64,000 nt of DNA from Flammeovirgaceae bacterium. Lineage in GTDB: Bacteria; Bacteroidota; Bacteroidia; Cytophagales; Cyclobacteriaceae. How positions within the stretch are numbered: the stretch's first letter is position 1; every line of letters begins with the position of its first letter. The stretch is from contig JAIYCV010000042.1 in NCBI GenBank assembly GCA_027487845.1, positions 248,001 through 312,000 of the forward strand, given 5' to 3'. The notes beneath the pieces are model-generated. The model made no database searches, was not told where the DNA came from, and saw nothing but the letters and a program-made list of their open reading frames with translations. The translations under genes were made by a program, and so were the position numbers. Shown piece after piece: positions 1 to 64,000 of this stretch.

Positions 1-924
1 TTCTTTTTGCGGATCTGGCTTTTGGCGAACGATATATTCCACTTTTTTATCCATAAAGCAATGAGATACATTTTTTGCCAATTCTTCGATGCTAACTGCT
101 TTATCCGATCCGACATTATACGCTCTTTTTGACTCGCCTTTAACCAGCATGGTAAGTAGCCAAATCACAAGGTCACCACTATAAAGATAAGACCGCATAG
201 GAGTTCCATCTCCCTTTATTTCAATTGTCTTTCCTGCCAATCCATCGCGGATGAAATTTCCAATTGCAAAATGTATATTGAGATTTAAATAGGGCCCCAC
301 AAAGGCAAAGCACCTGGCAATTGGGATTTCTATTCCAAATTTATCTGCGTATACTGAACACATAAGTTCAGCCAGTCGTTTGCTCTCCGCATAAACATTC
401 TTTGAGTTAAGAGTGTCCGGGCCGTTCATATATTGCTCTGAGGCCAACGGAACAGATTGTTTTCCATACACTGCACCGGAGCTAATGAACAAAACTTTTT
501 TTGCGACACAGTTACGTGAAAATTCCAAAACCCTTCTTGTCCCCTCTACAATGGTGTCCATCATTTCAAATGGATTAGAATTATTCAAATGCTCGCTCGC
601 TTCCGTTGCTGCGTGAATAATAAAGTCGAATTTCTGATTGGGTAATGCAAAGTTTTTTACATTCCCTTCTACATAATGAATAATTCCAGTATTGAAAAGC
701 TGTGGAAATTGCGTTTCAAAATTTGACACATTTCTGGTTAAGACTGTGAGTTCAAGATTAAGTGAAAGCATTCTACTGGCATACACCAACGCCTCAAGCA
801 ACCATTTTCCAAAAAAACCAGTTCCGCCCGTTATAAAAATTCTCTTACCCCTTAACTGACTCCATACAAAGGGATCCATCAGTCTGATAATGTCTTCGAG
901 ATCATCTTTCAGAGGGTTGTTCAC
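1..924 (-). CDS. NAD-dependent epimerase/dehydratase (extended SDR), 3' end truncated by window edge
   Basis: Reverse-strand translation from a GTG at 924 stays open to base 1: VNNPLKDDLEDIIRLMDPFVWSQLRGKRIFITGGTGFFGKWLLEALVYA...SSGAVYGKQ...YAESKRLAE. Rossmann GGTGFFG and YxxxK are present. Missing from the supplied ORF track because the stop lies outside the window. Confidence 0.85.
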   Translation of the reverse strand, partial: MNNPLKDDLEDIIRLMDPFVWSQLRGKRIFITGGTGFFGKWLLEALVYASRMLSLNLELTVLTRNVSNFETQFPQLFNTGIIHYVEGNVKNFALPNQKFDFIIHAATEASEHLNNSNPFEMMDTIVEGTRRVLEFSRNCVAKKVLFISSGAVYGKQSVPLASEQYMNGPDTLNSKNVYAESKRLAELMCSVYADKFGIEIPIARCFAFVGPYLNLNIHFAIGNFIRDGLAGKTIEIKGDGTPMRSYLYSGDLVIWLLTMLVKGESKRAYNVGSDKAVSIEELAKNVSHCFMDKKVEYIVRQKPDPQKE

Positions 925-929
925 TCGGA

Positions 930-2261
930 TTATTTTAATATCTCTTTAAACGTCTTGATCATATAATCTATCATTTGATCATTGATCATAGGCGTTACCC
1001 CAATCCAGAAGGTGTGATTCAAAACGATTTTAGCATTTTTGAGTTCACCAACTACTCGGTATTCGTAATTCTTGAAGTATGGTTGATTGATAATGTTTCC
1101 ACCGAACAACAGTCGGGTAGCAATCTTAGCTTCAGTGAGCTTATCTATCAAATCGTTTCGGCTAATGCCCGCCTCTGGCTTAATTGTTATCAGGAAACCA
1201 AACCAGGAAGGATTAGAATTAGCGGTGGCAACCGGCAAAATTAATTTATCAGAGAGATCACTAAGCCCGGCTTTCAGTCTATCAAAATTATGTCTTCGAA
1301 TCCTGACGAATTCATCAAGTTTTTCTAATTGTGCAAGCCCCAAAGCCGCTTGCATGTCAGTTATTTTAAGATTATAGCCCAATCGTGAATACGTATATTT
1401 GTGGTCGTAGCCAAAGGGAAGGTCACCCAATTGCCAGCCAAATCGCTTCTTACAGGTATTATCTTTTCCTGGCTCACAATAACAATCTCTTCCCCAGTCG
1501 CGGAAAGATTCCATGATTTTTTTTAGTCTCCAATTCGTAGTAAAGACAGCACCTCCCTCTCCCATGGTGATGTGGTGAGCCGGGTAAAAACTTATGGTCG
1601 CAATGTCTCCGAACGTACCGACATGCTTGTTATTATAAGTGGCTCCAAGCGCATCACAACAATCTTCAATCAACCATAAATTGTGTTTCTTGGCAATTTT
1701 TGAAATTTCCTCTACCTGAAATGTATTTCCCAGTGTATGGGCTATCACTATTGCTTTTGTTTTTGGTCCAATTGCCTCCTCCAATCTGGTTATGTCAATT
1801 TCATATGAGGGGATATCAATATCTAAGAAAACTGGAACAAGTCCATACAATAAAAGTGGATTGATAGTCGTGGGGAATGAAACCGAAACAGTGATAAATT
1901 CATCTCCAGGTTTTAAAGCCCTATCACCTAATTCCTCGGCAGTCAACGTGGCGGCCGCCACCAGGTTTGCTGACGAACCGGAATTTACGGTGATCAGGTT
2001 ATTTACACCGATATATTTACCTAGCTTTTTTTCAAACTCAGTATTGAATCGACCTGTTGTAAAAACCCCATCTAAGGCAGCTTCCGTCATCAATTGCAAT
2101 TCCCTCTCATCAAATACTTTTCCACTTACTGGAATTGATGATGAGCCTGGAATAAACTCTTGAACAGGGAATTGCTCTTTGTGAAATTCCTTGACCAAGG
2201 CAAAAATTTGCTCCTTTATCTTATCAGCTTTTGTTTTAGGCATTTCTTTTACCTCGTCCAT
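930..2261 (-). CDS. rfbH: CDP-4-keto-6-deoxy-D-glucose-3-dehydrase (E1, RfbH/AscC type)
   Basis: DegT/DnrJ aminotransferase fold with SFYPAHHITMGEGGAV (His where aminotransferases have the PLP Lys) and a Cys-rich DCYCEPGKDNTCKKRFGW segment; next to rfbG/rfbF. Confidence 0.93.
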   Translation of the reverse strand: MDEVKEMPKTKADKIKEQIFALVKEFHKEQFPVQEFIPGSSSIPVSGKVFDERELQLMTEAALDGVFTTGRFNTEFEKKLGKYIGVNNLITVNSGSSANLVAAATLTAEELGDRALKPGDEFITVSVSFPTTINPLLLYGLVPVFLDIDIPSYEIDITRLEEAIGPKTKAIVIAHTLGNTFQVEEISKIAKKHNLWLIEDCCDALGATYNNKHVGTFGDIATISFYPAHHITMGEGGAVFTTNWRLKKIMESFRDWGRDCYCEPGKDNTCKKRFGWQLGDLPFGYDHKYTYSRLGYNLKITDMQAALGLAQLEKLDEFVRIRRHNFDRLKAGLSDLSDKLILPVATANSNPSWFGFLITIKPEAGISRNDLIDKLTEAKIATRLLFGGNIINQPYFKNYEYRVVGELKNAKIVLNHTFWIGVTPMINDQMIDYMIKTFKEILK

Positions 2262-3343
2262 TTTATTTTTTGTTTACTAGCTATTTCTGTATACTCCTTT
2301 ATTTGCAAAACCCTCTGGCTATAAATGTCTGAATTATCAAACTCTGCCTGATAGCCATTTACAGTGAAAGCAACCGTTTTGGGAAAATCTAAGGCAGGTT
2401 TCCATTCCAACATTTTCATTGCTTTGGAAATATCTAATTTCAACAAGTGTGCTTCGTGAAGCTTTCTCTCCGCAACTGGAATACTATAACCCCCTTTACC
2501 GAATGCTACAATAGATTGTTCGATTAATTCCTTTACAGAATAGTGATTGCTATCTAACGGTCCGAAATTCCAGCCTCCCGAATACGGTTTCCCTTCGGAC
2601 CACAGAGCAGACGCTAATTGCAAATACCCACTTAACGGCTCCAGTACATGCTGCCAGGGACGGGTATGATCGGGATTTCTTATGATCATAGATTCTCCTC
2701 TTACATGAGCCCTAAAAAAATCTGGGACAATTCGGTCCTCTGCCCAATCACCTCCTCCAATCACATTACCCGCCCTTGCCGAGGCAATGCTGGGGCTATT
2801 TTCGCCTTGAAAAAATGAATGCAGATAAGAGGCTGTAATTAATTCTGAACAACCTTTAGAAGAACTGTACGGATCCTTTCCACCCATTGGATCATTTTCC
2901 CGGTAGCCCCACACCCAATTTTGGTTTTCATAGCATTTGTCACTGGTAACATTGATGGCAACTCGAATAGAAGGAATATTTCTGACGACCTCCAGGAAGT
3001 TTACTGTCCCAATAAGGTTTGTCTGATAGGTCTCTCTAGGGTCCTTGTAGGATTGGAGAACTAAGGGTTGTGCCGCTAGGTGAAATATAATTTCAGGTTT
3101 TATCTTTTCAGCAAAAGACAAAAAATTCTCAAAATCCACTACATTCCCATCCTCATGAGTAATCTTATTCGACAGTTTAGTGGTAACAAAATTATCCCTT
3201 TCCGTTTTTGGTGGTAACGAGTAACCAAATACTTGGGCATTCATCTCATGGAGCCAAATGCTTAACCAAGAACCTTTGAATCCAGTATCTCCCGTAATCA
3301 AAATTCTTCTGCCATTAAAAGCACCTTGGAATAAATTTTTCAT
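2249..3343 (-). CDS. rfbG: CDP-glucose 4,6-dehydratase
   Basis: SDR with GDTGFKGSWLSIWLHEMNAQVFGYSLPP, YSSSK, and operon context with rfbF/rfbH. Confidence 0.93.
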   Translation of the reverse strand: MKNLFQGAFNGRRILITGDTGFKGSWLSIWLHEMNAQVFGYSLPPKTERDNFVTTKLSNKITHEDGNVVDFENFLSFAEKIKPEIIFHLAAQPLVLQSYKDPRETYQTNLIGTVNFLEVVRNIPSIRVAINVTSDKCYENQNWVWGYRENDPMGGKDPYSSSKGCSELITASYLHSFFQGENSPSIASARAGNVIGGGDWAEDRIVPDFFRAHVRGESMIIRNPDHTRPWQHVLEPLSGYLQLASALWSEGKPYSGGWNFGPLDSNHYSVKELIEQSIVAFGKGGYSIPVAERKLHEAHLLKLDISKAMKMLEWKPALDFPKTVAFTVNGYQAEFDNSDIYSQRVLQIKEYTEIASKQKIKWTR

Positions 3344-3346
3344 CGT

Positions 3347-4120
3347 TTATTTCCAAGTTTTCCATTCCGCTCGACCTGAATTCCAGAGGCTTTCCAAGTC
3401 AATTTTGTCCCTCAAGGTGTCCATGGGCTTCCAGAAGGCCTTGTGCTTGTAAGCCACAAGTTGTCCATCTTTTGCCAAATTCTCTAAAGGTTCTTTCTCC
3501 CAAATGGAGTTATCTCCCTCGATATAATCGAAAATCTTTGATTCACACACAAAGAAACCACCATTGACCCACGCTCCATCGCCCTTTGGTTTCTCAAAAA
3601 ATGACTCAACATTATCTTTTGCATCTAAACTTAGCGCTCCAAAACGTCCAGAAGGCTGCACAGAGGTAACAGTACAAAGCTTGCCATGACTCTTATGAAA
3701 TTTGTACAATGAGTCGAGGTCAACATTTGCAACCCCGTCTCCGTAAGTAAGCATGAAAGTCTCTCCTTTAACAAAATTCTGAATTCTTTTTATCCGCCCA
3801 CCGGTCATCGTATTCAACCCAGTATCCTTAAGGGTTATCTTCCAAGGCTCGGCCTGCGATCCATGCCATTCAATGCTATTGTCCTTCAGGTCAATTGTTA
3901 AATCCGACTGATGTAGGTAATAATTGGCAAAATACTCTTTGATTAAATAGCTCTTGTACCCCAAACAAATAACAAAATCTTGATATCCATAAGAAGAATA
4001 TATTTTCATAATGTGCCAAAGAATTGGCTTGCCGCCAATTTCGATCATTGGCTTCGGTTTCATGTCTGTTTCTTCGCTGATTCGTGTGCCCAGCCCACCG
4101 GCCAGTAGAACAACTTTCAT
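3347..4120 (-). CDS. rfbF: glucose-1-phosphate cytidylyltransferase
   Basis: MKVVLLAGGLGTRISEETDMKPKPMIEIGGKPILWHIMKIYSSYG, characteristic RfbF N-terminus. Confidence 0.95.
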   Translation of the reverse strand: MKVVLLAGGLGTRISEETDMKPKPMIEIGGKPILWHIMKIYSSYGYQDFVICLGYKSYLIKEYFANYYLHQSDLTIDLKDNSIEWHGSQAEPWKITLKDTGLNTMTGGRIKRIQNFVKGETFMLTYGDGVANVDLDSLYKFHKSHGKLCTVTSVQPSGRFGALSLDAKDNVESFFEKPKGDGAWVNGGFFVCESKIFDYIEGDNSIWEKEPLENLAKDGQLVAYKHKAFWKPMDTLRDKIDLESLWNSGRAEWKTWK

Positions 4121-4137
4121 AGTAATTGTTTAACGAT

Positions 4138-5067
4138 TTAAGACAAACTGCTTTTAAATTGACCAATAACTTCTCTAAGTCCAGCGTCAAGCAAAATTTT
4201 TGGCCTCCAATTTAAACCATAAAGTTTACTGACATCCATCAATTTACGTGGGGTTCCGTTAGGTTTTGACTTGTCCCATTTAATTTCACCTTGAAAGTCG
4301 GTTATTTTTTTTATTCTTTCAGCAAGTTCTCTTATAGTGATGTCTTGGCCTACTCCAACATTAACAAATTCGTTACGACAATAATTTTTCATAAGAAATA
4401 CACAGGCATCTGCTAAATCATCCACATGAAGAAACTCTCTAAGCGGGGTCCCTGATCCCCAAACCTCAACCGATGGAGAATTATTAATTTTAGCTTCATG
4501 GAATTTTCTTATCAATGCGGGAATTACATGGGAATTGTTCAAATCGTAATTGTCGTTCGGTCCATACAAGTTCGTGGGCATTGCACTTATAAAATTGCAG
4601 CCATACTGAGCTCTGTAATTCTCACAAAGCTTAATACCTGCAATTTTTGCAATTGCATAAGGCTCGTTGGTTTCTTCTAAATAACCGGATAAAAGATATT
4701 CTTCTTTCAACGGTTGGGGCGCATTCTTTGGATAAATACAAGAAGAACCTAAAAACAATAGTTTCTTTACTTTATGGACATAGCTTTGGTGGATGACATT
4801 GCTTTCTATCATCAAATTTTCGTATAGAAAATCCGCTCTATAGGTATTGTTGGCCATTATACCACCCACCCTAGCAGCGGCTAAGAAAACATATTCTGGT
4901 TTCTCTGTTTCAAAGAACTTTTCTACTGCGGCTTGGTTACGCAAGTCTAATTCAGAGGATGCTCTTAGTACAAGGTTATCATAGCCCTCGGCTTGCAATT
5001 TTCTTACAATGGCAGAGCCAACCATACCTCGATGCCCAGCAACATAGATTTTGGAAGTTTTCTCCAT
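4138..5067 (-). CDS. fcl: GDP-L-fucose synthase
   Basis: [18 protein letters not shown]...[53 protein letters not shown]; adjacent to gmd. Confidence 0.95.
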
Positions 5068-6179
5068 TACTCGTGGTATTGAAATATTTTATGGCCACCT
5101 TCTTTTAGGTAATGATCGCGTTTAAACAATTGTAGGTCGCTTGAAACCATATCATCCACCAATTTATCCAAATCGTATTCTAATTCCCATTTCAAGTCGG
5201 TCTTCGCCTTTGTTGGGTCTCCAATCAATAATTCAACCTCGGTTGGTCGGAAATATTTTGGGTCGATTCTCATTACAACATCACCTACTTTGACTTTAGC
5301 CGCGTTATCTTTTACCTCCGAAACGAAACCAATTTCGTCAACCCCGCTGCCTTTAAATTGAATTACTATACCTAGTCTAATAAATGTTTTCACAATGAAC
5401 TCACGCACGGTAGTGGTTACTCCTGTGGCTACCACAAAGTCATCTGGCTTGGTATGCTGTAGCATTAACCACATCACTTTTACGTAGTCCTTTGCGTGAC
5501 CCCAATCGCGCTTAGAATCAATATTGCCCATATACAAGCACTGCTGCAGACCCAATGCGATCTTGCAAGCACCTCGAGTAATTTTGCGGGTGACAAATGT
5601 CTCGCCTCGAAGCGGTGATTCGTGATTAAAAAGAATGCCGTTTGAAGCAAACATACTGTAAGCTTCGCGATAGTTTACAGTAATCCAATAACCATATAAT
5701 TTGGCAACTGCATATGGTGAGCGTGGATAAAAAGGAGTTGTTTCCCGCTGTGGGACTTCCTGAACTAGTCCATACAACTCCGAAGTTGAAGCCTGATAAA
5801 AGCGGGTCTTTTGGGTCAGACCAAGTATTCTTATGGCTTCTAAAAGGCGCAGCGTGCCTATTCCATCCACATCTGCTGCGTATTCCGGGGAATCGAAACT
5901 TACTTTTACATGCGACATCGCCCCTAAATTGTAAATCTCGTCTGGTTGAACTTCTTGGACAATACGAATAAGATTGCTGGAATCACTTAAATCGCCATAA
6001 TGGAGTTTTAAGTTGATCTTATCTTCGTGTGGGTCTTGATACAAATGATCAATCCGATCCGTGTTGAATAAAGAAGTTCTTCGCTTGATACCATGAACTT
6101 CGTATCCTTTCGAGAGCAAAAGCTCCGCCAAGTAAGCCCCATCTTGGCCAGTGATGCCTGTAATTAACGCTTTTTTCAA
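5067..6179 (-). CDS. gmd: GDP-mannose 4,6-dehydratase
   Basis: [34 protein letters not shown]...[21 protein letters not shown]. Confidence 0.96.
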
Positions 6180-6249
6180 GATTTTCTAAAATTTAAGTGC
6201 AAAGATAACCATCTACTTTGATCAAAAAAGTATCTCGAGATTGAAGTGC

Positions 6250-7263
6250 TTAGCTTAGTAAACCAAGGTACCAATCAATGGTTTTCTTGATACCACTTTC
6301 AAAGTTTTCTTCGGCTTTCCAACCCAGTTCGTTTTCAATTCTTGTGGCATCTATGGCATAACGCCTATCGTGGCCGGCTCTATCTTTCACAAAAGTGAGT
6401 TGTTCTTTATAGCTTTTTTGATCGGTCCGTGGCTTCTTTGAATCCAACAACTCGCAAATGGTGTTAGCTATCTGATTGTTTACTCGCTCATTTCTGCCGC
6501 CAATGTTATAGGTTTCTCCTGATTTTCCTGTGTGAAAGGCTAAATCAATCCCTTTAGCGTGATCTAATACAAACAACCAATCACGAATATTTTTACCGTC
6601 ACCATAAATAGGAATGGGTTCACCTGCTAAGGCCTTTCTAATGATTGTTGGGATCAGTTTTTCCTGGTGCTGTTTAGGGCCATAATTGTTGGAGCAGTTT
6701 GTTGTTACCACATTGAGGCCATACGTATGAAAATAGCTTCTTACCAGTAAATCGCTGCCCGCTTTTGAGGCTGAGTACGGACTATTAGGTGCGTAAGGTG
6801 TGCTTTCGGTAAACAAGCCTGTTTCACCTAGGGTGCCATACACTTCGTCTGTTGAGACATGTAGAAACGGGTTTCTCTCTTTTCCATTTACGGATTCGAA
6901 CGGGGCTTTAATCCAATTTTTTCTTGCCACGTCAAGCAAGGTAAACGTGCCATTTATATTGGTGCGAATAAATGCCTCCGGCCCGCTTATTGAATTATCT
7001 ACGTGCGACTCAGCAGCAAAGTGGATGACTCCGAAAAAATCATGTTTTTTAAATAATTCCTCCACAAGAGCGCGATCACAAATATCTCCTTTAACAAACG
7101 TGTATCTCGGATTCGCCTCCACTTCCTTGAGGTTATTTAAATTGCCTGCGTAGGTCAAAGCATCTAAATTGACCACCTGGTAATCATCGTGAGTTTCTAA
7201 AAAGTAGGGTATAAAATTGGAGCCTATAAATCCTGCTCCACCGGTAACTAAAATTGTTTTCAT
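6250..7263 (-). CDS. rfbB: dTDP-glucose 4,6-dehydratase
   Basis: ILVTGGAGFIGSNFIPYFL...HFAAESHVDNSI...VSTDEVYGTLG...YSASKAGSDLLVRSYFHTYGL. Confidence 0.95.
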   Translation of the reverse strand: MKTILVTGGAGFIGSNFIPYFLETHDDYQVVNLDALTYAGNLNNLKEVEANPRYTFVKGDICDRALVEELFKKHDFFGVIHFAAESHVDNSISGPEAFIRTNINGTFTLLDVARKNWIKAPFESVNGKERNPFLHVSTDEVYGTLGETGLFTESTPYAPNSPYSASKAGSDLLVRSYFHTYGLNVVTTNCSNNYGPKQHQEKLIPTIIRKALAGEPIPIYGDGKNIRDWLFVLDHAKGIDLAFHTGKSGETYNIGGRNERVNNQIANTICELLDSKKPRTDQKSYKEQLTFVKDRAGHDRRYAIDATRIENELGWKAEENFESGIKKTIDWYLGLLS

Positions 7264-7297
7264 TAAACTAGACGTTAGTAGTGTGTATTGAGACGTA

Positions 7298-7341
7298 AGA
7301 AAATGCAGGTTGGGAACTGAGAAAATGCGGGTTGAGAGTTT
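7298..7341. repeat. Two tandem copies of a 22 bp degenerate repeat downstream of rfbC / upstream of rfbB
   Basis: AGAAAATGCAGGTTGGGAACTG then AGAAAATGCGGGTTGAGAGTTT, period 22. Confidence 0.6.
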
Positions 7342-7362
7342 TTTAATAGAAAAGTTTTCATC

Positions 7363-7911
7363 TTAAAAAATTGAATCAAGTTCTGATAAAATTGGATGTT
7401 TTTTGTCCTTTTCTGATAGTATGAATTCATTAGCAGGTAGTTTCCAATCAATATCCAGGGCTGGATCGTTGAATAATAAACCAGCGTCAGCTTGCGCATT
7501 ATAGTATTCATCAACTTTGTAAAAAACTTCGGCTTGTTCACTCAGCACAACAAAACCGTGAGCAAAACCTTTCGGAACCAATAGTTGTTTTTTGTTTTCC
7601 GAGGAGAGTTCAATCGAGAATTGCTTCCCAAAAGTTGGTTCTGCGTTTCGAATATCAATTACGACATCTAAAATCAATCCGCTTAAAACACGAACAAGTT
7701 TTGTTTGAGCGAAAGGGGGCTTTTGAAAATGTAGGCCGCGCAGAACGCCTTTTGCTGAACTTGACTGATTGTCCTGGACAAACGTTAGGTCTATTCCTGT
7801 CTCAAGCAAAGTCCTTTTGCTGAATGATTCCATGAAATAGCCCCGCGAATCGCCAAGTACTTTCGGCTCTAATACAAAAAGGTCTTTAAACGGGGTCGAA
7901 ACTACCTTCAT
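7363..7911 (-). CDS. rfbC: dTDP-4-dehydrorhamnose 3,5-epimerase
   Basis: FKDLFVLEPKVLGDSRGYFMESF...FVQDNQSSSAKGVLRGLHFQKPPFAQTKLVRV...VPKGFAHGFVVLSE. Confidence 0.95.
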   Translation of the reverse strand: MKVVSTPFKDLFVLEPKVLGDSRGYFMESFSKRTLLETGIDLTFVQDNQSSSAKGVLRGLHFQKPPFAQTKLVRVLSGLILDVVIDIRNAEPTFGKQFSIELSSENKKQLLVPKGFAHGFVVLSEQAEVFYKVDEYYNAQADAGLLFNDPALDIDWKLPANEFILSEKDKKHPILSELDSIF

Positions 7912-7912
7912 T

Positions 7913-8791
7913 TTATCGAATAAATTTCTCGTTGATAACTTTCATTAAATATTGACCGTATTGGTTCTTAAGCAACGGTTTTGCCAATTCAATTACTTGT
8001 TCTTTTGAAATGTAACCCTTTCGGTATGCGATCTCTTCAAGGCAGGCTATCTTTAAGCCTTGTCGCTCTTCTATAGATTCAACAAAATTTGAGGCCTGCA
8101 ACATGGATTGGTGAGTACCCGTATCTAGCCATGCCATGCCACGGCCCAATAATTTCACAGTCAATAAATTTTCTTCGAGGTAAATTCTATTGAGGTCGGT
8201 GATTTCCAATTCTCCTCTTGACGATGGTTTCACTTGCTTTGCCCTTTCTACAACAGTATTATCGTAAAAGTAAAGCCCCGTAACCGCATAGTTTGATTTA
8301 GGAACTTTGGGCTTTTCCTCAATAGAAAGCACTTTACCTTGTTCATCAAACTCAACTACTCCGTAGCGTTCAGCATCATTAACATAGTAACCAAAAACTG
8401 TTGCTCCTGCTTGCAATTCACTTGCTTCCTCCAATAATTTAGAAAAATTATAGCCATAGAAAATATTATCGCCCAATACCAAACAGCAGGAATCGTTTCC
8501 AATAAATTCCTCCCCGAGCAAGAACGCCTGAGCCAATCCATCTGGGGAAGGCTGAATTTTATAGGAAATCGTTAATCCTAGTTTCGATCCATCACCAAAA
8601 AGGTTTTCAAATAAATGAATGTCTTGAGGAGTGGAAATGATCAGGATTTCTCGAATATTAGCCAACATCAACACCGACATTGGGTAATATATCATTGGCT
8701 TATCGTAAATCGGCAAGATTTGCTTTGATATTGTCTGTGTAAGTGGATAGAGGCGAGTACCGGACCCTCCAGCTAAAATTATTCCTTTCAT
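7913..8791 (-). CDS. rfbA: glucose-1-phosphate thymidylyltransferase
   Basis: [44 protein letters not shown]. Confidence 0.96.
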
Positions 8792-8793
8792 AG

Positions 8794-8902
8794 ATTAGAC
8801 GTGAGACATTAGTATGAAGATGTTAGACATCGAATTTCAAATTACTTAAATTAGACGTGAGGCATTAGTATTAAGACGCTAGACATGGCATTTCAAATTT
8901 AC
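8794..8902. repeat. Two tandem copies of a ~56 bp imperfect intergenic repeat
   Basis: ATTAGACGTGAGACATTAGTATGAAGATGTTAGACATCGAATTTCAAATTACTTAA (8794) followed by ATTAGACGTGAGGCATTAGTATTAAGACGCTAGACATGGCATTTCAAATTTACT (8850). Confidence 0.85.
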
Positions 8903-9155
8903 TATTGTTCTATCTCATCGCGTTTAGCCAACAGAACAACCTTTTCGCATAATTCCAATTATTTTCAAACTTATAAAACCAAGTTAAACATTTCGATGTA
9001 ATTCAAAACTTCTATTTAACCATGACATTTGTTCTTAAAGACCTGCGATCGAACCTTACCCAAAGCTTACTTAGAGGATACCCGAAGGATGCCTCACCAC
9101 ATAAAAATTCTTTCCACAAGAAAAATCTGACGAAACGGCATGTTTTGAGGCCAGT

Positions 9156-10052
9156 CTATTTCTTAACCCTAAACCCATGAGCCAATTCAATCGAAGCCCG
9201 TGCTTCCTTCAATCCAAATCCATTTCCCTTTAATATCTCTTTGTAGCTGTTTGTATGAAGTTCCGTAAACCCGTCACTAAATTCAATTTCTCTTCCTTCG
9301 ATCGCTAACGACCGGTGTGTGCGCTTTCCTTTTTGGGTTGCATGTTCGGGTAAGTGATTTGAGTTAATACTCAAAAACCAGTTAATATTTGCCTTCTCTA
9401 AGTTTAAAACACCAGCTGCGTGATAGTCGCTACTTGCTATTAGCTCACTATTCAACGGTTTACCGAAAATCCACAATAGCATATCAAAAAAATGGATTCC
9501 AATATTGGTCGCAACCCCTCCCGATTTAGACTCATCGCCCTTCCAACTGTGCTGATACCAGTTGCCACGAGAAGTAATGTAAGTGAGATCAACTTCAAAT
9601 TTTTTGCCTAAAGGTGCTTCATCTATTTCCTTTTTCAAAGCAATAATGGCGGGATGAAGCCGCAACTGAAGGATCGTAAACACTTTCTTTCCCGTTTCTC
9701 GCTCAATTTCCTCAAGCGCATCGATATTCCAAGGATTTAACACCAATGGCTTCTCGCAAATAGCATTTGCGCCATGTCGCAGCGCAAACCGAATGTGCGA
9801 ATCGTGCAGGTAGTTTGGGGAACAAATGCTTACAAAGTCAATCCTTGTTCCTGTTCTTTTTAGCTTGTCGATGTGACGATCAAACCGTTCAAACTCCGTA
9901 AAAAAATCGGCTTTTGGGAAATAGGAATCAATAATACCTACGCTATCAAATTTATCTAGGGCAGCCACTAAATTGTTGCCCGTATCTTTTATCGCTTGCA
10001 TGTGCCTTGGGGCGATATAACCTGCGGCTCCTATCAATGCAAAATTGATCAT
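9156..10052 (-). CDS. Gfo/Idh/MocA oxidoreductase, WlbA/WbpB-like UDP-GlcNAcA 3-dehydrogenase
   Basis: [34 protein letters not shown]...SICSPNYLHDSHIRFALRHGANAICEKPLVLNPWNIDAL; clustered with WlbB- and WlbC-type genes. Confidence 0.87.
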   Translation of the reverse strand: MINFALIGAAGYIAPRHMQAIKDTGNNLVAALDKFDSVGIIDSYFPKADFFTEFERFDRHIDKLKRTGTRIDFVSICSPNYLHDSHIRFALRHGANAICEKPLVLNPWNIDALEEIERETGKKVFTILQLRLHPAIIALKKEIDEAPLGKKFEVDLTYITSRGNWYQHSWKGDESKSGGVATNIGIHFFDMLLWIFGKPLNSELIASSDYHAAGVLNLEKANINWFLSINSNHLPEHATQKGKRTHRSLAIEGREIEFSDGFTELHTNSYKEILKGNGFGLKEARASIELAHGFRVKK

Positions 10053-10684
10053 TATTTTATCTGGATTTTGGGGTTTTCAGGATTAGGAATTTCAGGATTC
10101 GATCCGGTAATTTTTGAAACGTTTCCGTCTTTCAACAAGTATTTTTCGCCACTTTCTGAACAGATGGCAAAGCCACTCTTATCAAAACTTAGCTTATGGC
10201 CATATTCACTCATCCACCCTGTTTGCCTGGCTGGATTACCCATTACCAAAGCATAATCCGGAATCTCTTTTGTTACTACTGCGCCAGCCCCAACAAAGGC
10301 ATACTTTCCAATATCATGCCCACAAACGATCGTTGAATTTGCTCCTATGGTCGCTCCCTTTTTTACATTAGTCTTTTGATATTGGGTCTTTCTATTTACT
10401 GCGCTTCTAGGATTTACGACATTCGTAAATACCATGGATGGGCCGAGAAAAACATCATCCTCACAAATTACACCCGTATAGATAGAGACGTTATTTTGAA
10501 CTTTGACGTTGTTGCCTAGAATAACCTCTGGAGAAATTACTACGTTTTGCCCGATGTTGCAATTAGATCCAATCTTGCAGCCTGTCATAATGTGCGAAAA
10601 GTGCCAAATCTTAGTCCCTGCCCCTATCTCGCAGCCTTCATCGATAACCGCCATTGGGTGGGCAAAATAGCCTTTGTTTGTCAT
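10052..10684 (-). CDS. Left-handed beta-helix N-acetyltransferase (WlbB/WbpD-like)
   Basis: Hexapeptide repeats: [68 protein letters not shown]. Confidence 0.87.
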
Positions 10685-11820
10685 TACCCTTGATAGCTTT
10701 TAATTACTTCACAAATGTACAATAGCTGTTCTTCGTCCATTTCGGTATGCATGGGTAAAGAAAGAACCCGACCAGATAAGTCTTCACTAATCGGAAATGA
10801 GCCTTCGCCCAAGCCGTCAATTTTATACGCTTTTTGCAGATGCAAGGGCACCGGGTAATACACCATGGAAGGAATTCCGTTGTTGTAAAGATATGCTTTG
10901 AACGATTCTCTTTTGATTCCTTTCAATTTCAATGTGTATTGGTGGAATACATGCGTACTCGACTTGCTGCGAAGAGGCGTTTCAAGAAAGGAGACATTAG
11001 CTAATGCGGCATCATAAAAAGTGGCTACTGTATTTCGCTTTTGCTCATACTCGTTCAAAAATTTCAATTTCACATCGAGAACAGCAGCTTGTAAAGTATC
11101 TAACCGGCTGTTAACACCAATTATCTCATGGTGGTATTTGACGCGCTGACCATGGTTGGCAATCATTTTAATTTTTTCAGCAAGCACTTTGTCAGTAGTA
11201 ACCAAGGCTCCACCATCTCCAAAACAACCCAAATTTTTAGAAGGGAAAAACGAGGTACATCCAACTGTGCCAATGGTCCCAGCTTTTTTCTTCGTTCCAT
11301 CGGCAAAACTGTAAACTGCTCCTATGGCTTGCGCATAATCTTCAATTACATGCAGCTTGTGTTTTTTAGCTATTTCCAAAATAGCCTCCATATTGGCGCA
11401 TTGTCCAAACAAATGCACAGGCACAATGGCTTTTGTTTTGGCTGTGATTTTTGCCTCTATAAGATTTGCATCAATATTGAAAGTAGTTGGTTCTACCTCC
11501 ACAAAAACGGGGTTTAGGCCAAGTAATGCGAGTACCTCGGCATTCGCCGCATAATTAAAAACTGGCAAGATTACCTCATCGCCCGGTTTAAAATCCAACG
11601 CCATCATGGCTACTTGTAATGCATCAGTACCATTGCCACAAGAGATCGCAAACGCACCGTCATGGAAATCCGTGAACGATTTTTCAAAAGCTTCTACTTG
11701 GGAACCTCTTACAAATGAGGTTGAATCCAGTACCAATTGAATAGCCCGATCAATCTCCGGCTTGATCCGTAAATATTGATTGTGCAAATCAACCATTTGT
11801 ATTTTCTTCGGTGGGATCAT
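10684..11820 (-). CDS. DegT/DnrJ/EryC1 aminotransferase (WlbC/WbpE-like)
   Basis: [25 protein letters not shown]...[12 protein letters not shown]...[22 protein letters not shown] (PLP Lys retained in SFFPSKNLG). Confidence 0.9.
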
Positions 11821-12845
11821 CCGTTGATCTTAGAAATTTTCTTTTGCCAGTTCCATGCATCTAACAGTGCGTTGCTGTATGTCAACTTCGTTTTCCAGCC
11901 CAACTTCTCAAAAGCCTTGGCGGGATTCGCATATGTTTTCTCTACATCACCCGATCTTCTCGCACCTATTTCAAACGGAAGTTGAATTCCGGTAACCTTG
12001 ATGAATTCATTAACTAGCTCAAGAACAGAGACGCCAAGGCCAGTTCCAAGGTTAAACACTTCATACGATTTCAAATCAATAGAATCTATCATCTTGGATA
12101 AGGCTGCAACATGCGCCTGCGCCAAATCAACAATGTGAATGTAGTCTCTTACACACGACCCGTCAGGAGTATTATAATCGCTTCCAAATACAGTGAGTTT
12201 TTTACGGATACCAGCTGCTGTTTGGGTAATATAAGGAACAAGATTTCCTGGAACATCTAACGGCAACTCACCTAGCATTGAAGTTGGATGAGCACCAATA
12301 GGATTGAAGTAACGCAAAGAAATTACACGAAGGTTATTATCTGCCATCGACTGATCTTCAAGAATCCGTTCGCACATTTGTTTGGTGGCCCCGTAGGGAG
12401 ACTCTGCCTTTTTGAAGGGGGTGCTCTCATCTACTGGGATGGAATCTGGCTCACCGTAAACCGTGCAAGAGGAGGAAAAAATGATGTTTTTTACTTCGTT
12501 TTTGTTCATTGCTTCTAACACAGTCAGCAATGAATTAATATTATTTTGATAATACATTAGCGGCTGCCGTACCGATTCGCCCACAGCTTTGAAAGCCGCA
12601 AAATGCATTACACATTTTATCCCTTTCTCTTTTTCGAAAACCATTTGAATGAATTTCTCATCCGCACAATCACCTTCGTAAAACGTAGCTGTTTTATCGG
12701 TAATCTTTTCAATTCCGGCCAGAAGAGACCTGTCCGATTTTGAGAAGTTATCAATAATAATCGGCTCAAAACCTTGCGCAATTAATTCTACAGCTGTATG
12801 GGCTCCAATATAGCCGGCTCCGCCTGTTACTAGTACTTTTTTCAT
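11817..12845 (-). CDS. galE: UDP-glucose 4-epimerase
   Basis: VLVTGGAGYIGAHTAVELIAQGFEPIIIDNFSKS...MHFAAFKAVGESVRQPLMYYQNNI...SSSCTVYGEP...YGATKQMCE. Confidence 0.94.
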   Translation of the reverse strand: MKKVLVTGGAGYIGAHTAVELIAQGFEPIIIDNFSKSDRSLLAGIEKITDKTATFYEGDCADEKFIQMVFEKEKGIKCVMHFAAFKAVGESVRQPLMYYQNNINSLLTVLEAMNKNEVKNIIFSSSCTVYGEPDSIPVDESTPFKKAESPYGATKQMCERILEDQSMADNNLRVISLRYFNPIGAHPTSMLGELPLDVPGNLVPYITQTAAGIRKKLTVFGSDYNTPDGSCVRDYIHIVDLAQAHVAALSKMIDSIDLKSYEVFNLGTGLGVSVLELVNEFIKVTGIQLPFEIGARRSGDVEKTYANPAKAFEKLGWKTKLTYSNALLDAWNWQKKISKING

Positions 12846-12848
12846 ACT

Positions 12849-14105
12849 TTAAAGCCTTGCTGTCACTAGTGATCGGTCTAAAAAACCCTTGATGTCATAC
12901 ACCACTGTGTCATTATCTTTAATTGCTTGCCAACTTATCGAAGCGAATTCTTTATGACTGACGGCAAGCACCACGGCATGGTATTTCTTTTTTAACGAGT
13001 CGATTAGGCTAAGCCCATACTCATGTTGAACCTCTTCATTGACCGCGTGAGGATCATAAATATCCACTTCTGTTCCAAAACTCTGAAGCTCCCTGACAAC
13101 GTCTATTGCCTTGCTGTTTCTAATATCTGGGCAATTTTCTTTGAATGTAATTCCTAGCACAAGCACTTTCGCTTTATTTATTGGCAAATTATGGCGCGCC
13201 ATTAGCTTGATCACATTATTTGCGATGAACGCACCCATATTATCGTTGATTCTCCTTCCTGCTAAGATTACTTCAGGGTGATAACCGAGACTCTCGGCTT
13301 TATGAGTGAGGTAGTAGGGGTCAACACCGATGCAATGGCCACCGACCAATCCTGGTTTAAATGGCAAGAAATTCCATTTTGTGCCAGCAGCTTCCAGTAC
13401 TTCGTGGGTATCAATACCGATGCGTTGAAAGATTAAGGCGAGTTCATTTACAAAAGCAATGTTAACATCGCGCTGCGAATTTTCAATAACTTTAGAAGCC
13501 TCAGCAACTTTTATAGACGAAGCTTTATGGGTACCTACTTTTACAATTGTTTTATAGAGCTGATCTACCTTTTCAGCAATTTCAGGCGTACTTCCGCTGG
13601 TTACCTTTTTAATGTTGGCAACACGATGAAGTTTATCGCCCGGATTGACTCTTTCGGGAGAATAACCGCAAAAAAAGTCCTGATTAAATGTCAATCCGCT
13701 AGACTTTTCCAACACGGGCACGCAAATTTCTTCAGTGCAACCAGGGTAAACGGTAGATTCATAAATAACAATGTCGCCCTTTTTTAAAACCTTGCCGATC
13801 ATATCGCTTGCCTTAATTAAAGGCTGGAGATCTGGTATTTTTGAATCGTCCACGGGGGTAGGAACGGTAATTATAAAATAGTTTGCATCCTCCAAATCAC
13901 CTAAATGGTCCGAAAACGTTAATTTCTTCGCCTCTAACAGTTCGTCCGTACTTAACTCCTTTGTTAAATCGAAGCCCCTTTTTAGTTGTTCAACCCTACT
14001 TTTGTTAATGTCAAAACCTACCACGTTCAGTTCCTTGCCGAATTCGACAGCCAAAGGAAGTCCCACATAACCTAAGCCAATTACTGCAATTTTATCCATG
14101 TTCAT
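12849..14105 (-). CDS. Nucleotide sugar dehydrogenase (TviB/WbpA/WbpO family, likely UDP-HexNAc 6-dehydrogenase)
   Basis: IAVIGLGYVGLPLAVEFGKELNVVGFDINKSRVEQLKRGFD...STVYPGCTEE...GLVGGHCIGVDPYYLTHKAESLGYHPE. Confidence 0.9.
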   Translation of the reverse strand: MNMDKIAVIGLGYVGLPLAVEFGKELNVVGFDINKSRVEQLKRGFDLTKELSTDELLEAKKLTFSDHLGDLEDANYFIITVPTPVDDSKIPDLQPLIKASDMIGKVLKKGDIVIYESTVYPGCTEEICVPVLEKSSGLTFNQDFFCGYSPERVNPGDKLHRVANIKKVTSGSTPEIAEKVDQLYKTIVKVGTHKASSIKVAEASKVIENSQRDVNIAFVNELALIFQRIGIDTHEVLEAAGTKWNFLPFKPGLVGGHCIGVDPYYLTHKAESLGYHPEVILAGRRINDNMGAFIANNVIKLMARHNLPINKAKVLVLGITFKENCPDIRNSKAIDVVRELQSFGTEVDIYDPHAVNEEVQHEYGLSLIDSLKKKYHAVVLAVSHKEFASISWQAIKDNDTVVYDIKGFLDRSLVTARL

Positions 14106-14204
14106 TAATCCGTTGAGCTGATCGCGATTTTGAGTTGGAAAGTACTATCTGTATTTTCGTGCGCAAATTAAGTACTTAAATTTTAAACGTAGTAATTATT
14201 ACCA

Positions 14205-15227
14205 ATGGAGAATCAGCCAAAACCCGTGCAGTCTGACGAAATTGATCTTGGCGTCTTGTTTTCGAAAATAGGAGATTTTTTCCGCAACCTAGGGATGAGT
14301 TTTTTGAGGGCCCTGGCTGTGTTAAGGTTAATCCCATCCCAAAATAAGATTCTTTTTATTGTACTCGTTTTAGTAGGTGCTGTGGGAGCCGTTTTGTATG
14401 CTAATGGAGTGATAACAAAAAAGTACTACGAGTCAACTATGATTGTCAATAGTTCTTATATCAATACTCGCATTCTCAAACAAACAGTTCAAAAATTAAA
14501 CCAATTGGCGGAAGAGAAAAACAAAATTGGATTAGCCAAAACCCTTCAAATTCCTCAAAAACTGGCTGATAGCATCTCTTTTTTTCAATCCAAGCCTTTC
14601 GTGTCTGAAGAGGAGAAAATTGATTTAGAAATCCTTTCCGAGAAGATCAAGAATCTCTCTGAGAAGAAAGACTTGAAGTTAATCGATCAGATTATCAATC
14701 GGTTACAAATCGAAAATAGGCATTCTTTTGAAATAACCGTTAGGGTGAACTCTCCGACTTCTATTAAACCTCTTGAAATTGCTCTTGTTAAGTATTTTAG
14801 AAACGATCCGTTCATTAAAAAAAGAATGGAAATTGATAGCATTAACTTGATTGCAAAAAAGGGCAAGTTGGAATCGGAATCAAAAAAATTAGACAGCCTC
14901 AAAAAAGTCATCTTCCAAAACTACCAAAGCATGGCGCAGCAAAGCAGACAAGGTTCGAATAATGTTATTTTGAGCGATAAGGCAGTGACCGACCCAATTC
15001 AGATTTACAACCAAGATCTCGAGATTTATAAGGAGATTCAATTAATTGATCGCGACATTTACATTAAGCCTGCCTTTGAGATTGTTACGGGATTCACAGA
15101 ATTTACTGAGCCGGCAAGCCCAGGAATGGTAAAATCGGTTTCGATCGCAATTCTCTTGGCATTTGCTCTAGGTTATGTAATTGTAGCGTTGCTTAACTTT
15201 AACAAGTACCTCGCTTCACTCTCTTAA
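14205..15227 (+). CDS. Wzz-like chain-length-determinant domain protein
   Basis: TM near the N-terminus (ILFIVLVLVGAVGAVLYANGVI), long central helical region, C-terminal TM (MVKSVSIAILLAFALGYVIVALLNF): two-TM Wzz topology; adjacent to surface-sugar genes. Confidence 0.6.
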   Translation: MENQPKPVQSDEIDLGVLFSKIGDFFRNLGMSFLRALAVLRLIPSQNKILFIVLVLVGAVGAVLYANGVITKKYYESTMIVNSSYINTRILKQTVQKLNQLAEEKNKIGLAKTLQIPQKLADSISFFQSKPFVSEEEKIDLEILSEKIKNLSEKKDLKLIDQIINRLQIENRHSFEITVRVNSPTSIKPLEIALVKYFRNDPFIKKRMEIDSINLIAKKGKLESESKKLDSLKKVIFQNYQSMAQQSRQGSNNVILSDKAVTDPIQIYNQDLEIYKEIQLIDRDIYIKPAFEIVTGFTEFTEPASPGMVKSVSIAILLAFALGYVIVALLNFNKYLASLS

Positions 15228-15229
15228 AT

Positions 15230-15880
15230 TTGATACTGACATTAATAAAAAAAGAAATAAACCTTGAGATACGCAGAAAAACGGTCATCTCGGGTTTACT
15301 TGTTTATCTGGTATCCACGGTTTTTATAAGTTACATCGCGTTCGGATTTAAAGTTGTTGAGCCAATAAGTTGGAGCGCACTTTTCTGGATTACGCTTTTG
15401 TTCACCACGGTAAATACGGTGGCGAAAAGCTTTATTGGCGAAAAAAAAGGCAAAGACATTTATTTCTATTCAATTGTTAGTCCTGAGGCAATTATTGTTT
15501 CCAAAATCTGCTACAATTTTTTGCTCTGCGGGATTCTTTCCTTCGCGGGGTTTGCATTTTTTGTGCTGTTTTTGAGCAATCCCATCAATGACGCTTTTTT
15601 ATTTTGTATAACTATTTTGTTGAGCGCGCTCGGTTTTGCTTCATCCCTTACACTACTTTCGGGAATTGCAGCCAAGGCCAGCAACAGCACTATTCTGATG
15701 GCCGTGTTGAGTTTTCCGGTGATTATATCAATTCTTTTATTATCGATAAAAATCACAAAAAACTGTATCGATGGACTAGATCGATCGGCAAGCTATGATG
15801 AACTTACCATACTGACTGCAATTAATTGTTTATCCATTGCTTTCTCGTATTTGCTGTTCCCGTATATTTGGAGAAGTTAA
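15230..15880 (+). CDS. ccmB: Heme exporter protein CcmB (TTG start)
   Basis: MILTLIKKEINLEIRRKTVISGLLVYLVSTVFISYIAF... polytopic protein followed by ccmC. Confidence 0.88.
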   Translation: MILTLIKKEINLEIRRKTVISGLLVYLVSTVFISYIAFGFKVVEPISWSALFWITLLFTTVNTVAKSFIGEKKGKDIYFYSIVSPEAIIVSKICYNFLLCGILSFAGFAFFVLFLSNPINDAFLFCITILLSALGFASSLTLLSGIAAKASNSTILMAVLSFPVIISILLLSIKITKNCIDGLDRSASYDELTILTAINCLSIAFSYLLFPYIWRS

Positions 15881-15890
15881 TATCGAGGAA

Positions 15891-16565
15891 ATGGTGAGAA
15901 TCAAACTAGCTTGGTGGAAGATTTTAACAATTATTTTGCTGTATTACACAGTTGTTGGTGGGCTTCTACTGCCCGTACCAAAACTCCACATATTAAACGA
16001 AACCATTCGGATGAATTACTTCCACGTTCCGATGTGGTTCTCCATGATCTTTCTTTTTACTTATTCAGTCTGGTCCTCTTTCAAGTATTTGAAGACTCAA
16101 GACATTAAATATGATGACAATGCTATTGAATCAGTAAAAGTTGCTTTCGTTTTTGGGGGACTGGGTTTGGTAACAGGAATGCTTTGGGGGAATGCCACTT
16201 GGGGTACTTTTTGGACGAGTGATCCAAAACTTAATAATACAGCGATCGGTCTATTAATTTATTCTGCCTATTTTATTTTGAGATCATCTTTGGAGGACGA
16301 AACTCAAAGAGGCCGATTAGCTGCTGTCTACAATATTTTTTCCTACACTGTTTTTATCCCACTGATCTATATCTTGCCAAGAATGACCGATTCGTTGCAT
16401 CCCGGGAACGGAAACAACCCGACCTTTAGGTTATTTGATACCTCACATAACATGAAATTGGTTGTCTACACAGCAATAATTGCTTTCATTATGCTTGGCT
16501 GGTGGCTTTTTACTTTGTTGTTACGCTTACGAGTTTTAAAGAAATACCAAAATGAAACTTTTTAG
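15891..16565 (+). CDS. ccmC: Cytochrome c biogenesis protein CcmC; start placed at ATG 15891 rather than 15837
   Basis: MVRIKLAWWKILTIILLYYTVVGGLLLPVPKLHILNETIRMNYFHVPMWFSMI...GLVTGMLWGNATWGTFWTSDPK (WGxxWxxD-type motif). Confidence 0.92.
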   Translation: MVRIKLAWWKILTIILLYYTVVGGLLLPVPKLHILNETIRMNYFHVPMWFSMIFLFTYSVWSSFKYLKTQDIKYDDNAIESVKVAFVFGGLGLVTGMLWGNATWGTFWTSDPKLNNTAIGLLIYSAYFILRSSLEDETQRGRLAAVYNIFSYTVFIPLIYILPRMTDSLHPGNGNNPTFRLFDTSHNMKLVVYTAIIAFIMLGWWLFTLLLRLRVLKKYQNETF

Positions 16566-16773
16566 GAAAATAGGATCGCTTTTTTTTCTATTCTTCTCTT
16601 TTGATAGCTTTTGCCAGTCTGTTGAAAAAGTAGAAATGGCCGATGTTCTCAGAAAAGACGGAAAAATTTATACCGTTGTTTTTGGCTTGGTAGCTATACT
16701 CAGTGTTATGATTATTCTTTTGATCAGGGTTGACAAAAAAATATCTCGGCTTGAAAAAGAGCTAAAAAAGTAG
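16552..16773 (+). CDS. CcmD-like small membrane protein
   Basis: 73 aa, signal/TM plus second TM (IYTVVFGLVAILSVMIILLIRV), K/E-rich C-terminus, located between ccmC and ccmE. Confidence 0.6.
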   Translation: MKLFRKIGSLFFLFFSFDSFCQSVEKVEMADVLRKDGKIYTVVFGLVAILSVMIILLIRVDKKISRLEKELKK

Positions 16774-16889
16774 GCTTTAGTGTTTTTGACCTATCTGAAA
16801 AAAGGAAATCTTTATTCTTTATTTTTCAGTCAGTTTTTTAACTCCATTCGCTTAAATTTGTTTGTAAATCAGCAGAATTTTATTTCAAT

Positions 16890-17300
16890 ATGAAGAAAAA
16901 ATACATTATTGCAATTGGGATAATTGGGATATCCATTGCCCTCATTTTAGCCACGGCAGGAGACACCAGTACTTACGTTGATTTTAGCCAAGCCTACAAA
17001 TTAGCAGAAGCAGGTAAAACTTCCAGTATTCATATAGTTGGATCATTGAAGAAAGATGGCAATGGCACCATTGTAGGATTAGAAAATGGCGCAGATAAGC
17101 TTTCATGTTCTTTCATTTTGGTAGATGAAAAAAATAAGGAAGAACGCGTGGTTTACAACGAACCGGCACCTGCCGACTTAGGCAAATCCGAAAAAATTGT
17201 GGTCATTGGCGAGTACAGGGGAAACCAATTCGTGGCAGAAAAAATTTTATTAAAGTGTCCTTCCAAATACCAAGAGCAAAAATTAAAAGCAGGCGTTTAA
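16890..17300 (+). CDS. ccmE: Cytochrome c maturation protein CcmE, CxxxY type
   Basis: KKYIIAIGIIGISIALILATAGDTSTYVDF...IVVIGEYRGNQFVAEKILLKCPSKYQEQK. Confidence 0.9.
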   Translation: MKKKYIIAIGIIGISIALILATAGDTSTYVDFSQAYKLAEAGKTSSIHIVGSLKKDGNGTIVGLENGADKLSCSFILVDEKNKEERVVYNEPAPADLGKSEKIVVIGEYRGNQFVAEKILLKCPSKYQEQKLKAGV

Positions 17301-17334
17301 TAATTGTTGATCCAACAAAAATCTGTTAGCGCTT

Positions 17335-19860
17335 ATGCACTACTTCATCGGTAATCTCGGTCACTTATTTGTTATTGCCACTTTTGTAACGTCAGCGATG
17401 ACTGTTTTCGCTTACTTTAAAGCGCATCTTGAAAGTAACCCAGAACAAAAAAAAGCTTGGCTTCTTAACGCCAGAGTTGCATTTTATACTCATGTAGCAA
17501 GCATATTCGGCATCGTCTTTTGCTTATTCACCATCATCAATAATCATTATTTCGAATACCATTATGCCTATTCGCACTCGTCACGGCATTTAGAAACTCA
17601 GTATGTGGTTTCTAGCTTTTGGAATGGCCAAGAGGGAAGCTTTTTGCTTTGGATGTTTTGGGAGGCCATTATTGGCATTGTTTTGATTCGAACGCAAAAA
17701 AAATGGGAAGCAACCACCATGGTTGTGTTTTGTAGCGTTCAAGTATTTTTAGCTTCCATGATTTTGGGAGTGGTTCTTCCAGTTATCAATTTGAAATTAG
17801 GTAGCTCTCCTTTTATTTTATTGCGCGAGGCCATGGATGCGCCCATTTTTAAGTCGCAGCCAGAGTTTATCCCGAAAGACGGCACCGGCTTAAATCCGCT
17901 GCTCCAAAATTATTGGATGGTCATCCATCCGCCCACACTTTTCTTAGGATTTGCCCTAACGCTCGTCCCTTTTTCCTTTTGTATAGCCGGCCTTTGGGAA
18001 AAGAGATACTCAGAATGGATAAAACCAGCATTGCCTTGGAGTTTATTGGCCGGAGCTATTTTGGGGTTGGGCATTTTGATGGGCGGTTATTGGGCATATG
18101 AGACACTAAACTTTGGCGGATATTGGAATTGGGATCCTGTCGAAAATGCTGTTTATGTGCCGTGGCTCATTCTAATAGCCTCCATTCACACCATGATCAC
18201 TTATAAGAACAGTGAAACGGCTTTAAAAACTTCCATTATTTTAGTGATCAGTGTCTTTGTGCTGATTTTGTATTCTACTTTTCTTACGAGAAGTGGCATA
18301 TTAGGTGATGCCTCTGTTCATTCCTTTACAGATCTTGGCCTTTCTGGTCAATTGTTAGTATATCTTTTATTTTTTACACTATTGGCCATTGGCTTAGTCT
18401 CCGTTCGTTGGAAACACATCGCCACTTCCGAAAAAGAAGTCTCTATTTACTCTCGCGAATTTTGGATCTTTTTAGGAGCTACAACACTTTGTTTAATGGG
18501 CTTTCAGGTAATAATACCCACATCTATCCCCGTCTATAATAAAATAGTTGAGCTATTAGGATCAACATCCAACGTTGCCCCACCCGCAAATCAAATTCAA
18601 TTTTATTCAAAATTTCAACTTTGGTTTGGCGTGGCGGTTGCTTTGATTTCTGGAACAGGTCAATTCTTTTGGTGGAAAAAGATAGATGGTAAAGGGCTGA
18701 AAAAACAGTTGATGGGGCCAATTCTTCTGTCGTTAATTCTTTTTGCATTGATCATTGCGATCGCAAAAATTTATGAACCTGCCTACTTGGTTTTAGCCTT
18801 GGCGAGTATCTATTTAATAGTATCGAACGGAAACATTTTGTTTACGCTATTAAAATTAAACCCAAAATTATCTGGTGGTGCTTTAGCGCATATTGGCATT
18901 GGCCTTATGCTGATAGGCGTTTTGTTTTCTGCTGGATATTCTAAAGTTGTCTCGTTAAACAATACAGGATTGCTTTACTCAAAAGAAGCAGGAACGGAAT
19001 TCAATCGAGATAACCTTCTTCTGTTTATTAATGAAACCAGAACAATGGCTGGTTACGACATCGAGTTTCTGGGAGAGCGTTTGCAACCCAAAACGAAATC
19101 GGGCTTTATGAAAAAAAGCGATCTAGAATTAACGAACGACCCATTTAAAGTGGTGGCAAAAAAAGATGTGTTGTTCCAACAGAAAAAGTTATTTAGCGCA
19201 AAAGATACGATTGAAATCAATCCAGAAAACACCTTCTACGAGATCGAATTGAGGAAAAACGGTAAAGTGGAAGCATCGCTATTCCCACGCATCCAAGTAA
19301 ATGAGGAAATGGGAGGTAGAGTGGCCTCACCCGACATTAAAAGAAATTTGTTGAGCGATTTATATACGCACGTTGCCGCACCCATGGATCCGGAAGCGGA
19401 GGTAGACTGGGGCAAAACAGAAGAGATAAGAGTAGGGTATGGAAAGGATTTTTTTGTGAATGATTATGTGGCTCAATTGGAAGAGGTTAAAAGATTGGAA
19501 AAACTAGACGGCATCGATTTGGAAAAAGAAGATGTCGCAGTGCAAGCAAGAATTAAAATTCAAGGAGAACGTGATAATTACTATGCTGAGCCCATTTTTA
19601 TAATAAAAGATAGAAGCCAAGTAGGAAGGATTCCATCGGAAGTAAATGATTTAGGAATAAAAATCACACTTCTAAACATTCATCCCGAAACGAATGAATT
19701 TAGTTTCGCTGTTAACCAACGGCAAAAAGACTGGGTAATTATTAAAACGCTAGAAAAGCCCCTAATCAACGTTTTATGGCTAGGCACTGGAATTTTAATG
19801 ATTGGCTTTTGTTTGGCAATGGTTAGAAGATTTAGGGAGTTTAATAATGCTTCTGACTGA
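17335..19860 (+). CDS. ccmF: Cytochrome c biogenesis protein CcmF/CcsA family
   Basis: 841 aa polytopic protein with WWD motif GGYWNWDPVENAVYVPWLILIASIH. Confidence 0.93.
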   Translation: MHYFIGNLGHLFVIATFVTSAMTVFAYFKAHLESNPEQKKAWLLNARVAFYTHVASIFGIVFCLFTIINNHYFEYHYAYSHSSRHLETQYVVSSFWNGQEGSFLLWMFWEAIIGIVLIRTQKKWEATTMVVFCSVQVFLASMILGVVLPVINLKLGSSPFILLREAMDAPIFKSQPEFIPKDGTGLNPLLQNYWMVIHPPTLFLGFALTLVPFSFCIAGLWEKRYSEWIKPALPWSLLAGAILGLGILMGGYWAYETLNFGGYWNWDPVENAVYVPWLILIASIHTMITYKNSETALKTSIILVISVFVLILYSTFLTRSGILGDASVHSFTDLGLSGQLLVYLLFFTLLAIGLVSVRWKHIATSEKEVSIYSREFWIFLGATTLCLMGFQVIIPTSIPVYNKIVELLGSTSNVAPPANQIQFYSKFQLWFGVAVALISGTGQFFWWKKIDGKGLKKQLMGPILLSLILFALIIAIAKIYEPAYLVLALASIYLIVSNGNILFTLLKLNPKLSGGALAHIGIGLMLIGVLFSAGYSKVVSLNNTGLLYSKEAGTEFNRDNLLLFINETRTMAGYDIEFLGERLQPKTKSGFMKKSDLELTNDPFKVVAKKDVLFQQKKLFSAKDTIEINPENTFYEIELRKNGKVEASLFPRIQVNEEMGGRVASPDIKRNLLSDLYTHVAAPMDPEAEVDWGKTEEIRVGYGKDFFVNDYVAQLEEVKRLEKLDGIDLEKEDVAVQARIKIQGERDNYYAEPIFIIKDRSQVGRIPSEVNDLGIKITLLNIHPETNEFSFAVNQRQKDWVIIKTLEKPLINVLWLGTGILMIGFCLAMVRRFREFNNASD

Positions 19861-20097
19861 TGATTCGGCAGTGGATTTGATCAATCAGAAAAACGCTGCT
19901 TGGAACTCCCTATCCCTTGAATGGGTACAAGTTTTACTCTGCCGCTGAGTGTTTTGAAACTATAAATCTAATTGATAGACACATTTATCTGCTGTTTCGA
20001 AATAGCTTGAAGACCCATTAGAGCACCGAATCAATATTCGGACGAACAGATCGTGATTACCTAAATTAGTGAAAAGAGGACAGAAAAGGCATCAAAA

Positions 20098-20124
20098 GAA
20101 AAGCCCACCGATGGTGAGCTTTTC
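20098..20124. terminator. Bidirectional terminator hairpin between ccmF and the Kelch gene
   Basis: GAAAAGC-C-CACC-GAT-GGTG-A-GCTTTTC; A/T runs on both sides suit both convergent genes. Confidence 0.8.
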
Positions 20125-20148
20125 AGAAAAATTTGAGATCAAATTAAA

Positions 20149-21177
20149 TCAATTTGTGTTAGATTCATCTAACGGTCTCCATTCCCAAATATCATCGTAG
20201 TATTGCGATCCTGCTTCTCCCAAGCCAACGTATGCCTTTCCTCCCGTTACAAACCAAATTGCATTTTGCCTAACCGACCCTTCAAAATTACTTCTTTGAG
20301 TCCATTTGTAAGTTGTTGGATCTAGTTCATAAATAGAAAGCGTAAGCGAAGGGGCCGCTCCCAAGGCCATATATCCATAATTGTTAAATCCAAAAAATAC
20401 CGCATTGCTCCTTCTCACAGCTGTTTTGAAGTCTGAATAATCTTCATCATTTGTAGCGGGAGTGCGACTGGTCCAAGTTGTGGTAGTAGGATCAAATTCC
20501 CAAATATCTGAAATATACAACCCGTTGTTTTTACCCCCCGCGAGCATCATCTTACCGTTCAAAACAAATGCAGAAGCCCCCTCTCTCTTATCTCCTGCAT
20601 AGCTCACAATTTCTGTCCAAGTATCTGTTCCAGGCGTATACTTCCAGAAATCACCGAACCAGCTAGTTCCATCATATCCGGTGCCCAAGTAACCATTTTC
20701 GCCAATTCCTACCGACACCACATTGTACCTTCTGCCACCCGGAAAATCTTTCAACTGCGTCCATTTGTTGGCAGCCGGATCATATTTCCAAAATGTATTT
20801 AGTTGCTGTGCAACGCCACTATTATTTCTATTGTAGCCCAGCCCCACATATCCATTTCCACCAACACTAAATGCGGTTGCCCGCTCGCGTAAATTATCGT
20901 TGTTAGTTCCAGTGGGGAAACTTGCCAACGCTTTCCAAATTCCTCCATCTAACACATAAAAATCGGAAAGATAACCGGTGCTATTGTACCCCAAGCCAGC
21001 GTAAACTTTTTCGCCAATGGTGAAAGTAACTAGCCCTGTTCTCGGCACACCTTTAAACGGTATTGATTTAACCCAATCGCCTTGGGTAGTAGTGGTGGTG
21101 TTATTGGATCCACATGACTGCAGTGTTATAAAACCTACAATTAGACCCAAGAGAAGAAACAATTTAATTGATTTCAT
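20149..21177 (-). CDS. Kelch-repeat lipoprotein
   Basis: Lipobox LQSCGSNN; repeated Kelch-like units (GYVGLGYN...FWKYDPAANKWTQLKDFPGGRR; GYLGTGYDG...FWKYTPGTDTWTEI; IWEFDPTTTTWTSRTP). Confidence 0.88.
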   Translation of the reverse strand: MKSIKLFLLLGLIVGFITLQSCGSNNTTTTTQGDWVKSIPFKGVPRTGLVTFTIGEKVYAGLGYNSTGYLSDFYVLDGGIWKALASFPTGTNNDNLRERATAFSVGGNGYVGLGYNRNNSGVAQQLNTFWKYDPAANKWTQLKDFPGGRRYNVVSVGIGENGYLGTGYDGTSWFGDFWKYTPGTDTWTEIVSYAGDKREGASAFVLNGKMMLAGGKNNGLYISDIWEFDPTTTTWTSRTPATNDEDYSDFKTAVRRSNAVFFGFNNYGYMALGAAPSLTLSIYELDPTTYKWTQRSNFEGSVRQNAIWFVTGGKAYVGLGEAGSQYYDDIWEWRPLDESNTN

Positions 21178-21203
21178 TTTTTAGTAAAATTCAGAGTGTA
21201 TTA

Positions 21204-22520
21204 TTATTTATTCTGTGGAAGTGTTACGAAGTAAAGGCTTAATTTCATTTTGTACTGGCTTCTGGCATCGCCAACCGCTAGCCTTGCAATTGTATTTCTA
21301 AAATTAGTATCATTAATTATAAAAAGTAAGCCATTATCGTTGTCAATGTCGGTTAACATTTGCTGATTAACAAAACTTGTAATATCCACACTATATCGTC
21401 TACTCCTCTCAAGGTTTTCGTTGTCATCAACTAATACGGCAGTGTATGTATTGTTTGTCAAAATAGAATTTTGCTTGTCCACTATGTATCCAGTCAGGGC
21501 TAATGGAATAGGCGTAGTTTTGGTTTTGTAGCCTTGAATAGGGATCATCTCCAAAACGGCACTGGAAGCTGAGAATCCTGCATCGGTAAGTAAAAGATTC
21601 CTTAAATGCGGAATTTGAACTCGTATCCCCAGCCCAGTACCCGACTGCAGGAAAGCCGTGTTGGAAGTTTTTTTTGAATTAACCGGATTCTTAAGTGTAG
21701 TCAACTCATTCAACACCGTAGCACTTCTATCGGCCACGATACTATTATATGTAATCACTGAAGATGTTGAGAAAGATTGATATCTTCGTTTGCTTGGCAA
21801 CACCGATTTATCGTAATAATAAAGTCTCATTTCAATGGAAGGATTTATCCCTAAAAAACATGCATTTTGGTTTTTATCAGGAAGAATTGCCAACCCTTTC
21901 AAATAGTTTAGAAACTGATCTGAATTTGTAACTTTTTCATCTCCCTTTTGCATTAGATCGAATAGTTCATTTCCTAAAACGTCAGAAAGAGGTATTTCAA
22001 TACTATCCTTGGTATGCAAAGGCCGAGCTTCGAAAGAAAGGCTTCCCAACGGATTTGTATCAATTTTAAAGCTACTGGTGTTATATCTTCCGCCACTATA
22101 AAGCTTAATTTCGTCTGTTACCCGATGAACATTCACTGAATGCAAAGCAGAAGTATCGTAATAATAGTAGCCGCTGGTTCGTATTGTCAGCCTTAACGCT
22201 TCATAGGAAGTAAAATTTTTATCGAGTTGGGAAATTGACCTTGAACTCAATTGAAAAACTGGCGTGGCTGTTACGGTTCCTAATTTTTCATCTGTATGTC
22301 GACCTAAAAGGAGCTTATCAGGAGCATTGGTTCTCAAACTGTCAAATAACACTGTTGACACATCCAACGTAAGCGTATCAGTAACACCAATGTCAAAAGC
22401 ACTGCTCTGAACAAAGTCAGCTCCCAAATTTGAAGTTTGGTCATTACAACTAAAGCAAATGCTTACAAGCATTAGCTTCGCTACTGTGACCAAATCAGAT
22501 ACTTTTAACTTTATATCCAT
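21204..22520 (-). CDS. DUF4270 family lipoprotein
   Basis: SCNDQTSNLGADFVQSSAFDIGVTDTLTLDVSTVLFDSLRTNAPDKLLLGRHTDEKLGTVTATPVFQLS. Confidence 0.8.
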   Translation of the reverse strand: MDIKLKVSDLVTVAKLMLVSICFSCNDQTSNLGADFVQSSAFDIGVTDTLTLDVSTVLFDSLRTNAPDKLLLGRHTDEKLGTVTATPVFQLSSRSISQLDKNFTSYEALRLTIRTSGYYYYDTSALHSVNVHRVTDEIKLYSGGRYNTSSFKIDTNPLGSLSFEARPLHTKDSIEIPLSDVLGNELFDLMQKGDEKVTNSDQFLNYLKGLAILPDKNQNACFLGINPSIEMRLYYYDKSVLPSKRRYQSFSTSSVITYNSIVADRSATVLNELTTLKNPVNSKKTSNTAFLQSGTGLGIRVQIPHLRNLLLTDAGFSASSAVLEMIPIQGYKTKTTPIPLALTGYIVDKQNSILTNNTYTAVLVDDNENLERSRRYSVDITSFVNQQMLTDIDNDNGLLFIINDTNFRNTIARLAVGDARSQYKMKLSLYFVTLPQNK

Positions 22521-22758
22521 TTTTAAAATGACCGCAAAAATAGCATTATCTTGTTAAGACTCCCAAAACAATGTTTTTTGATACTTTGGTAGAAGATGAT
22601 TGAAACCGTTGTTTTGTTTCATTATTCTGAAAAAAATTAAATCCAAAAATATAATGCATCACAAGTAGGTGTTAGTAAAACAATAAGCAGGTAACATTCA
22701 TCCTAGGCCATTAAATGACAGCGAGAACATTTATTTAATGACTTTCACTTCACTTAAT

Positions 22759-22766
22759 TATCTTTG
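22759..22766 (+). promoter_or_regulatory. Candidate Bacteroidota -7 box (TATCTTTG) for the OMP gene at 22782
   Basis: Exact match to TAnnTTTG 16 nt before ATG 22782; no clear -33 TTG seen. Confidence 0.5.
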
Positions 22767-22781
22767 CCGCTTAATACAACT

Positions 22782-24023
22782 ATGAAATTGCTAAAAATAG
22801 GTGGTTCTATACTTCTTTTGGTTACGCTTATTACCACTCAACCCAAGGCGCAAGATGTTTCGGGTTCTGTTTATTCAGTTTATGGCATCGGTGACCTGAA
22901 ATGGAAAGGATCGGCCTTAAATAGGGTGATGGGTGGAACTGGTATTGCCGTTAGAGATATTTATAACTTAAACACGGCCAATCCTGCCGCCTATTCCGCA
23001 ATCGCCTCTCCTGTTTCTAAACTTTTCGAATTTGGTGGATACTCTGAAAACAACACGTTTAGAAACTCATCGTCTTCTACCAATTATCAAGCAGGTACGA
23101 TTTCTAGCTTAAATTACTGGTTTAAATTTTCTCCAAAGTTTGCAGGTGTTGCGGGCATTGCTCCACTAAGCAGCTCTTCTTATAACGTAACGAGCAACCA
23201 AGCCATTTCAGCCGGAGCTAGCTTAATACCCGTAAACTATGAAGGCAGCGGAGGGTTCAACCAGTTTTATTTGGGTAGTTCCTTTCAAATCATAAAAAAC
23301 TTAAGCATCGGGGTAAATGCCTCTTTAATCTTAGGATCTATCAACAAAAAGGCAATTACTGGTGCCAATTCTTTTAGCGGGGCACTTGAATCTAACACAA
23401 AACTTTTCGCACAAGGAGCAAATTTCGATGCTGGCATTCAGTATTTTTTTAATATTAAACAAAGTCAATTTACATTTGGAGCTACTTATAAAACGTCAAC
23501 TAAGCTAAATGGATATAACCAAACGGTTTTAACGACACTTTCTTCCGGATCAACTAGAGAAACAGATAAACTTTCCGTCAACTACACTTTGCCAAAACAA
23601 TATGGAGTTGGCTTTTCATATATGCGTAAAAGAATCGTTCTCGCAGCCGACCTTTCTTTTCAAGAATGGACAAAAGCAAAACTTGAAAATGGGGCAATCA
23701 CAAAAGATGTTTTTCGATACTCATTTGGCGGAGAGTTTAAAGGTAATTTGGAGACAAGTAATTACTTAAAAGCCATTAGTTGGAGAGCGGGGTATCATTT
23801 ACAAGACTATTACATCATAGTTAGAAACACACAGTTGTCGAGTTCGGGATATACTATTGGAGCAGGTTTGCCTCTGAATGGAAACTTTGCCACTGTTAAT
23901 GTAAATTATTCGTTCACTAATTTTGGAACAACAAGCAATGGGCTTGTGCAGCAAGAATCGAATAAGCTTTCTATCGATGTTATCATTCGCGACATTTGGG
24001 GTATCAGGCGAAAGTTCGATTAA
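22782..24023 (+). CDS. Predicted outer-membrane beta-barrel protein
   Basis: Signal peptide MKLLKIGGSILLLVTLITTQPKAQD; alternating beta-strand pattern, gly/asn/ser-rich, C-terminal barrel strands. ORF-track start 22764 is a TTG inside the candidate -7 box. Confidence 0.75.
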   Translation: MKLLKIGGSILLLVTLITTQPKAQDVSGSVYSVYGIGDLKWKGSALNRVMGGTGIAVRDIYNLNTANPAAYSAIASPVSKLFEFGGYSENNTFRNSSSSTNYQAGTISSLNYWFKFSPKFAGVAGIAPLSSSSYNVTSNQAISAGASLIPVNYEGSGGFNQFYLGSSFQIIKNLSIGVNASLILGSINKKAITGANSFSGALESNTKLFAQGANFDAGIQYFFNIKQSQFTFGATYKTSTKLNGYNQTVLTTLSSGSTRETDKLSVNYTLPKQYGVGFSYMRKRIVLAADLSFQEWTKAKLENGAITKDVFRYSFGGEFKGNLETSNYLKAISWRAGYHLQDYYIIVRNTQLSSSGYTIGAGLPLNGNFATVNVNYSFTNFGTTSNGLVQQESNKLSIDVIIRDIWGIRRKFD

Positions 24024-25051
24024 TGAGTTTGGTTAAGTAAAATCTCCAAAAAGTCGTTGTCTAGATAAAAGCCGTTGCTTTTTATTCCATTCAAAACTGG
24101 AGCACGGATGCCTTCATTAAATTTAATTGGTGAATAAAAGATACGAGCCTCGTTCCAAAGATTGGCTTCAATAAACAGCGTGTGAAGTGTAGAGCCACCT
24201 TCTATCATTAGCGACTGAACTCCTCGGTTTGCTAGGTCTCCCAACATTTCCAGCAAAAAGTTTGTCTTTGATAATTTTACGAAACTTAAATTTCTCTCAG
24301 CTTTATCAACTTCAAGATTGTAACAAATTGTTTGCTGACTTCCGTTAAAAATCCGTAGATCGCTTGATAATTTAAGATTTCTGTCGAGTACAATTCGAAT
24401 GGGATTTCTTCCCACCCATTCGCGTACATTTAGTTGCGGATCATCGTGTATTGCCGTGTCACTGCCTATTAAAATCGCATCTAACTCCGTCCTCCACTTA
24501 TGTACTAACTGCCTTGAACGTGCTCCGCTGATCCATTTTCTTTCTCGATTCAACGGAGCAATAAAGCCATCTGCTGTTTGTGCCCACTTTAGAATTACAT
24601 AAGGCCGCTTTGTTTTGATTGAGACGAAGAACTGGCTGTTTACTAACGCGGCTTCTTTGGAAAGTAGACCAACAGAAACCTGGACTCCCGCCTCCGTCAA
24701 TTTTCTTATACCTTGGCCTGCAACCAATGGATTCGGATCTTCAACAGCGATTATTACTCTTGGAATTTTAGACCTAATCAATAAATCGGCACAAGGAGGA
24801 GTTTTGCCGGTATGTGAACAAGGCTCTAATGTTACGTACACTGTGGATTCATGTAATACACTTTTATCAACAACTGACTCGATTGCATTTACCTCTGCAT
24901 GCGGCTCTCCAAAAACGTTGTGCCAGCCCTCGCCAACAATTTTATCTTGATGAACAATGACACAACCAACCCTCGGGTTAGGGCTGACAGCACCCGTTCC
25001 CAGCTTCGCCAATTCTAATGCGCGCAGCATAAAAAGTTCGCTTTGAGTCAT
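24020..25051 (-). CDS. ribD: Bifunctional diaminohydroxyphosphoribosylaminopyrimidine deaminase / reductase
   Basis: HAEVNAIE, EPCSHTGKTPPCADLLI, and RibD reductase domain LIGSDTAIHDDPQLNVR. Confidence 0.95.
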   Translation of the reverse strand: MTQSELFMLRALELAKLGTGAVSPNPRVGCVIVHQDKIVGEGWHNVFGEPHAEVNAIESVVDKSVLHESTVYVTLEPCSHTGKTPPCADLLIRSKIPRVIIAVEDPNPLVAGQGIRKLTEAGVQVSVGLLSKEAALVNSQFFVSIKTKRPYVILKWAQTADGFIAPLNRERKWISGARSRQLVHKWRTELDAILIGSDTAIHDDPQLNVREWVGRNPIRIVLDRNLKLSSDLRIFNGSQQTICYNLEVDKAERNLSFVKLSKTNFLLEMLGDLANRGVQSLMIEGGSTLHTLFIEANLWNEARIFYSPIKFNEGIRAPVLNGIKSNGFYLDNDFLEILLNQTH

Positions 25052-25086
25052 AAAGAAGAATTATACTTGCAAAGATCATTTTAGCT

Positions 25087-25929
25087 ATGGCCAATTCCAA
25101 AGCCCTTTTCAATCAATTAAAAAGTAAAATCACTATTGATGAAACAGAGTCTGAAATTAATAGTATGCTTTTCTTGCTCTTTGATAAAATTCTTGGGATA
25201 AGACAAACTGATCTAATGCTTTCAAAAGAAATAAATTCTGATTTAGATTTCGATGTGCTTCTCAATAGAATTAACAGCCACGAGCCAATTCAATATATTA
25301 TTGGAGAAGCTAATTTTTTTGGAAGATGGTTCTACGTAAATGAACATGTTTTAATACCACGACCAGAGACTGAGCTATTAGTAGAGGAAGCCATTGTTCA
25401 ATTAAAAAGCAATCCGATGAATGGAAGTATTGTGGACATCGGAACGGGCAGTGGTTGCATTGCGATAACACTTGCAAAGGAACTCCCACACAAAAAAATT
25501 TTTGGAATTGACATAAGCACCGAAGCGCTAGAAGTTGCCACAAAAAACGCAAAGCTTCATCAAGCTGAAAGTCATTTAATACATCACGATATCCTAAAGT
25601 ACAACCTGCCATTCAGCAGTCTAGAATGTATAATAAGCAATCCACCTTATATCGCGCAAAGCGAAGAGAAATTAATGGGCAAGAATGTTACTTCTTTTGA
25701 ACCACACACTGCGTTATTTGTAAGCGATAACGACCCTCTGATTTTCTACAGACACATCCTGGCATCGGCCCATGTTTCCCTTGTAAAAGGAGGCCTCTTG
25801 TTGGTAGAAATAAATGAACGGTTTGGAAATGAAATTGCTGCTTTGTTTCAAGAACACGAATTCAGAGACGTTAGAATTAAAAAAGACTTGGATGGGAAAG
25901 ACCGGATTGTGTTGGGTCGATTAAACTAA
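25087..25929 (+). CDS. prmC: Peptide chain release factor N5-glutamine methyltransferase
   Basis: LIPRPETELLVEEA...VDIGTGSGCIAITLA...ISNPPYI (NPPY). Confidence 0.95.
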   Translation: MANSKALFNQLKSKITIDETESEINSMLFLLFDKILGIRQTDLMLSKEINSDLDFDVLLNRINSHEPIQYIIGEANFFGRWFYVNEHVLIPRPETELLVEEAIVQLKSNPMNGSIVDIGTGSGCIAITLAKELPHKKIFGIDISTEALEVATKNAKLHQAESHLIHHDILKYNLPFSSLECIISNPPYIAQSEEKLMGKNVTSFEPHTALFVSDNDPLIFYRHILASAHVSLVKGGLLLVEINERFGNEIAALFQEHEFRDVRIKKDLDGKDRIVLGRLN

Positions 25930-25938
25930 TTATTCTTC

Positions 25939-26508
25939 CTAGATTGATTCGCCTACCCAAAAAAAACTGCTTAATTCGATTTTAATCTTCCCTGTTTCAA
26001 TTACCAGAAGCTGTTCGGTTAATCCTGCTGTTATTATTTTTACGTTAGGATAAATAGCAAGGCGCGTGCCTTTTGTCAGCCATTTTTCAAAGTTGCCGCT
26101 TCTGATTAAGCTCCACCTATACTGCTCGTGAAAAGCTACCAGATCAATATCCGCGGCAGCTGCTGAAAGCCAGTCAAGATCTGCCTCTTCTGAAACCAAG
26201 ATATTAATTGCTTTATATTTTTTGGATAGGGCAAAATCAAGTCCATCTTGTATCGGCCTTCCGCTCGCTTGAACTATGTGAATGGGCTCTTGATCCACCA
26301 GCTTGTCATACCATAAAACTGAATTCGACAGAATCGCTGCGTCTATCTTTATCCCCCAAGATAATACCTGTTCAATAGCTGCTTCACAAACTATTACCGT
26401 TGGCGACCATTCCAGAAGCTGCTCTATAATTTCGACTGATGTCGCTGCCGTATCTAAAATTAAAAGTGCTGGTTCTTGATTTTCCCTAATTATGTGATGA
26501 CTTGACAT
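25939..26508 (-). CDS. Hypothetical protein, possibly a degenerate thiamine-pyrophosphokinase-like fold
   Basis: TVIVCEAAIEQVLSWGIKIDAAILSNSVLWYD...ASGRPIQDGLDFALSKKYKAINILV resembles the TPK layout but lacks the expected acidic motifs. Confidence 0.35.
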   Translation of the reverse strand: MSSHHIIRENQEPALLILDTAATSVEIIEQLLEWSPTVIVCEAAIEQVLSWGIKIDAAILSNSVLWYDKLVDQEPIHIVQASGRPIQDGLDFALSKKYKAINILVSEEADLDWLSAAAADIDLVAFHEQYRWSLIRSGNFEKWLTKGTRLAIYPNVKIITAGLTEQLLVIETGKIKIELSSFFWVGESI

Positions 26509-27710
26509 TAATCTTCAAAAAAACAAACTGATCCGCCCACCCATGTTTTATCTTTGTTGAATTTTACTCCTATCATCTCCCCACGGCTTAGTCTCGCTAA
26601 ATTGGTTATTAGTCTAGGCCTGGCTTCACCGTCATCCCAAATAAAAAGAAGTCGAAGTTCCGTTTTTACTAACCCATCGGGCGCCTGAATAACGGGTTCA
26701 TAGGTAACCTTTCTTTGCAGCAAATAATTTTCGCGTTCATTGAGCGGAATTGCCTCTAAGTCCTTTTGTGTTAGATTAAAAATAATCCCGGTTCCTGAAA
26801 ATGAAAATAGCGGCTTTAGAACGTAGTGCTCTAAGTCAGCTGGCCAATTTTTATATTCATTTAAAAACTTGCACTCGGGCACATACTTACTTTTAATGAA
26901 TGGCATGGTGTACTTACTTATCCTAAAAAACCAATTGGGATGGCCAACCCATTCAACATCTACGTCTTCCGTCAAACTAAAGTCGATGGTTAAGTCGTCT
27001 CGTTTAAGCAATTCATCAAAAATTACCCGATTGTAAATGCGATGTATCTCGATTTTTCTACCTTCGTTTTTATAAAATAGCTTTCTCCCGTCCCTAATAA
27101 CATCGCCAATATGCACTGGTTTGATTCCACTAATTTCTTGGGTGAGAATAAAATCAATTGCTGTATTTTGAAGGAGCGGATCGATCTCCAACAAAATAAC
27201 ATTTTCAGGTTGATGGTTACCTAAAAGAAATTTCCGAAGAGTCGCTTTGTATTCAGCAGTAGATACTCCGAAGTGGTTATTAAGCGTCTTAAGAACGTCA
27301 TAGTATTCTTTAAACTTATTGCCTAGAAAATCTTGAAACCCGAAGAGTGAAGGGAATCCTTGCATTTCAATCAATTGAGGCTGAAGTTGGCCAGCTTCGT
27401 TTTTTACAATGGCAAAGTCTAAGGCCAAGAAATGCGAATGGTTGGTTTCATTAGGCACATAACAGTTGGCAGGAATAGCCCTCTCTGTAATCTTTTTAAA
27501 ATCCGGCTTCGTAATGAAGTCGATGATTTCGTCAGAAGCTTGAATCAATTTTGTCTTAAAATCGGAAGAGATAAATACAGGTGACTCAGCAACACGAAAG
27601 CGAATATGGAAGTTATAGGATTCGTTCAGGTCTTTAATAAAGGCCTTATATTTCTCTTCAGAAAAGTCTTTATTAAATTGACTACGGATCGTTGCAATCA
27701 TATGATACAC
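26508..27710 (-). CDS. Divergent ATP-grasp-like ligase
   Basis: YVLKPLFSFSGTGIIF (nucleotide-loop-like), LLQRKVTYEPVI, KTELRLLFIWDDGEARPRLITNLARLSRGEMIGVKFNKDKTWVGG; N-terminal LIEMQGFPSLFGFQ. Confidence 0.65.
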   Translation of the reverse strand: MYHMIATIRSQFNKDFSEEKYKAFIKDLNESYNFHIRFRVAESPVFISSDFKTKLIQASDEIIDFITKPDFKKITERAIPANCYVPNETNHSHFLALDFAIVKNEAGQLQPQLIEMQGFPSLFGFQDFLGNKFKEYYDVLKTLNNHFGVSTAEYKATLRKFLLGNHQPENVILLEIDPLLQNTAIDFILTQEISGIKPVHIGDVIRDGRKLFYKNEGRKIEIHRIYNRVIFDELLKRDDLTIDFSLTEDVDVEWVGHPNWFFRISKYTMPFIKSKYVPECKFLNEYKNWPADLEHYVLKPLFSFSGTGIIFNLTQKDLEAIPLNERENYLLQRKVTYEPVIQAPDGLVKTELRLLFIWDDGEARPRLITNLARLSRGEMIGVKFNKDKTWVGGSVCFFED

Positions 27711-28520
27711 CTATTTTGGAATCGCACTTCGTAAAAACGAGGGAATGATTGTTCTGTACGTTAACTTAATTTTGTCGGGCTCATTCACCATCGTTAGCAT
27801 ATGTTCATACTTTTTCTGCCCGTATTTTTCAATAATCAATTTCTTCTTATCCTCCCTTAACAAGTACTTAAACATTCCGTCTGAATCTGTTTCCGGATGA
27901 AACTGCACTCCAATAAATGCCTCATTAAATCGAATGGCCATTACTGCTCGTTCTAAAGAAACAAAGGGTCGTTCCTTTTCTATACATAAAATGTGACCAC
28001 CCCCCGACCAGATCTTTGCTTCATTGGGCTCCAGAATTTGATAATCTCTGGAATCTACAGCATAAATAGGGTCACCTAGCCCGTTAAAGAAAGGCTCATG
28101 ATGGCCAGCTTTGGTTTGGTGAATTGGCATGATGCCAAATGAAGTGCTTTTGCGTTTCGAAACTTTGCCGTAATGATAGTAGCGCGAAAACAGTTGAAAC
28201 GAATGGCAAATTAGAAAAACCATTTTGCGCTTAAACGGATGTTCTGAATTGTAATGAAGTATACTATCCATCAATGCAAAATAGCTTTGCTCCCATTGGG
28301 AACCCTCGCTTGACAACGGGCTACCCGGCCCGCCAGAGGAAATGTAAGCATCAAAGCTCAAGTCTGCCATTTCATTCTTCAGTCGAACTTCAAAGACATG
28401 CGAAACAATGTCGAGATTATTTTCCTGTCTAAATTCATCAATCAATTGATGAATACAGCGCATCCCTTCGTTTGGCTCGCCTTCGTATAGATCTAAAATC
28501 GCAATGCGCATTTTTGGCAA
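27711..28520 (-). CDS. Class-I glutamine amidotransferase-like protein
   Basis: ISSGGPGSP; nucleophile region VFLICHSFQLFSRYY; His/Glu pair GVQFHPETD. Confidence 0.88.
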   Translation of the reverse strand: MPKMRIAILDLYEGEPNEGMRCIHQLIDEFRQENNLDIVSHVFEVRLKNEMADLSFDAYISSGGPGSPLSSEGSQWEQSYFALMDSILHYNSEHPFKRKMVFLICHSFQLFSRYYHYGKVSKRKSTSFGIMPIHQTKAGHHEPFFNGLGDPIYAVDSRDYQILEPNEAKIWSGGGHILCIEKERPFVSLERAVMAIRFNEAFIGVQFHPETDSDGMFKYLLREDKKKLIIEKYGQKKYEHMLTMVNEPDKIKLTYRTIIPSFLRSAIPK

Positions 28521-28543
28521 TGGAGCTTTTAAAATTTTTATGA

Positions 28544-29641
28544 TTATATCCCTACGATAGACTGATCTGTGATGTAATCAACAACCGTTCGTAGATCACC
28601 CGACTGTTTAAAAACTTCCAGTTGCCTGTCGGCACCAGTGCCTTTCTCTAAAATAGTGTGCACATAATTTATTGCCTGCCTGCTTCCCAGTTGATCTACC
28701 ACATCATCGACAAATTCAAGCAGCTCGAGGATCAAAGCACGAGTGTCTACCTCTTCTTGCTTACCAAAATCAATCAGCTTACCATCGAGACCATAGCGCG
28801 AGGCCCGCCATTTATTTTCATTGATTAAGGAACGATTGTACATGATGAACGTCATGTTTTGCATTCTAAGTTTGTATAGCTTCACCACGAGAGCCTGAAA
28901 AATAGCGGTGATTGCCATTGTTTCTTCAACCAGCATCGGTACATCACAAATGCGAAATTCAATCGTATCAAAAAACGGATGTACGCGCACATCCCACCAT
29001 ATCTTTTTTGCATTATCAATGCACTTGGTCTTAATCAATAGGTTAACATAGTTCTTAAAATCGTCCCAATCGTTAAATTCATCCGGCACACCCGTTCGCG
29101 GAAACTTATCGAATACTTTCGTACGAAATGATTTGAACCCCGTGTTGCGGCCTTCCCAAAAAGGAGAATTAGTTGAAAGGGCATACACATGCGGAAGAAA
29201 GTAGCGAACGGTGTTCATGATATGGATCGCCATGTTTTTATCGGCAATGCCTACGTGCACGTGCAATCCAAAAATCAAGTTTGAGCGGGCGGCCTCCTGC
29301 ATCTCTTGAACAATCTCATCATACCGAGGATTAGGAGTTATCAATTGAGTGCTCCAATGAGAAAACGGATGAGTTCCTGCCGCGCCCATTTTTAGCCCTA
29401 AGTCACCAGCCACGCTGCTAATTATCTTCCGCAGCTTTGTTATGTCTTCGCGTGCTTCATCTACATTTCTGCAAATTCCTGTTCCCGCCTCCACCACAGC
29501 CTGGTGCATCTCCGCTTTAACCTGATCTTTGACTATCCGTGAAGCGATCTCGACAATCTTTTGATCGTGTGATTTTAATTCACGCGTAGTAGGGTCAATT
29601 ATCATGTACTCCTCTTCAACACCTAATGTAAATTTTTCCAT
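28544..29641 (-). CDS. Carboxylate-amine ligase, YbdK / GCS2 family
   Basis: MEKFTLGVEEEYMIIDPTTRELKS...EMHQAVVEAGTGIC...GLHVHVGI...DVRVHPFFDTIEFRICDVP. Confidence 0.93.
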   Translation of the reverse strand: MEKFTLGVEEEYMIIDPTTRELKSHDQKIVEIASRIVKDQVKAEMHQAVVEAGTGICRNVDEAREDITKLRKIISSVAGDLGLKMGAAGTHPFSHWSTQLITPNPRYDEIVQEMQEAARSNLIFGLHVHVGIADKNMAIHIMNTVRYFLPHVYALSTNSPFWEGRNTGFKSFRTKVFDKFPRTGVPDEFNDWDDFKNYVNLLIKTKCIDNAKKIWWDVRVHPFFDTIEFRICDVPMLVEETMAITAIFQALVVKLYKLRMQNMTFIMYNRSLINENKWRASRYGLDGKLIDFGKQEEVDTRALILELLEFVDDVVDQLGSRQAINYVHTILEKGTGADRQLEVFKQSGDLRTVVDYITDQSIVGI

Positions 29642-29690
29642 AACTAGTCGATAGTAGTCAAGCCGTAAACAACACTATTTTCAATAACTT

Positions 29691-30719
29691 TTACTTCTTT
29701 TTTGGAGCTGCTTTTTTTGTTTTGCTTTCTGCCGGTTTGGCAACTTTATCCGTGCCGCTGGCTTTTGCAACTTGTGGTTTGGTAACCGCATCAGAAACAA
29801 AAGTCCCCCAGGTAAGGTTGTCCTTTCCTGGTTTCTGTGCTTGGGCTCGCTCCACCGCCATTTTTGCAGCGTGTTCTACTACCCATTCGAAATTTTCCTG
29901 ACCTACCGATTTTACATCTGCATCGGGAGCAGGATTGCAAAAGTCAATCGCGTAGGGAATTCCATTCCGCACCGCCATTTCAACGGTATTAAAATCATAC
30001 CCCAAGGCATTATTTAGCGCAAGCACATCTTTGTGTACTTTCATTAACAGTTTTTCGCTTGCTGGCCCTTTGTTCACTACATAACGTAGATCATGGGGAT
30101 TGCGCGGTTCGTATTGCATGATGCGCACGTGTTTGCGATCTAAGCAATAACACCTAAAGTAATCATCAAAAACAATTTCTTCTTGAAGCATCATTACCAA
30201 CTGATTGGTTTCAGCATATGATTTGAAAAATTCATCTAAGTTGTTAAGCTTATAAACACTTTTCCAGCCTCCGCCAGAATGGGGCTTCATATAGGCTGGC
30301 CAGCCGATGTAATTGAAGATTTTCTCCCAACTAAGTGGGTACTTTAAATTGCTGAACGAGGCGTCAGAAGTGTCTGTTGGCCGCTCATGCGAGGGAAGTA
30401 TAACGGTGTTAGGCACCGCCACCCCAATTTTGACAGCCAGCGCGTTGTTGAAAAACTTTTCATCTGCACTCCACCAGAATGGATTGTTAAGTACCGATGT
30501 TCCATCGATGGCCGCATTTTTTAAATAGGCGCGGTAGAATGGAACATCTTGTGAAATGCGGTCAATAATAACGGCATAATCATCCCCAACTCCCTGCTGA
30601 ACCATGTCTACCATTACGGGTTCGGCCATGATATCTTTCAAGCCCAGTTTGTTAACACGCTCAACAAACGCCTCGGGAAATGAGCGTTCCATGCCATGAA
30701 GTATTCCGATCTTTTTCAT
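29691..30719 (-). CDS. ATP-grasp domain protein with Lys/Ala-rich C-terminal tail
   Basis: WPAYMKPHSGGGWKSVYKL, MMLQEEI, FNTVEMAVRNGIPYAIDFCNPAPDAD; tail PQVAKASGTDKVAKPAESKTKKAAPKKK. Confidence 0.85.
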   Translation of the reverse strand: MKKIGILHGMERSFPEAFVERVNKLGLKDIMAEPVMVDMVQQGVGDDYAVIIDRISQDVPFYRAYLKNAAIDGTSVLNNPFWWSADEKFFNNALAVKIGVAVPNTVILPSHERPTDTSDASFSNLKYPLSWEKIFNYIGWPAYMKPHSGGGWKSVYKLNNLDEFFKSYAETNQLVMMLQEEIVFDDYFRCYCLDRKHVRIMQYEPRNPHDLRYVVNKGPASEKLLMKVHKDVLALNNALGYDFNTVEMAVRNGIPYAIDFCNPAPDADVKSVGQENFEWVVEHAAKMAVERAQAQKPGKDNLTWGTFVSDAVTKPQVAKASGTDKVAKPAESKTKKAAPKKK

Positions 30720-30735
30720 ACGTAGAAATTTAAAT

Positions 30736-31446
30736 TTATTTTATGAGTGACAAATAATGAGGAAACATTTCTCGCCATACTGGCCAATCATGGTTAGCGC
30801 CCTGCCTTACGTCCAGCCAATGGTTAATTCTTTTTGCACGCAGTACCCCCGCCAATTTCTCGTTCGCATCCCAACACATATCATTAGTACCTGTGCCTAA
30901 CACTACATGCAAGTCGTCATAAAATCCATTCTGAGCGTTGGGAATAAAATCGGGTGGATTATTGAAGTAAACATTATCATCATAGTATCCGTCTAGCTGA
31001 TCCCTGATGTCAAAGGCCGCTCCCATATTGAAAATGTATTTCACCACCTCCGGATGCTTGAAGCCGAAATTGGTAGCATGATAACCACCGAAACTACAAC
31101 CTGCAGTGACAACGCGCCCAACGCCAGTTTCCCGCTGTGCTAAAGGAACAAGCTCGTGCAAAAGCATGAGGTCATACCAAATATGATTTTTCACACGATC
31201 AGCGGGATGAATACTTTTATTATACCAACTTGAGGAGTCAATTCCATCTGGACAATAAATCTTCACAAACCCATTATCTAAATACCACGCTGCGCTTTCA
31301 ATCAGCTTAAAATCTTTGTTTTCATAAAATCTTCCCATCGAAGTGGGGAAAAGAATTACGGGATACCCCTGATGACCAAAAGCCAATACTTCGATCTCGC
31401 GACTAAGGTTGGGAGAGTACCAGCGATGCAAATGTTCGTGAGGCAT
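30736..31446 (-). CDS. Esterase family alpha/beta hydrolase
   Basis: Nucleophile elbow TAGCSFGGYHATNFGFKHPEVV; C-terminal GANHDWPVWREMFPHYL supplies the His. Confidence 0.87.
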   Translation of the reverse strand: MPHEHLHRWYSPNLSREIEVLAFGHQGYPVILFPTSMGRFYENKDFKLIESAAWYLDNGFVKIYCPDGIDSSSWYNKSIHPADRVKNHIWYDLMLLHELVPLAQRETGVGRVVTAGCSFGGYHATNFGFKHPEVVKYIFNMGAAFDIRDQLDGYYDDNVYFNNPPDFIPNAQNGFYDDLHVVLGTGTNDMCWDANEKLAGVLRAKRINHWLDVRQGANHDWPVWREMFPHYLSLIK

Positions 31447-31546
31447 GGAATAAAAATTATGACCTTTAAATATTCAGTTATAAGTCATCTGAAAAATATA
31501 ATTTTACACACTTTCAGAATTATTTCAGGAAGCTAAACCAAAAATT

Positions 31547-32398
31547 GTGACGATAAAAGAGTCTGATAAAAATAATTTACTGGAGGAAATAACTTCAAGT
31601 ACTTACTTCTCGGAAAACCTTACGGGGATTTACACGAAGCTGCTCGATAGAAAGGTGGATGTCGAGCTTTTACTACCCGCTGGTTATAAATTTTCTAATA
31701 AAAAATATCCTTTGCTTATTTTAAATGATGGTCAGGACAATAAAGCAGTTCAAGTGCGAGAAACACTGGAGCGACTTTGCGGGGAAAACAGCATCCATGA
31801 AATAATTGTGGCGGCAATTGTGGCAGGCGATAGAATGCAAGAGTATGGCGTTGCCGCGAAGAGCGATTATCAAGGCAGGGGCAGTGTGGCCAAAAACTAC
31901 AGTCGGTATATTACTTCCGAGTTAATACCCTATCTAGCTTATCAATATCCTGTCGATGGATCATGTTCAAAACACGCCATTGCGGGTTATTCATTGGGCG
32001 GACTTTCAGCAATGGATATAGCATGGAACAATCCCGAAGTATTTTCAAAAGCGGGGGTGTTTAGCGGCTCGCTTTGGTGGCGAAAACGCGATACCAACAG
32101 CAGATTTTATTCTGATGATAGAGATCGCTTAATGCACCAACAAATACGCAGGGGAAAATTGAAACCGGGGATGAAGTTTTGGTTTCAAACAGGCACGCAA
32201 GATGAGTGGAGCGACCGCAACAAAAATGGAATTATCGATTCTATTGACGACACACTCGATTTGATTGTAGAACTCACAAAAATTGGCTACCGACCATTTC
32301 ACGACATTCAATACCTGGAAATTAAGGACGGCAAGCATAATCCTGAAACCTGGGCAGAAGCTATGCCCCATTTTTTGACATGGGCTTTTGGCAAATAA
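31547..32398 (+). CDS. Alpha/beta-hydrolase-fold esterase (GTG start)
   Basis: GYSLGGLSAMDIAWNNPEVFSKAGVFSGSLWW; C-terminal DGKHNPETWAEAMPHFLTWAF. Confidence 0.87.
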   Translation: MTIKESDKNNLLEEITSSTYFSENLTGIYTKLLDRKVDVELLLPAGYKFSNKKYPLLILNDGQDNKAVQVRETLERLCGENSIHEIIVAAIVAGDRMQEYGVAAKSDYQGRGSVAKNYSRYITSELIPYLAYQYPVDGSCSKHAIAGYSLGGLSAMDIAWNNPEVFSKAGVFSGSLWWRKRDTNSRFYSDDRDRLMHQQIRRGKLKPGMKFWFQTGTQDEWSDRNKNGIIDSIDDTLDLIVELTKIGYRPFHDIQYLEIKDGKHNPETWAEAMPHFLTWAFGK

Positions 32399-32416
32399 TT
32401 TCATTATTTTTGAAAT

Positions 32417-32950
32417 ATGGAACTTGACATACCGTCACCACCGCGCACCATCATGGAAGTCTACAAAATGCTTCCGGAAGGCACTTTGGCAGAGCTAATA
32501 AACGGGGAAATTTGTTTGTCACCTGCACCAAACACGAGTCATCAGCGGCTAATCGGAGCCTTCTTTATGAAGTTAACACAGTTTGTTCAACCTAATGGAT
32601 TAGGTGAGATTTTTATTTCTCCCTATGATGTTTACCTCGATGAAGAGAACAATGCGGTTCAACCGGATATTACTTTTGTGTCCGCTCAAAACGCTTCCAT
32701 TGTTAAATCTCATGGCATTGTTGGCGTGCCTGATTTAATTGTCGAATTCCTTTCTCCAAGCGGCAACACGCATGACCTGGTAACCAAGAAAGAACTTTAC
32801 GAGAAATTTGGTGTGAAAGAATATTGGATTATCGATCCATCGACCAAAGAATCAATTGTGTATAAATTGGAAAATAATCAATATACCTTGGCGGGAAAAG
32901 AAATTGCCACTCTCTTCTCTCCGCTTCTCACTCATCATTTTGAGTTTTAG
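32417..32950 (+). CDS. Uma2 family (DUF820) endonuclease-like protein, copy 1
   Basis: TLAELINGEICLSPAP...YLDEENNAVQPDITFV...PDLIVEFLSPSG...KKELYEKFGVKEYWIIDP. Confidence 0.92.
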   Translation: MELDIPSPPRTIMEVYKMLPEGTLAELINGEICLSPAPNTSHQRLIGAFFMKLTQFVQPNGLGEIFISPYDVYLDEENNAVQPDITFVSAQNASIVKSHGIVGVPDLIVEFLSPSGNTHDLVTKKELYEKFGVKEYWIIDPSTKESIVYKLENNQYTLAGKEIATLFSPLLTHHFEF

Positions 32951-32953
32951 AAA

Positions 32954-33490
32954 ATGGAACCAAACCTATTGCAAACACCAAAAACCATTATGGAAGTTTA
33001 CAAGATGCTTCCAGAAGGAACATTGGCCGAACTAATCAATGGACAACTTTATATGTCGCCATCACCCTCTAATAAACATCAATGGCTCCTTATCTCAATG
33101 ATGAGAACAATTGCAGATTTTATAGAAGCCAACTCATTGGGCAAAATTCTTATTGCCCCGCCAGACGTTTATTTAGATCAAGAGAGCAATGCCGTTCAGC
33201 CGGATATTTACTTTATTTCCCATACAAATAGTAGTCAACCCCTAGAAGAAATTCCATATCACGGAGTGCCCGATTTAATTGTCGAATTCCTTTCTCCAAG
33301 CAACAACACGCATGACCTAGTAACCAAAAAAGAACTTTACGAGAAATTTGGTGTGAAAGAATATTGGATCATCGATCCATCGACCAAAGAATCAATTGTG
33401 TATAAATTGGAAAACAATCTATACACCTTAACGGGAAAAGAAATTGCCACTGTTTTCTCACCACTTTTCAATCATTCATTTTCATTTTAA
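32954..33490 (+). CDS. Uma2 family (DUF820) endonuclease-like protein, copy 2
   Basis: Same family motifs; 3' part nearly identical in DNA to copy 1. Confidence 0.92.
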   Translation: MEPNLLQTPKTIMEVYKMLPEGTLAELINGQLYMSPSPSNKHQWLLISMMRTIADFIEANSLGKILIAPPDVYLDQESNAVQPDIYFISHTNSSQPLEEIPYHGVPDLIVEFLSPSNNTHDLVTKKELYEKFGVKEYWIIDPSTKESIVYKLENNLYTLTGKEIATVFSPLFNHSFSF

Positions 33491-33502
33491 TCCTTATCAA
33501 TT

Positions 33503-34114
33503 TTGTCATCCATTAACACCGTTATTTTCGATCTGGGCGGAGTTCTGATCGATTGGAATCCACGCCATCTATACCGTAAGATATTTAACACCGAAGAAGA
33601 AGTCACCTGGTTTCTAGAAAATGTTTGCACCGGTGAATGGAACGATCAACAGGATGCAGGCCGATCATTTGAAGACGCCACCGAGGAACTAGTTCAAAAA
33701 TTTCCTGACCATGAAGAAGCCATTCGTGCTTGGTATGGCCGCTGGCAAGAAACTATTTCAGGACCGATTCACGGAACAGTTGATCTATTGAAAACGATCA
33801 AAGATTCGGGCGAGTATAAGCTCTATGCGTTAACGAATTGGTCGGCCGAAACATTTCCTTGGGCACTTGACAATTTTGAATTCCTTCATTGGTTTGAGGG
33901 CATCGTGGTGTCGGGTGTTGAAAAAACGCGCAAACCGTTTCCAGATTTTTACCAGATTCTTTTTGATCGGTACAACATTAATCCTGCGCAAGCAGTGTTT
34001 ATTGACGACAATGTTAAAAATGTGATCGGGTCAAGAGAAGTGGGCCTACCCGTAATTCATTTCCAAACACCAAATCAGCTAAAAGAAGAACTCATTAAGT
34101 TGAATATCTTGTAA
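33503..34114 (+). CDS. HAD family hydrolase (HAD-IA type, TTG start)
   Basis: VIFDLGGVLIDWN; ALTNWSAE; KPFPDFYQILFDRYNINPAQAVFIDDNVKNVIGSREVG. Confidence 0.9.
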   Translation: MSSINTVIFDLGGVLIDWNPRHLYRKIFNTEEEVTWFLENVCTGEWNDQQDAGRSFEDATEELVQKFPDHEEAIRAWYGRWQETISGPIHGTVDLLKTIKDSGEYKLYALTNWSAETFPWALDNFEFLHWFEGIVVSGVEKTRKPFPDFYQILFDRYNINPAQAVFIDDNVKNVIGSREVGLPVIHFQTPNQLKEELIKLNIL

Positions 34115-34115
34115 C

Positions 34116-34634
34116 ATGGGATTTGTAATTGAAAAAGCATTAATAAGCGATGCGGCAGAGCTAGATAAGTTAGTAAACTCCGCCTACCGAGGAGAATCAT
34201 CCAAACAAGGATGGACAACCGAAGCCGATTTGTTGGATGGAACTCGTACTGATGCAGCAGCAATTCAAGATGTGATGGAAACGCCAAATACAACCGTTCT
34301 CAAATATGTTGAACAAAATTCGATTTTAGGATGCGTTGAATTGCGAAAGGATGCCGAAAAATTATATCTGGGTATGCTTAGTGTAACACCAAACCTTCAA
34401 GGTAAAGGCATTGGTAAAGAATTATTGAAGGCAGCGGAAGTAGAAGCCAAAAAGCAAGATTGCACAACCATTTATATGACCGTTATTTCTGTTCGAAAGG
34501 AATTAATTGAATGGTATGTTAGGCACGGATACATGCTTACCGGAAAAACCAAGCCATTTTCATTTAACGACCCACGGTTTGGTCAACCAAAACAAAAGTT
34601 AGAGTTTGTAGTGTTAGAAAAATCACTGATATAG
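34116..34634 (+). CDS. GNAT family N-acetyltransferase
   Basis: LYLGMLSVTPNLQGKGIGKELLKAAEVEAKKQDCTTIYMTV...WYVRHGYMLTG. Confidence 0.9.
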   Translation: MGFVIEKALISDAAELDKLVNSAYRGESSKQGWTTEADLLDGTRTDAAAIQDVMETPNTTVLKYVEQNSILGCVELRKDAEKLYLGMLSVTPNLQGKGIGKELLKAAEVEAKKQDCTTIYMTVISVRKELIEWYVRHGYMLTGKTKPFSFNDPRFGQPKQKLEFVVLEKSLI

Positions 34635-34641
34635 TTCAGAA

Positions 34642-36132
34642 ATGAAAACTAAGTTTGTTGTCGCTGCGACATTGATACTTTTCAATTCGCTTTGCTCAGC
34701 TCAAAATGCTGACCTACCTTCCGATTTTCTTTCAAAAGAATTTCATTCAGAAAGAAGGCAAAAGCTCCGCGACAAATTGCCTGCAAATTCAATAGCTGTT
34801 CTTTTTGCCAATGCTGTAAGGAATCGCGCAAATGATGTGGACTATTTCTTTCATCAAGATCCAGACTTTCTCTACCTCACCGGATACAAAGAACCCAATT
34901 CAGTACTTTTAGTTTTTAAAGACTTGCAAACAGCCAACAATGGCGCTCAATACAACGAGATAATTTTTACCCAAGCCAGAAATGCACGAGCCGAAATGTG
35001 GACAGGCAGGCGGTTAGGCAAGGAGGGCGTTAAATCAAGTCTTGGCTTTGAACAAGCTTTTGATGCGGCTGAGTTCTCACGTTATAACCTCAACTTTTCT
35101 AAGTTCGACCAAGTGCTATTTTTTGATTTTAAGAATGACGTGCGCGATGTGCCCAAAGACAGCACCGACCTTTATGATCTTATCGAAAAGTTTAAAGCCA
35201 AGGTAAATTACCCTGCAAAGGGTGGAGTAACACTTGCAGTTGAACCGACCAAGAATAATTTAAATACAACTGGTCTTGGCCCGCTCCTAGCTGATTTAAG
35301 AGGAGTAAAGACCAAAGAGGAACTAGAGTTGCTGCGCAAAGCAGTTAGCATTTCAGCTATTGGTCATGCAGAGGCAATGAAAGCCATCCGGCCGGGTCTA
35401 TCCGAAAGAGAAATTCAAGGCTTACAAGAATATGTGTTTAAAAAGTATCAAGCAGAAGACCAAGGCTATCCGTCCATTGTAGGTGCCGGCCACAACGGAT
35501 GCATATTGCATTACATGGAAAACTACAAACCCTCCATCACCAACAAAGAATTAATTCTGATGGATTTAGCTGCTGAATATCATGGCTACTCGGCTGATGT
35601 TACGCGCACTGTCCCAGTTAATGGGAAATTTTCTCCTGAGCAAAAGCAGATTTATGAATTGGTGCTAAAGGCACAAGAAGCCGTTTTCAAAATTTGTAAA
35701 CCAGGTACAGCTTTTAAAGAAATAGAAAACACAGCACGCATTACTATCAACAAAGGATTGAAAGAATTGGGCTTTCCTATCACGTCAGAAACTGAACGAA
35801 ATTTATTTTACCCCCATGGTTGCTCTCACCACATTGGGCTGGACGTTCATGACCGTGGTAAATACGACTCGTTGAGACAAAACATGGTAATTACTGTCGA
35901 GCCCGGAATTTACATTCCTGAAAACAGCAACTGTGACAAAAAGTGGTGGGGCATTTCTGTTCGTATTGAAGACGATGTGCTCATTACTGAAAAAGGAAAT
36001 GAACTCCTTTCGTTCGCAGCACCTCGCACCGTAAAAGACATTGAAGAATTGATGAAGCAACCCAGCGCGTTCGATAATTTTGTTTTACCGGAATTAGATA
36101 AAGTTAAGCCAAAAGCAAAAGGAGAAGAGTAA
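34642..36132 (+). CDS. Xaa-Pro aminopeptidase (M24B), predicted exported
   Basis: Signal peptide MKTKFVVAATLILFNSLCSAQ; metal ligands in DLAAEYHGYSADVTRTVPV, HGCSHHIGLDVHD, TVEPGIYI, VRIEDDVL. Confidence 0.92.
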   Translation: MKTKFVVAATLILFNSLCSAQNADLPSDFLSKEFHSERRQKLRDKLPANSIAVLFANAVRNRANDVDYFFHQDPDFLYLTGYKEPNSVLLVFKDLQTANNGAQYNEIIFTQARNARAEMWTGRRLGKEGVKSSLGFEQAFDAAEFSRYNLNFSKFDQVLFFDFKNDVRDVPKDSTDLYDLIEKFKAKVNYPAKGGVTLAVEPTKNNLNTTGLGPLLADLRGVKTKEELELLRKAVSISAIGHAEAMKAIRPGLSEREIQGLQEYVFKKYQAEDQGYPSIVGAGHNGCILHYMENYKPSITNKELILMDLAAEYHGYSADVTRTVPVNGKFSPEQKQIYELVLKAQEAVFKICKPGTAFKEIENTARITINKGLKELGFPITSETERNLFYPHGCSHHIGLDVHDRGKYDSLRQNMVITVEPGIYIPENSNCDKKWWGISVRIEDDVLITEKGNELLSFAAPRTVKDIEELMKQPSAFDNFVLPELDKVKPKAKGEE

Positions 36133-36133
36133 G

Positions 36134-37273
36134 TTACCTCAACAATTCCCTCGAAATAACCATTTTTTGTATTTCCGTTGTGCCTTCATAAATCTGGGTG
36201 ATTTTAGCATCGCGCATCATTCGCTCTACGTGAAATTCTTTTACATAGCCATAACCTCCGTGTATTTGTACGGCCTCGGTAGTTACTTCTTGTGCAATTT
36301 GCGATGCGAATAGTTTTGCCATGGCAGCCGCTTTCACAAAATCTTTCTTCTGATCTTTCAAGTAAGCCGCTTGCCAAACTAACAAACGGGCAGCCTCAAT
36401 TTTGGTGGCCATGTCTGCCAACTTAAACTGAATGGCCTGGTGTTCGGATAAGTTTTTGCCAAACGCCTTGCGCTCTTTAGAATACTTTAACGCCAATTCA
36501 TAAGCCCCCGAAGCGATACCCAGCGCTTGTGCCGCAATCCCAATTCTGCCACCGTTAAGTGTAGTCATGGCGAAAGTGAAGCCGAAGCCGTCATCGCCAA
36601 TTCTATTAGCTTTTGGAACTTTCACATCGGTAAACATAAGCGAATGTGTATCGCTTCCGCGGATGCCCATTTTATCCTCCTTCTTGCCTACGATAAAGCC
36701 CTCCATCCCTCTTTCTATTATCAAGGCATTGATTCCTTTATGCTTCTTTTCAGGATGTGTTTGAGCTATTAAAATATATACGCTAGCGGAACTTCCATTG
36801 GTGATCCAGTTTTTGGTGCCGTTTAATAAATAATAATCGCCTTTGTCTTCGGCTGTTGTGCGCTGACTAGTCGCATCCGAACCTGCCTCTGGTTCACTCA
36901 AACAAAATGCACCGATCTTTTCGCCAGTGCTCAACTTTTTTAAATACTTCTCTTTCTGCTCTTCAGTTCCAAACTTCTCAATTCCCCAGCACACCAATGA
37001 ATTGTTTACCGACATGCACACCGAAGCCGAAGCATCTATTTTTGAAATTTCCTCCATGGCCAACACATATGAGATAGAATCCATACCTCCACCATTGTAA
37101 GCCGGATCCACCATCATACCCATAAAGCCAAGCTCACCCATTTTTTTTATCTGTTCAGACGGGAATTTCTGGTGGTTATCGCGCTCAATTACACCTGGCA
37201 ATAATTCTTGGTTGGCAAACTCACGAGCAGCAGTTTGCACCGCTAGCTGTTCTTCATTTAGTTGAAAGTTCAT
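36134..37273 (-). CDS. Acyl-CoA dehydrogenase
   Basis: CLSEPEAGSDATSQRTTAE...NGTKNWITNG...IHGGYGYVKEFHVERMMRDAKITQIYEGTTEIQKMVISREL. Confidence 0.95.
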   Translation of the reverse strand: MNFQLNEEQLAVQTAAREFANQELLPGVIERDNHQKFPSEQIKKMGELGFMGMMVDPAYNGGGMDSISYVLAMEEISKIDASASVCMSVNNSLVCWGIEKFGTEEQKEKYLKKLSTGEKIGAFCLSEPEAGSDATSQRTTAEDKGDYYLLNGTKNWITNGSSASVYILIAQTHPEKKHKGINALIIERGMEGFIVGKKEDKMGIRGSDTHSLMFTDVKVPKANRIGDDGFGFTFAMTTLNGGRIGIAAQALGIASGAYELALKYSKERKAFGKNLSEHQAIQFKLADMATKIEAARLLVWQAAYLKDQKKDFVKAAAMAKLFASQIAQEVTTEAVQIHGGYGYVKEFHVERMMRDAKITQIYEGTTEIQKMVISRELLR

Positions 37274-37352
37274 AATGCAAACGATTTAATAATAGTGAAA
37301 CAATGATACTGATTAAAATGATTTGAATAATCGTTAGGTAAAGAAAAAAAGA

Positions 37353-37378
37353 AAGGCTTGAGAAAAATCCCAAGCCTT
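37353..37378 (-). terminator. Rho-independent terminator for the minus-strand operon ending at 37401
   Basis: On minus: AAGGCTTG-GGATTTTTCT-CAAGCCTT followed by TCTTTTTTTC. Confidence 0.8.
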
Positions 37379-37400
37379 ACTATTAGAACAAACAAAATTT

Positions 37401-38099
37401 CTAGTCTCTATCAATCCCCAAAAACATGAGCACGTAGTAGATCAAGGTTGTAACAGCACCAATAGCAGCCACCACATAGGTCATTGCAGCCCATTTTAAG
37501 GCATCTTGAGCCATATCGTATTCAGAAGAATTTACAATTCCTCTTGATTTAACCCAGGCTAACGCCCGGTTGCTTGCATCAAATTCAACAGGTAAAGTGA
37601 TCAACGCAAACAATGCGAATACTGCATAACAAGCGATAATTATTATGAGAGCTGTTTTAATCGGCAAAATACTGCTGGCGAAAAAAGAACCAAACATCAT
37701 GGCCATAAAAATAAAATTGATCACTTGAGCTCCAATATTTTGAACAGGCACCATGGCTGATCTAAATTCGAGCATGGAATACGCTTTTGCATGTTGCACC
37801 GCATGACCACACTCATGAGCTGCCACAGCGGTAGCTGCGGCATTTCTTCCGTGGTAAACACCTTCACTAAGATTAACAATTTTAGTAGACGGATTGTAAT
37901 GATCCGTCAATTCACCCTCGACCGAAACTACCTGCACGTCTCTTATTCCATTGTCGGCCAACATGAGCCTGGCAACTTCGGCACCAGTCAAGTCTTTTTC
38001 TAAATGAACTTGAGAATATTGCCTGAATTTACTTTTAAGTCTGGCGCTCACCAACCAACCAATTCCCATAAAAAATAAACCAATTACTAAAGCACCCAT
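37401..38099 (-). CDS. Zinc metallopeptidase (membrane, YugP-like)
   Basis: HExxH in AVAAHECGHAVQHAKAYSMLEFRSAMVPVQNIG; several TM segments. Confidence 0.9.
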   Translation of the reverse strand: MGALVIGLFFMGIGWLVSARLKSKFRQYSQVHLEKDLTGAEVARLMLADNGIRDVQVVSVEGELTDHYNPSTKIVNLSEGVYHGRNAAATAVAAHECGHAVQHAKAYSMLEFRSAMVPVQNIGAQVINFIFMAMMFGSFFASSILPIKTALIIIIACYAVFALFALITLPVEFDASNRALAWVKSRGIVNSSEYDMAQDALKWAAMTYVVAAIGAVTTLIYYVLMFLGIDRD

Positions 38100-38112
38100 A
38101 GTTGTATGAAAT

Positions 38113-38595
38113 TTATGTTTGTTTAATTTTTTCTACGATTCGAGTGGTGGAATAACCCGAAACAAAGTCAATGGTTTTAACAACACCTCCGTTTCGTTTA
38201 ACAACTTCTGCGCCAACGATGTTTTCTGCCAAATAGTCACTCCCCTTCACCAGCACATCAGGAATCAATTCGGCAATCAAATTTAGAGGTGTGTCTTCAT
38301 TAAAAAAGACAACTAAATCGATAAACTGCAATGCGGCAAGAATTCTGGCCCTCGACTGCTCGTCTTGAATTGGTCGGGTGGGGCCTTTAAATCTGCTGAC
38401 AGAATCATCGGTATTTAATCCGAGCACTAACCGATCTCCTATACTTCTCGCCTTCTCCAAATAATCTACATGCCCCAAATGCATAATGTCAAAGCAGCCA
38501 TTTGTGAAAACTACTTTCTCGCCTTTTGCCTTCCATAGCTGAACTTGTGCTGCAGCCTCGGCCAATGTTTTTATTTTGTCTGCGCTTCTTTCCAT
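38113..38595 (-). CDS. rfaE2: D-glycero-beta-D-manno-heptose 1-phosphate adenylyltransferase
   Basis: VVFTNGCFDIMHLGHVDYLEKARSIGDRLVLGLNTDDSVSRFKGPTRPI. Confidence 0.93.
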   Translation of the reverse strand: MERSADKIKTLAEAAAQVQLWKAKGEKVVFTNGCFDIMHLGHVDYLEKARSIGDRLVLGLNTDDSVSRFKGPTRPIQDEQSRARILAALQFIDLVVFFNEDTPLNLIAELIPDVLVKGSDYLAENIVGAEVVKRNGGVVKTIDFVSGYSTTRIVEKIKQT

Positions 38596-39572
38596 CTAAG
38601 TTTTCCGTAGCTAATCAACAACGATAAAACGCCAACCACAATCATTATAAAAGTTTGCCACGCATGAAAAATAAAGGTAAACGTAATCGCGTCAGGCTTT
38701 GGCAAATTATAGAGTATAACCAAAACTAATGGAACCAGTGTGTGGTATGAGCCTGTGCCTCCGGGTAGCGGCACCGCCATGGCAATAGAGCCAATCGCAA
38801 AAAGGCTAATCACCGCGCTAAAGCCCAACTGATTGGTTTCTGGGAAAGCCTTGAGCACACAATAGCTCATAAAAAAATACATGCCCCAAATTAGAAGTGA
38901 ATACAAAATAAATAACCCTTTGCTCTTAAGTTTAACGATCGATAGTAACCCTTCGGTAAATCCGGCAATCAATTTTTTTAGCTTTTCGTTTTTGCGAAGT
39001 AGGAATAATCCAACTAAACCACCTACCCCTAAGATCGCAAGCAGAATCAACCAAATGGGAATTTTAAAACCCGCGGACGAGGAAAAATCAAGTGTTGAAA
39101 TAAATTTCTCGAGTTTGTTCCATTCCAGGAAAAAGGAAACTACGACCAAAACAAAAAGTAAGATGACATCTACTATCCGTTCAATGATTACGGTGCCGAA
39201 CGAAATTTCAACAGGTGTTTTTTCTAGTTTGAAAAGATTGTAGCAACGAGATACTTCTCCCCCTCTTGGAATCACCAAATTTATCAGGTACCCTATCATC
39301 AGAGAAAGGAAACTGTTTTGAAGTGAAACGATGTTTCCGGAAGGCTTTAACAACATCCGCCATCGTTGCGCACGTATTACATGACTAAGGATAGCGACAC
39401 CAGCCATTAAATACAAATAAAACTTATCTGATTTGTTCCATGCATCAAGCAACACATCGAGCGAACTTTGATCTTTGCCCGCAACCAATCCGCGTAAAGC
39501 AAACCAAAGCAAACCAGCCGTGAGGGATATAATTATTACAAACTGAAGAAACGATTTGAGTCTCTTATCCAT
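38571..39572 (-). CDS. Lysylphosphatidylglycerol synthase TM domain / flippase-like (UPF0104) membrane protein
   Basis: Polytopic; RAQRWRMLLKP, NLVIPRGGEVSRCYNLFKLE, PLPGGTGSYHTL. Confidence 0.85.
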   Translation of the reverse strand: MDKRLKSFLQFVIIISLTAGLLWFALRGLVAGKDQSSLDVLLDAWNKSDKFYLYLMAGVAILSHVIRAQRWRMLLKPSGNIVSLQNSFLSLMIGYLINLVIPRGGEVSRCYNLFKLEKTPVEISFGTVIIERIVDVILLFVLVVVSFFLEWNKLEKFISTLDFSSSAGFKIPIWLILLAILGVGGLVGLFLLRKNEKLKKLIAGFTEGLLSIVKLKSKGLFILYSLLIWGMYFFMSYCVLKAFPETNQLGFSAVISLFAIGSIAMAVPLPGGTGSYHTLVPLVLVILYNLPKPDAITFTFIFHAWQTFIMIVVGVLSLLISYGKLRWKEAQTK

Positions 39573-39919
39573 CAGTTGAGTTTGTTATCAGGCGTAGGGA
39601 AAATCAATGTTGGCTTAAATGCTTTTCCTTCTTCAAAATCGATTGAAGCATATGAAATTATGATAACAATATCACCGACTGCGGCCTTTCTTGCTGCAGG
39701 GCCATTGAGACAGATCATACCTGAATTTCGTTCGCCTTTAATTACATAGGTTTCCAATCGCTCTCCGTTGTTCACATTCACAACCTGTACCTTTTCACCT
39801 TCAATTAAATTGGCGGCTTGCATGAGGGCTTCATCAATCGTAATGCTACCTACATAATGTAACTCAGCTTGAGTGATTCTTACTCTATGTATTTTGGACT
39901 TTAATATCTGAATGGTCAT
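39572..39919 (-). CDS. panD: Aspartate 1-decarboxylase
   Basis: [27 protein letters not shown] (Gly-Ser self-processing site), [23 protein letters not shown]. Confidence 0.96.
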
Positions 39920-40761
39920 ACTAAAAATATATTGTCGATCAATCTCACCTCTCCCACGTATCCTGAAATCAGCAAAATGGAATCTTTTGGATCGAGAACG
40001 AAATTTAATGAGATTAAGTTTTTGCGATCCGCTAATTCAATGTATTCAAGTTTTACTTGGTTTTCTTCAAAAAAATTAATTGTCTTTTCTCTTACAATCG
40101 TCATTTCAATTCCGTCTAACAATAAATTCTTCGCAAGCTGTAACGAGTTGTATAGAGTTAATGCCTTCAATCGCATTTCTGGTGCCAGCCTTAAATTGCG
40201 TGACGACATGGCTAGGCCATCTTCTTCGCGAACGGTAGGAACGCATTCCAACTTAACAGGGAACATAAGTTGCTCTACAAGCGATGAAATAACTTGAAAC
40301 TGCTGATAGTCCTTTTGGCCAAAATATGCCTTTGTAGGTTGAATAATGTTGAAAAGCTTAGAAACAACAAGGCCGACACCGCTAAAATGCCCTGGCCTGA
40401 ATTTCCCTTCTAAAATTTTATCAAGCCCACCAAAATCAATTTTTATTGGATTTGCGGCCGAATACATTACTTCATTAGAAGGAAAGAATAGGATATCGCA
40501 GCCAGCTTGGTTCAAAAGGGCAACGTCTTGTTCAAAAGTTCGGGGATATTTTGCTAGATCAGACGGGTTATTGAACTGTGTTGGGTTTACATAAACAGTT
40601 GCAATCGTAAGATCATTCTCTTTTTTTGAAGATTTTATCAGCTCCAAATGCCCTTTATGCAGAGCCCCCATGGTTGGCACAAGACCGATTGAATTGACGG
40701 AATTCCGCCTTTTAAAATCCAAAAAAGCCCTTATGGGCTCAACTTCTTTAAAGATTTCCAT
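39916..40761 (-). CDS. panC: Pantoate--beta-alanine ligase
   Basis: [17 protein letters not shown]...[24 protein letters not shown]...[11 protein letters not shown]. Confidence 0.96.
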
Positions 40762-40784
40762 CAAGGCTTTTTCCTAAAGGGGTG

Positions 40785-40792
40785 CAAATATA
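40785..40792 (-). promoter_or_regulatory. Candidate -7 box (TATATTTG on minus) for panC-panD
   Basis: CAAATATA on plus; exact TAnnTTTG on minus, 24 nt upstream of the panC start. Confidence 0.5.
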
Positions 40793-40813
40793 GGTTTTAC
40801 AAATGAAGTACAG

Positions 40814-40844
40814 TTGAATACGGGGTGAAATTTGAGTACTTTTG
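40814..40844 (+). promoter_or_regulatory. Candidate Bacteroidota promoter TTG-N20-TACTTTTG for the GT5-like gene
   Basis: TTG at 40814-40816 and TACTTTTG at 40837-40844. Confidence 0.6.
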
Positions 40845-40883
40845 TGGCTCGTTTTCACTGTACTTTTCTAAAAATGTAATATT

Positions 40884-41690
40884 ATGTCAAAAATCCGTAT
40901 TCTATACGTAGCCAGTGAGATCAATCCGTTTCTGCAAACTACTGAAGTGTCAGATTTTGTGAGAAAGTTGCCCCAAGCCATGCAAGAAAGAGGGATGGAA
41001 ATTCGGATTCTGGTGCCACGTTTTGGTTTGATCAATGAACGGAAGAACCGTTTGCATGAAGTTGTAAGATTATCTGGTATCAATATCTCGGTGGGTGATG
41101 AGGAAAAACCGCTAATTATCAAGGTAGCTTCTATTCCAAACGCCAAATTGCAAGTGTACTTCATTGATAATGAAGATTACTTTCATCGCAAATCAGTTTT
41201 TCATGATAAGGAAAACCGGTTTTATGAAGATAATGACGAAAGAGCCATCTTCTTTTGCAAAGGAGCCATTGAAACCGTGCGTAAACTGGGCTGGTCTCCT
41301 GATATTGTTCACTGCAACGATTGGATCACCAGCTTCATTCCATTATATTTAAAGACAACGTATAAAAACGATCCGTTGTTCAAAAACACAAAAACCATTT
41401 TTACTATTTATGATAATAGCTTCACCCATAAATTTAAGGGTGACTTACTCGGTAAAGTGAGAATGCTGGATATCGAAGACAACATGCTCGGTCATTTAAA
41501 GACAGCCGACTATGAAGGCTTTGTTAAACTAGCCGCTCAATTTTCCGATTCGGTATCAGTGGCTGGAGAGAACAACAAAAAGCTCGAAGGGCTGATGAAA
41601 AAAATTAAAGAGAAGAAAATTGAATCGATTGAATCAGACGATACGTGCACCGAATCGTATTACAATTTGTATAACGAATTGGTCAGTTAG
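40884..41690 (+). CDS. Glycogen/starch synthase (GT5) N-terminal-domain-only protein
   Basis: SKIRILYVASEINPFLQTTEVSDFVRKLPQAMQERGMEIRILVPRFG...PDIVHCNDWITSFIPLYLKT; 268 aa, no GT1-type C-terminal domain. Confidence 0.85.
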   Translation: MSKIRILYVASEINPFLQTTEVSDFVRKLPQAMQERGMEIRILVPRFGLINERKNRLHEVVRLSGINISVGDEEKPLIIKVASIPNAKLQVYFIDNEDYFHRKSVFHDKENRFYEDNDERAIFFCKGAIETVRKLGWSPDIVHCNDWITSFIPLYLKTTYKNDPLFKNTKTIFTIYDNSFTHKFKGDLLGKVRMLDIEDNMLGHLKTADYEGFVKLAAQFSDSVSVAGENNKKLEGLMKKIKEKKIESIESDDTCTESYYNLYNELVS

Positions 41691-41719
41691 TTCTTTTTCA
41701 AACGATAGAAAAGATAAAG

Positions 41720-41751
41720 TCCCAACTAGGTTACTCTAGTTGGGATTTTTT
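41720..41751 (+). terminator. Rho-independent terminator after the GT5-like gene
   Basis: TCCCAACTAG-GTTACT-CTAGTTGGGA-TTTTTT. Confidence 0.92.
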
Positions 41752-41774
41752 CATTAATCTTAAAAAAAAATAGT

Positions 41775-43613
41775 ATGTGTGGAATAGTTGGATACGTTGG
41801 CTTTCGTCAAGCGCAGGAGGTAGTAATTAAAGGACTAAAAAGACTTGAGTACAGGGGGTATGACAGTGCCGGGATAGCATTACTCAATAACAATAAGCTA
41901 TCCGTTTACAAGAAAAAGGGGAAGGTTTCAGAATTAGAAGGTTTTATAAAGGACAAAGAGCTCACAAGCACCATCGGAATGGGGCACACACGATGGGCAA
42001 CCCATGGCGAGCCGAATGACGAAAATGCACACCCTCATTATTCAGCCACTAAAAAACTAGCGATAATCCATAACGGTATTATCGAAAATTACAGCGCGCT
42101 CAAACAAGACTTAATTAAGAAGGGCCATACCTTCTTAAGTGAAACTGACACAGAGGTTTTCATTCATTTTATTGAAGACATAAAAGAAAAAGAAAAATGT
42201 ACATTAGATGAAGCGGTGAGGCTGGCACTTACTAAAGTAGTAGGTGCGTATGCAATCGTTGTCATTTCGTTGGAAGATCCTTCGCTATTAATCGCTGCTC
42301 GCAAAGGCAGCCCGTTGGTCGTTGGTGTTGGTAAAAATGAATTCTTCTTAGCTTCCGATGCCACACCTATTATTGAATACACCAACGAAGTTGTCTATTT
42401 GAATGATCAAGAGTTAGCCATTATTAACAATGGTAAGCTAACGATTAAGAATATAGCTAACCTTCCTTTAACTCCTTACATCCAAACGATAGACCTTGAA
42501 TTAGATGCAATTGAAAAAGGTGGTTATGATCATTTTATGATCAAGGAAATATTCGAACAGTCACGATCCATAAAAGATTGCTTGCGTGGAAGGCTTGACT
42601 CTTCTAGCGGAAGACTGGTGCTGGGAGGCTTGCGCGAATATCTTAATAAACTTGTGAATGCTGACCGGATCATCATTATTGCTTGCGGAACTTCTTGGCA
42701 CGCTGGTCTAGTAGCGGAATATTTCTTTGAAGAATTTTGTCGGATACCGGTTGAAGTAGAGTATGCTTCGGAATTTAGGTATAGAGATCCGGTAGTGCGC
42801 GAAGGAGATGTTGTTATTGCCATCTCACAATCGGGTGAAACAGCTGATACGTTAGCAGCGATCGAACAAGCTAAATCGAAAGGCGCAATTATTTTTGGGG
42901 TTTGTAATGTGGTCGGCTCATCCATTCCAAGAGCAACGCATGCTGGAGCGTACACACATGCCGGCCCTGAAATTGGTGTAGCAAGTACAAAGGCTTTTAC
43001 TGCACAACTAACGGTGCTAAATATGATTGCCCTAATTGTGGCGCAAAAGAAAGGCACCATCACAGAACAAAAATTTCATGAGCTATTGGTGGAAATGGAG
43101 AATCTTCCAGCAAAAGTAGAAAAGACTCTTTTGCTGAATGAAAAGATAAAAGAGATTGCATACACCTTTAAAGACTCTACTAACTTTTTATACCTAGGAC
43201 GGGGTTACAATTTCCCAGTAGCACTTGAAGGCGCGTTAAAATTAAAAGAAATTTCGTATATCCATGCAGAAGGATATCCAGCAGCTGAAATGAAACACGG
43301 CCCTATTGCACTAATCGACAAAGAAATGCCTGTTGTGTTTATCGCGACAAAGGATAGTTCCTACGAAAAAATTGTTTCAAACATTCAAGAAGTAAAAGCA
43401 AGAAAAGGGCGAATTATTTCTATTGTCACGGAAGGCGACACTACAATTCCTGCGATGTCAGAATTTGTGATCGAAGTGTCAGCAACACTTGAGCCCTTGA
43501 TGCCATTAATTTCAGTGCTGCCTTTACAACTTCTTTCTTACCACATCGCGGTCATGCGCGGTTGTAATGTTGATCAGCCACGTAACTTAGCCAAATCTGT
43601 AACGGTTGAGTAA
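41775..43613 (+). CDS. glmS: Glutamine--fructose-6-phosphate aminotransferase (isomerizing)
   Basis: MCGIVGYVG N-terminal Cys, GHTRWATHGEPND, two SIS domains, C-terminal DQPRNLAKSVTVE. Confidence 0.97.
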   Translation: MCGIVGYVGFRQAQEVVIKGLKRLEYRGYDSAGIALLNNNKLSVYKKKGKVSELEGFIKDKELTSTIGMGHTRWATHGEPNDENAHPHYSATKKLAIIHNGIIENYSALKQDLIKKGHTFLSETDTEVFIHFIEDIKEKEKCTLDEAVRLALTKVVGAYAIVVISLEDPSLLIAARKGSPLVVGVGKNEFFLASDATPIIEYTNEVVYLNDQELAIINNGKLTIKNIANLPLTPYIQTIDLELDAIEKGGYDHFMIKEIFEQSRSIKDCLRGRLDSSSGRLVLGGLREYLNKLVNADRIIIIACGTSWHAGLVAEYFFEEFCRIPVEVEYASEFRYRDPVVREGDVVIAISQSGETADTLAAIEQAKSKGAIIFGVCNVVGSSIPRATHAGAYTHAGPEIGVASTKAFTAQLTVLNMIALIVAQKKGTITEQKFHELLVEMENLPAKVEKTLLLNEKIKEIAYTFKDSTNFLYLGRGYNFPVALEGALKLKEISYIHAEGYPAAEMKHGPIALIDKEMPVVFIATKDSSYEKIVSNIQEVKARKGRIISIVTEGDTTIPAMSEFVIEVSATLEPLMPLISVLPLQLLSYHIAVMRGCNVDQPRNLAKSVTVE

Positions 43614-43646
43614 GTGATTAAGTCTGGTTGGTTGAATTATCGATCA

Positions 43647-43757
43647 ATGAAGGGTATTGAAAGTTCCGAAGTACTTGGGGTTTTGCTTGTGGCAACAATA
43701 TTTTTTTCATTATTTTTCTTATTCAACCGATTCAGAAAAAGAAAGAAGCCGGATTGA
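43647..43757 (+). CDS. Possible 36-aa single-TM small protein
   Basis: MKGIESSEVLGVLLVATIFFSLFFLFNRFRKRKKPD: TM followed by a polybasic tail. Below the ORF-track length cutoff. Confidence 0.35.
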   Translation: MKGIESSEVLGVLLVATIFFSLFFLFNRFRKRKKPD

Positions 43758-43994
43758 TTGGATTTGCACACTATACGATCGTTAATAAGTTAATGCAATC
43801 GATAGAGCTAATTGAATTACCGAACCATTTTCATCTGGTAACCGAATTACTGCAATTCGTAGGTTTTGAATACATTTTCTAATGCAAAAAAAACGCAAAC
43901 GTTATTTCAGATGAATAGTGTGGTTTTCTTACAACTTACAACCCTGCCTAGTTTGCTACCGTATATTTGTATCGAAAACAAAACGAGAAAAATT

Positions 43995-44567
43995 ATGAAA
44001 ACAAAAAATGTAATCCTTACTGCTCTAGCAGCAACGTTTGTGTCGGTACTGGCTTTTGCTAAAGATCCAGGTACACCTAAGGTGGTTGTTGTAAACCAAA
44101 AATCAGGTGTGTTTAAAGTTATCTATGACGGACAGAAGTCGTCAAAAGTAACCATGAGAATATTAAGTGCAAATGGCACTGAAGTGTTCTCCGAAAACTT
44201 AGGTATCGTTAGCGGATTTGTGCGTCCTATAAACTTTACTGGCATGGCTGATGGTGAGTACACCATTGAAATAGCTGATAACGCAGGAACTCAAAGCCAA
44301 AAAGTTACTTATAGTAAAGAAGTATCTGCTAACTCAGTTCATATTGCACGTATTGCAGAAAGCAGCAAATATTTGCTAGCCGTTGCTAACAAAGGGTCTG
44401 AGCAAATCAATGTGAAAATATTTGATGGTTCAAACAACTTGGTTCACGATGAAAACATGACAGTGACTGGTAACTTTGGTTTAGTCTACAACTTGACACA
44501 AGTTGCTGGTACACCAACCTTCGAGGTTTCCGACAAAACTGGTAATGTTAAAACAATAAAGTATTAA
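43995..44567 (+). CDS. Secreted beta-rich hypothetical protein; start placed at ATG 43995
   Basis: Signal peptide MKTKNVILTALAATFVSVLAFA; TATATTTG -7-like box at 43962-43969 sits inside the longer ORF-track version (43866). Confidence 0.7.
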   Translation: MKTKNVILTALAATFVSVLAFAKDPGTPKVVVVNQKSGVFKVIYDGQKSSKVTMRILSANGTEVFSENLGIVSGFVRPINFTGMADGEYTIEIADNAGTQSQKVTYSKEVSANSVHIARIAESSKYLLAVANKGSEQINVKIFDGSNNLVHDENMTVTGNFGLVYNLTQVAGTPTFEVSDKTGNVKTIKY

Positions 44568-44591
44568 TCAGAACTTTTCTGAAAACTAAAG

Positions 44592-44620
44592 ACCTCCCGT
44601 TACGAGCGGGAGGTTTTTTT
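44592..44620 (+). terminator. Rho-independent terminator
   Basis: ACCTCCCG-TTACGAG-CGGGAGGT followed by a T run. Confidence 0.93.
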
Positions 44621-44742
44621 ATGCTAAACCGAGACATTAATGCTATCAAATACCGTATTGTTTTTGTTAGCAGCTCGATTTAAAATACTTTATTTTAATA
44701 AGCAGATAATTTCTGATATTTGAACAAACGTAAATCAACAGT

Positions 44743-45123
44743 ATGTCAAAATCAGCAATCTATTCAGCCAACGCCCCCGAACCCATTGGCCCTTACAGCC
44801 AAGCGATACAACACGGAAACATGCTTTTCATTTCTGGACAGATCGCCATACAGAAGCCATCTGGCAAAATTATCACAGATGACATTGTACAGGAGACAAC
44901 TCAAGTGATGAAAAATATTGGCGAAATTTTACATGCCGCTGGTTTTGATTTCTCCAACGTGGTAAAAAGCACGATATTCCTCAAAGACTTTAATGACTTT
45001 GCGAAAGTAAATGAAATTTATGGTCAGAATTTTCCTGCTAACCCACCTGCTCGCGAAACGGTGGAGGTAAGTCGGCTACCAAAAGATGTGAGTGTAGAGA
45101 TTTCCTGTATTGCGGTGAAGTAG
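44743..45123 (+). CDS. RidA family reactive intermediate/imine deaminase
   Basis: NAPEPIGPYSQAIQHGNMLFISGQIAI...NPPARETVEVSRLPKDVSVEISCIAVK. Confidence 0.95.
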   Translation: MSKSAIYSANAPEPIGPYSQAIQHGNMLFISGQIAIQKPSGKIITDDIVQETTQVMKNIGEILHAAGFDFSNVVKSTIFLKDFNDFAKVNEIYGQNFPANPPARETVEVSRLPKDVSVEISCIAVK

Positions 45124-45201
45124 ATTTGAGCCTCACGTGATGAATCGCCATCTGTTTGGTATTACTAGGTAAGCTAATAGCTGGTAGCCAAATACTCGCG
45201 G

Positions 45202-46863
45202 CTATTTACTAACCTCCTTCGCCCACATGTCATTCAAAGTAACAGCTCGGTTAAAGATCAATTTATCTTTGGTTGAGTCTTTGTCTAATACAAAATATCC
45301 CTTCCTTAAAAACTGAAATCGTTCCATTTCGGTTGCGCCAGCAATCGCTGGTTCTGCATACACGTTCGGTAACACCGACAATGATTCCGGGTTAATATAA
45401 TCTTTAAAATCCCCCTCGGCAATTGACACATTCTCTACTTTAAAGAGCCTATCATACAACCTTACCTCAACACCTAAAGCATGACTGGCACTCACCCAAT
45501 GCAAAACACCTTTTACTTTTATTCCTGATACGTCTGAGCCGCTTTTACTCTCTGGAACGTAACTGCAATGGACCTCAACTATGTTTCCGTTGCCATCTTT
45601 TATTACCTCATTACATTGGATTATATAGGCGCTCTTCAAGCGCACCATCTGCCCTGGCGCCAATCGGAAATATTTTTTTGGTGGCTCTTCCATGAAATCT
45701 TCGCGCTCGATGAACAATTCGCGCCCGAAAGGAATATCACGACTACCTGGATTATCATGATCTTCCGGATTGTTTTCGCTTGCTAAAATTTCCGATTTAT
45801 CTTCAGGGTAATTGGTAATCACTACTTTTAACGGATCAAAAACTACCATTCTTCTGGTAGCCACCTTGTTCAGATGATCGCGCACACAAAATTCCAACAA
45901 ACCCACGTCAATTAAATTTTCACGCTTGGCAATTCCAATCTTGTCACAAAACTGGCGAATGCTTTCGGGCGTGTAGCCTCTTCTTCGAACGCCAGCCAGC
46001 GTGGGCATACGAGGGTCATCCCACCCGGCAACGTGTTTTTCATTTACCAGTTGAAGCAACTTACGTTTGCTCATAATAGTATACGTCATGTTCAATCTGG
46101 CAAACTCATATTGATGTGAGGGGTAAATAGAAAGCTTCTCTATAAACCAATCATATAAAGCGCGATGCGGAACAAATTCAAGCGTACAAATACTATGCGT
46201 AACATTTTCGATGGCATCACTTTGACCATGTGCGAAATCATACATAGGATAAACGCACCAATTATTGCCAGTGCGATGATGGTGAGTATGCTTTATCCTG
46301 TACATCAATGGATCTCGCATGTGCATGTTAACATGTGCCATGTCTACTTTCGCTCGTAGTACTTTCTCGCCATCTTTGTATTTGCCTTCCTTCATTTCGG
46401 CAAACAGCCTTAGATTTTCTTCGATACTCCTATCCCGATAAGGGCTGTTTACCCCCGGTTGCGTGGGTGTGCCTTTTTGTTTTGCTATCTCTTCACTGGA
46501 ACTGTCATCCACATAAGCAAGACCTTTAGTGACTAATGTTACCGCAAACTGATAGAGTTGCTCAAAATAATCGGAAGCGTAAAGTTCTTGTGCCCAATTG
46601 AAACCAAGCCACTTAATATCATTTTTGATACCTTCCACATATTCCGTTTCCTCTGTAACAGGATTGGTATCATCAAATCGTAAATTAGTTTTACCTCCGT
46701 ACTTCAATGCCAACCCAAAATTTAAACAAATACTCTTGGCATGACCCATATGGAGATATCCGTTCGGCTCGGGTGGAAAGCGGGTTATAATGCTTTTATA
46801 TTTACCTGAAGCCAAGTCGGCTTCGACAATCTCTTCGAGAAAATTTAAACTCTTTTCGTCCAT
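45202..46863 (-). CDS. glnS: Glutaminyl-tRNA synthetase; start placed at ATG 46863 (ORF track extends to 46938)
   Basis: FPPEPNGYLHMGHAKSI (HIGH region), FDDTNP, IMSKRKL (KMSKS-like). Confidence 0.95.
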   Translation of the reverse strand: MDEKSLNFLEEIVEADLASGKYKSIITRFPPEPNGYLHMGHAKSICLNFGLALKYGGKTNLRFDDTNPVTEETEYVEGIKNDIKWLGFNWAQELYASDYFEQLYQFAVTLVTKGLAYVDDSSSEEIAKQKGTPTQPGVNSPYRDRSIEENLRLFAEMKEGKYKDGEKVLRAKVDMAHVNMHMRDPLMYRIKHTHHHRTGNNWCVYPMYDFAHGQSDAIENVTHSICTLEFVPHRALYDWFIEKLSIYPSHQYEFARLNMTYTIMSKRKLLQLVNEKHVAGWDDPRMPTLAGVRRRGYTPESIRQFCDKIGIAKRENLIDVGLLEFCVRDHLNKVATRRMVVFDPLKVVITNYPEDKSEILASENNPEDHDNPGSRDIPFGRELFIEREDFMEEPPKKYFRLAPGQMVRLKSAYIIQCNEVIKDGNGNIVEVHCSYVPESKSGSDVSGIKVKGVLHWVSASHALGVEVRLYDRLFKVENVSIAEGDFKDYINPESLSVLPNVYAEPAIAGATEMERFQFLRKGYFVLDKDSTKDKLIFNRAVTLNDMWAKEVSK

Positions 46864-46885
46864 CGACCAATGAAATTTTAAGTTG

Positions 46886-46893
46886 CAAAGGTA
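46886..46893 (-). promoter_or_regulatory. Candidate -7 box (TACCTTTG on minus) for glnS
   Basis: CAAAGGTA on plus, 23 nt upstream of the 46863 start and inside the longer ORF-track version. Confidence 0.5.
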
Positions 46894-46973
46894 TAAAGGC
46901 TTTTTGGTTGGTTTTGAAATAATTTTAGAAAGAAACAATACTCAAATCGAGGCTAATATTGTCAATCATCTTT

Positions 46974-46981
46974 TACCTTTG
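46974..46981 (+). promoter_or_regulatory. Candidate -7 box (TACCTTTG) for gltX
   Basis: Exact TAnnTTTG match 19 nt upstream of ATG 47000; no well-spaced -33 seen. Confidence 0.5.
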
Positions 46982-46999
46982 TTAGCCAAAAACTAAAGC

Positions 47000-48532
47000 A
47001 TGACCAAACCCGTTCGCGTTCGTTTCGCACCCAGCCCAACAGGTGCACTTCACATCGGTGGGATACGTACAGCGCTTTACAACTACTTACTTGCCCGCCA
47101 AACTGGCGGCACCATGATACTTCGCATTGAAGACACCGACCAAAACCGTTTTGTGCCAGGTGCCGAAGAATTTATCATCGAATCGCTAAAGTGGGTCGGC
47201 ATTGCAATAGACGAAGGGCAAAGTGTGGGCGGCCCTTATGCACCCTATCGGCAGTCGGAGCGAAAGCACCTTTACAAAAAATATGTGGATCAATTGATTG
47301 CTTCCGCGAAAGCATACTACGCCTTTGATAGCGAAGGCGAAATCGAGGCCATGCGCATCCGATTAAAAGCCGAAGGCAACGATAACCAACAATATGGCAT
47401 TCATTCAAGGTTATCCATGCGCAACTCGCTTTCGTTGAGCGAAGCCGAAACGACCCAGTTGCTGGAGTCGGGTGCGCCTTACGTGATACGCGCAAAAATT
47501 GAAAGCGGTCACCAAGTAGTGGTAAACGACCTTACCCGCGGAAGCGTAACAGTTCAATCAGACACACTGGATGATAAAGTATTAATGAAATCAGACGGAA
47601 TGCCGACCTATCATTTGGCAAACGTGGTGGACGATTACTTAATGAAGATATCGCACGTAATACGAGGCGAAGAGTGGCTACCTTCAGCACCACTACATGT
47701 CTTACTTTACCAGTATTTGGGTTGGCAAAATGAGATGCCAGAGTTTGCGCATTTACCACTCTTACTTAAGCCCGATGGCAATGGCAAACTCAGCAAGCGT
47801 GATGCAGATAAAATGGGTTTTCCTATTTTCCCACTTACGTGGAAGGATCCTCATACCGGTGAAGTGGCAACTGGATACAGAGAAGCCGGATATTTACCCC
47901 AAGCTTTAATTAATTTCCTTGCCTTCTTAGGATGGAACCCTGGTACTGAACAAGAGATTTTCTCTATGACGCAGCTGATTGATTCGTTCGCCATACAACG
48001 GATTGGAAAGGCCGGAGCGAAGTTCGATATACAAAAAGCGCAATGGTTCAATCAACAGTATTTACGCGGCAAATCAAACGAAGAGCTCGCTATCTACTTG
48101 ATGGATTCATTATCAAAAGAAAACATCAATTGCAGCAATGCTGTGGCTGAAAAAATCTGTGGCTTGTTAAAAGATAGAGTAACATTCCCGCAAGACTTTT
48201 GGTTGCAAGGGAAATTCTTTTTCAAAGCCCCCACAAGTTATGATGAACAAGTCACAAATAAGAAGTGGACTCAGGAAGCTGTGACTGTCCTAACTCAATA
48301 CGCTAATCAAATCAAAAAGTCAGACACTATAACCGCTGATGTTGCAAAATCTATTCTCGAAAAAGTTACCAGTGAATTAAACGTAGGTACGGGAAAAATA
48401 CTTCAGCCGTTGAGGGTATCGATAACTGGTGGTGCTTCGGGGCCTGACCTAATGGCGACCATAGAAGTGTTAGGCGTTGAAGAAGCAACTAAAAGAATTG
48501 AACATGCGTTGAAAACCATACCGATAAAATAA
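47000..48532 (+). CDS. gltX: Glutamyl-tRNA synthetase
   Basis: VRVRFAPSPTGALHIGGIRTALYNYLLAR; GKLSKRDADKMGFPIFPLTW. Confidence 0.96.
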   Translation: MTKPVRVRFAPSPTGALHIGGIRTALYNYLLARQTGGTMILRIEDTDQNRFVPGAEEFIIESLKWVGIAIDEGQSVGGPYAPYRQSERKHLYKKYVDQLIASAKAYYAFDSEGEIEAMRIRLKAEGNDNQQYGIHSRLSMRNSLSLSEAETTQLLESGAPYVIRAKIESGHQVVVNDLTRGSVTVQSDTLDDKVLMKSDGMPTYHLANVVDDYLMKISHVIRGEEWLPSAPLHVLLYQYLGWQNEMPEFAHLPLLLKPDGNGKLSKRDADKMGFPIFPLTWKDPHTGEVATGYREAGYLPQALINFLAFLGWNPGTEQEIFSMTQLIDSFAIQRIGKAGAKFDIQKAQWFNQQYLRGKSNEELAIYLMDSLSKENINCSNAVAEKICGLLKDRVTFPQDFWLQGKFFFKAPTSYDEQVTNKKWTQEAVTVLTQYANQIKKSDTITADVAKSILEKVTSELNVGTGKILQPLRVSITGGASGPDLMATIEVLGVEEATKRIEHALKTIPIK

Positions 48533-48747
48533 TGGCCAAGAAAGACGAACAATCAACCAAAAAACAAAACAAACCGAGGGTTCACACAGAGCTCAGGGGC
48601 TTTGAAGTCACGATAAATCAATTTGGCGAGCTTCAATCGAGTATGAACATCGAAAAAATAAATGATTTCTTAAATAGAAATGTAGATGATAAAAAATTAT
48701 TAGAAAAAGAAGAGAAGGAAAATCAAAAAAAGAAAAAGAAGAAATAA
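48532..48747 (+). CDS. Small Lys/Glu-rich hypothetical protein
   Basis: 71 aa, overlaps the gltX stop; VHTELRGFEVTINQFGELQSSMNIEKINDFLNRNV core with KKKKKK tail. Confidence 0.6.
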   Translation: MAKKDEQSTKKQNKPRVHTELRGFEVTINQFGELQSSMNIEKINDFLNRNVDDKKLLEKEEKENQKKKKKK

Positions 48748-48753
48748 ATCAGC

Positions 48754-49521
48754 ATGAACTCACACGAAATCGATTATCAAATTAAAGGTGAAAGCATTCA
48801 AATTGTCGAAGTAGAGCTTGACCCGTTAGAAACTGTCATTGCCGAAGCAGGCGCAATGTTGTTTATGGAGCAAGGTATTATGTTTGAAACTAAAATGGGC
48901 GATGGAAGCAATACCAATCAAGGTTTGTTTGATAAACTTTTGTCAGCAGGAAGTAGAATGTTAACGGGCGAGTCTTTATTCATGACCCACTTCACAAATC
49001 GTGGGAACAAGAAAGCAAAGGTTGGTTTCTCCGCTCCATATCCTGGTACTGTTATACCAGTAGACTTAGCCAAAAGTCCAAACAACGAATTAGTGGTTCA
49101 AAAAGACGGGTTCCTTTGCGCTGCGTTAGGCACAAAACTGTCCATTGTATTTAACAGAAAAATAGGTTCCGGATTAGTGGGCGGGGAAGGTTTTATTCTC
49201 CAAAAATTGCAAGGAGATGGCAAAGCATTTGTTCACGCAGGTGGCACTGTTATCGAAAGAACGCTGAACAATGAGACCTTAAGAGTCGACACAGGTTGCG
49301 TGGTTGCATTTGAATCTCAAATTGACTTTGATGTAGAATCTGTGGGAAGTTTAAAATCAATGGTATTTGGAGGAGAAGGTATTTTTCTTGCAACCTTAAG
49401 AGGATCGGGAAAGGTCTATCTTCAGTCAATGCCCATTCGAAAATTAATACAAGCAATATCGCCTTACGGAAGCAACAGCAGAAAAGAATCCGGCTCTCTA
49501 TTAGGCGGACTATTTGAATGA
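48754..49521 (+). CDS. AIM24 / TIGR00266 family protein
   Basis: [44 protein letters not shown]...[12 protein letters not shown]; glycine-rich repeats. Confidence 0.88.
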
Positions 49522-49533
49522 TAGTCGACCTCC

Positions 49534-50751
49534 ATGGAAATAATTAAGATAGGATTGATAAGAGAAGGGAAAACACCTCCCGATAAAAGAGTGGCTTTTA
49601 CACCCAAACAAGTGGAAGAAATCCATCAGTTATTTCCTAACGTAAAGGTGGTCGTTCAAAGCTGCGAAGCTCGATGCTTTGATGATAAAGAATACAAAAA
49701 TGCAGGTGCCAACATCGTATCAAGTGTAGAAGATTGCGACATACTATTTGGCATTAAAGAGGTACCAATCGATCAATTAATAGCCAACAAAACATACTTG
49801 TTTTTCTCGCATACCATAAAGCAACAACCCTATAACAAAAAACTACTCCAAACAATATTACAAAAGAATATAACGCTTATCGATTACGAAGCGTTAAAAG
49901 ATAGTCAAGGTAACAGACTAGTTGCATTCGGAAGATACGCTGGCATTGTTGGTGCTTACAATGCCCTTTGGACATTCGGAAAAAAATATGCCGCATTTGA
50001 GGTAAGACGAGCATTCGAATGCTTTGACATAAATGACCTAAAAATAGAGTTAAGGAAGGTTACACTGCCACCAATAAAAATTGCCCTAACAGGCAGTGGC
50101 AGAGTTGCCAAGGGTGCTATGGAAACACTTGATACTGCGGGCATACGCAAGGTTTCGGCCGAAGATTTCCTATCTAAAAAGTACAGTGAACCTGTATATG
50201 TTCAACTAAGCAGTGCTGAATACCACAGGCATAAAAGAGGACTTCCATTTAACAGAACAGATTTCCATTTAGCACCCGAACAATATGAATCTGACTTCCT
50301 AAAATACGGGGAAGTCACAGACATACTCATAGCTGGCGCCTATTGGAATCCGAAAGCACCAAAACTTTTTGAGCAACAACAGCTAGTCAATAAAAAATTC
50401 AAAATCAAAATAATCGCAGATATAACCTGCGATATAAATGGTTCAATTTCCTCTACGAAAAAAGCGAGCACGATAATAGAACCATTGTATGATTACCACA
50501 TAGAATCTGATTCAATCTGCAGCCCTTTAAGTCAAAAAGAAAATATAACGGTTATGGCAATTGATAATCTCCCTTGCGAGTTGCCAAGAAGTTCTTCCGA
50601 AGAATTCGGAAGAGACCTAATCGATAGGATAATGAACCCAATCATCTATAGTAAGCCCGAAGGAATAGCCACGCGTGCTACGGTGGCGAAAGCAGGAAAG
50701 CTAACAGACAATTTTTCGTATCTCCTGGACTATGTAAATAATTACGAATGA
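49534..50751 (+). CDS. Saccharopine dehydrogenase (Lys1-like) / alanine dehydrogenase-PNT superfamily NAD(P) oxidoreductase
   Basis: IGLIREGKTPPDKRVAFTPKQVEEI; TLIDYEALKDSQGNRLVAFGRYAGIVGAYNALWTFGKKY; IALTGSGRVAKGAMETLDTAGI. Confidence 0.75.
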   Translation: MEIIKIGLIREGKTPPDKRVAFTPKQVEEIHQLFPNVKVVVQSCEARCFDDKEYKNAGANIVSSVEDCDILFGIKEVPIDQLIANKTYLFFSHTIKQQPYNKKLLQTILQKNITLIDYEALKDSQGNRLVAFGRYAGIVGAYNALWTFGKKYAAFEVRRAFECFDINDLKIELRKVTLPPIKIALTGSGRVAKGAMETLDTAGIRKVSAEDFLSKKYSEPVYVQLSSAEYHRHKRGLPFNRTDFHLAPEQYESDFLKYGEVTDILIAGAYWNPKAPKLFEQQQLVNKKFKIKIIADITCDINGSISSTKKASTIIEPLYDYHIESDSICSPLSQKENITVMAIDNLPCELPRSSSEEFGRDLIDRIMNPIIYSKPEGIATRATVAKAGKLTDNFSYLLDYVNNYE

Positions 50752-51053
50752 TTTTATACAATGAAACAATTGGCATTGACAAAGAAGTAGAAGAACAACT
50801 ACTGGACTGGATGAAATCTTTTTATATACCTGAGATAATGAAAACTAAGTTGTTTAATGAATATAAAATCTATAAAGTCCTAAGCCACGATGATGAAGCA
50901 TCCACTTCCTATAGTGTGCAGTTCTTTTCAAATACAATTGAAGACATTCTCTTATTTATCAATCACTACTCGAAGCCGCTGGTCGAGGAACAACAAATAA
51001 AGTTCAAGGACAGGCACATCACGTTTAGAACACTTTTGGAAGAGGTACTGTAA
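50748..51053 (+). CDS. DUF4286 family protein
   Basis: MILYNETIGIDKEVEEQLLDWMKSFYIPEIMKTKLFNEYKIYKVLSHDDEASTSYSVQFF, ~100 aa. Confidence 0.8.
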   Translation: MILYNETIGIDKEVEEQLLDWMKSFYIPEIMKTKLFNEYKIYKVLSHDDEASTSYSVQFFSNTIEDILLFINHYSKPLVEEQQIKFKDRHITFRTLLEEVL

Positions 51054-51055
51054 AT

Positions 51056-51523
51056 CTATCTGCCCAATAAATGCACAATTTCATTTTTCTCCAAACTACA
51101 ATTAATCCATTCACCGTCTAGTCTTGCACCGTAGTCACCATAAAATTTAATAGCGGCCTCGTTCCAATCTAAGACTTGCCAAACCATTCCAGAACAGCCA
51201 TCATTGGCAGCTTTTAACATTGTTCTTTCAAAGAGCAGTTTACCTATTCCTCTTCCTCGATACGCCTCGGTGACGATAATATCTTCGAGATAAAGTCTCC
51301 TCCCTTTCCATGTGGAATAACGATAATAGTAAAGCGAGATACCTACTATGAACTCATCATCTTGAGCTACAAAAAAACCAAAAACAGGATCAGAGCCGAA
51401 TCCATCCTTCTCCATCAATTCAACAGTGTTGATAACCTCGCTCGAAGCTTTTTCAAATTCGGCTAGCTCCCTAATCAATTCCAATACCCTGGGAAGATCT
51501 TCCCTAGTTCCTTGCCTAATCAT
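51056..51523 (-). CDS. GNAT family N-acetyltransferase
   Basis: LYLEDIIVTEAYRGRGIGKLLFERTMLKAANDGCSGMVWQVLDWNEAAIKFYGDYGARLD. Confidence 0.93.
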   Translation of the reverse strand: MIRQGTREDLPRVLELIRELAEFEKASSEVINTVELMEKDGFGSDPVFGFFVAQDDEFIVGISLYYYRYSTWKGRRLYLEDIIVTEAYRGRGIGKLLFERTMLKAANDGCSGMVWQVLDWNEAAIKFYGDYGARLDGEWINCSLEKNEIVHLLGR

Positions 51524-51547
51524 ATTTTTTTGACGCTATCTGAAATA

Positions 51548-51575
51548 AAAATGGCTCCATGTGGAGCCATTCTTT
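51548..51575 (-). terminator. Terminator downstream of gldN
   Basis: ATGGCTCC-ATGT-GGAGCCAT; read on minus it is followed by TTTTTATTT. Confidence 0.82.
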
Positions 51576-51593
51576 AGTAACCATTTGAATTCA

Positions 51594-52490
51594 CTAATAT
51601 TCCCAAAGGTTGTGCTCCTTCTCCATCATCTTCAACTCTTCCTCCCACCTAGCATATATCGCCTCCCTATATGACCGCCCGTTTCTAGTTATAATACTAA
51701 CAATGTCCAAATCATCTGGATTTTCTACCTTAGAGATAACTCCATGAAACAATCTCAATTTAAATGCATCAGTAAAAAGCCTGTTTTCAGCAGGATTATA
51801 TCTATTTCTCCACATCACCATGTCCCTTTCAGCCAAATTCTTGCTGTGCGAATATGCCTGAACCAAATTAAAGAAATCTTTATAGAGAACATAGCCTCGA
51901 GGGTTCAATGCGTCTTCTCCTGATTTTTGAGCCAAAATTCCCAAGGCCTGAATATCGTAAAATAGCCTTGAGCGTCTTTTGTCAAAAATAACGTCCTCAC
52001 GCAACTCAAGACCAAGAATTTGATCAACTCCTATATACTCTGTTTGATCTGTTGATTTCTCCCACCAGCCAGCATCAGAGGTAGGATGACCCTGATTATC
52101 ATTTCTAATAGATGTATAGTTAACACCACCGAAACTAACTGCTTCGCTCGTCACATAAGACTTTTTTGAATCATATGGATCCGCCATCACAGCCGTATTA
52201 CTGATCAGCGTTTCGTTGACTGTTTGAACCCGCTTTAGCGAATCATCATAAACATTCAACTTTCCATTTTTTATAGCGGTAAGAATGAATTTCGCAATAT
52301 CCGATTGCCTAGACTTAAAGCCAGCATTTTGCCTTTCCGACAAGTCGATACTTCGATTAACCCTATACTTATAAAGTTGTTCGTAATATGGAATACCATC
52401 AACGGACCCAGGATTCACAATCGTATCGGATTGAGCCAAAACAGAACTGCACAGGCCAACCAAAATAAACACCGATATATAAATTTTCAT
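51594..52490 (-). CDS. gldN: Gliding motility / T9SS protein GldN (PorN); start placed at ATG 52490
   Basis: Signal peptide MKIYISVFILVGLCSSVLAQ; IGVDQILGLELREDVIFDKRRSRLFYDIQALGIL; follows gldM. Confidence 0.92.
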   Translation of the reverse strand: MKIYISVFILVGLCSSVLAQSDTIVNPGSVDGIPYYEQLYKYRVNRSIDLSERQNAGFKSRQSDIAKFILTAIKNGKLNVYDDSLKRVQTVNETLISNTAVMADPYDSKKSYVTSEAVSFGGVNYTSIRNDNQGHPTSDAGWWEKSTDQTEYIGVDQILGLELREDVIFDKRRSRLFYDIQALGILAQKSGEDALNPRGYVLYKDFFNLVQAYSHSKNLAERDMVMWRNRYNPAENRLFTDAFKLRLFHGVISKVENPDDLDIVSIITRNGRSYREAIYARWEEELKMMEKEHNLWEY

Positions 52491-52497
52491 AATTCTT

Positions 52498-54090
52498 TTA
52501 CTTTGAAGCCATTTTAAAAGTACCACCCATTTTTGCTTGAACAGGCTTTGCATCTGAATCATTAGGATCCCAAGTTGACCTCACTACTTGAACATTTGAC
52601 AATGAAAAAGTGTCACCCGCCCTTAAACCATATTTGGCCAATTCTATTGTTCCTGACGACAAAGTGATAGGCGTCTTTCCAGTAATTTGCATCACCATAC
52701 TAATAATTCTATAAGCAGCATCTTTCTGATTCTGTTTCAAAAATGTCTCGTCACTAATCTCTGGAACATATTTAATGATGTTGGTTCCAGCAGGGATTCC
52801 TTTCGCAGGGTCATAATCTTGATTTCCGATTTTAATTGTTCCCTGAGGTTGCGGAACGTTTTTGGCGGTAAATTTATTTTTCCCTATTGATACACCATTC
52901 ATTGTTATACCAACATTCATTTGCGGCCTTTTGGGTAACAATACAAATTTTCCTGGTCCCATTTTCTGAATGGAACCTTCGTCAGCCGAACAAGTGAGAC
53001 TTAGTCCAGAGAGATCAGTTAGGCCTTGTACTGAAACTGACATTTCGTTACCACACTCCAAATATAACGTACTGGCAGCAACGGATTCAAATTTCGCAAC
53101 AGGTCGGAGCACCCTATACTTGATGTTTTCCTCAAGAGGTGCCCTCCCAGGAAGGTTGATTTTTACCTTAAACGAAGATTCCGCTACACCATTTTCATCA
53201 AAATTAGTTGCGCTGGCTGGAAACTTTATCTTACCCATTTTAATTTTGATCCCCGGTGAGATCTCCTTTTCTTCAACTGTAACTGGCCGGCCGTCTTTAA
53301 ACATTTCTGGGTTCACCCCTGAAGCAGCTCCCGCAACAAATAAACTTCCTTCATAATCTAACCCCGCAACCAACGTGTTTGATTGAGCCTGAACCATGGG
53401 CACAAGTTGATCTACCTTGTAGCTGACACCCTCTGCTATCGCATTTAATGAATCTAATGCCTGGGCTTCGTAGTCTAAAATCTCAGTTTGCAACTGACTG
53501 ATTGTGGCAACAGCTGCTGGCAATGGCGCACCTTCGAAAGAAAACGTAATAAAATCTTTGTCTTTGTGGATTCCACCTTTAAACTCCTTATAGTCTTCGG
53601 CCGTCCTAGTCAATTTTGCAAAAGGTTGCTTCAACCCCATTACCTGATTCAACCCACTGACAAAATTATCGATCTGGTCAATGTATTTTTTACTAACTGT
53701 TGCTTTGGCGTTTTCGTTTAGAAAAAATTCCTCTGGCCGATGGGTATTAGCCCAATATCCTTCGCCCTCCAATTCTTTTCCATCCACGGTTTTCAGTTCC
53801 TTCTTCAAACCATCCAAGTATTGAATGGTACCTTTTGCTAACTCCGTAACTTTCTTTGCTCTGACCTTTGCGTCAATAACTTTCTGTGAAGTACTGGTCG
53901 CTCCTTCAATACCTTTCAATTTATTGTCGTTAGTTATCTTGCTTTCTTCAATCAGTTCGCCTAACGTAGTATCAATAATTACGAACTTTTCAAGAACGGC
54001 ATTGCTTACGTTGAGTGCCAACAGCGCAGTAAGCACTAAGTACATCATCCCAATAAGCTTCTGCCTGGGTGTTTCTTTTCCTCCTGCCAT
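52498..54090 (-). CDS. gldM: Gliding motility / T9SS protein GldM (PorM)
   Basis: MAGGKETPRQKLIGMMYLVLTALLALNVSNAVLEKFVIID. Confidence 0.95.
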   Translation of the reverse strand: MAGGKETPRQKLIGMMYLVLTALLALNVSNAVLEKFVIIDTTLGELIEESKITNDNKLKGIEGATSTSQKVIDAKVRAKKVTELAKGTIQYLDGLKKELKTVDGKELEGEGYWANTHRPEEFFLNENAKATVSKKYIDQIDNFVSGLNQVMGLKQPFAKLTRTAEDYKEFKGGIHKDKDFITFSFEGAPLPAAVATISQLQTEILDYEAQALDSLNAIAEGVSYKVDQLVPMVQAQSNTLVAGLDYEGSLFVAGAASGVNPEMFKDGRPVTVEEKEISPGIKIKMGKIKFPASATNFDENGVAESSFKVKINLPGRAPLEENIKYRVLRPVAKFESVAASTLYLECGNEMSVSVQGLTDLSGLSLTCSADEGSIQKMGPGKFVLLPKRPQMNVGITMNGVSIGKNKFTAKNVPQPQGTIKIGNQDYDPAKGIPAGTNIIKYVPEISDETFLKQNQKDAAYRIISMVMQITGKTPITLSSGTIELAKYGLRAGDTFSLSNVQVVRSTWDPNDSDAKPVQAKMGGTFKMASK

Positions 54091-54130
54091 GGTTTATATT
54101 TTTAAAAAGTATTAAATAAACGCCCTATCC

Positions 54131-54955
54131 TTATTTACCAGAACCTTTCATTGCCGTTAACATGCTTCCATAAACATTATTCAAGGCAGACAAGTTATCA
54201 GTCAGTTTTCCTAGTTCAGACGTGAATTTGGCAGTATTCTCGCCTGTTTTTGCTAGGCCGTTCATAGCCCCTGTCAAACTCTCATAGTATTTATTCAAGC
54301 TCTTAACATGAGAATCCGCATCCTTCAACTCCATTTCGTACACGGTGTTAAGTGCAGACAGATTCTTCGTAACCTTAACGACTTGATTATGATATTCTCC
54401 TGTATCTTTCGAGGCATCGGCCATAGATGATACGGCTTTGATAGCAGTACCATACGATTTATTCATCTCAGTAAGAGATTGTGAGGCAGCTTGAACATTT
54501 TTGGCGTAGTCACTTGTAGCAACAGATGCATTTGAAAGATTTGTCAACTGCGAAGTCGAAGTCGCTAAACTTGTCAATCCTTTCCCTAAGTTGTCAAGCA
54601 AATTTTGATCAACTTTTGCCGTCTTTAACATTTCATCAATTTTTAAAATCGCACTTCCCTCATTGCCAGAAGGCCTGTTGCTGATTCTTGTAGGTACGGC
54701 AGGAGCTTCATAATCTTCTGCCAATTCCGGATAAACTTTCGCCCATTCCACTTCGGCATGAGGCGGTTCAAAAGCACTTAAGAAGAATATAACCGCCTCT
54801 GTTATTAGACCTATCATAAGCATTTCACTAGCTCCTGGTAAGTGTTGTATCTTGAACAATGCACCAATAATTACTACGGCAGCACCGATACCGTATACTT
54901 TTGGCATTATCGTTTTGAATAGTAAAGTTGTAAATCCGCCTTTTTTGTTAGCCAT
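54131..54955 (-). CDS. gldL: Gliding motility / T9SS motor protein GldL (PorL)
   Basis: KTIMPKVYGIGAAVVIIGALFKIQHLPGASEMLMIGLITEAVIFFLSAFEPP, then a long helical cytoplasmic region. Confidence 0.95.
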   Translation of the reverse strand: MANKKGGFTTLLFKTIMPKVYGIGAAVVIIGALFKIQHLPGASEMLMIGLITEAVIFFLSAFEPPHAEVEWAKVYPELAEDYEAPAVPTRISNRPSGNEGSAILKIDEMLKTAKVDQNLLDNLGKGLTSLATSTSQLTNLSNASVATSDYAKNVQAASQSLTEMNKSYGTAIKAVSSMADASKDTGEYHNQVVKVTKNLSALNTVYEMELKDADSHVKSLNKYYESLTGAMNGLAKTGENTAKFTSELGKLTDNLSALNNVYGSMLTAMKGSGK

Positions 54956-55021
54956 GATTATTTAGAATTTAAGGTTTTTGCCGTTTGTTATTTGTATAAA
55001 TATAAAGAGAGTTTTCAATTT

Positions 55022-56134
55022 TTAAAATCCTGTGATTGATGACCTTTCAATATTAGTCATTACGCACCTGAATCCGATAAATGACCGGGTAGAATCTTTG
55101 TATTCAAAAGTTCTGGTGCCTGTTTCCAAATAGTATGCAACATCCTTCCATGAACCTCCACGAATCACCTTCTTCGCATTATATTTTTCTTTTGAATTGC
55201 CTTCTTTATCATATGCGTTTTTGTCAATAAATTGAGGGTTCAAATCCCACACCGTTGGGACAGACGCAGGATTAAAGTCATCCAAACACCACTCTGACAC
55301 ATTCCCAGACATATCATAAAGGCCATAATCATTGGCAAAATATTGACCTACTTCAGCTGTGTACTCATAGCCGTCATCATAGTAGTTACCTCTACCTGGT
55401 TTAAAATTTGCCAACATACATCCTTTTGCATTTCTAATATAAGGCCCACCCCAAGGATACTTGGCCATATCTCGGCCTCCTCTTGAGCTATACTCCCATT
55501 CGGCCTCAGAGGGAAGCCTGAACGCTGGAACTGGTGGTTGACCTTCGTTGGTCTTTCTCCAGTCATTTAAAAAAGAGGTTCTCCATCTTCCGAAAAAATT
55601 AGCGGCCTCCCAGCTAACCCCAACAACAGGGTATTCTTTGTATCCTGGATGGTCCCAATAGTAATCAACTAAAGGATCTCCCATGTGATGAGAAAAGTCT
55701 TGCATCCAAACCGTAGTATCTGGATAATACTTTGATTTAAACTCCTCCTCGGTAGGGGTCTTAAAAGGTTCTGGCAATTGAGCTTTTTCTACCAAAAAGA
55801 ATTCAGTGAATTGGCGATACTCGTTATTTGTTATCTCCGTATCGTCCATGAATAATGGACCGATCGTAATTTGTTTGTTTAAATTGATTTGAGTAGAAGC
55901 GGGGTCCTCATCTGCCTGGCCCATATGAAATGTCCCAGGAGGGATCGGCACCATACCATAGGGAATAGGCATTACAAAATCGGGCCTATCTTGCGCACCA
56001 AGAAGTTCTCCTTGTGGATCGCTAGCGCCACCCTTTTTACCGCCAATTCCCAATAATCCGCAACTTGAAACTGCAAGACCAAGAGTAAAAATCGATGCCT
56101 GACAAAAACTTCTAGAAAAAACTAACTTATTCAT
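55022..56134 (-). CDS. gldK: Gliding motility / T9SS lipoprotein GldK (PorK), FGE/SUMF1 fold
   Basis: VSSCGLLGIGGKKGGASDPQGELLGAQDRP...MVPIPPGTFHMGQADEDPA...VIRGGSWKDVAYYLETGTRTFEYKDSTRSFIGFRCVM. Confidence 0.95.
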   Translation of the reverse strand: MNKLVFSRSFCQASIFTLGLAVSSCGLLGIGGKKGGASDPQGELLGAQDRPDFVMPIPYGMVPIPPGTFHMGQADEDPASTQINLNKQITIGPLFMDDTEITNNEYRQFTEFFLVEKAQLPEPFKTPTEEEFKSKYYPDTTVWMQDFSHHMGDPLVDYYWDHPGYKEYPVVGVSWEAANFFGRWRTSFLNDWRKTNEGQPPVPAFRLPSEAEWEYSSRGGRDMAKYPWGGPYIRNAKGCMLANFKPGRGNYYDDGYEYTAEVGQYFANDYGLYDMSGNVSEWCLDDFNPASVPTVWDLNPQFIDKNAYDKEGNSKEKYNAKKVIRGGSWKDVAYYLETGTRTFEYKDSTRSFIGFRCVMTNIERSSITGF

Positions 56135-56272
56135 AAATACTGTTTTTAAAACCCACTCTTTTGTTTAATATCTAGCCATTTAAAGACACCTATATTCCAA
56201 TTCAGTCCGCTATTTTAGAAAAAAGTAAAGACTAAACGGTAAAAATCGTGAAAAAAAACCAAAATATTTTCA

Positions 56273-57226
56273 TCAATGCCTATATCGAGGTGTTCTTACC
56301 ACTTTTTTCCCACCCCCTGGATTAACCGGAAGTTCATATGTTAAAACCAATTCGTGTGAGGTTGCCTGTTTTGCTTGTTGATCTTGTATCACATAATCAA
56401 TGGCATATCCCAATTTAACCGATTTATCCTTAACCAGACTGTATCCCAAAATTAGCGTTGCGGATTCGGCCTGTCTAAAAGCAGTTCCTACCCAGACTTT
56501 ATCCTTAAAATAACCAATCGCACCGGCAGTAACGGTAGTTTTTGTTAAGTCAGACTGCACTAAACCAGTGAACAAAAACCGAAGATCAAAACTAACATCA
56601 TAATAATAACCTCCGGTAAGATAAACGTGGTTTTTTAAGGGGCTTCGTTGGGATAATCCAAAGTCAAAAGTAGATTTCACTAAGTGATTAAAACTGATTC
56701 CTGCATAATATTTTTCTTTTCGATAGAAAACACCCATCGAAATATCTGGTCTAATTTGAGATTCCTTGCCATTTGCCTTTAATAAGGGGTCATCAGGATT
56801 GATCGCTCTATACAAATCGAAATTGAGTGTTTGAGAATAAATGCCGGCTCGAAGGCCAAAACTAAGCTTACTATCTTTAAGCGCTAAATGATAGGCATAA
56901 GTAGCCTGAATCTCTTGGTTGGTTTGTGGCCCCAACTTGTCGTTCATTATATACGCTCCAAATCCGCTGTTAAGTTTATATATTGGAGCTGTCATGCTTA
57001 CAATTTGAGTAGTTGGGGCACCTCCGTTACCAGCGGTTGGCTGATACCCCAACCATTGACTTCGATGAAGTGCTGTGAGTTTAGTTACGCCCTCAACGCC
57101 CGCAAATCCGGGATTATAATAAAGTGTATTAAGCATGTATTGTGAAAACTGTGGATCCTGCTGAGCAAGCGAGGTGCCCACCGCACAATATGAAAAAATC
57201 AACACTATGATTGCTCGGTTCGTCAA
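56273..57226 (-). CDS. PorP/SprF family T9SS membrane protein
   Basis: AQQDPQFSQYMLNTLYYNPGFAGVEGVTKLTALHRSQWLGY, adjacent to gldK. Confidence 0.93.
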   Translation of the reverse strand: MTNRAIIVLIFSYCAVGTSLAQQDPQFSQYMLNTLYYNPGFAGVEGVTKLTALHRSQWLGYQPTAGNGGAPTTQIVSMTAPIYKLNSGFGAYIMNDKLGPQTNQEIQATYAYHLALKDSKLSFGLRAGIYSQTLNFDLYRAINPDDPLLKANGKESQIRPDISMGVFYRKEKYYAGISFNHLVKSTFDFGLSQRSPLKNHVYLTGGYYYDVSFDLRFLFTGLVQSDLTKTTVTAGAIGYFKDKVWVGTAFRQAESATLILGYSLVKDKSVKLGYAIDYVIQDQQAKQATSHELVLTYELPVNPGGGKKVVRTPRYRH

Positions 57227-57325
57227 TGTATTAATTTAAGTTTCGAAATATAAAGCAAATATTGTTTGATTTCAATTAAAGTGCAAAAAAATATGAAAGT
57301 ATATAAAAACTTAGTAATTAGACAG

Positions 57326-58102
57326 TTATTTAATATCGTTTGCTTTCTTGATATATAATTCCAATGCACCGGTCATAGATGGGGCATTTGGCAGAGGTGC
57401 TTCAATGTCAAGTAACAACTTTGCATCTTTTACGGCTTGCGCAGTGGTTGATCCAAATGTAGCGATGCGTGTACTATTCTGTTTAAACTCCGGAAAATTC
57501 ACTAATAATGAATTGATCCCTGAGGGGCTAAAGAATGCCAGAATATCATAATAAACGTTCTTCAAATCGCTCAAATTAGCTGCCACTGTGTGATATATGA
57601 TCGCTTCTGTAAATACAATTCCATTTGCCTTTAAAAAATCAGGGATGTCGTTTTTACGAATATCTGAGCAAGGGAACAAAAATTTCTCTGTTTTATGCTT
57701 CTTAACGAGTTCAAGCAAGTCTTGCGTATCTTTTGTGCCTGCAAAAATTTTCCTTTTTCTAATTACGATATATTTCTGAAGGTAGTTGGACGTCTGTTCA
57801 GAGATGCAGAAATACTTCATTTCTGCAGGCATTTCAATTTTTAGTTCTTTACAAATCTCAAAGAAATGATCAACCGCATTTCGGCTGGTAAATATAATGG
57901 CAGTATGGCTGAGTATCTCAATTTTCTGCTTTCTAAATTCCTTTACTGAAACTGGCTCAACCTGAATAAAGGGTCTAAAGTCAATTTTAAGATTGTATTT
58001 TTCGGCTAATTTATGATAGGGAGATGTTATGTCTGGAGGAGCCTCCTGAGTGACCAAAATGCTTTTTACTTTTCGCATCCTGTCCTTTGCGGTTTCAGTC
58101 AT
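57326..58102 (-). CDS. hemD: Uroporphyrinogen-III synthase
   Basis: KSILVTQEAPP...HTAIIFTSRNAVDHFF...ILAFFSPSGINSLL...RIATFGSTTAQAVKDAKL. Confidence 0.9.
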   Translation of the reverse strand: MTETAKDRMRKVKSILVTQEAPPDITSPYHKLAEKYNLKIDFRPFIQVEPVSVKEFRKQKIEILSHTAIIFTSRNAVDHFFEICKELKIEMPAEMKYFCISEQTSNYLQKYIVIRKRKIFAGTKDTQDLLELVKKHKTEKFLFPCSDIRKNDIPDFLKANGIVFTEAIIYHTVAANLSDLKNVYYDILAFFSPSGINSLLVNFPEFKQNSTRIATFGSTTAQAVKDAKLLLDIEAPLPNAPSMTGALELYIKKANDIK

Positions 58103-58126
58103 ATCAACACAAGTCGGGTTCTGCTT

Positions 58127-59236
58127 TTAGGAAATTAGCTTAACAAAGAGAATCAACGGAATAATTTCCGTAGCACAAAGGTAGAAAAATAAATGTGAAA
58201 AAGTGAAAGTCGAATTTGCCAATAGTTTTAGATAGGTTACAATTAGCCAACTAGCTACTGTGACTGCAATCAAATAATTAGTAAACTTTAAGTACAAACT
58301 CTGTGGTTCGTGAACAATATAAAAGGTTAGAGAAATTATGACCAACAGGATTGAGATCAAAACCAGTATTCGAATGAAATTATAGAAATGAAAATGAAAC
58401 CCACCTTTTAATGCAAATGAAAATGAAAAAAGAGCAAGCCAAATAAACTTCAAAACAAATATGCCAAATATGACAAGGGCAATGAGATTCCACTTTACAA
58501 AAGCCTCACCAAAGGTATTGTTTGAAACGTCTAAAAATGATTTAGAAGATGACCCTATTTGCGAAGAAAGAACAAGAAACGATAGAAGGAAGCAAGTAAA
58601 AATATAAAAAAGTATGTTACTCGAAGAAGTGATTCTATTGGATGTTAAAACTCCCTCGCGTTCTTTAATAGAAAATGCTCTTATGGGATTTAGATAGTCG
58701 ATGACTAAAATTGGACGCGTGCCAATCAAAAAGGAAACTCCCATCAATAGCAAGAGTGCTGCTATAGCAAAGAAATCAGAAATGCTGTTTGGCCTCCGTT
58801 CTAGATCTACTTCGGCCTCTGCATTTTTTGAAGTTAATATAAAAGTAGAAATTGCCCCTTCCGTTATTGGTTGAGAAGAATGAATTGAAAATAGGAGACC
58901 TTTGTATCTTTTCGAAAGACTATCGATGTTTAACTTGGTATTTTGTCTATCGTAATTGTTTAACAGTTGACCGTTCAAAAATAGACTAAACGCCATTTTT
59001 GAATTAACAACTAGGTACTTGGCGTCTTCCGTTGGGTTTACTTTGAAGTAGACGGTTCTAGTAGTTTGTTTGAAATTAAATTGTTGAAACTTTCTATTTT
59101 TATATACCTGCCAATCTTCATTTAGGTTTTTTACAACTGATAGTTGCTCTTGAGCAACGCATAAGAAGCTTGCACTGAACAAAAACAATACGAAAAAAAC
59201 CTTTTTAACCCTTTCCAATGTCGCAAATATCAACAT
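58127..59236 (-). CDS. DUF4271 domain-containing membrane protein
   Basis: N-terminal signal sequence, polytopic C-terminal half, upstream of hemD. Confidence 0.7.
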   Translation of the reverse strand: MLIFATLERVKKVFFVLFLFSASFLCVAQEQLSVVKNLNEDWQVYKNRKFQQFNFKQTTRTVYFKVNPTEDAKYLVVNSKMAFSLFLNGQLLNNYDRQNTKLNIDSLSKRYKGLLFSIHSSQPITEGAISTFILTSKNAEAEVDLERRPNSISDFFAIAALLLLMGVSFLIGTRPILVIDYLNPIRAFSIKEREGVLTSNRITSSSNILFYIFTCFLLSFLVLSSQIGSSSKSFLDVSNNTFGEAFVKWNLIALVIFGIFVLKFIWLALFSFSFALKGGFHFHFYNFIRILVLISILLVIISLTFYIVHEPQSLYLKFTNYLIAVTVASWLIVTYLKLLANSTFTFSHLFFYLCATEIIPLILFVKLIS

Positions 59237-59299
59237 CCAAACTCGATCTAAAAATCTTTCTGACCACTATCAATTTGAATCTGTAATTTTCAGATTAAA

Positions 59300-60439
59300 A
59301 TGGCTGGCCTATACATACATATTCCCTTTTGCAAGCAAGCCTGCCATTACTGCGATTTCCATTTCTCTACTCAACTTTCAAATAAGGGAAGCCTAATCAA
59401 AGCACTAATTAAGGAAATCGAAATACAAAAATATTACTTGAAGGGGGAAGTAATTAAGACGATCTATTTTGGAGGGGGAACTCCCTCCATTTTATCAGAA
59501 ATTGAAATTAATTCTCTATTAAATTCTGTCCGGAAAAATTTCGCCATTGATGCCGATGCGGAAGTCACACTCGAAGCAAATCCAGATGATTTATCTAAGG
59601 AAAGTCTTCTGAACTTTAAAACCGCAGGGATCAATCGATTAAGCATTGGTATTCAGTCTTTTGACGATGGGGTTTTACGGTTTTTAAACAGAGCACATAA
59701 TTGTACTAAAGCAACGGAGAGTGTTGAACTTGCACGAGAGGTTGGATTTGGTAATATCAGCATCGACTTGATTTACTCTATACCAGGCCAATCACTTGAG
59801 GACTGGCTTAGGAATATACGTTATGCGCTTTCCTTATCGCCAGAACATATTTCGGCTTACTCCCTTACCATTGAGGACAAAACTGTGTTCGGCAATTGGG
59901 CAAAAAAAGGTAAATTAATTGCAATGGACGAGGATCCATCGGCTACGCAATTTGAGGTATTGATCGAAACTCTTGCAGCTAATGGCTTCGAACAATATGA
60001 GATTTCCAATTTTTGCAAGCCTGGTTTTGTTTCCAGGCACAATTCAAGTTATTGGAATCAAGAGAGCTATTTGGGAGTCGGCCCAAGTGCTCATTCTTTC
60101 AATGGAAGCTTACGCCAGTCGAATGTTCGTAACAACTCATTTTATATTAAATCAATTGAAAGTGGAATAATTCCCGCGGAGGTCGAGATTCTTACTCGCG
60201 AAAATAAAATAAATGAAACCATTCTCATCAGTATTAGAACAAGCCAGGGGTTAGAACTTCAACAATTGAAAACTCGCTATGACTATGATGTATCGGCATT
60301 ATTCAAAATAAAAATAGATCAAATGGTTGGGCAGGAATTGATTACCGTGATGAACAATCGGCTAATACTTACCAAAAAGGGCAAACTTGTGGCTGACAAG
60401 ATAGCCTACGACCTTTTTGTTGAAGATAAAATAAATTAG
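59300..60439 (+). CDS. hemW: HemW-type radical SAM protein (coproporphyrinogen III oxidase-like)
   Basis: MAGLYIHIPFCKQACHYCDFHFST (CxxxCxxC), YFGGGTPSIL, GIQSFDDGVLRFLNRAH, NYWNQESYLGVGPSAHS-like region. Confidence 0.94.
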   Translation: MAGLYIHIPFCKQACHYCDFHFSTQLSNKGSLIKALIKEIEIQKYYLKGEVIKTIYFGGGTPSILSEIEINSLLNSVRKNFAIDADAEVTLEANPDDLSKESLLNFKTAGINRLSIGIQSFDDGVLRFLNRAHNCTKATESVELAREVGFGNISIDLIYSIPGQSLEDWLRNIRYALSLSPEHISAYSLTIEDKTVFGNWAKKGKLIAMDEDPSATQFEVLIETLAANGFEQYEISNFCKPGFVSRHNSSYWNQESYLGVGPSAHSFNGSLRQSNVRNNSFYIKSIESGIIPAEVEILTRENKINETILISIRTSQGLELQQLKTRYDYDVSALFKIKIDQMVGQELITVMNNRLILTKKGKLVADKIAYDLFVEDKIN

Positions 60440-60485
60440 ATCTCTCCGTTTCATGAAAATTGCCTTATTTTGAAGCCGATAACTT

Positions 60486-60851
60486 ATGAATTCTGAACAA
60501 AAGAGAGTTTACATTCTTCTCAAAGCGGTGATATTTCATTATCACGGGCTGGATGATTTGGAGCGGGAAGACCTTGAAGAAACGGCAAAAGAACTAGAAG
60601 CGGAAGAAGACCTAAAATGGTCTTATGAGTTTATTTCAAAGGATTATCTGACCTCATTCGAAAGAGCGAGGGTGTACTTCAATGAGGTTATTGGAGATTA
60701 TTCAAAAGAACTTAGAACTGAGTTGATCAATATGGTTTGGCAAGCCAATAATTTGAAAGGATACGTGACAGAAATGGAAGCTACTGCCATGCTGAAACTT
60801 GCAAAAGATTGGAAAGTTGAAAAGGAATTAATTGAGCTCGTGCTCAAATAG
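60486..60851 (+). CDS. All-helical TerB-like hypothetical protein
   Basis: 121 aa acidic helical protein: VYILLKAVIFHYHGLDDLEREDLEETAKELEAEED...ATAMLKLAKDWKV. Confidence 0.5.
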   Translation: MNSEQKRVYILLKAVIFHYHGLDDLEREDLEETAKELEAEEDLKWSYEFISKDYLTSFERARVYFNEVIGDYSKELRTELINMVWQANNLKGYVTEMEATAMLKLAKDWKVEKELIELVLK

Positions 60852-60868
60852 GCCGATCAACGGCTCTC

Positions 60869-61585
60869 TCAAAGAGACATCAAATCCTTAAACTTTGCAG
60901 CTTGTCTGCGGCTCACTTCCACTTTGTCACCACCTTTTAGTTTTACCATTAAACCGCCATTAAACCAAGGTTCAATTCCTTCTACCCAACTTAAGTTAAC
61001 AATGTGTTTTCTGCTTGCTCTAAAGAAAGCTCGTTCGTCTAACTTTTCATCTAACGCATTTAGCGATTTGTGAATCATTGGGCGGTTGGCATCAAAAAAT
61101 ACTTTGATATAATTTCCGTCAGATTCAAATAAACGAACATTGCTCAACGCAACAAACCAACATCGATCTCCATCTTTTACAAATACTTGATCCTCCAAGC
61201 CTAATTTTTTGTCCCGTGCCCTGCCACTTTTGGAACGTTCTTTTTCTTGAATTTTATGAACCGCTTCAGAAAGTCGGTCGGCAGTTATTGGTTTTAATAA
61301 ATAATCCAGCGCATTTACTTCAAAGGCTTTTAAGGCAAACTCATCGTAGGCGGTAGTAAAAACAACGATCGGAGCAGAATCTAGCGCTTCCAATAGTTGA
61401 AACCCCGTTCTGCCCGGCATTTGAATATCTAGAAAAAGAAGATCAGGGTTAAGCTCCTCTATCATTTTATCTGCTTCATCGGCATTCATGGCTTCACCCA
61501 CAATCTCTATGGACGGATGCTCTTCCAACAATTTCATTAGTTCCTTTCGCGCCAAGCGTTCGTCATCAACAATAAGTGCCTTCAT
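60869..61585 (-). CDS. LytTR-family response regulator; start placed at ATG 61585
   Basis: MKALIVDDERLARKELMKLLEEHPSIEIVGEAMNADEADKMI...DLLFLDIQMPGRTGFQLL; C-terminal LytTR DNA-binding domain. Confidence 0.94.
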   Translation of the reverse strand: MKALIVDDERLARKELMKLLEEHPSIEIVGEAMNADEADKMIEELNPDLLFLDIQMPGRTGFQLLEALDSAPIVVFTTAYDEFALKAFEVNALDYLLKPITADRLSEAVHKIQEKERSKSGRARDKKLGLEDQVFVKDGDRCWFVALSNVRLFESDGNYIKVFFDANRPMIHKSLNALDEKLDERAFFRASRKHIVNLSWVEGIEPWFNGGLMVKLKGGDKVEVSRRQAAKFKDLMSL

Positions 61586-61602
61586 GTAGGTTGGGTTAGT
61601 GA

Positions 61603-62640
61603 TCAATACAAATGTGGAATTATTATTTCAGTGAGAACAAAATTATTGTTTTCATTTAGAATTCTAAATGTTGCTTCGTCACCGTAAATCAATTTTAGTC
61701 GTTGCCTCGTATTTTCAATACCCAGCCCTTTTTCATTCGAAATGTTTTTATACTCGTAGCTGCCACTATTTCTAATCCGGATTTTCAAATTATCATTCTC
61801 TACAAGCGTAGTCAGTTCCACCGAACCTCCCTCGGTCAATTTCGATATTCCGTGTTTTATTCCATTTTCAACGAGCGTCTGAATCATCAGTGGTGGCACT
61901 AGAAATTGGTTTGACTCAGGGTCAATATCAAATTTTATCTTTAGTCGTTCCTCAAACCTTATACTTTCCAATCCCAAATAATCTTCTACTACTTTTAACT
62001 CATCCACAAAACTGGTTAAGCTTCGTTTGCCCGATGTTAATGAATTCCGCAAAATATTCGATAACTGATTTATTGCGCGCTTCGACTTATCTGGATTTTC
62101 ATCCACTAATGCACGAATGCTGTTGAGTGCATTGAAAATGAAGTGAGGATTGAGTTGGGATTTTAAATTATTCAATTCAATTTCCCTCACAGATGCTTGC
62201 AGTTTTAATGACGTGTTGTACCGTTCAAAATAATTATAAACAAAATACATTACCGACCAGAGAAAGAATATGATTCCATAGAACAAAATTCCATTTATAA
62301 TTTTAGTAAGCTCAAAAGCAGATTTTACAAATAACCCTAAAGAATACGAAATGGGGATTCTTAAAAAGTAAACCAATACTCCCAGGCAAAACACACCGGT
62401 TATTACCCTTGGGATGAGCCTCTGTAGCCCAAGGGTTAGCCACCGCCACTCATTCATCAAAATTCGATACCCGTGTGTTACCAATAAACATGCAAATGCT
62501 TCAAGAATCAAAAACAACACGCGTTGTTTACTAAGTCCTTGAATATTAGCCGCGATAAAACTGAAAACCAATTGGACAGTTGCATAAAATGTCCATCCAC
62601 CAATTTGCAACGTCCAATAAAGCCTTTCTTTGTTGAGCAT
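61603..62640 (-). CDS. LytS-type sensor histidine kinase
   Basis: Membrane-spanning N-terminus, LNNLKSQLNPHFIFNALNSIRALV, LVPPLMIQTLVENGIKHGI. Confidence 0.94.
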   Translation of the reverse strand: MLNKERLYWTLQIGGWTFYATVQLVFSFIAANIQGLSKQRVLFLILEAFACLLVTHGYRILMNEWRWLTLGLQRLIPRVITGVFCLGVLVYFLRIPISYSLGLFVKSAFELTKIINGILFYGIIFFLWSVMYFVYNYFERYNTSLKLQASVREIELNNLKSQLNPHFIFNALNSIRALVDENPDKSKRAINQLSNILRNSLTSGKRSLTSFVDELKVVEDYLGLESIRFEERLKIKFDIDPESNQFLVPPLMIQTLVENGIKHGISKLTEGGSVELTTLVENDNLKIRIRNSGSYEYKNISNEKGLGIENTRQRLKLIYGDEATFRILNENNNFVLTEIIIPHLY

Positions 62641-62729
62641 TCTTTTTTGAGTTGAAAGTTTTCAGCTATGAATAACGGGCCGTTGATTTGCTTTATAATC
62701 TCCCTGACTCTTAGAGAAAAACCGATGGC

Positions 62730-64000
62730 TTAATTCAATTCTTGCAGAAGATATTTCCCCGTAAAGCTCGCTGGATTTTTAGCAACTTCTTCGGGCGTGC
62801 CTTTCGCTACTATACGTCCGCCTCCTTCTCCACCCTCTGGCCCGAGATCGATAATATGATCTGCGGATTTGATCACATCCATGTTATGTTCAATCACTAA
62901 GACTGTATTGCCCTTATCTACTAACTTCTGCAGAACTTCTAACAAATGACTTATATCTTGAAAATGCAGACCCGTTGTTGGTTCGTCTAAAATGTAGAGT
63001 GTTTTGCCTGTGTCTCGCTTTGAAAGTTCAGTGGCCAACTTTACACGTTGTGCTTCGCCACCCGAAAGTGTAGTTGCGTGTTGTCCTAATGAGATATAGC
63101 CAAGACCTACTTCTCCCAATGTTTGGATCTTGCGCAAAATTTTTGGTTGATTTTCAAAAAAGGTAATCGCCTCTTCTACAGTCATATCGAGCACATCAGA
63201 AATAGACTTGCCTTTGAATCGCACTTCTAACGTCTCCCGATTGTACCGCTTGCCTTTACATGTTTCGCAGGGAACAAATACATCGGGTAGAAATTCCATT
63301 TCAATTAGCCTCAAGCCAGCGCCTTCGCACGTTTCGCAGCGACCACCTTTTACATTAAATGAAAATCTCCCCGTTTTGTATCCGCGTATTTTTGCTTCGG
63401 GAAGCTGAGAAAATAAATCGCGAATGTCAGTAAACACGCCCGTATAAGTTGCCGGATTCGATCTCGGTGTTCTACCTATTGGTGATTGATCTACCTCTAT
63501 CACTTTATCAATCAACTTAAGCCCTTCTATTTTTGTGTAAGGAAGTGGCTCTTTGTGTGAATTGAAAAAATGCTGATTAAGAATAGGGAACAAGGTATCA
63601 TGAATGAGGGTAGATTTCCCACTTCCAGAAACTCCCGTAATGCAAATGAATGTGCCCAACGCTAAATGAAGATCGACATTTTTAAGATTATTGCCTTTAG
63701 CGCCCAGCAACGAAAGTTCTTCACCACTTCCCTTCCTTCGTTCTTTCGAATAATGGATCCCAATTTTCCCACTTAAATATTGGGAGGTTGTTCCACTGCT
63801 TTTTAGAAACGTTTTTGGATCGCCTTCTGCTACCACATTACCTCCATGCCTTCCAGCGCCCGGGCCAATGTCTATTATGTAATCTGACTCCAGCATCATT
63901 TCCTTGTCATGCTCTACTACAATAACAGAATTACCGAGGTCGCGCAAATCTTTCAACGCCTTAATCAATTTGACGTTGTCGCGTGCATGAAGGCCAATAC
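62730..64000 (-). CDS. uvrA: Excinuclease ABC subunit A, 5' end truncated by window edge
   Basis: Frame stays open to 64000 ([35 protein letters not shown]); [25 protein letters not shown]...[25 protein letters not shown]. Confidence 0.97.

Follow-up and report, generated by a model that had tools for sequence, protein, structure and literature searches.

A compact operon on the minus strand (31446-26508) of the 64-kb window, the whole stretch of DNA that was analysed, encodes the serine hydrolase EST1, the ligases AG1 and GCS2, the amidotransferase-like protein GAT and the ligase AG2, a gene set that is co-inherited across Bacteroidota genomes. We consider it probable (roughly 0.6) that this operon specifies a dedicated, mostly vertically inherited pathway of Bacteroidota whose product is a small metabolite, peptide-like or a gamma-glutamyl amide, made independently of ribosomes and NRPS. 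Clusters with several ligases have precedents, but the pathway here is co-inherited, single-copy and present in about a third of the Bacteroidota genomes sampled, and neither AG1 nor AG2 reaches the cut-off of any Pfam ATP-grasp model. Identification of the product would reveal a common Bacteroidota metabolite.

A gene run conserved and co-inherited in Bacteroidota

The preliminary description reported six packed co-directional genes on the minus strand and a divergent esterase at 31547, and all of these ORFs are present with those coordinates and strands. EST1 and AG1 are separated by 16 bases, AG1 and GCS2 by 49, and GCS2 and GAT by 23, while GAT abuts AG2, and AG2 overlaps the last gene of the run by 1 base. 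Pfam/NCBIfam together with AlphaFold/Foldseek bore out the earlier labels for the esterases, GCS2/YbdK, the GATase and the two ATP-grasps, but not the "TPK-like" label given to that last gene. No RNA elements or tRNAs were found in the 64-kb window. None of the seven proteins matches any PADLOC model, which disfavours a role in anti-phage defence.

The complete arrangement, with EST2 divergent and EST1, AG1, GCS2, GAT and AG2 following one another in the window's order, was found in 40 of 80 fetched loci, so that the genes do co-occur elsewhere in Bacteroidota. Order and orientation are preserved across dozens of Bacteroidota genera, and across many genera in a second sample. Co-occurrence was analysed in 299 genomes, all belonging to this one phylum. 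AG1 is present in 104 of them, and every one of the 104 encodes a second ligase, namely AG2 (89 genomes) or another permuted ATP-grasp directly after AG1 (15 genomes). AG1 is shared with AG2 by 89 genomes (P 8e-56, Fisher), with GCS2 by 90 (P 6e-57) and with EST1 by 103 (P 4e-56), and each of the 70 genomes with GAT also has AG1 or AG2. Because these plain Fisher values are inflated by relatedness, the genes were shuffled within families; among the 115 genomes of the 15 families that contain both carriers and non-carriers, the state of AG1 matches that of the second ligase in 114, a level reached by 0 of 20000 shuffles. The run is therefore beyond chance, given an order kept in many genera and co-inheritance across the 299 genomes, in which the three ligases, the GATase and the serine hydrolase behave as one unit, as had been proposed. 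AG1 lies on another contig than AG2 and GCS2 in 17 genomes, and the set is co-inherited even when it is scattered in this way. Searches with AG1 and AG2 returned no plasmid record, and dissemination by plasmids was rejected. In scattered genomes the neighbours of AG1 include, e.g., a histidine-ammonia-lyase-like gene and an LpxH-like phosphoesterase (named by eye), which were judged incidental.

Three ligases of different kinds

GCS2 (28544..29641, minus strand, 365 aa) matches PF04107 (E 5.5e-66, Pfam) and YbdK in the PDB (1r8g, E 1e-51), and scores 541 bits against the cut-off of 371 for the NCBIfam equivalog NF010039. It is predicted from these matches to be a carboxylate-amine ligase of the YbdK type (GCS2, PRK13515), passing the curated cut-off of that group; in the present system co-inheritance links it to AG1 and AG2. 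GCS2 is absent from a Saprospiraceae-like family (f8), and a gamma-glutamyl step is therefore not universal.

AG1 (29691..30719, minus strand, 342 aa) weakly matches the RimK-like ATP-grasp family TIGR00768 (rimK_fam, NCBIfam; E 3e-5), failing its cut-off (23.5 against 143.4 bits), and stays under the Pfam gathering score of R2K_2 (13.8 against 26.2 bits), the R2K clade being judged by Pfam score alone. Its AlphaFold model (pLDDT 82), in which residues 315-342 form a low-confidence Lys/Ala/Pro-rich tail, matches D-Ala-D-Ala ligase (Foldseek E 5e-14) and also ArgX/LysX, PsnB and MdnC. AG1 is by this model a member of the ATP-grasp superfamily with the D-Ala-D-Ala ligase/LysX fold. K145, Q179, E180, E247, D259 and N262 are invariant across 39 operon homologues, and nucleotide or metal roles were assigned to all of these except Q179 by motif rather than by superposition. 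AG1 thus resembles RimK, LysX-ArgX and D-Ala-D-Ala ligase in fold and in ATP/metal-type residues, but it passes no curated cut-off, and a LysW-type carrier was not found in its locus.

ATP-grasps with the fold of AG1 also modify proteins (RimK) and carrier proteins (LysX), which weighs against a small-molecule product. AG1 might accordingly add residues to a protein as RimK or LysX does; the other ligases would then lengthen this tag, and GAT and EST1 would take it off again. Both the kind of ATP-grasp and the Lys-rich tail would fit such a role. We regard it as rather unlikely, for the gaps hold no conserved small ORF fit for a LysW-like or Pup-like carrier, and no Anbu/proteasome-type peptidase is found among the recurrent neighbours. 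The matches to PsnB and MdnC also bring to mind AG1 as the cross-linking enzyme of a ribosomal precursor peptide in a graspetide (RiPP) cluster. This is largely refuted by the absence of any conserved, precursor-like small ORF from the intergenic gaps of 80 loci, and the single-copy, co-inherited distribution is unlike that of fast-evolving RiPP loci; we give it hardly any credence.

The product of AG2 (26508..27710, minus strand, 400 aa), described earlier as a second, divergent ATP-grasp-like protein, matches no Pfam or NCBIfam family, ATP-grasp models included. Foldseek matches its AlphaFold model (pLDDT 93) to yeast glutathione synthase (1m0w, E 7.6e-14), GspS-like 3n6x, YgiC (7uk8) and Cp1B (9cjn), and the 15 matches at E <= 0.001 all fall among glutathione synthetases and GSS-like, GspS-like, YgiC or Cp1B proteins. 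The ATP-grasp assignment stands, with one correction from the model: the fold is circularly permuted, as in glutathione synthetase and YgiC. E115, Q117, K299, Q332, E351 and R353 are invariant across 56 sequences; ATP-grasp-type residues have been lost from neither AG1 nor AG2. The usual motif in glutathione-synthetase-type permuted ATP-grasps is E-x-N, but AG2 has an invariant E-x-Q (alignment read by eye). The comparison of AG1 with AG2 in hhalign gave no support, as expected because the fold of AG2 is permuted.

AG2 has its fold in common with glutathione synthetase, glutathionylspermidine synthetase, YgiC-YjfC and Cp1B (Foldseek E 1e-10 to 8e-14), but its identity to them is only 10-15% and it shares an operon with two other ligases. 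Permuted ATP-grasps of this group couple small acids or peptides with amino acids or amines, and YgiC/YjfC and Cp1B make small amides (PMC12568646). A glutathione-like thiol cofactor could be the product, with GCS2 making gamma-glutamyl-cysteine, AG2 acting as the glutathione synthetase and EST1 and EST2 as S-acylthiol hydrolases. The folds of GCS2 and AG2 are indeed those of glutathione-synthesis enzymes, and EST2 weakly matches the S-formylglutathione hydrolase model TIGR02821 (NCBIfam; E 2e-6, far under the cut-off). BshC, an enzyme of bacillithiol, is however encoded in 294 of the 299 genomes, the window's included, so that carriers do not lack a thiol, and its near-universal presence does not explain the distribution of the operon; thiol replacement is disfavoured. 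In addition, AG1 would be left unexplained and some carriers are without GCS2, and we consider a thiol cofactor quite improbable.

Hydrolases and lineage replacements

GAT (27711..28520, minus strand, 269 aa) exceeds the cut-off of PF00117 (32.9 against 22.8 bits, Pfam), and the Cys and His/Glu positions recognised earlier correspond to C105, H208 and E210, a Cys-His-Glu triad invariant across 30 homologues. It is class-I glutamine amidotransferase-like, probably of the amide/gamma-glutamyl hydrolase type. As a true glutaminase GAT would supply ammonia to a ligase for carboxylate amidation, as GatD does with MurT; the triad, the adjacency to AG2 and a weak similarity to GatD (E 0.12) are compatible with this. 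An obligatory ammonia supply is misfitted, however, by the absence of GAT from 37 of 92 AG2 genomes and by the M29 metallopeptidase that occupies its place in four genomes without GAT, and we hold this function to be very unlikely.

The PuuA-PuuD pathway of gamma-glutamylation likewise pairs a ligase with a class-I GATase-like hydrolase. By analogy with its action on putrescine, GCS2 or an ATP-grasp could glutamylate an amine for utilisation or detoxification, and GAT would later strip the glutamyl group. The hydrolase with an intact triad beside a carboxylate-amine ligase favours this, and two genomes suggest a transported substrate: one encodes AG2 as an in-frame fusion with a sodium/solute symporter, the other has the gene of that symporter immediately upstream. 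The ligase folds differ from that of the PuuA-PuuD system, though, two or three ligases exceed the needs of glutamylation, no dehydrogenase, aminotransferase or oxidase was found to recur in the neighbourhoods, and the inseparable pair is AG1 with the second ligase, not GCS2 with GAT. Amine metabolism is on these grounds unlikely.

In each of the 15 genomes that have AG1 but lack AG2, a PF14403-type permuted ATP-grasp adjoins AG1. AG2 and GAT are both replaced in some genomes by enzymes of broadly similar type. AG2 and the PF14403-type ligase have complementary distributions, as do GAT and M29; if both versions yield one and the same product, then members of different families have taken each other's place in a step that is conserved. 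Replacement by M29 or by PF14403 was observed in a minority of genomes. The hhalign comparison of AG2 with the PF14403 ligase lent no support (probability 1.2), perhaps because the profile on the PF14403 side had only four sequences; the nature of AG2 was settled by its fold. Since some lineages lack GCS2 or GAT or have another enzyme in its place, the core consists of AG1, a permuted ATP-grasp and EST1.

EST1 (30736..31446, minus strand, 236 aa) is a PF00756-type alpha/beta serine hydrolase (24.9 bits, over the Pfam cut-off) with a homologue in 103 of 104 AG1 genomes; S118 (in G-C-S-F-G), D189 and H219 are kept in 90% or more of 31 homologues. EST2 (31547..32398, plus strand, 283 aa) is a PF00756 esterase (102.5 bits, over the cut-off) that adjoins EST1 divergently in 40 of 80 loci, and is a conserved neighbour whose membership of the core is uncertain.

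Proposed pathway and the orphan gene

In the proposed small-molecule pathway, AG1 and AG2 would each use ATP to turn a carboxylate into an acyl phosphate and couple this to an amine, and in most lineages GCS2/YbdK would form one more amide, probably gamma-glutamyl. GAT as a Cys-His-Glu amidase, the M29 aminopeptidase in some lineages, and EST1 cutting amide or ester bonds would trim, recycle or release the product. The ligases, GATase and esterases would suit stepwise assembly and trimming, and we infer a single small-molecule product for all the enzymes, the direction and order of the steps, and the gamma-glutamyl chemistry. More tentatively, the product may be a previously unknown, widespread peptide-type metabolite or cofactor of Bacteroidota, made by a canonical ATP-grasp and a ligase of the glutathione-synthetase fold; lineages would have exchanged ligases and trimming enzymes without changing the product.

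The amidoligase survey of Iyer and colleagues in 2009 is reported to have predicted pathways that combine peptidases with several ligases of the ATP-grasp/GCS2 type. The gene set, or a characterised pathway with it, is not described in the literature searched, to which that survey did not belong, and a term search of the R2K and graspetide papers gave no mention of it; the exact layout is provisionally novel.

The orphan gene at the end of the run (25939..26508, minus strand, 189 aa), previously counted in the cluster as TPK-like, matches no Pfam or NCBIfam model, that of a thiamine pyrophosphokinase included. It is lineage-specific and stands outside the conserved system, its homologues (36-43% identity) being seen only beside AG2, in six loci of close relatives (L053, L134, L138, L139, L140 and L142).

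Gene content of the locus and predicted folds of the ligases

The minus-strand gene run, which lies in a 4.5-Mb genome containing the window, encodes EST1 (serine hydrolase), AG1 (canonical ATP-grasp ligase, 342 aa), GCS2 (carboxylate-amine ligase), GAT (class-I GATase-like protein), and AG2 (predicted circularly permuted ATP-grasp ligase, 400 aa) in that order from 31446 down to 26508, and ends with an orphan gene (189 aa) located after AG2 (25939-26508, minus strand). A second esterase, EST2, starts at 31547 and is divergent from EST1. Family searches placed both EST1 and EST2 in PF00756, GCS2 in YbdK (PRK13515), and GAT among the class-I GATases, and gave a weak RimK-like match for AG1; the esterase, ATP-grasp, GCS2, and GATase-like assignments of the preliminary description are thus borne out, that of AG1 weakly. 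The same searches returned no credible match for AG2. They also returned none for the last gene of the run, and its former label of "TPK-like" is not retained. This orphan is fast-evolving, with a conserved N-terminal motif (SSHHxVRExQEPAL), and is found after AG2 in close relatives only. When AG2 is compared, the nearest named organisms are members of the Cyclobacteriaceae/Cytophagales. In four loci of close relatives (L134, L138, L140, and L141), one more alpha/beta hydrolase, which by eye resembles proline iminopeptidase, is encoded between EST1 and AG1.

AG1 and AG2 were folded with AlphaFold from alignments of the window and collection-scan loci only. The AG2 model (mean pLDDT 93) gave 15 PDB matches with E ≤ 0.001 in Foldseek, all of which are permuted ATP-grasps, including the glutathione synthetases of yeast, human, and plant, as well as GspS, the GspS-like protein Mfla_0391, YgiC, nematode GSS-like proteins, and Cp1B. 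The earlier view of this protein as a second, divergent ATP-grasp is therefore upheld at the level of the predicted fold. The AG1 model (pLDDT 82) matched D-Ala-D-Ala ligases, ArgX/LysX, and the graspetide ligases PsnB and MdnC. Loss of ATP-binding residues, a possibility raised for both proteins, was not seen in either, as AG1 and AG2 retain invariant residues of the ATP-grasp type, the roles of which were assigned by motif. The recognizable Cys and His/Glu positions of GAT correspond to Cys105, His208, and Glu210, which were kept in all 30 homologs compared. The C-terminal tail of AG1 (residues 315-342; 29691-29774, minus strand) is rich in Lys, Ala, and Pro, is modeled with low confidence, and differs among relatives.

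Conservation and co-inheritance in Bacteroidota

The order EST1-AG1-GCS2-GAT-AG2 was found again in many genera among 80 regions drawn from 79 Bacteroidota genomes, often accompanied by the divergent EST2, and the co-occurrence of these genes elsewhere, on which the proposal of one amide-bond biosynthetic system depended, is thereby confirmed within the phylum. A separate scan of a GTDB-based collection with AG2 yielded at least 594 relatives; the six-gene order of the window was complete in 40 of the best 80 of these loci, which were picked by similarity to AG2 and are uninformative on other phyla, while many others among the best 80 carried a partial set or were interrupted by contig ends.

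Co-inheritance was assessed in 299 genomes, all of one phylum, with orthology thresholds chosen by identity. AG1 was present in 104 genomes (matches at ≤43% identity were set aside), AG2 in 92, GCS2 orthologs in 93, and GAT in 70, the last being restricted to genomes with AG1 or AG2. AG1 shared 89 of the 299 genomes with AG2 and 90 with GCS2. In all 15 genomes with AG1 that lack AG2, a PF14403-type permuted ATP-grasp adjoins AG1, and the agreement between AG1 and a second ligase (114 of 115 genomes) was never reached by within-family shuffling, which preserves broad relatedness. AG1 was located on another contig than AG2 and GCS2 in 17 of the 27 genomes checked, indicating that the link between the ligases is more than adjacency. 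EST1 homologs were found in 126 of the 299 genomes, namely 103 of the 104 AG1 genomes and 23 further genomes, the latter indicating that EST1 is less specific to the system. Two ATP-grasps of different topology, together with EST1, are the inseparable parts of this system.

Lineage variants and proposed function

GCS2 is missing from a Saprospiraceae-like family (f8). An M29 aminopeptidase occupies the position of GAT between GCS2 and AG2 in four loci (L059, L068, L099, and L105), and no GAT was found in these four genomes when it was counted across the 299. In known pathways, linked ligases of the AG1/AG2 kind form one amide bond after another (PMC4431377). Ligases with the AG2 fold couple small acids with either amino acids or amines (PMC12568646). 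Dedicated hydrolases would then trim, release, or recycle the product. Because these hydrolases belong to interchangeable families, we infer that trimming, release, or recycling fits them better than a supply of ammonia does.

A role of the operon as the only source of a thiol is not needed, since BshC (PF10079) was present in 294 of the 299 genomes and bacillithiol synthesis therefore looks almost universal in the phylum. No precursor-peptide candidate was found as a conserved short reading frame in the intergenic gaps of 80 loci, and the PADLOC defense models gave no match for the seven proteins of the locus.

Other neighbors of AG2 were also observed. In six genomes with a scattered system (L233-L238), AG2 is located directly 3' of an amidohydrolase-superfamily gene, which overlaps AG2 in several of them. 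In two further loci (L247 and L248, from genomes G126 and G134), AG2 is associated with a sodium/solute symporter, as an in-frame fusion in one genome and with the symporter gene directly upstream of AG2 in the other; the symporter matches TIGR00813 with E 1.6e-37 but does not reach the cut-off. In the window itself, two Uma2-family (PF05685) genes lie in tandem on the plus strand (32417-32950 and 32954-33490), and their C-terminal halves share almost identical stretches, which suggests recent duplication or gene conversion.
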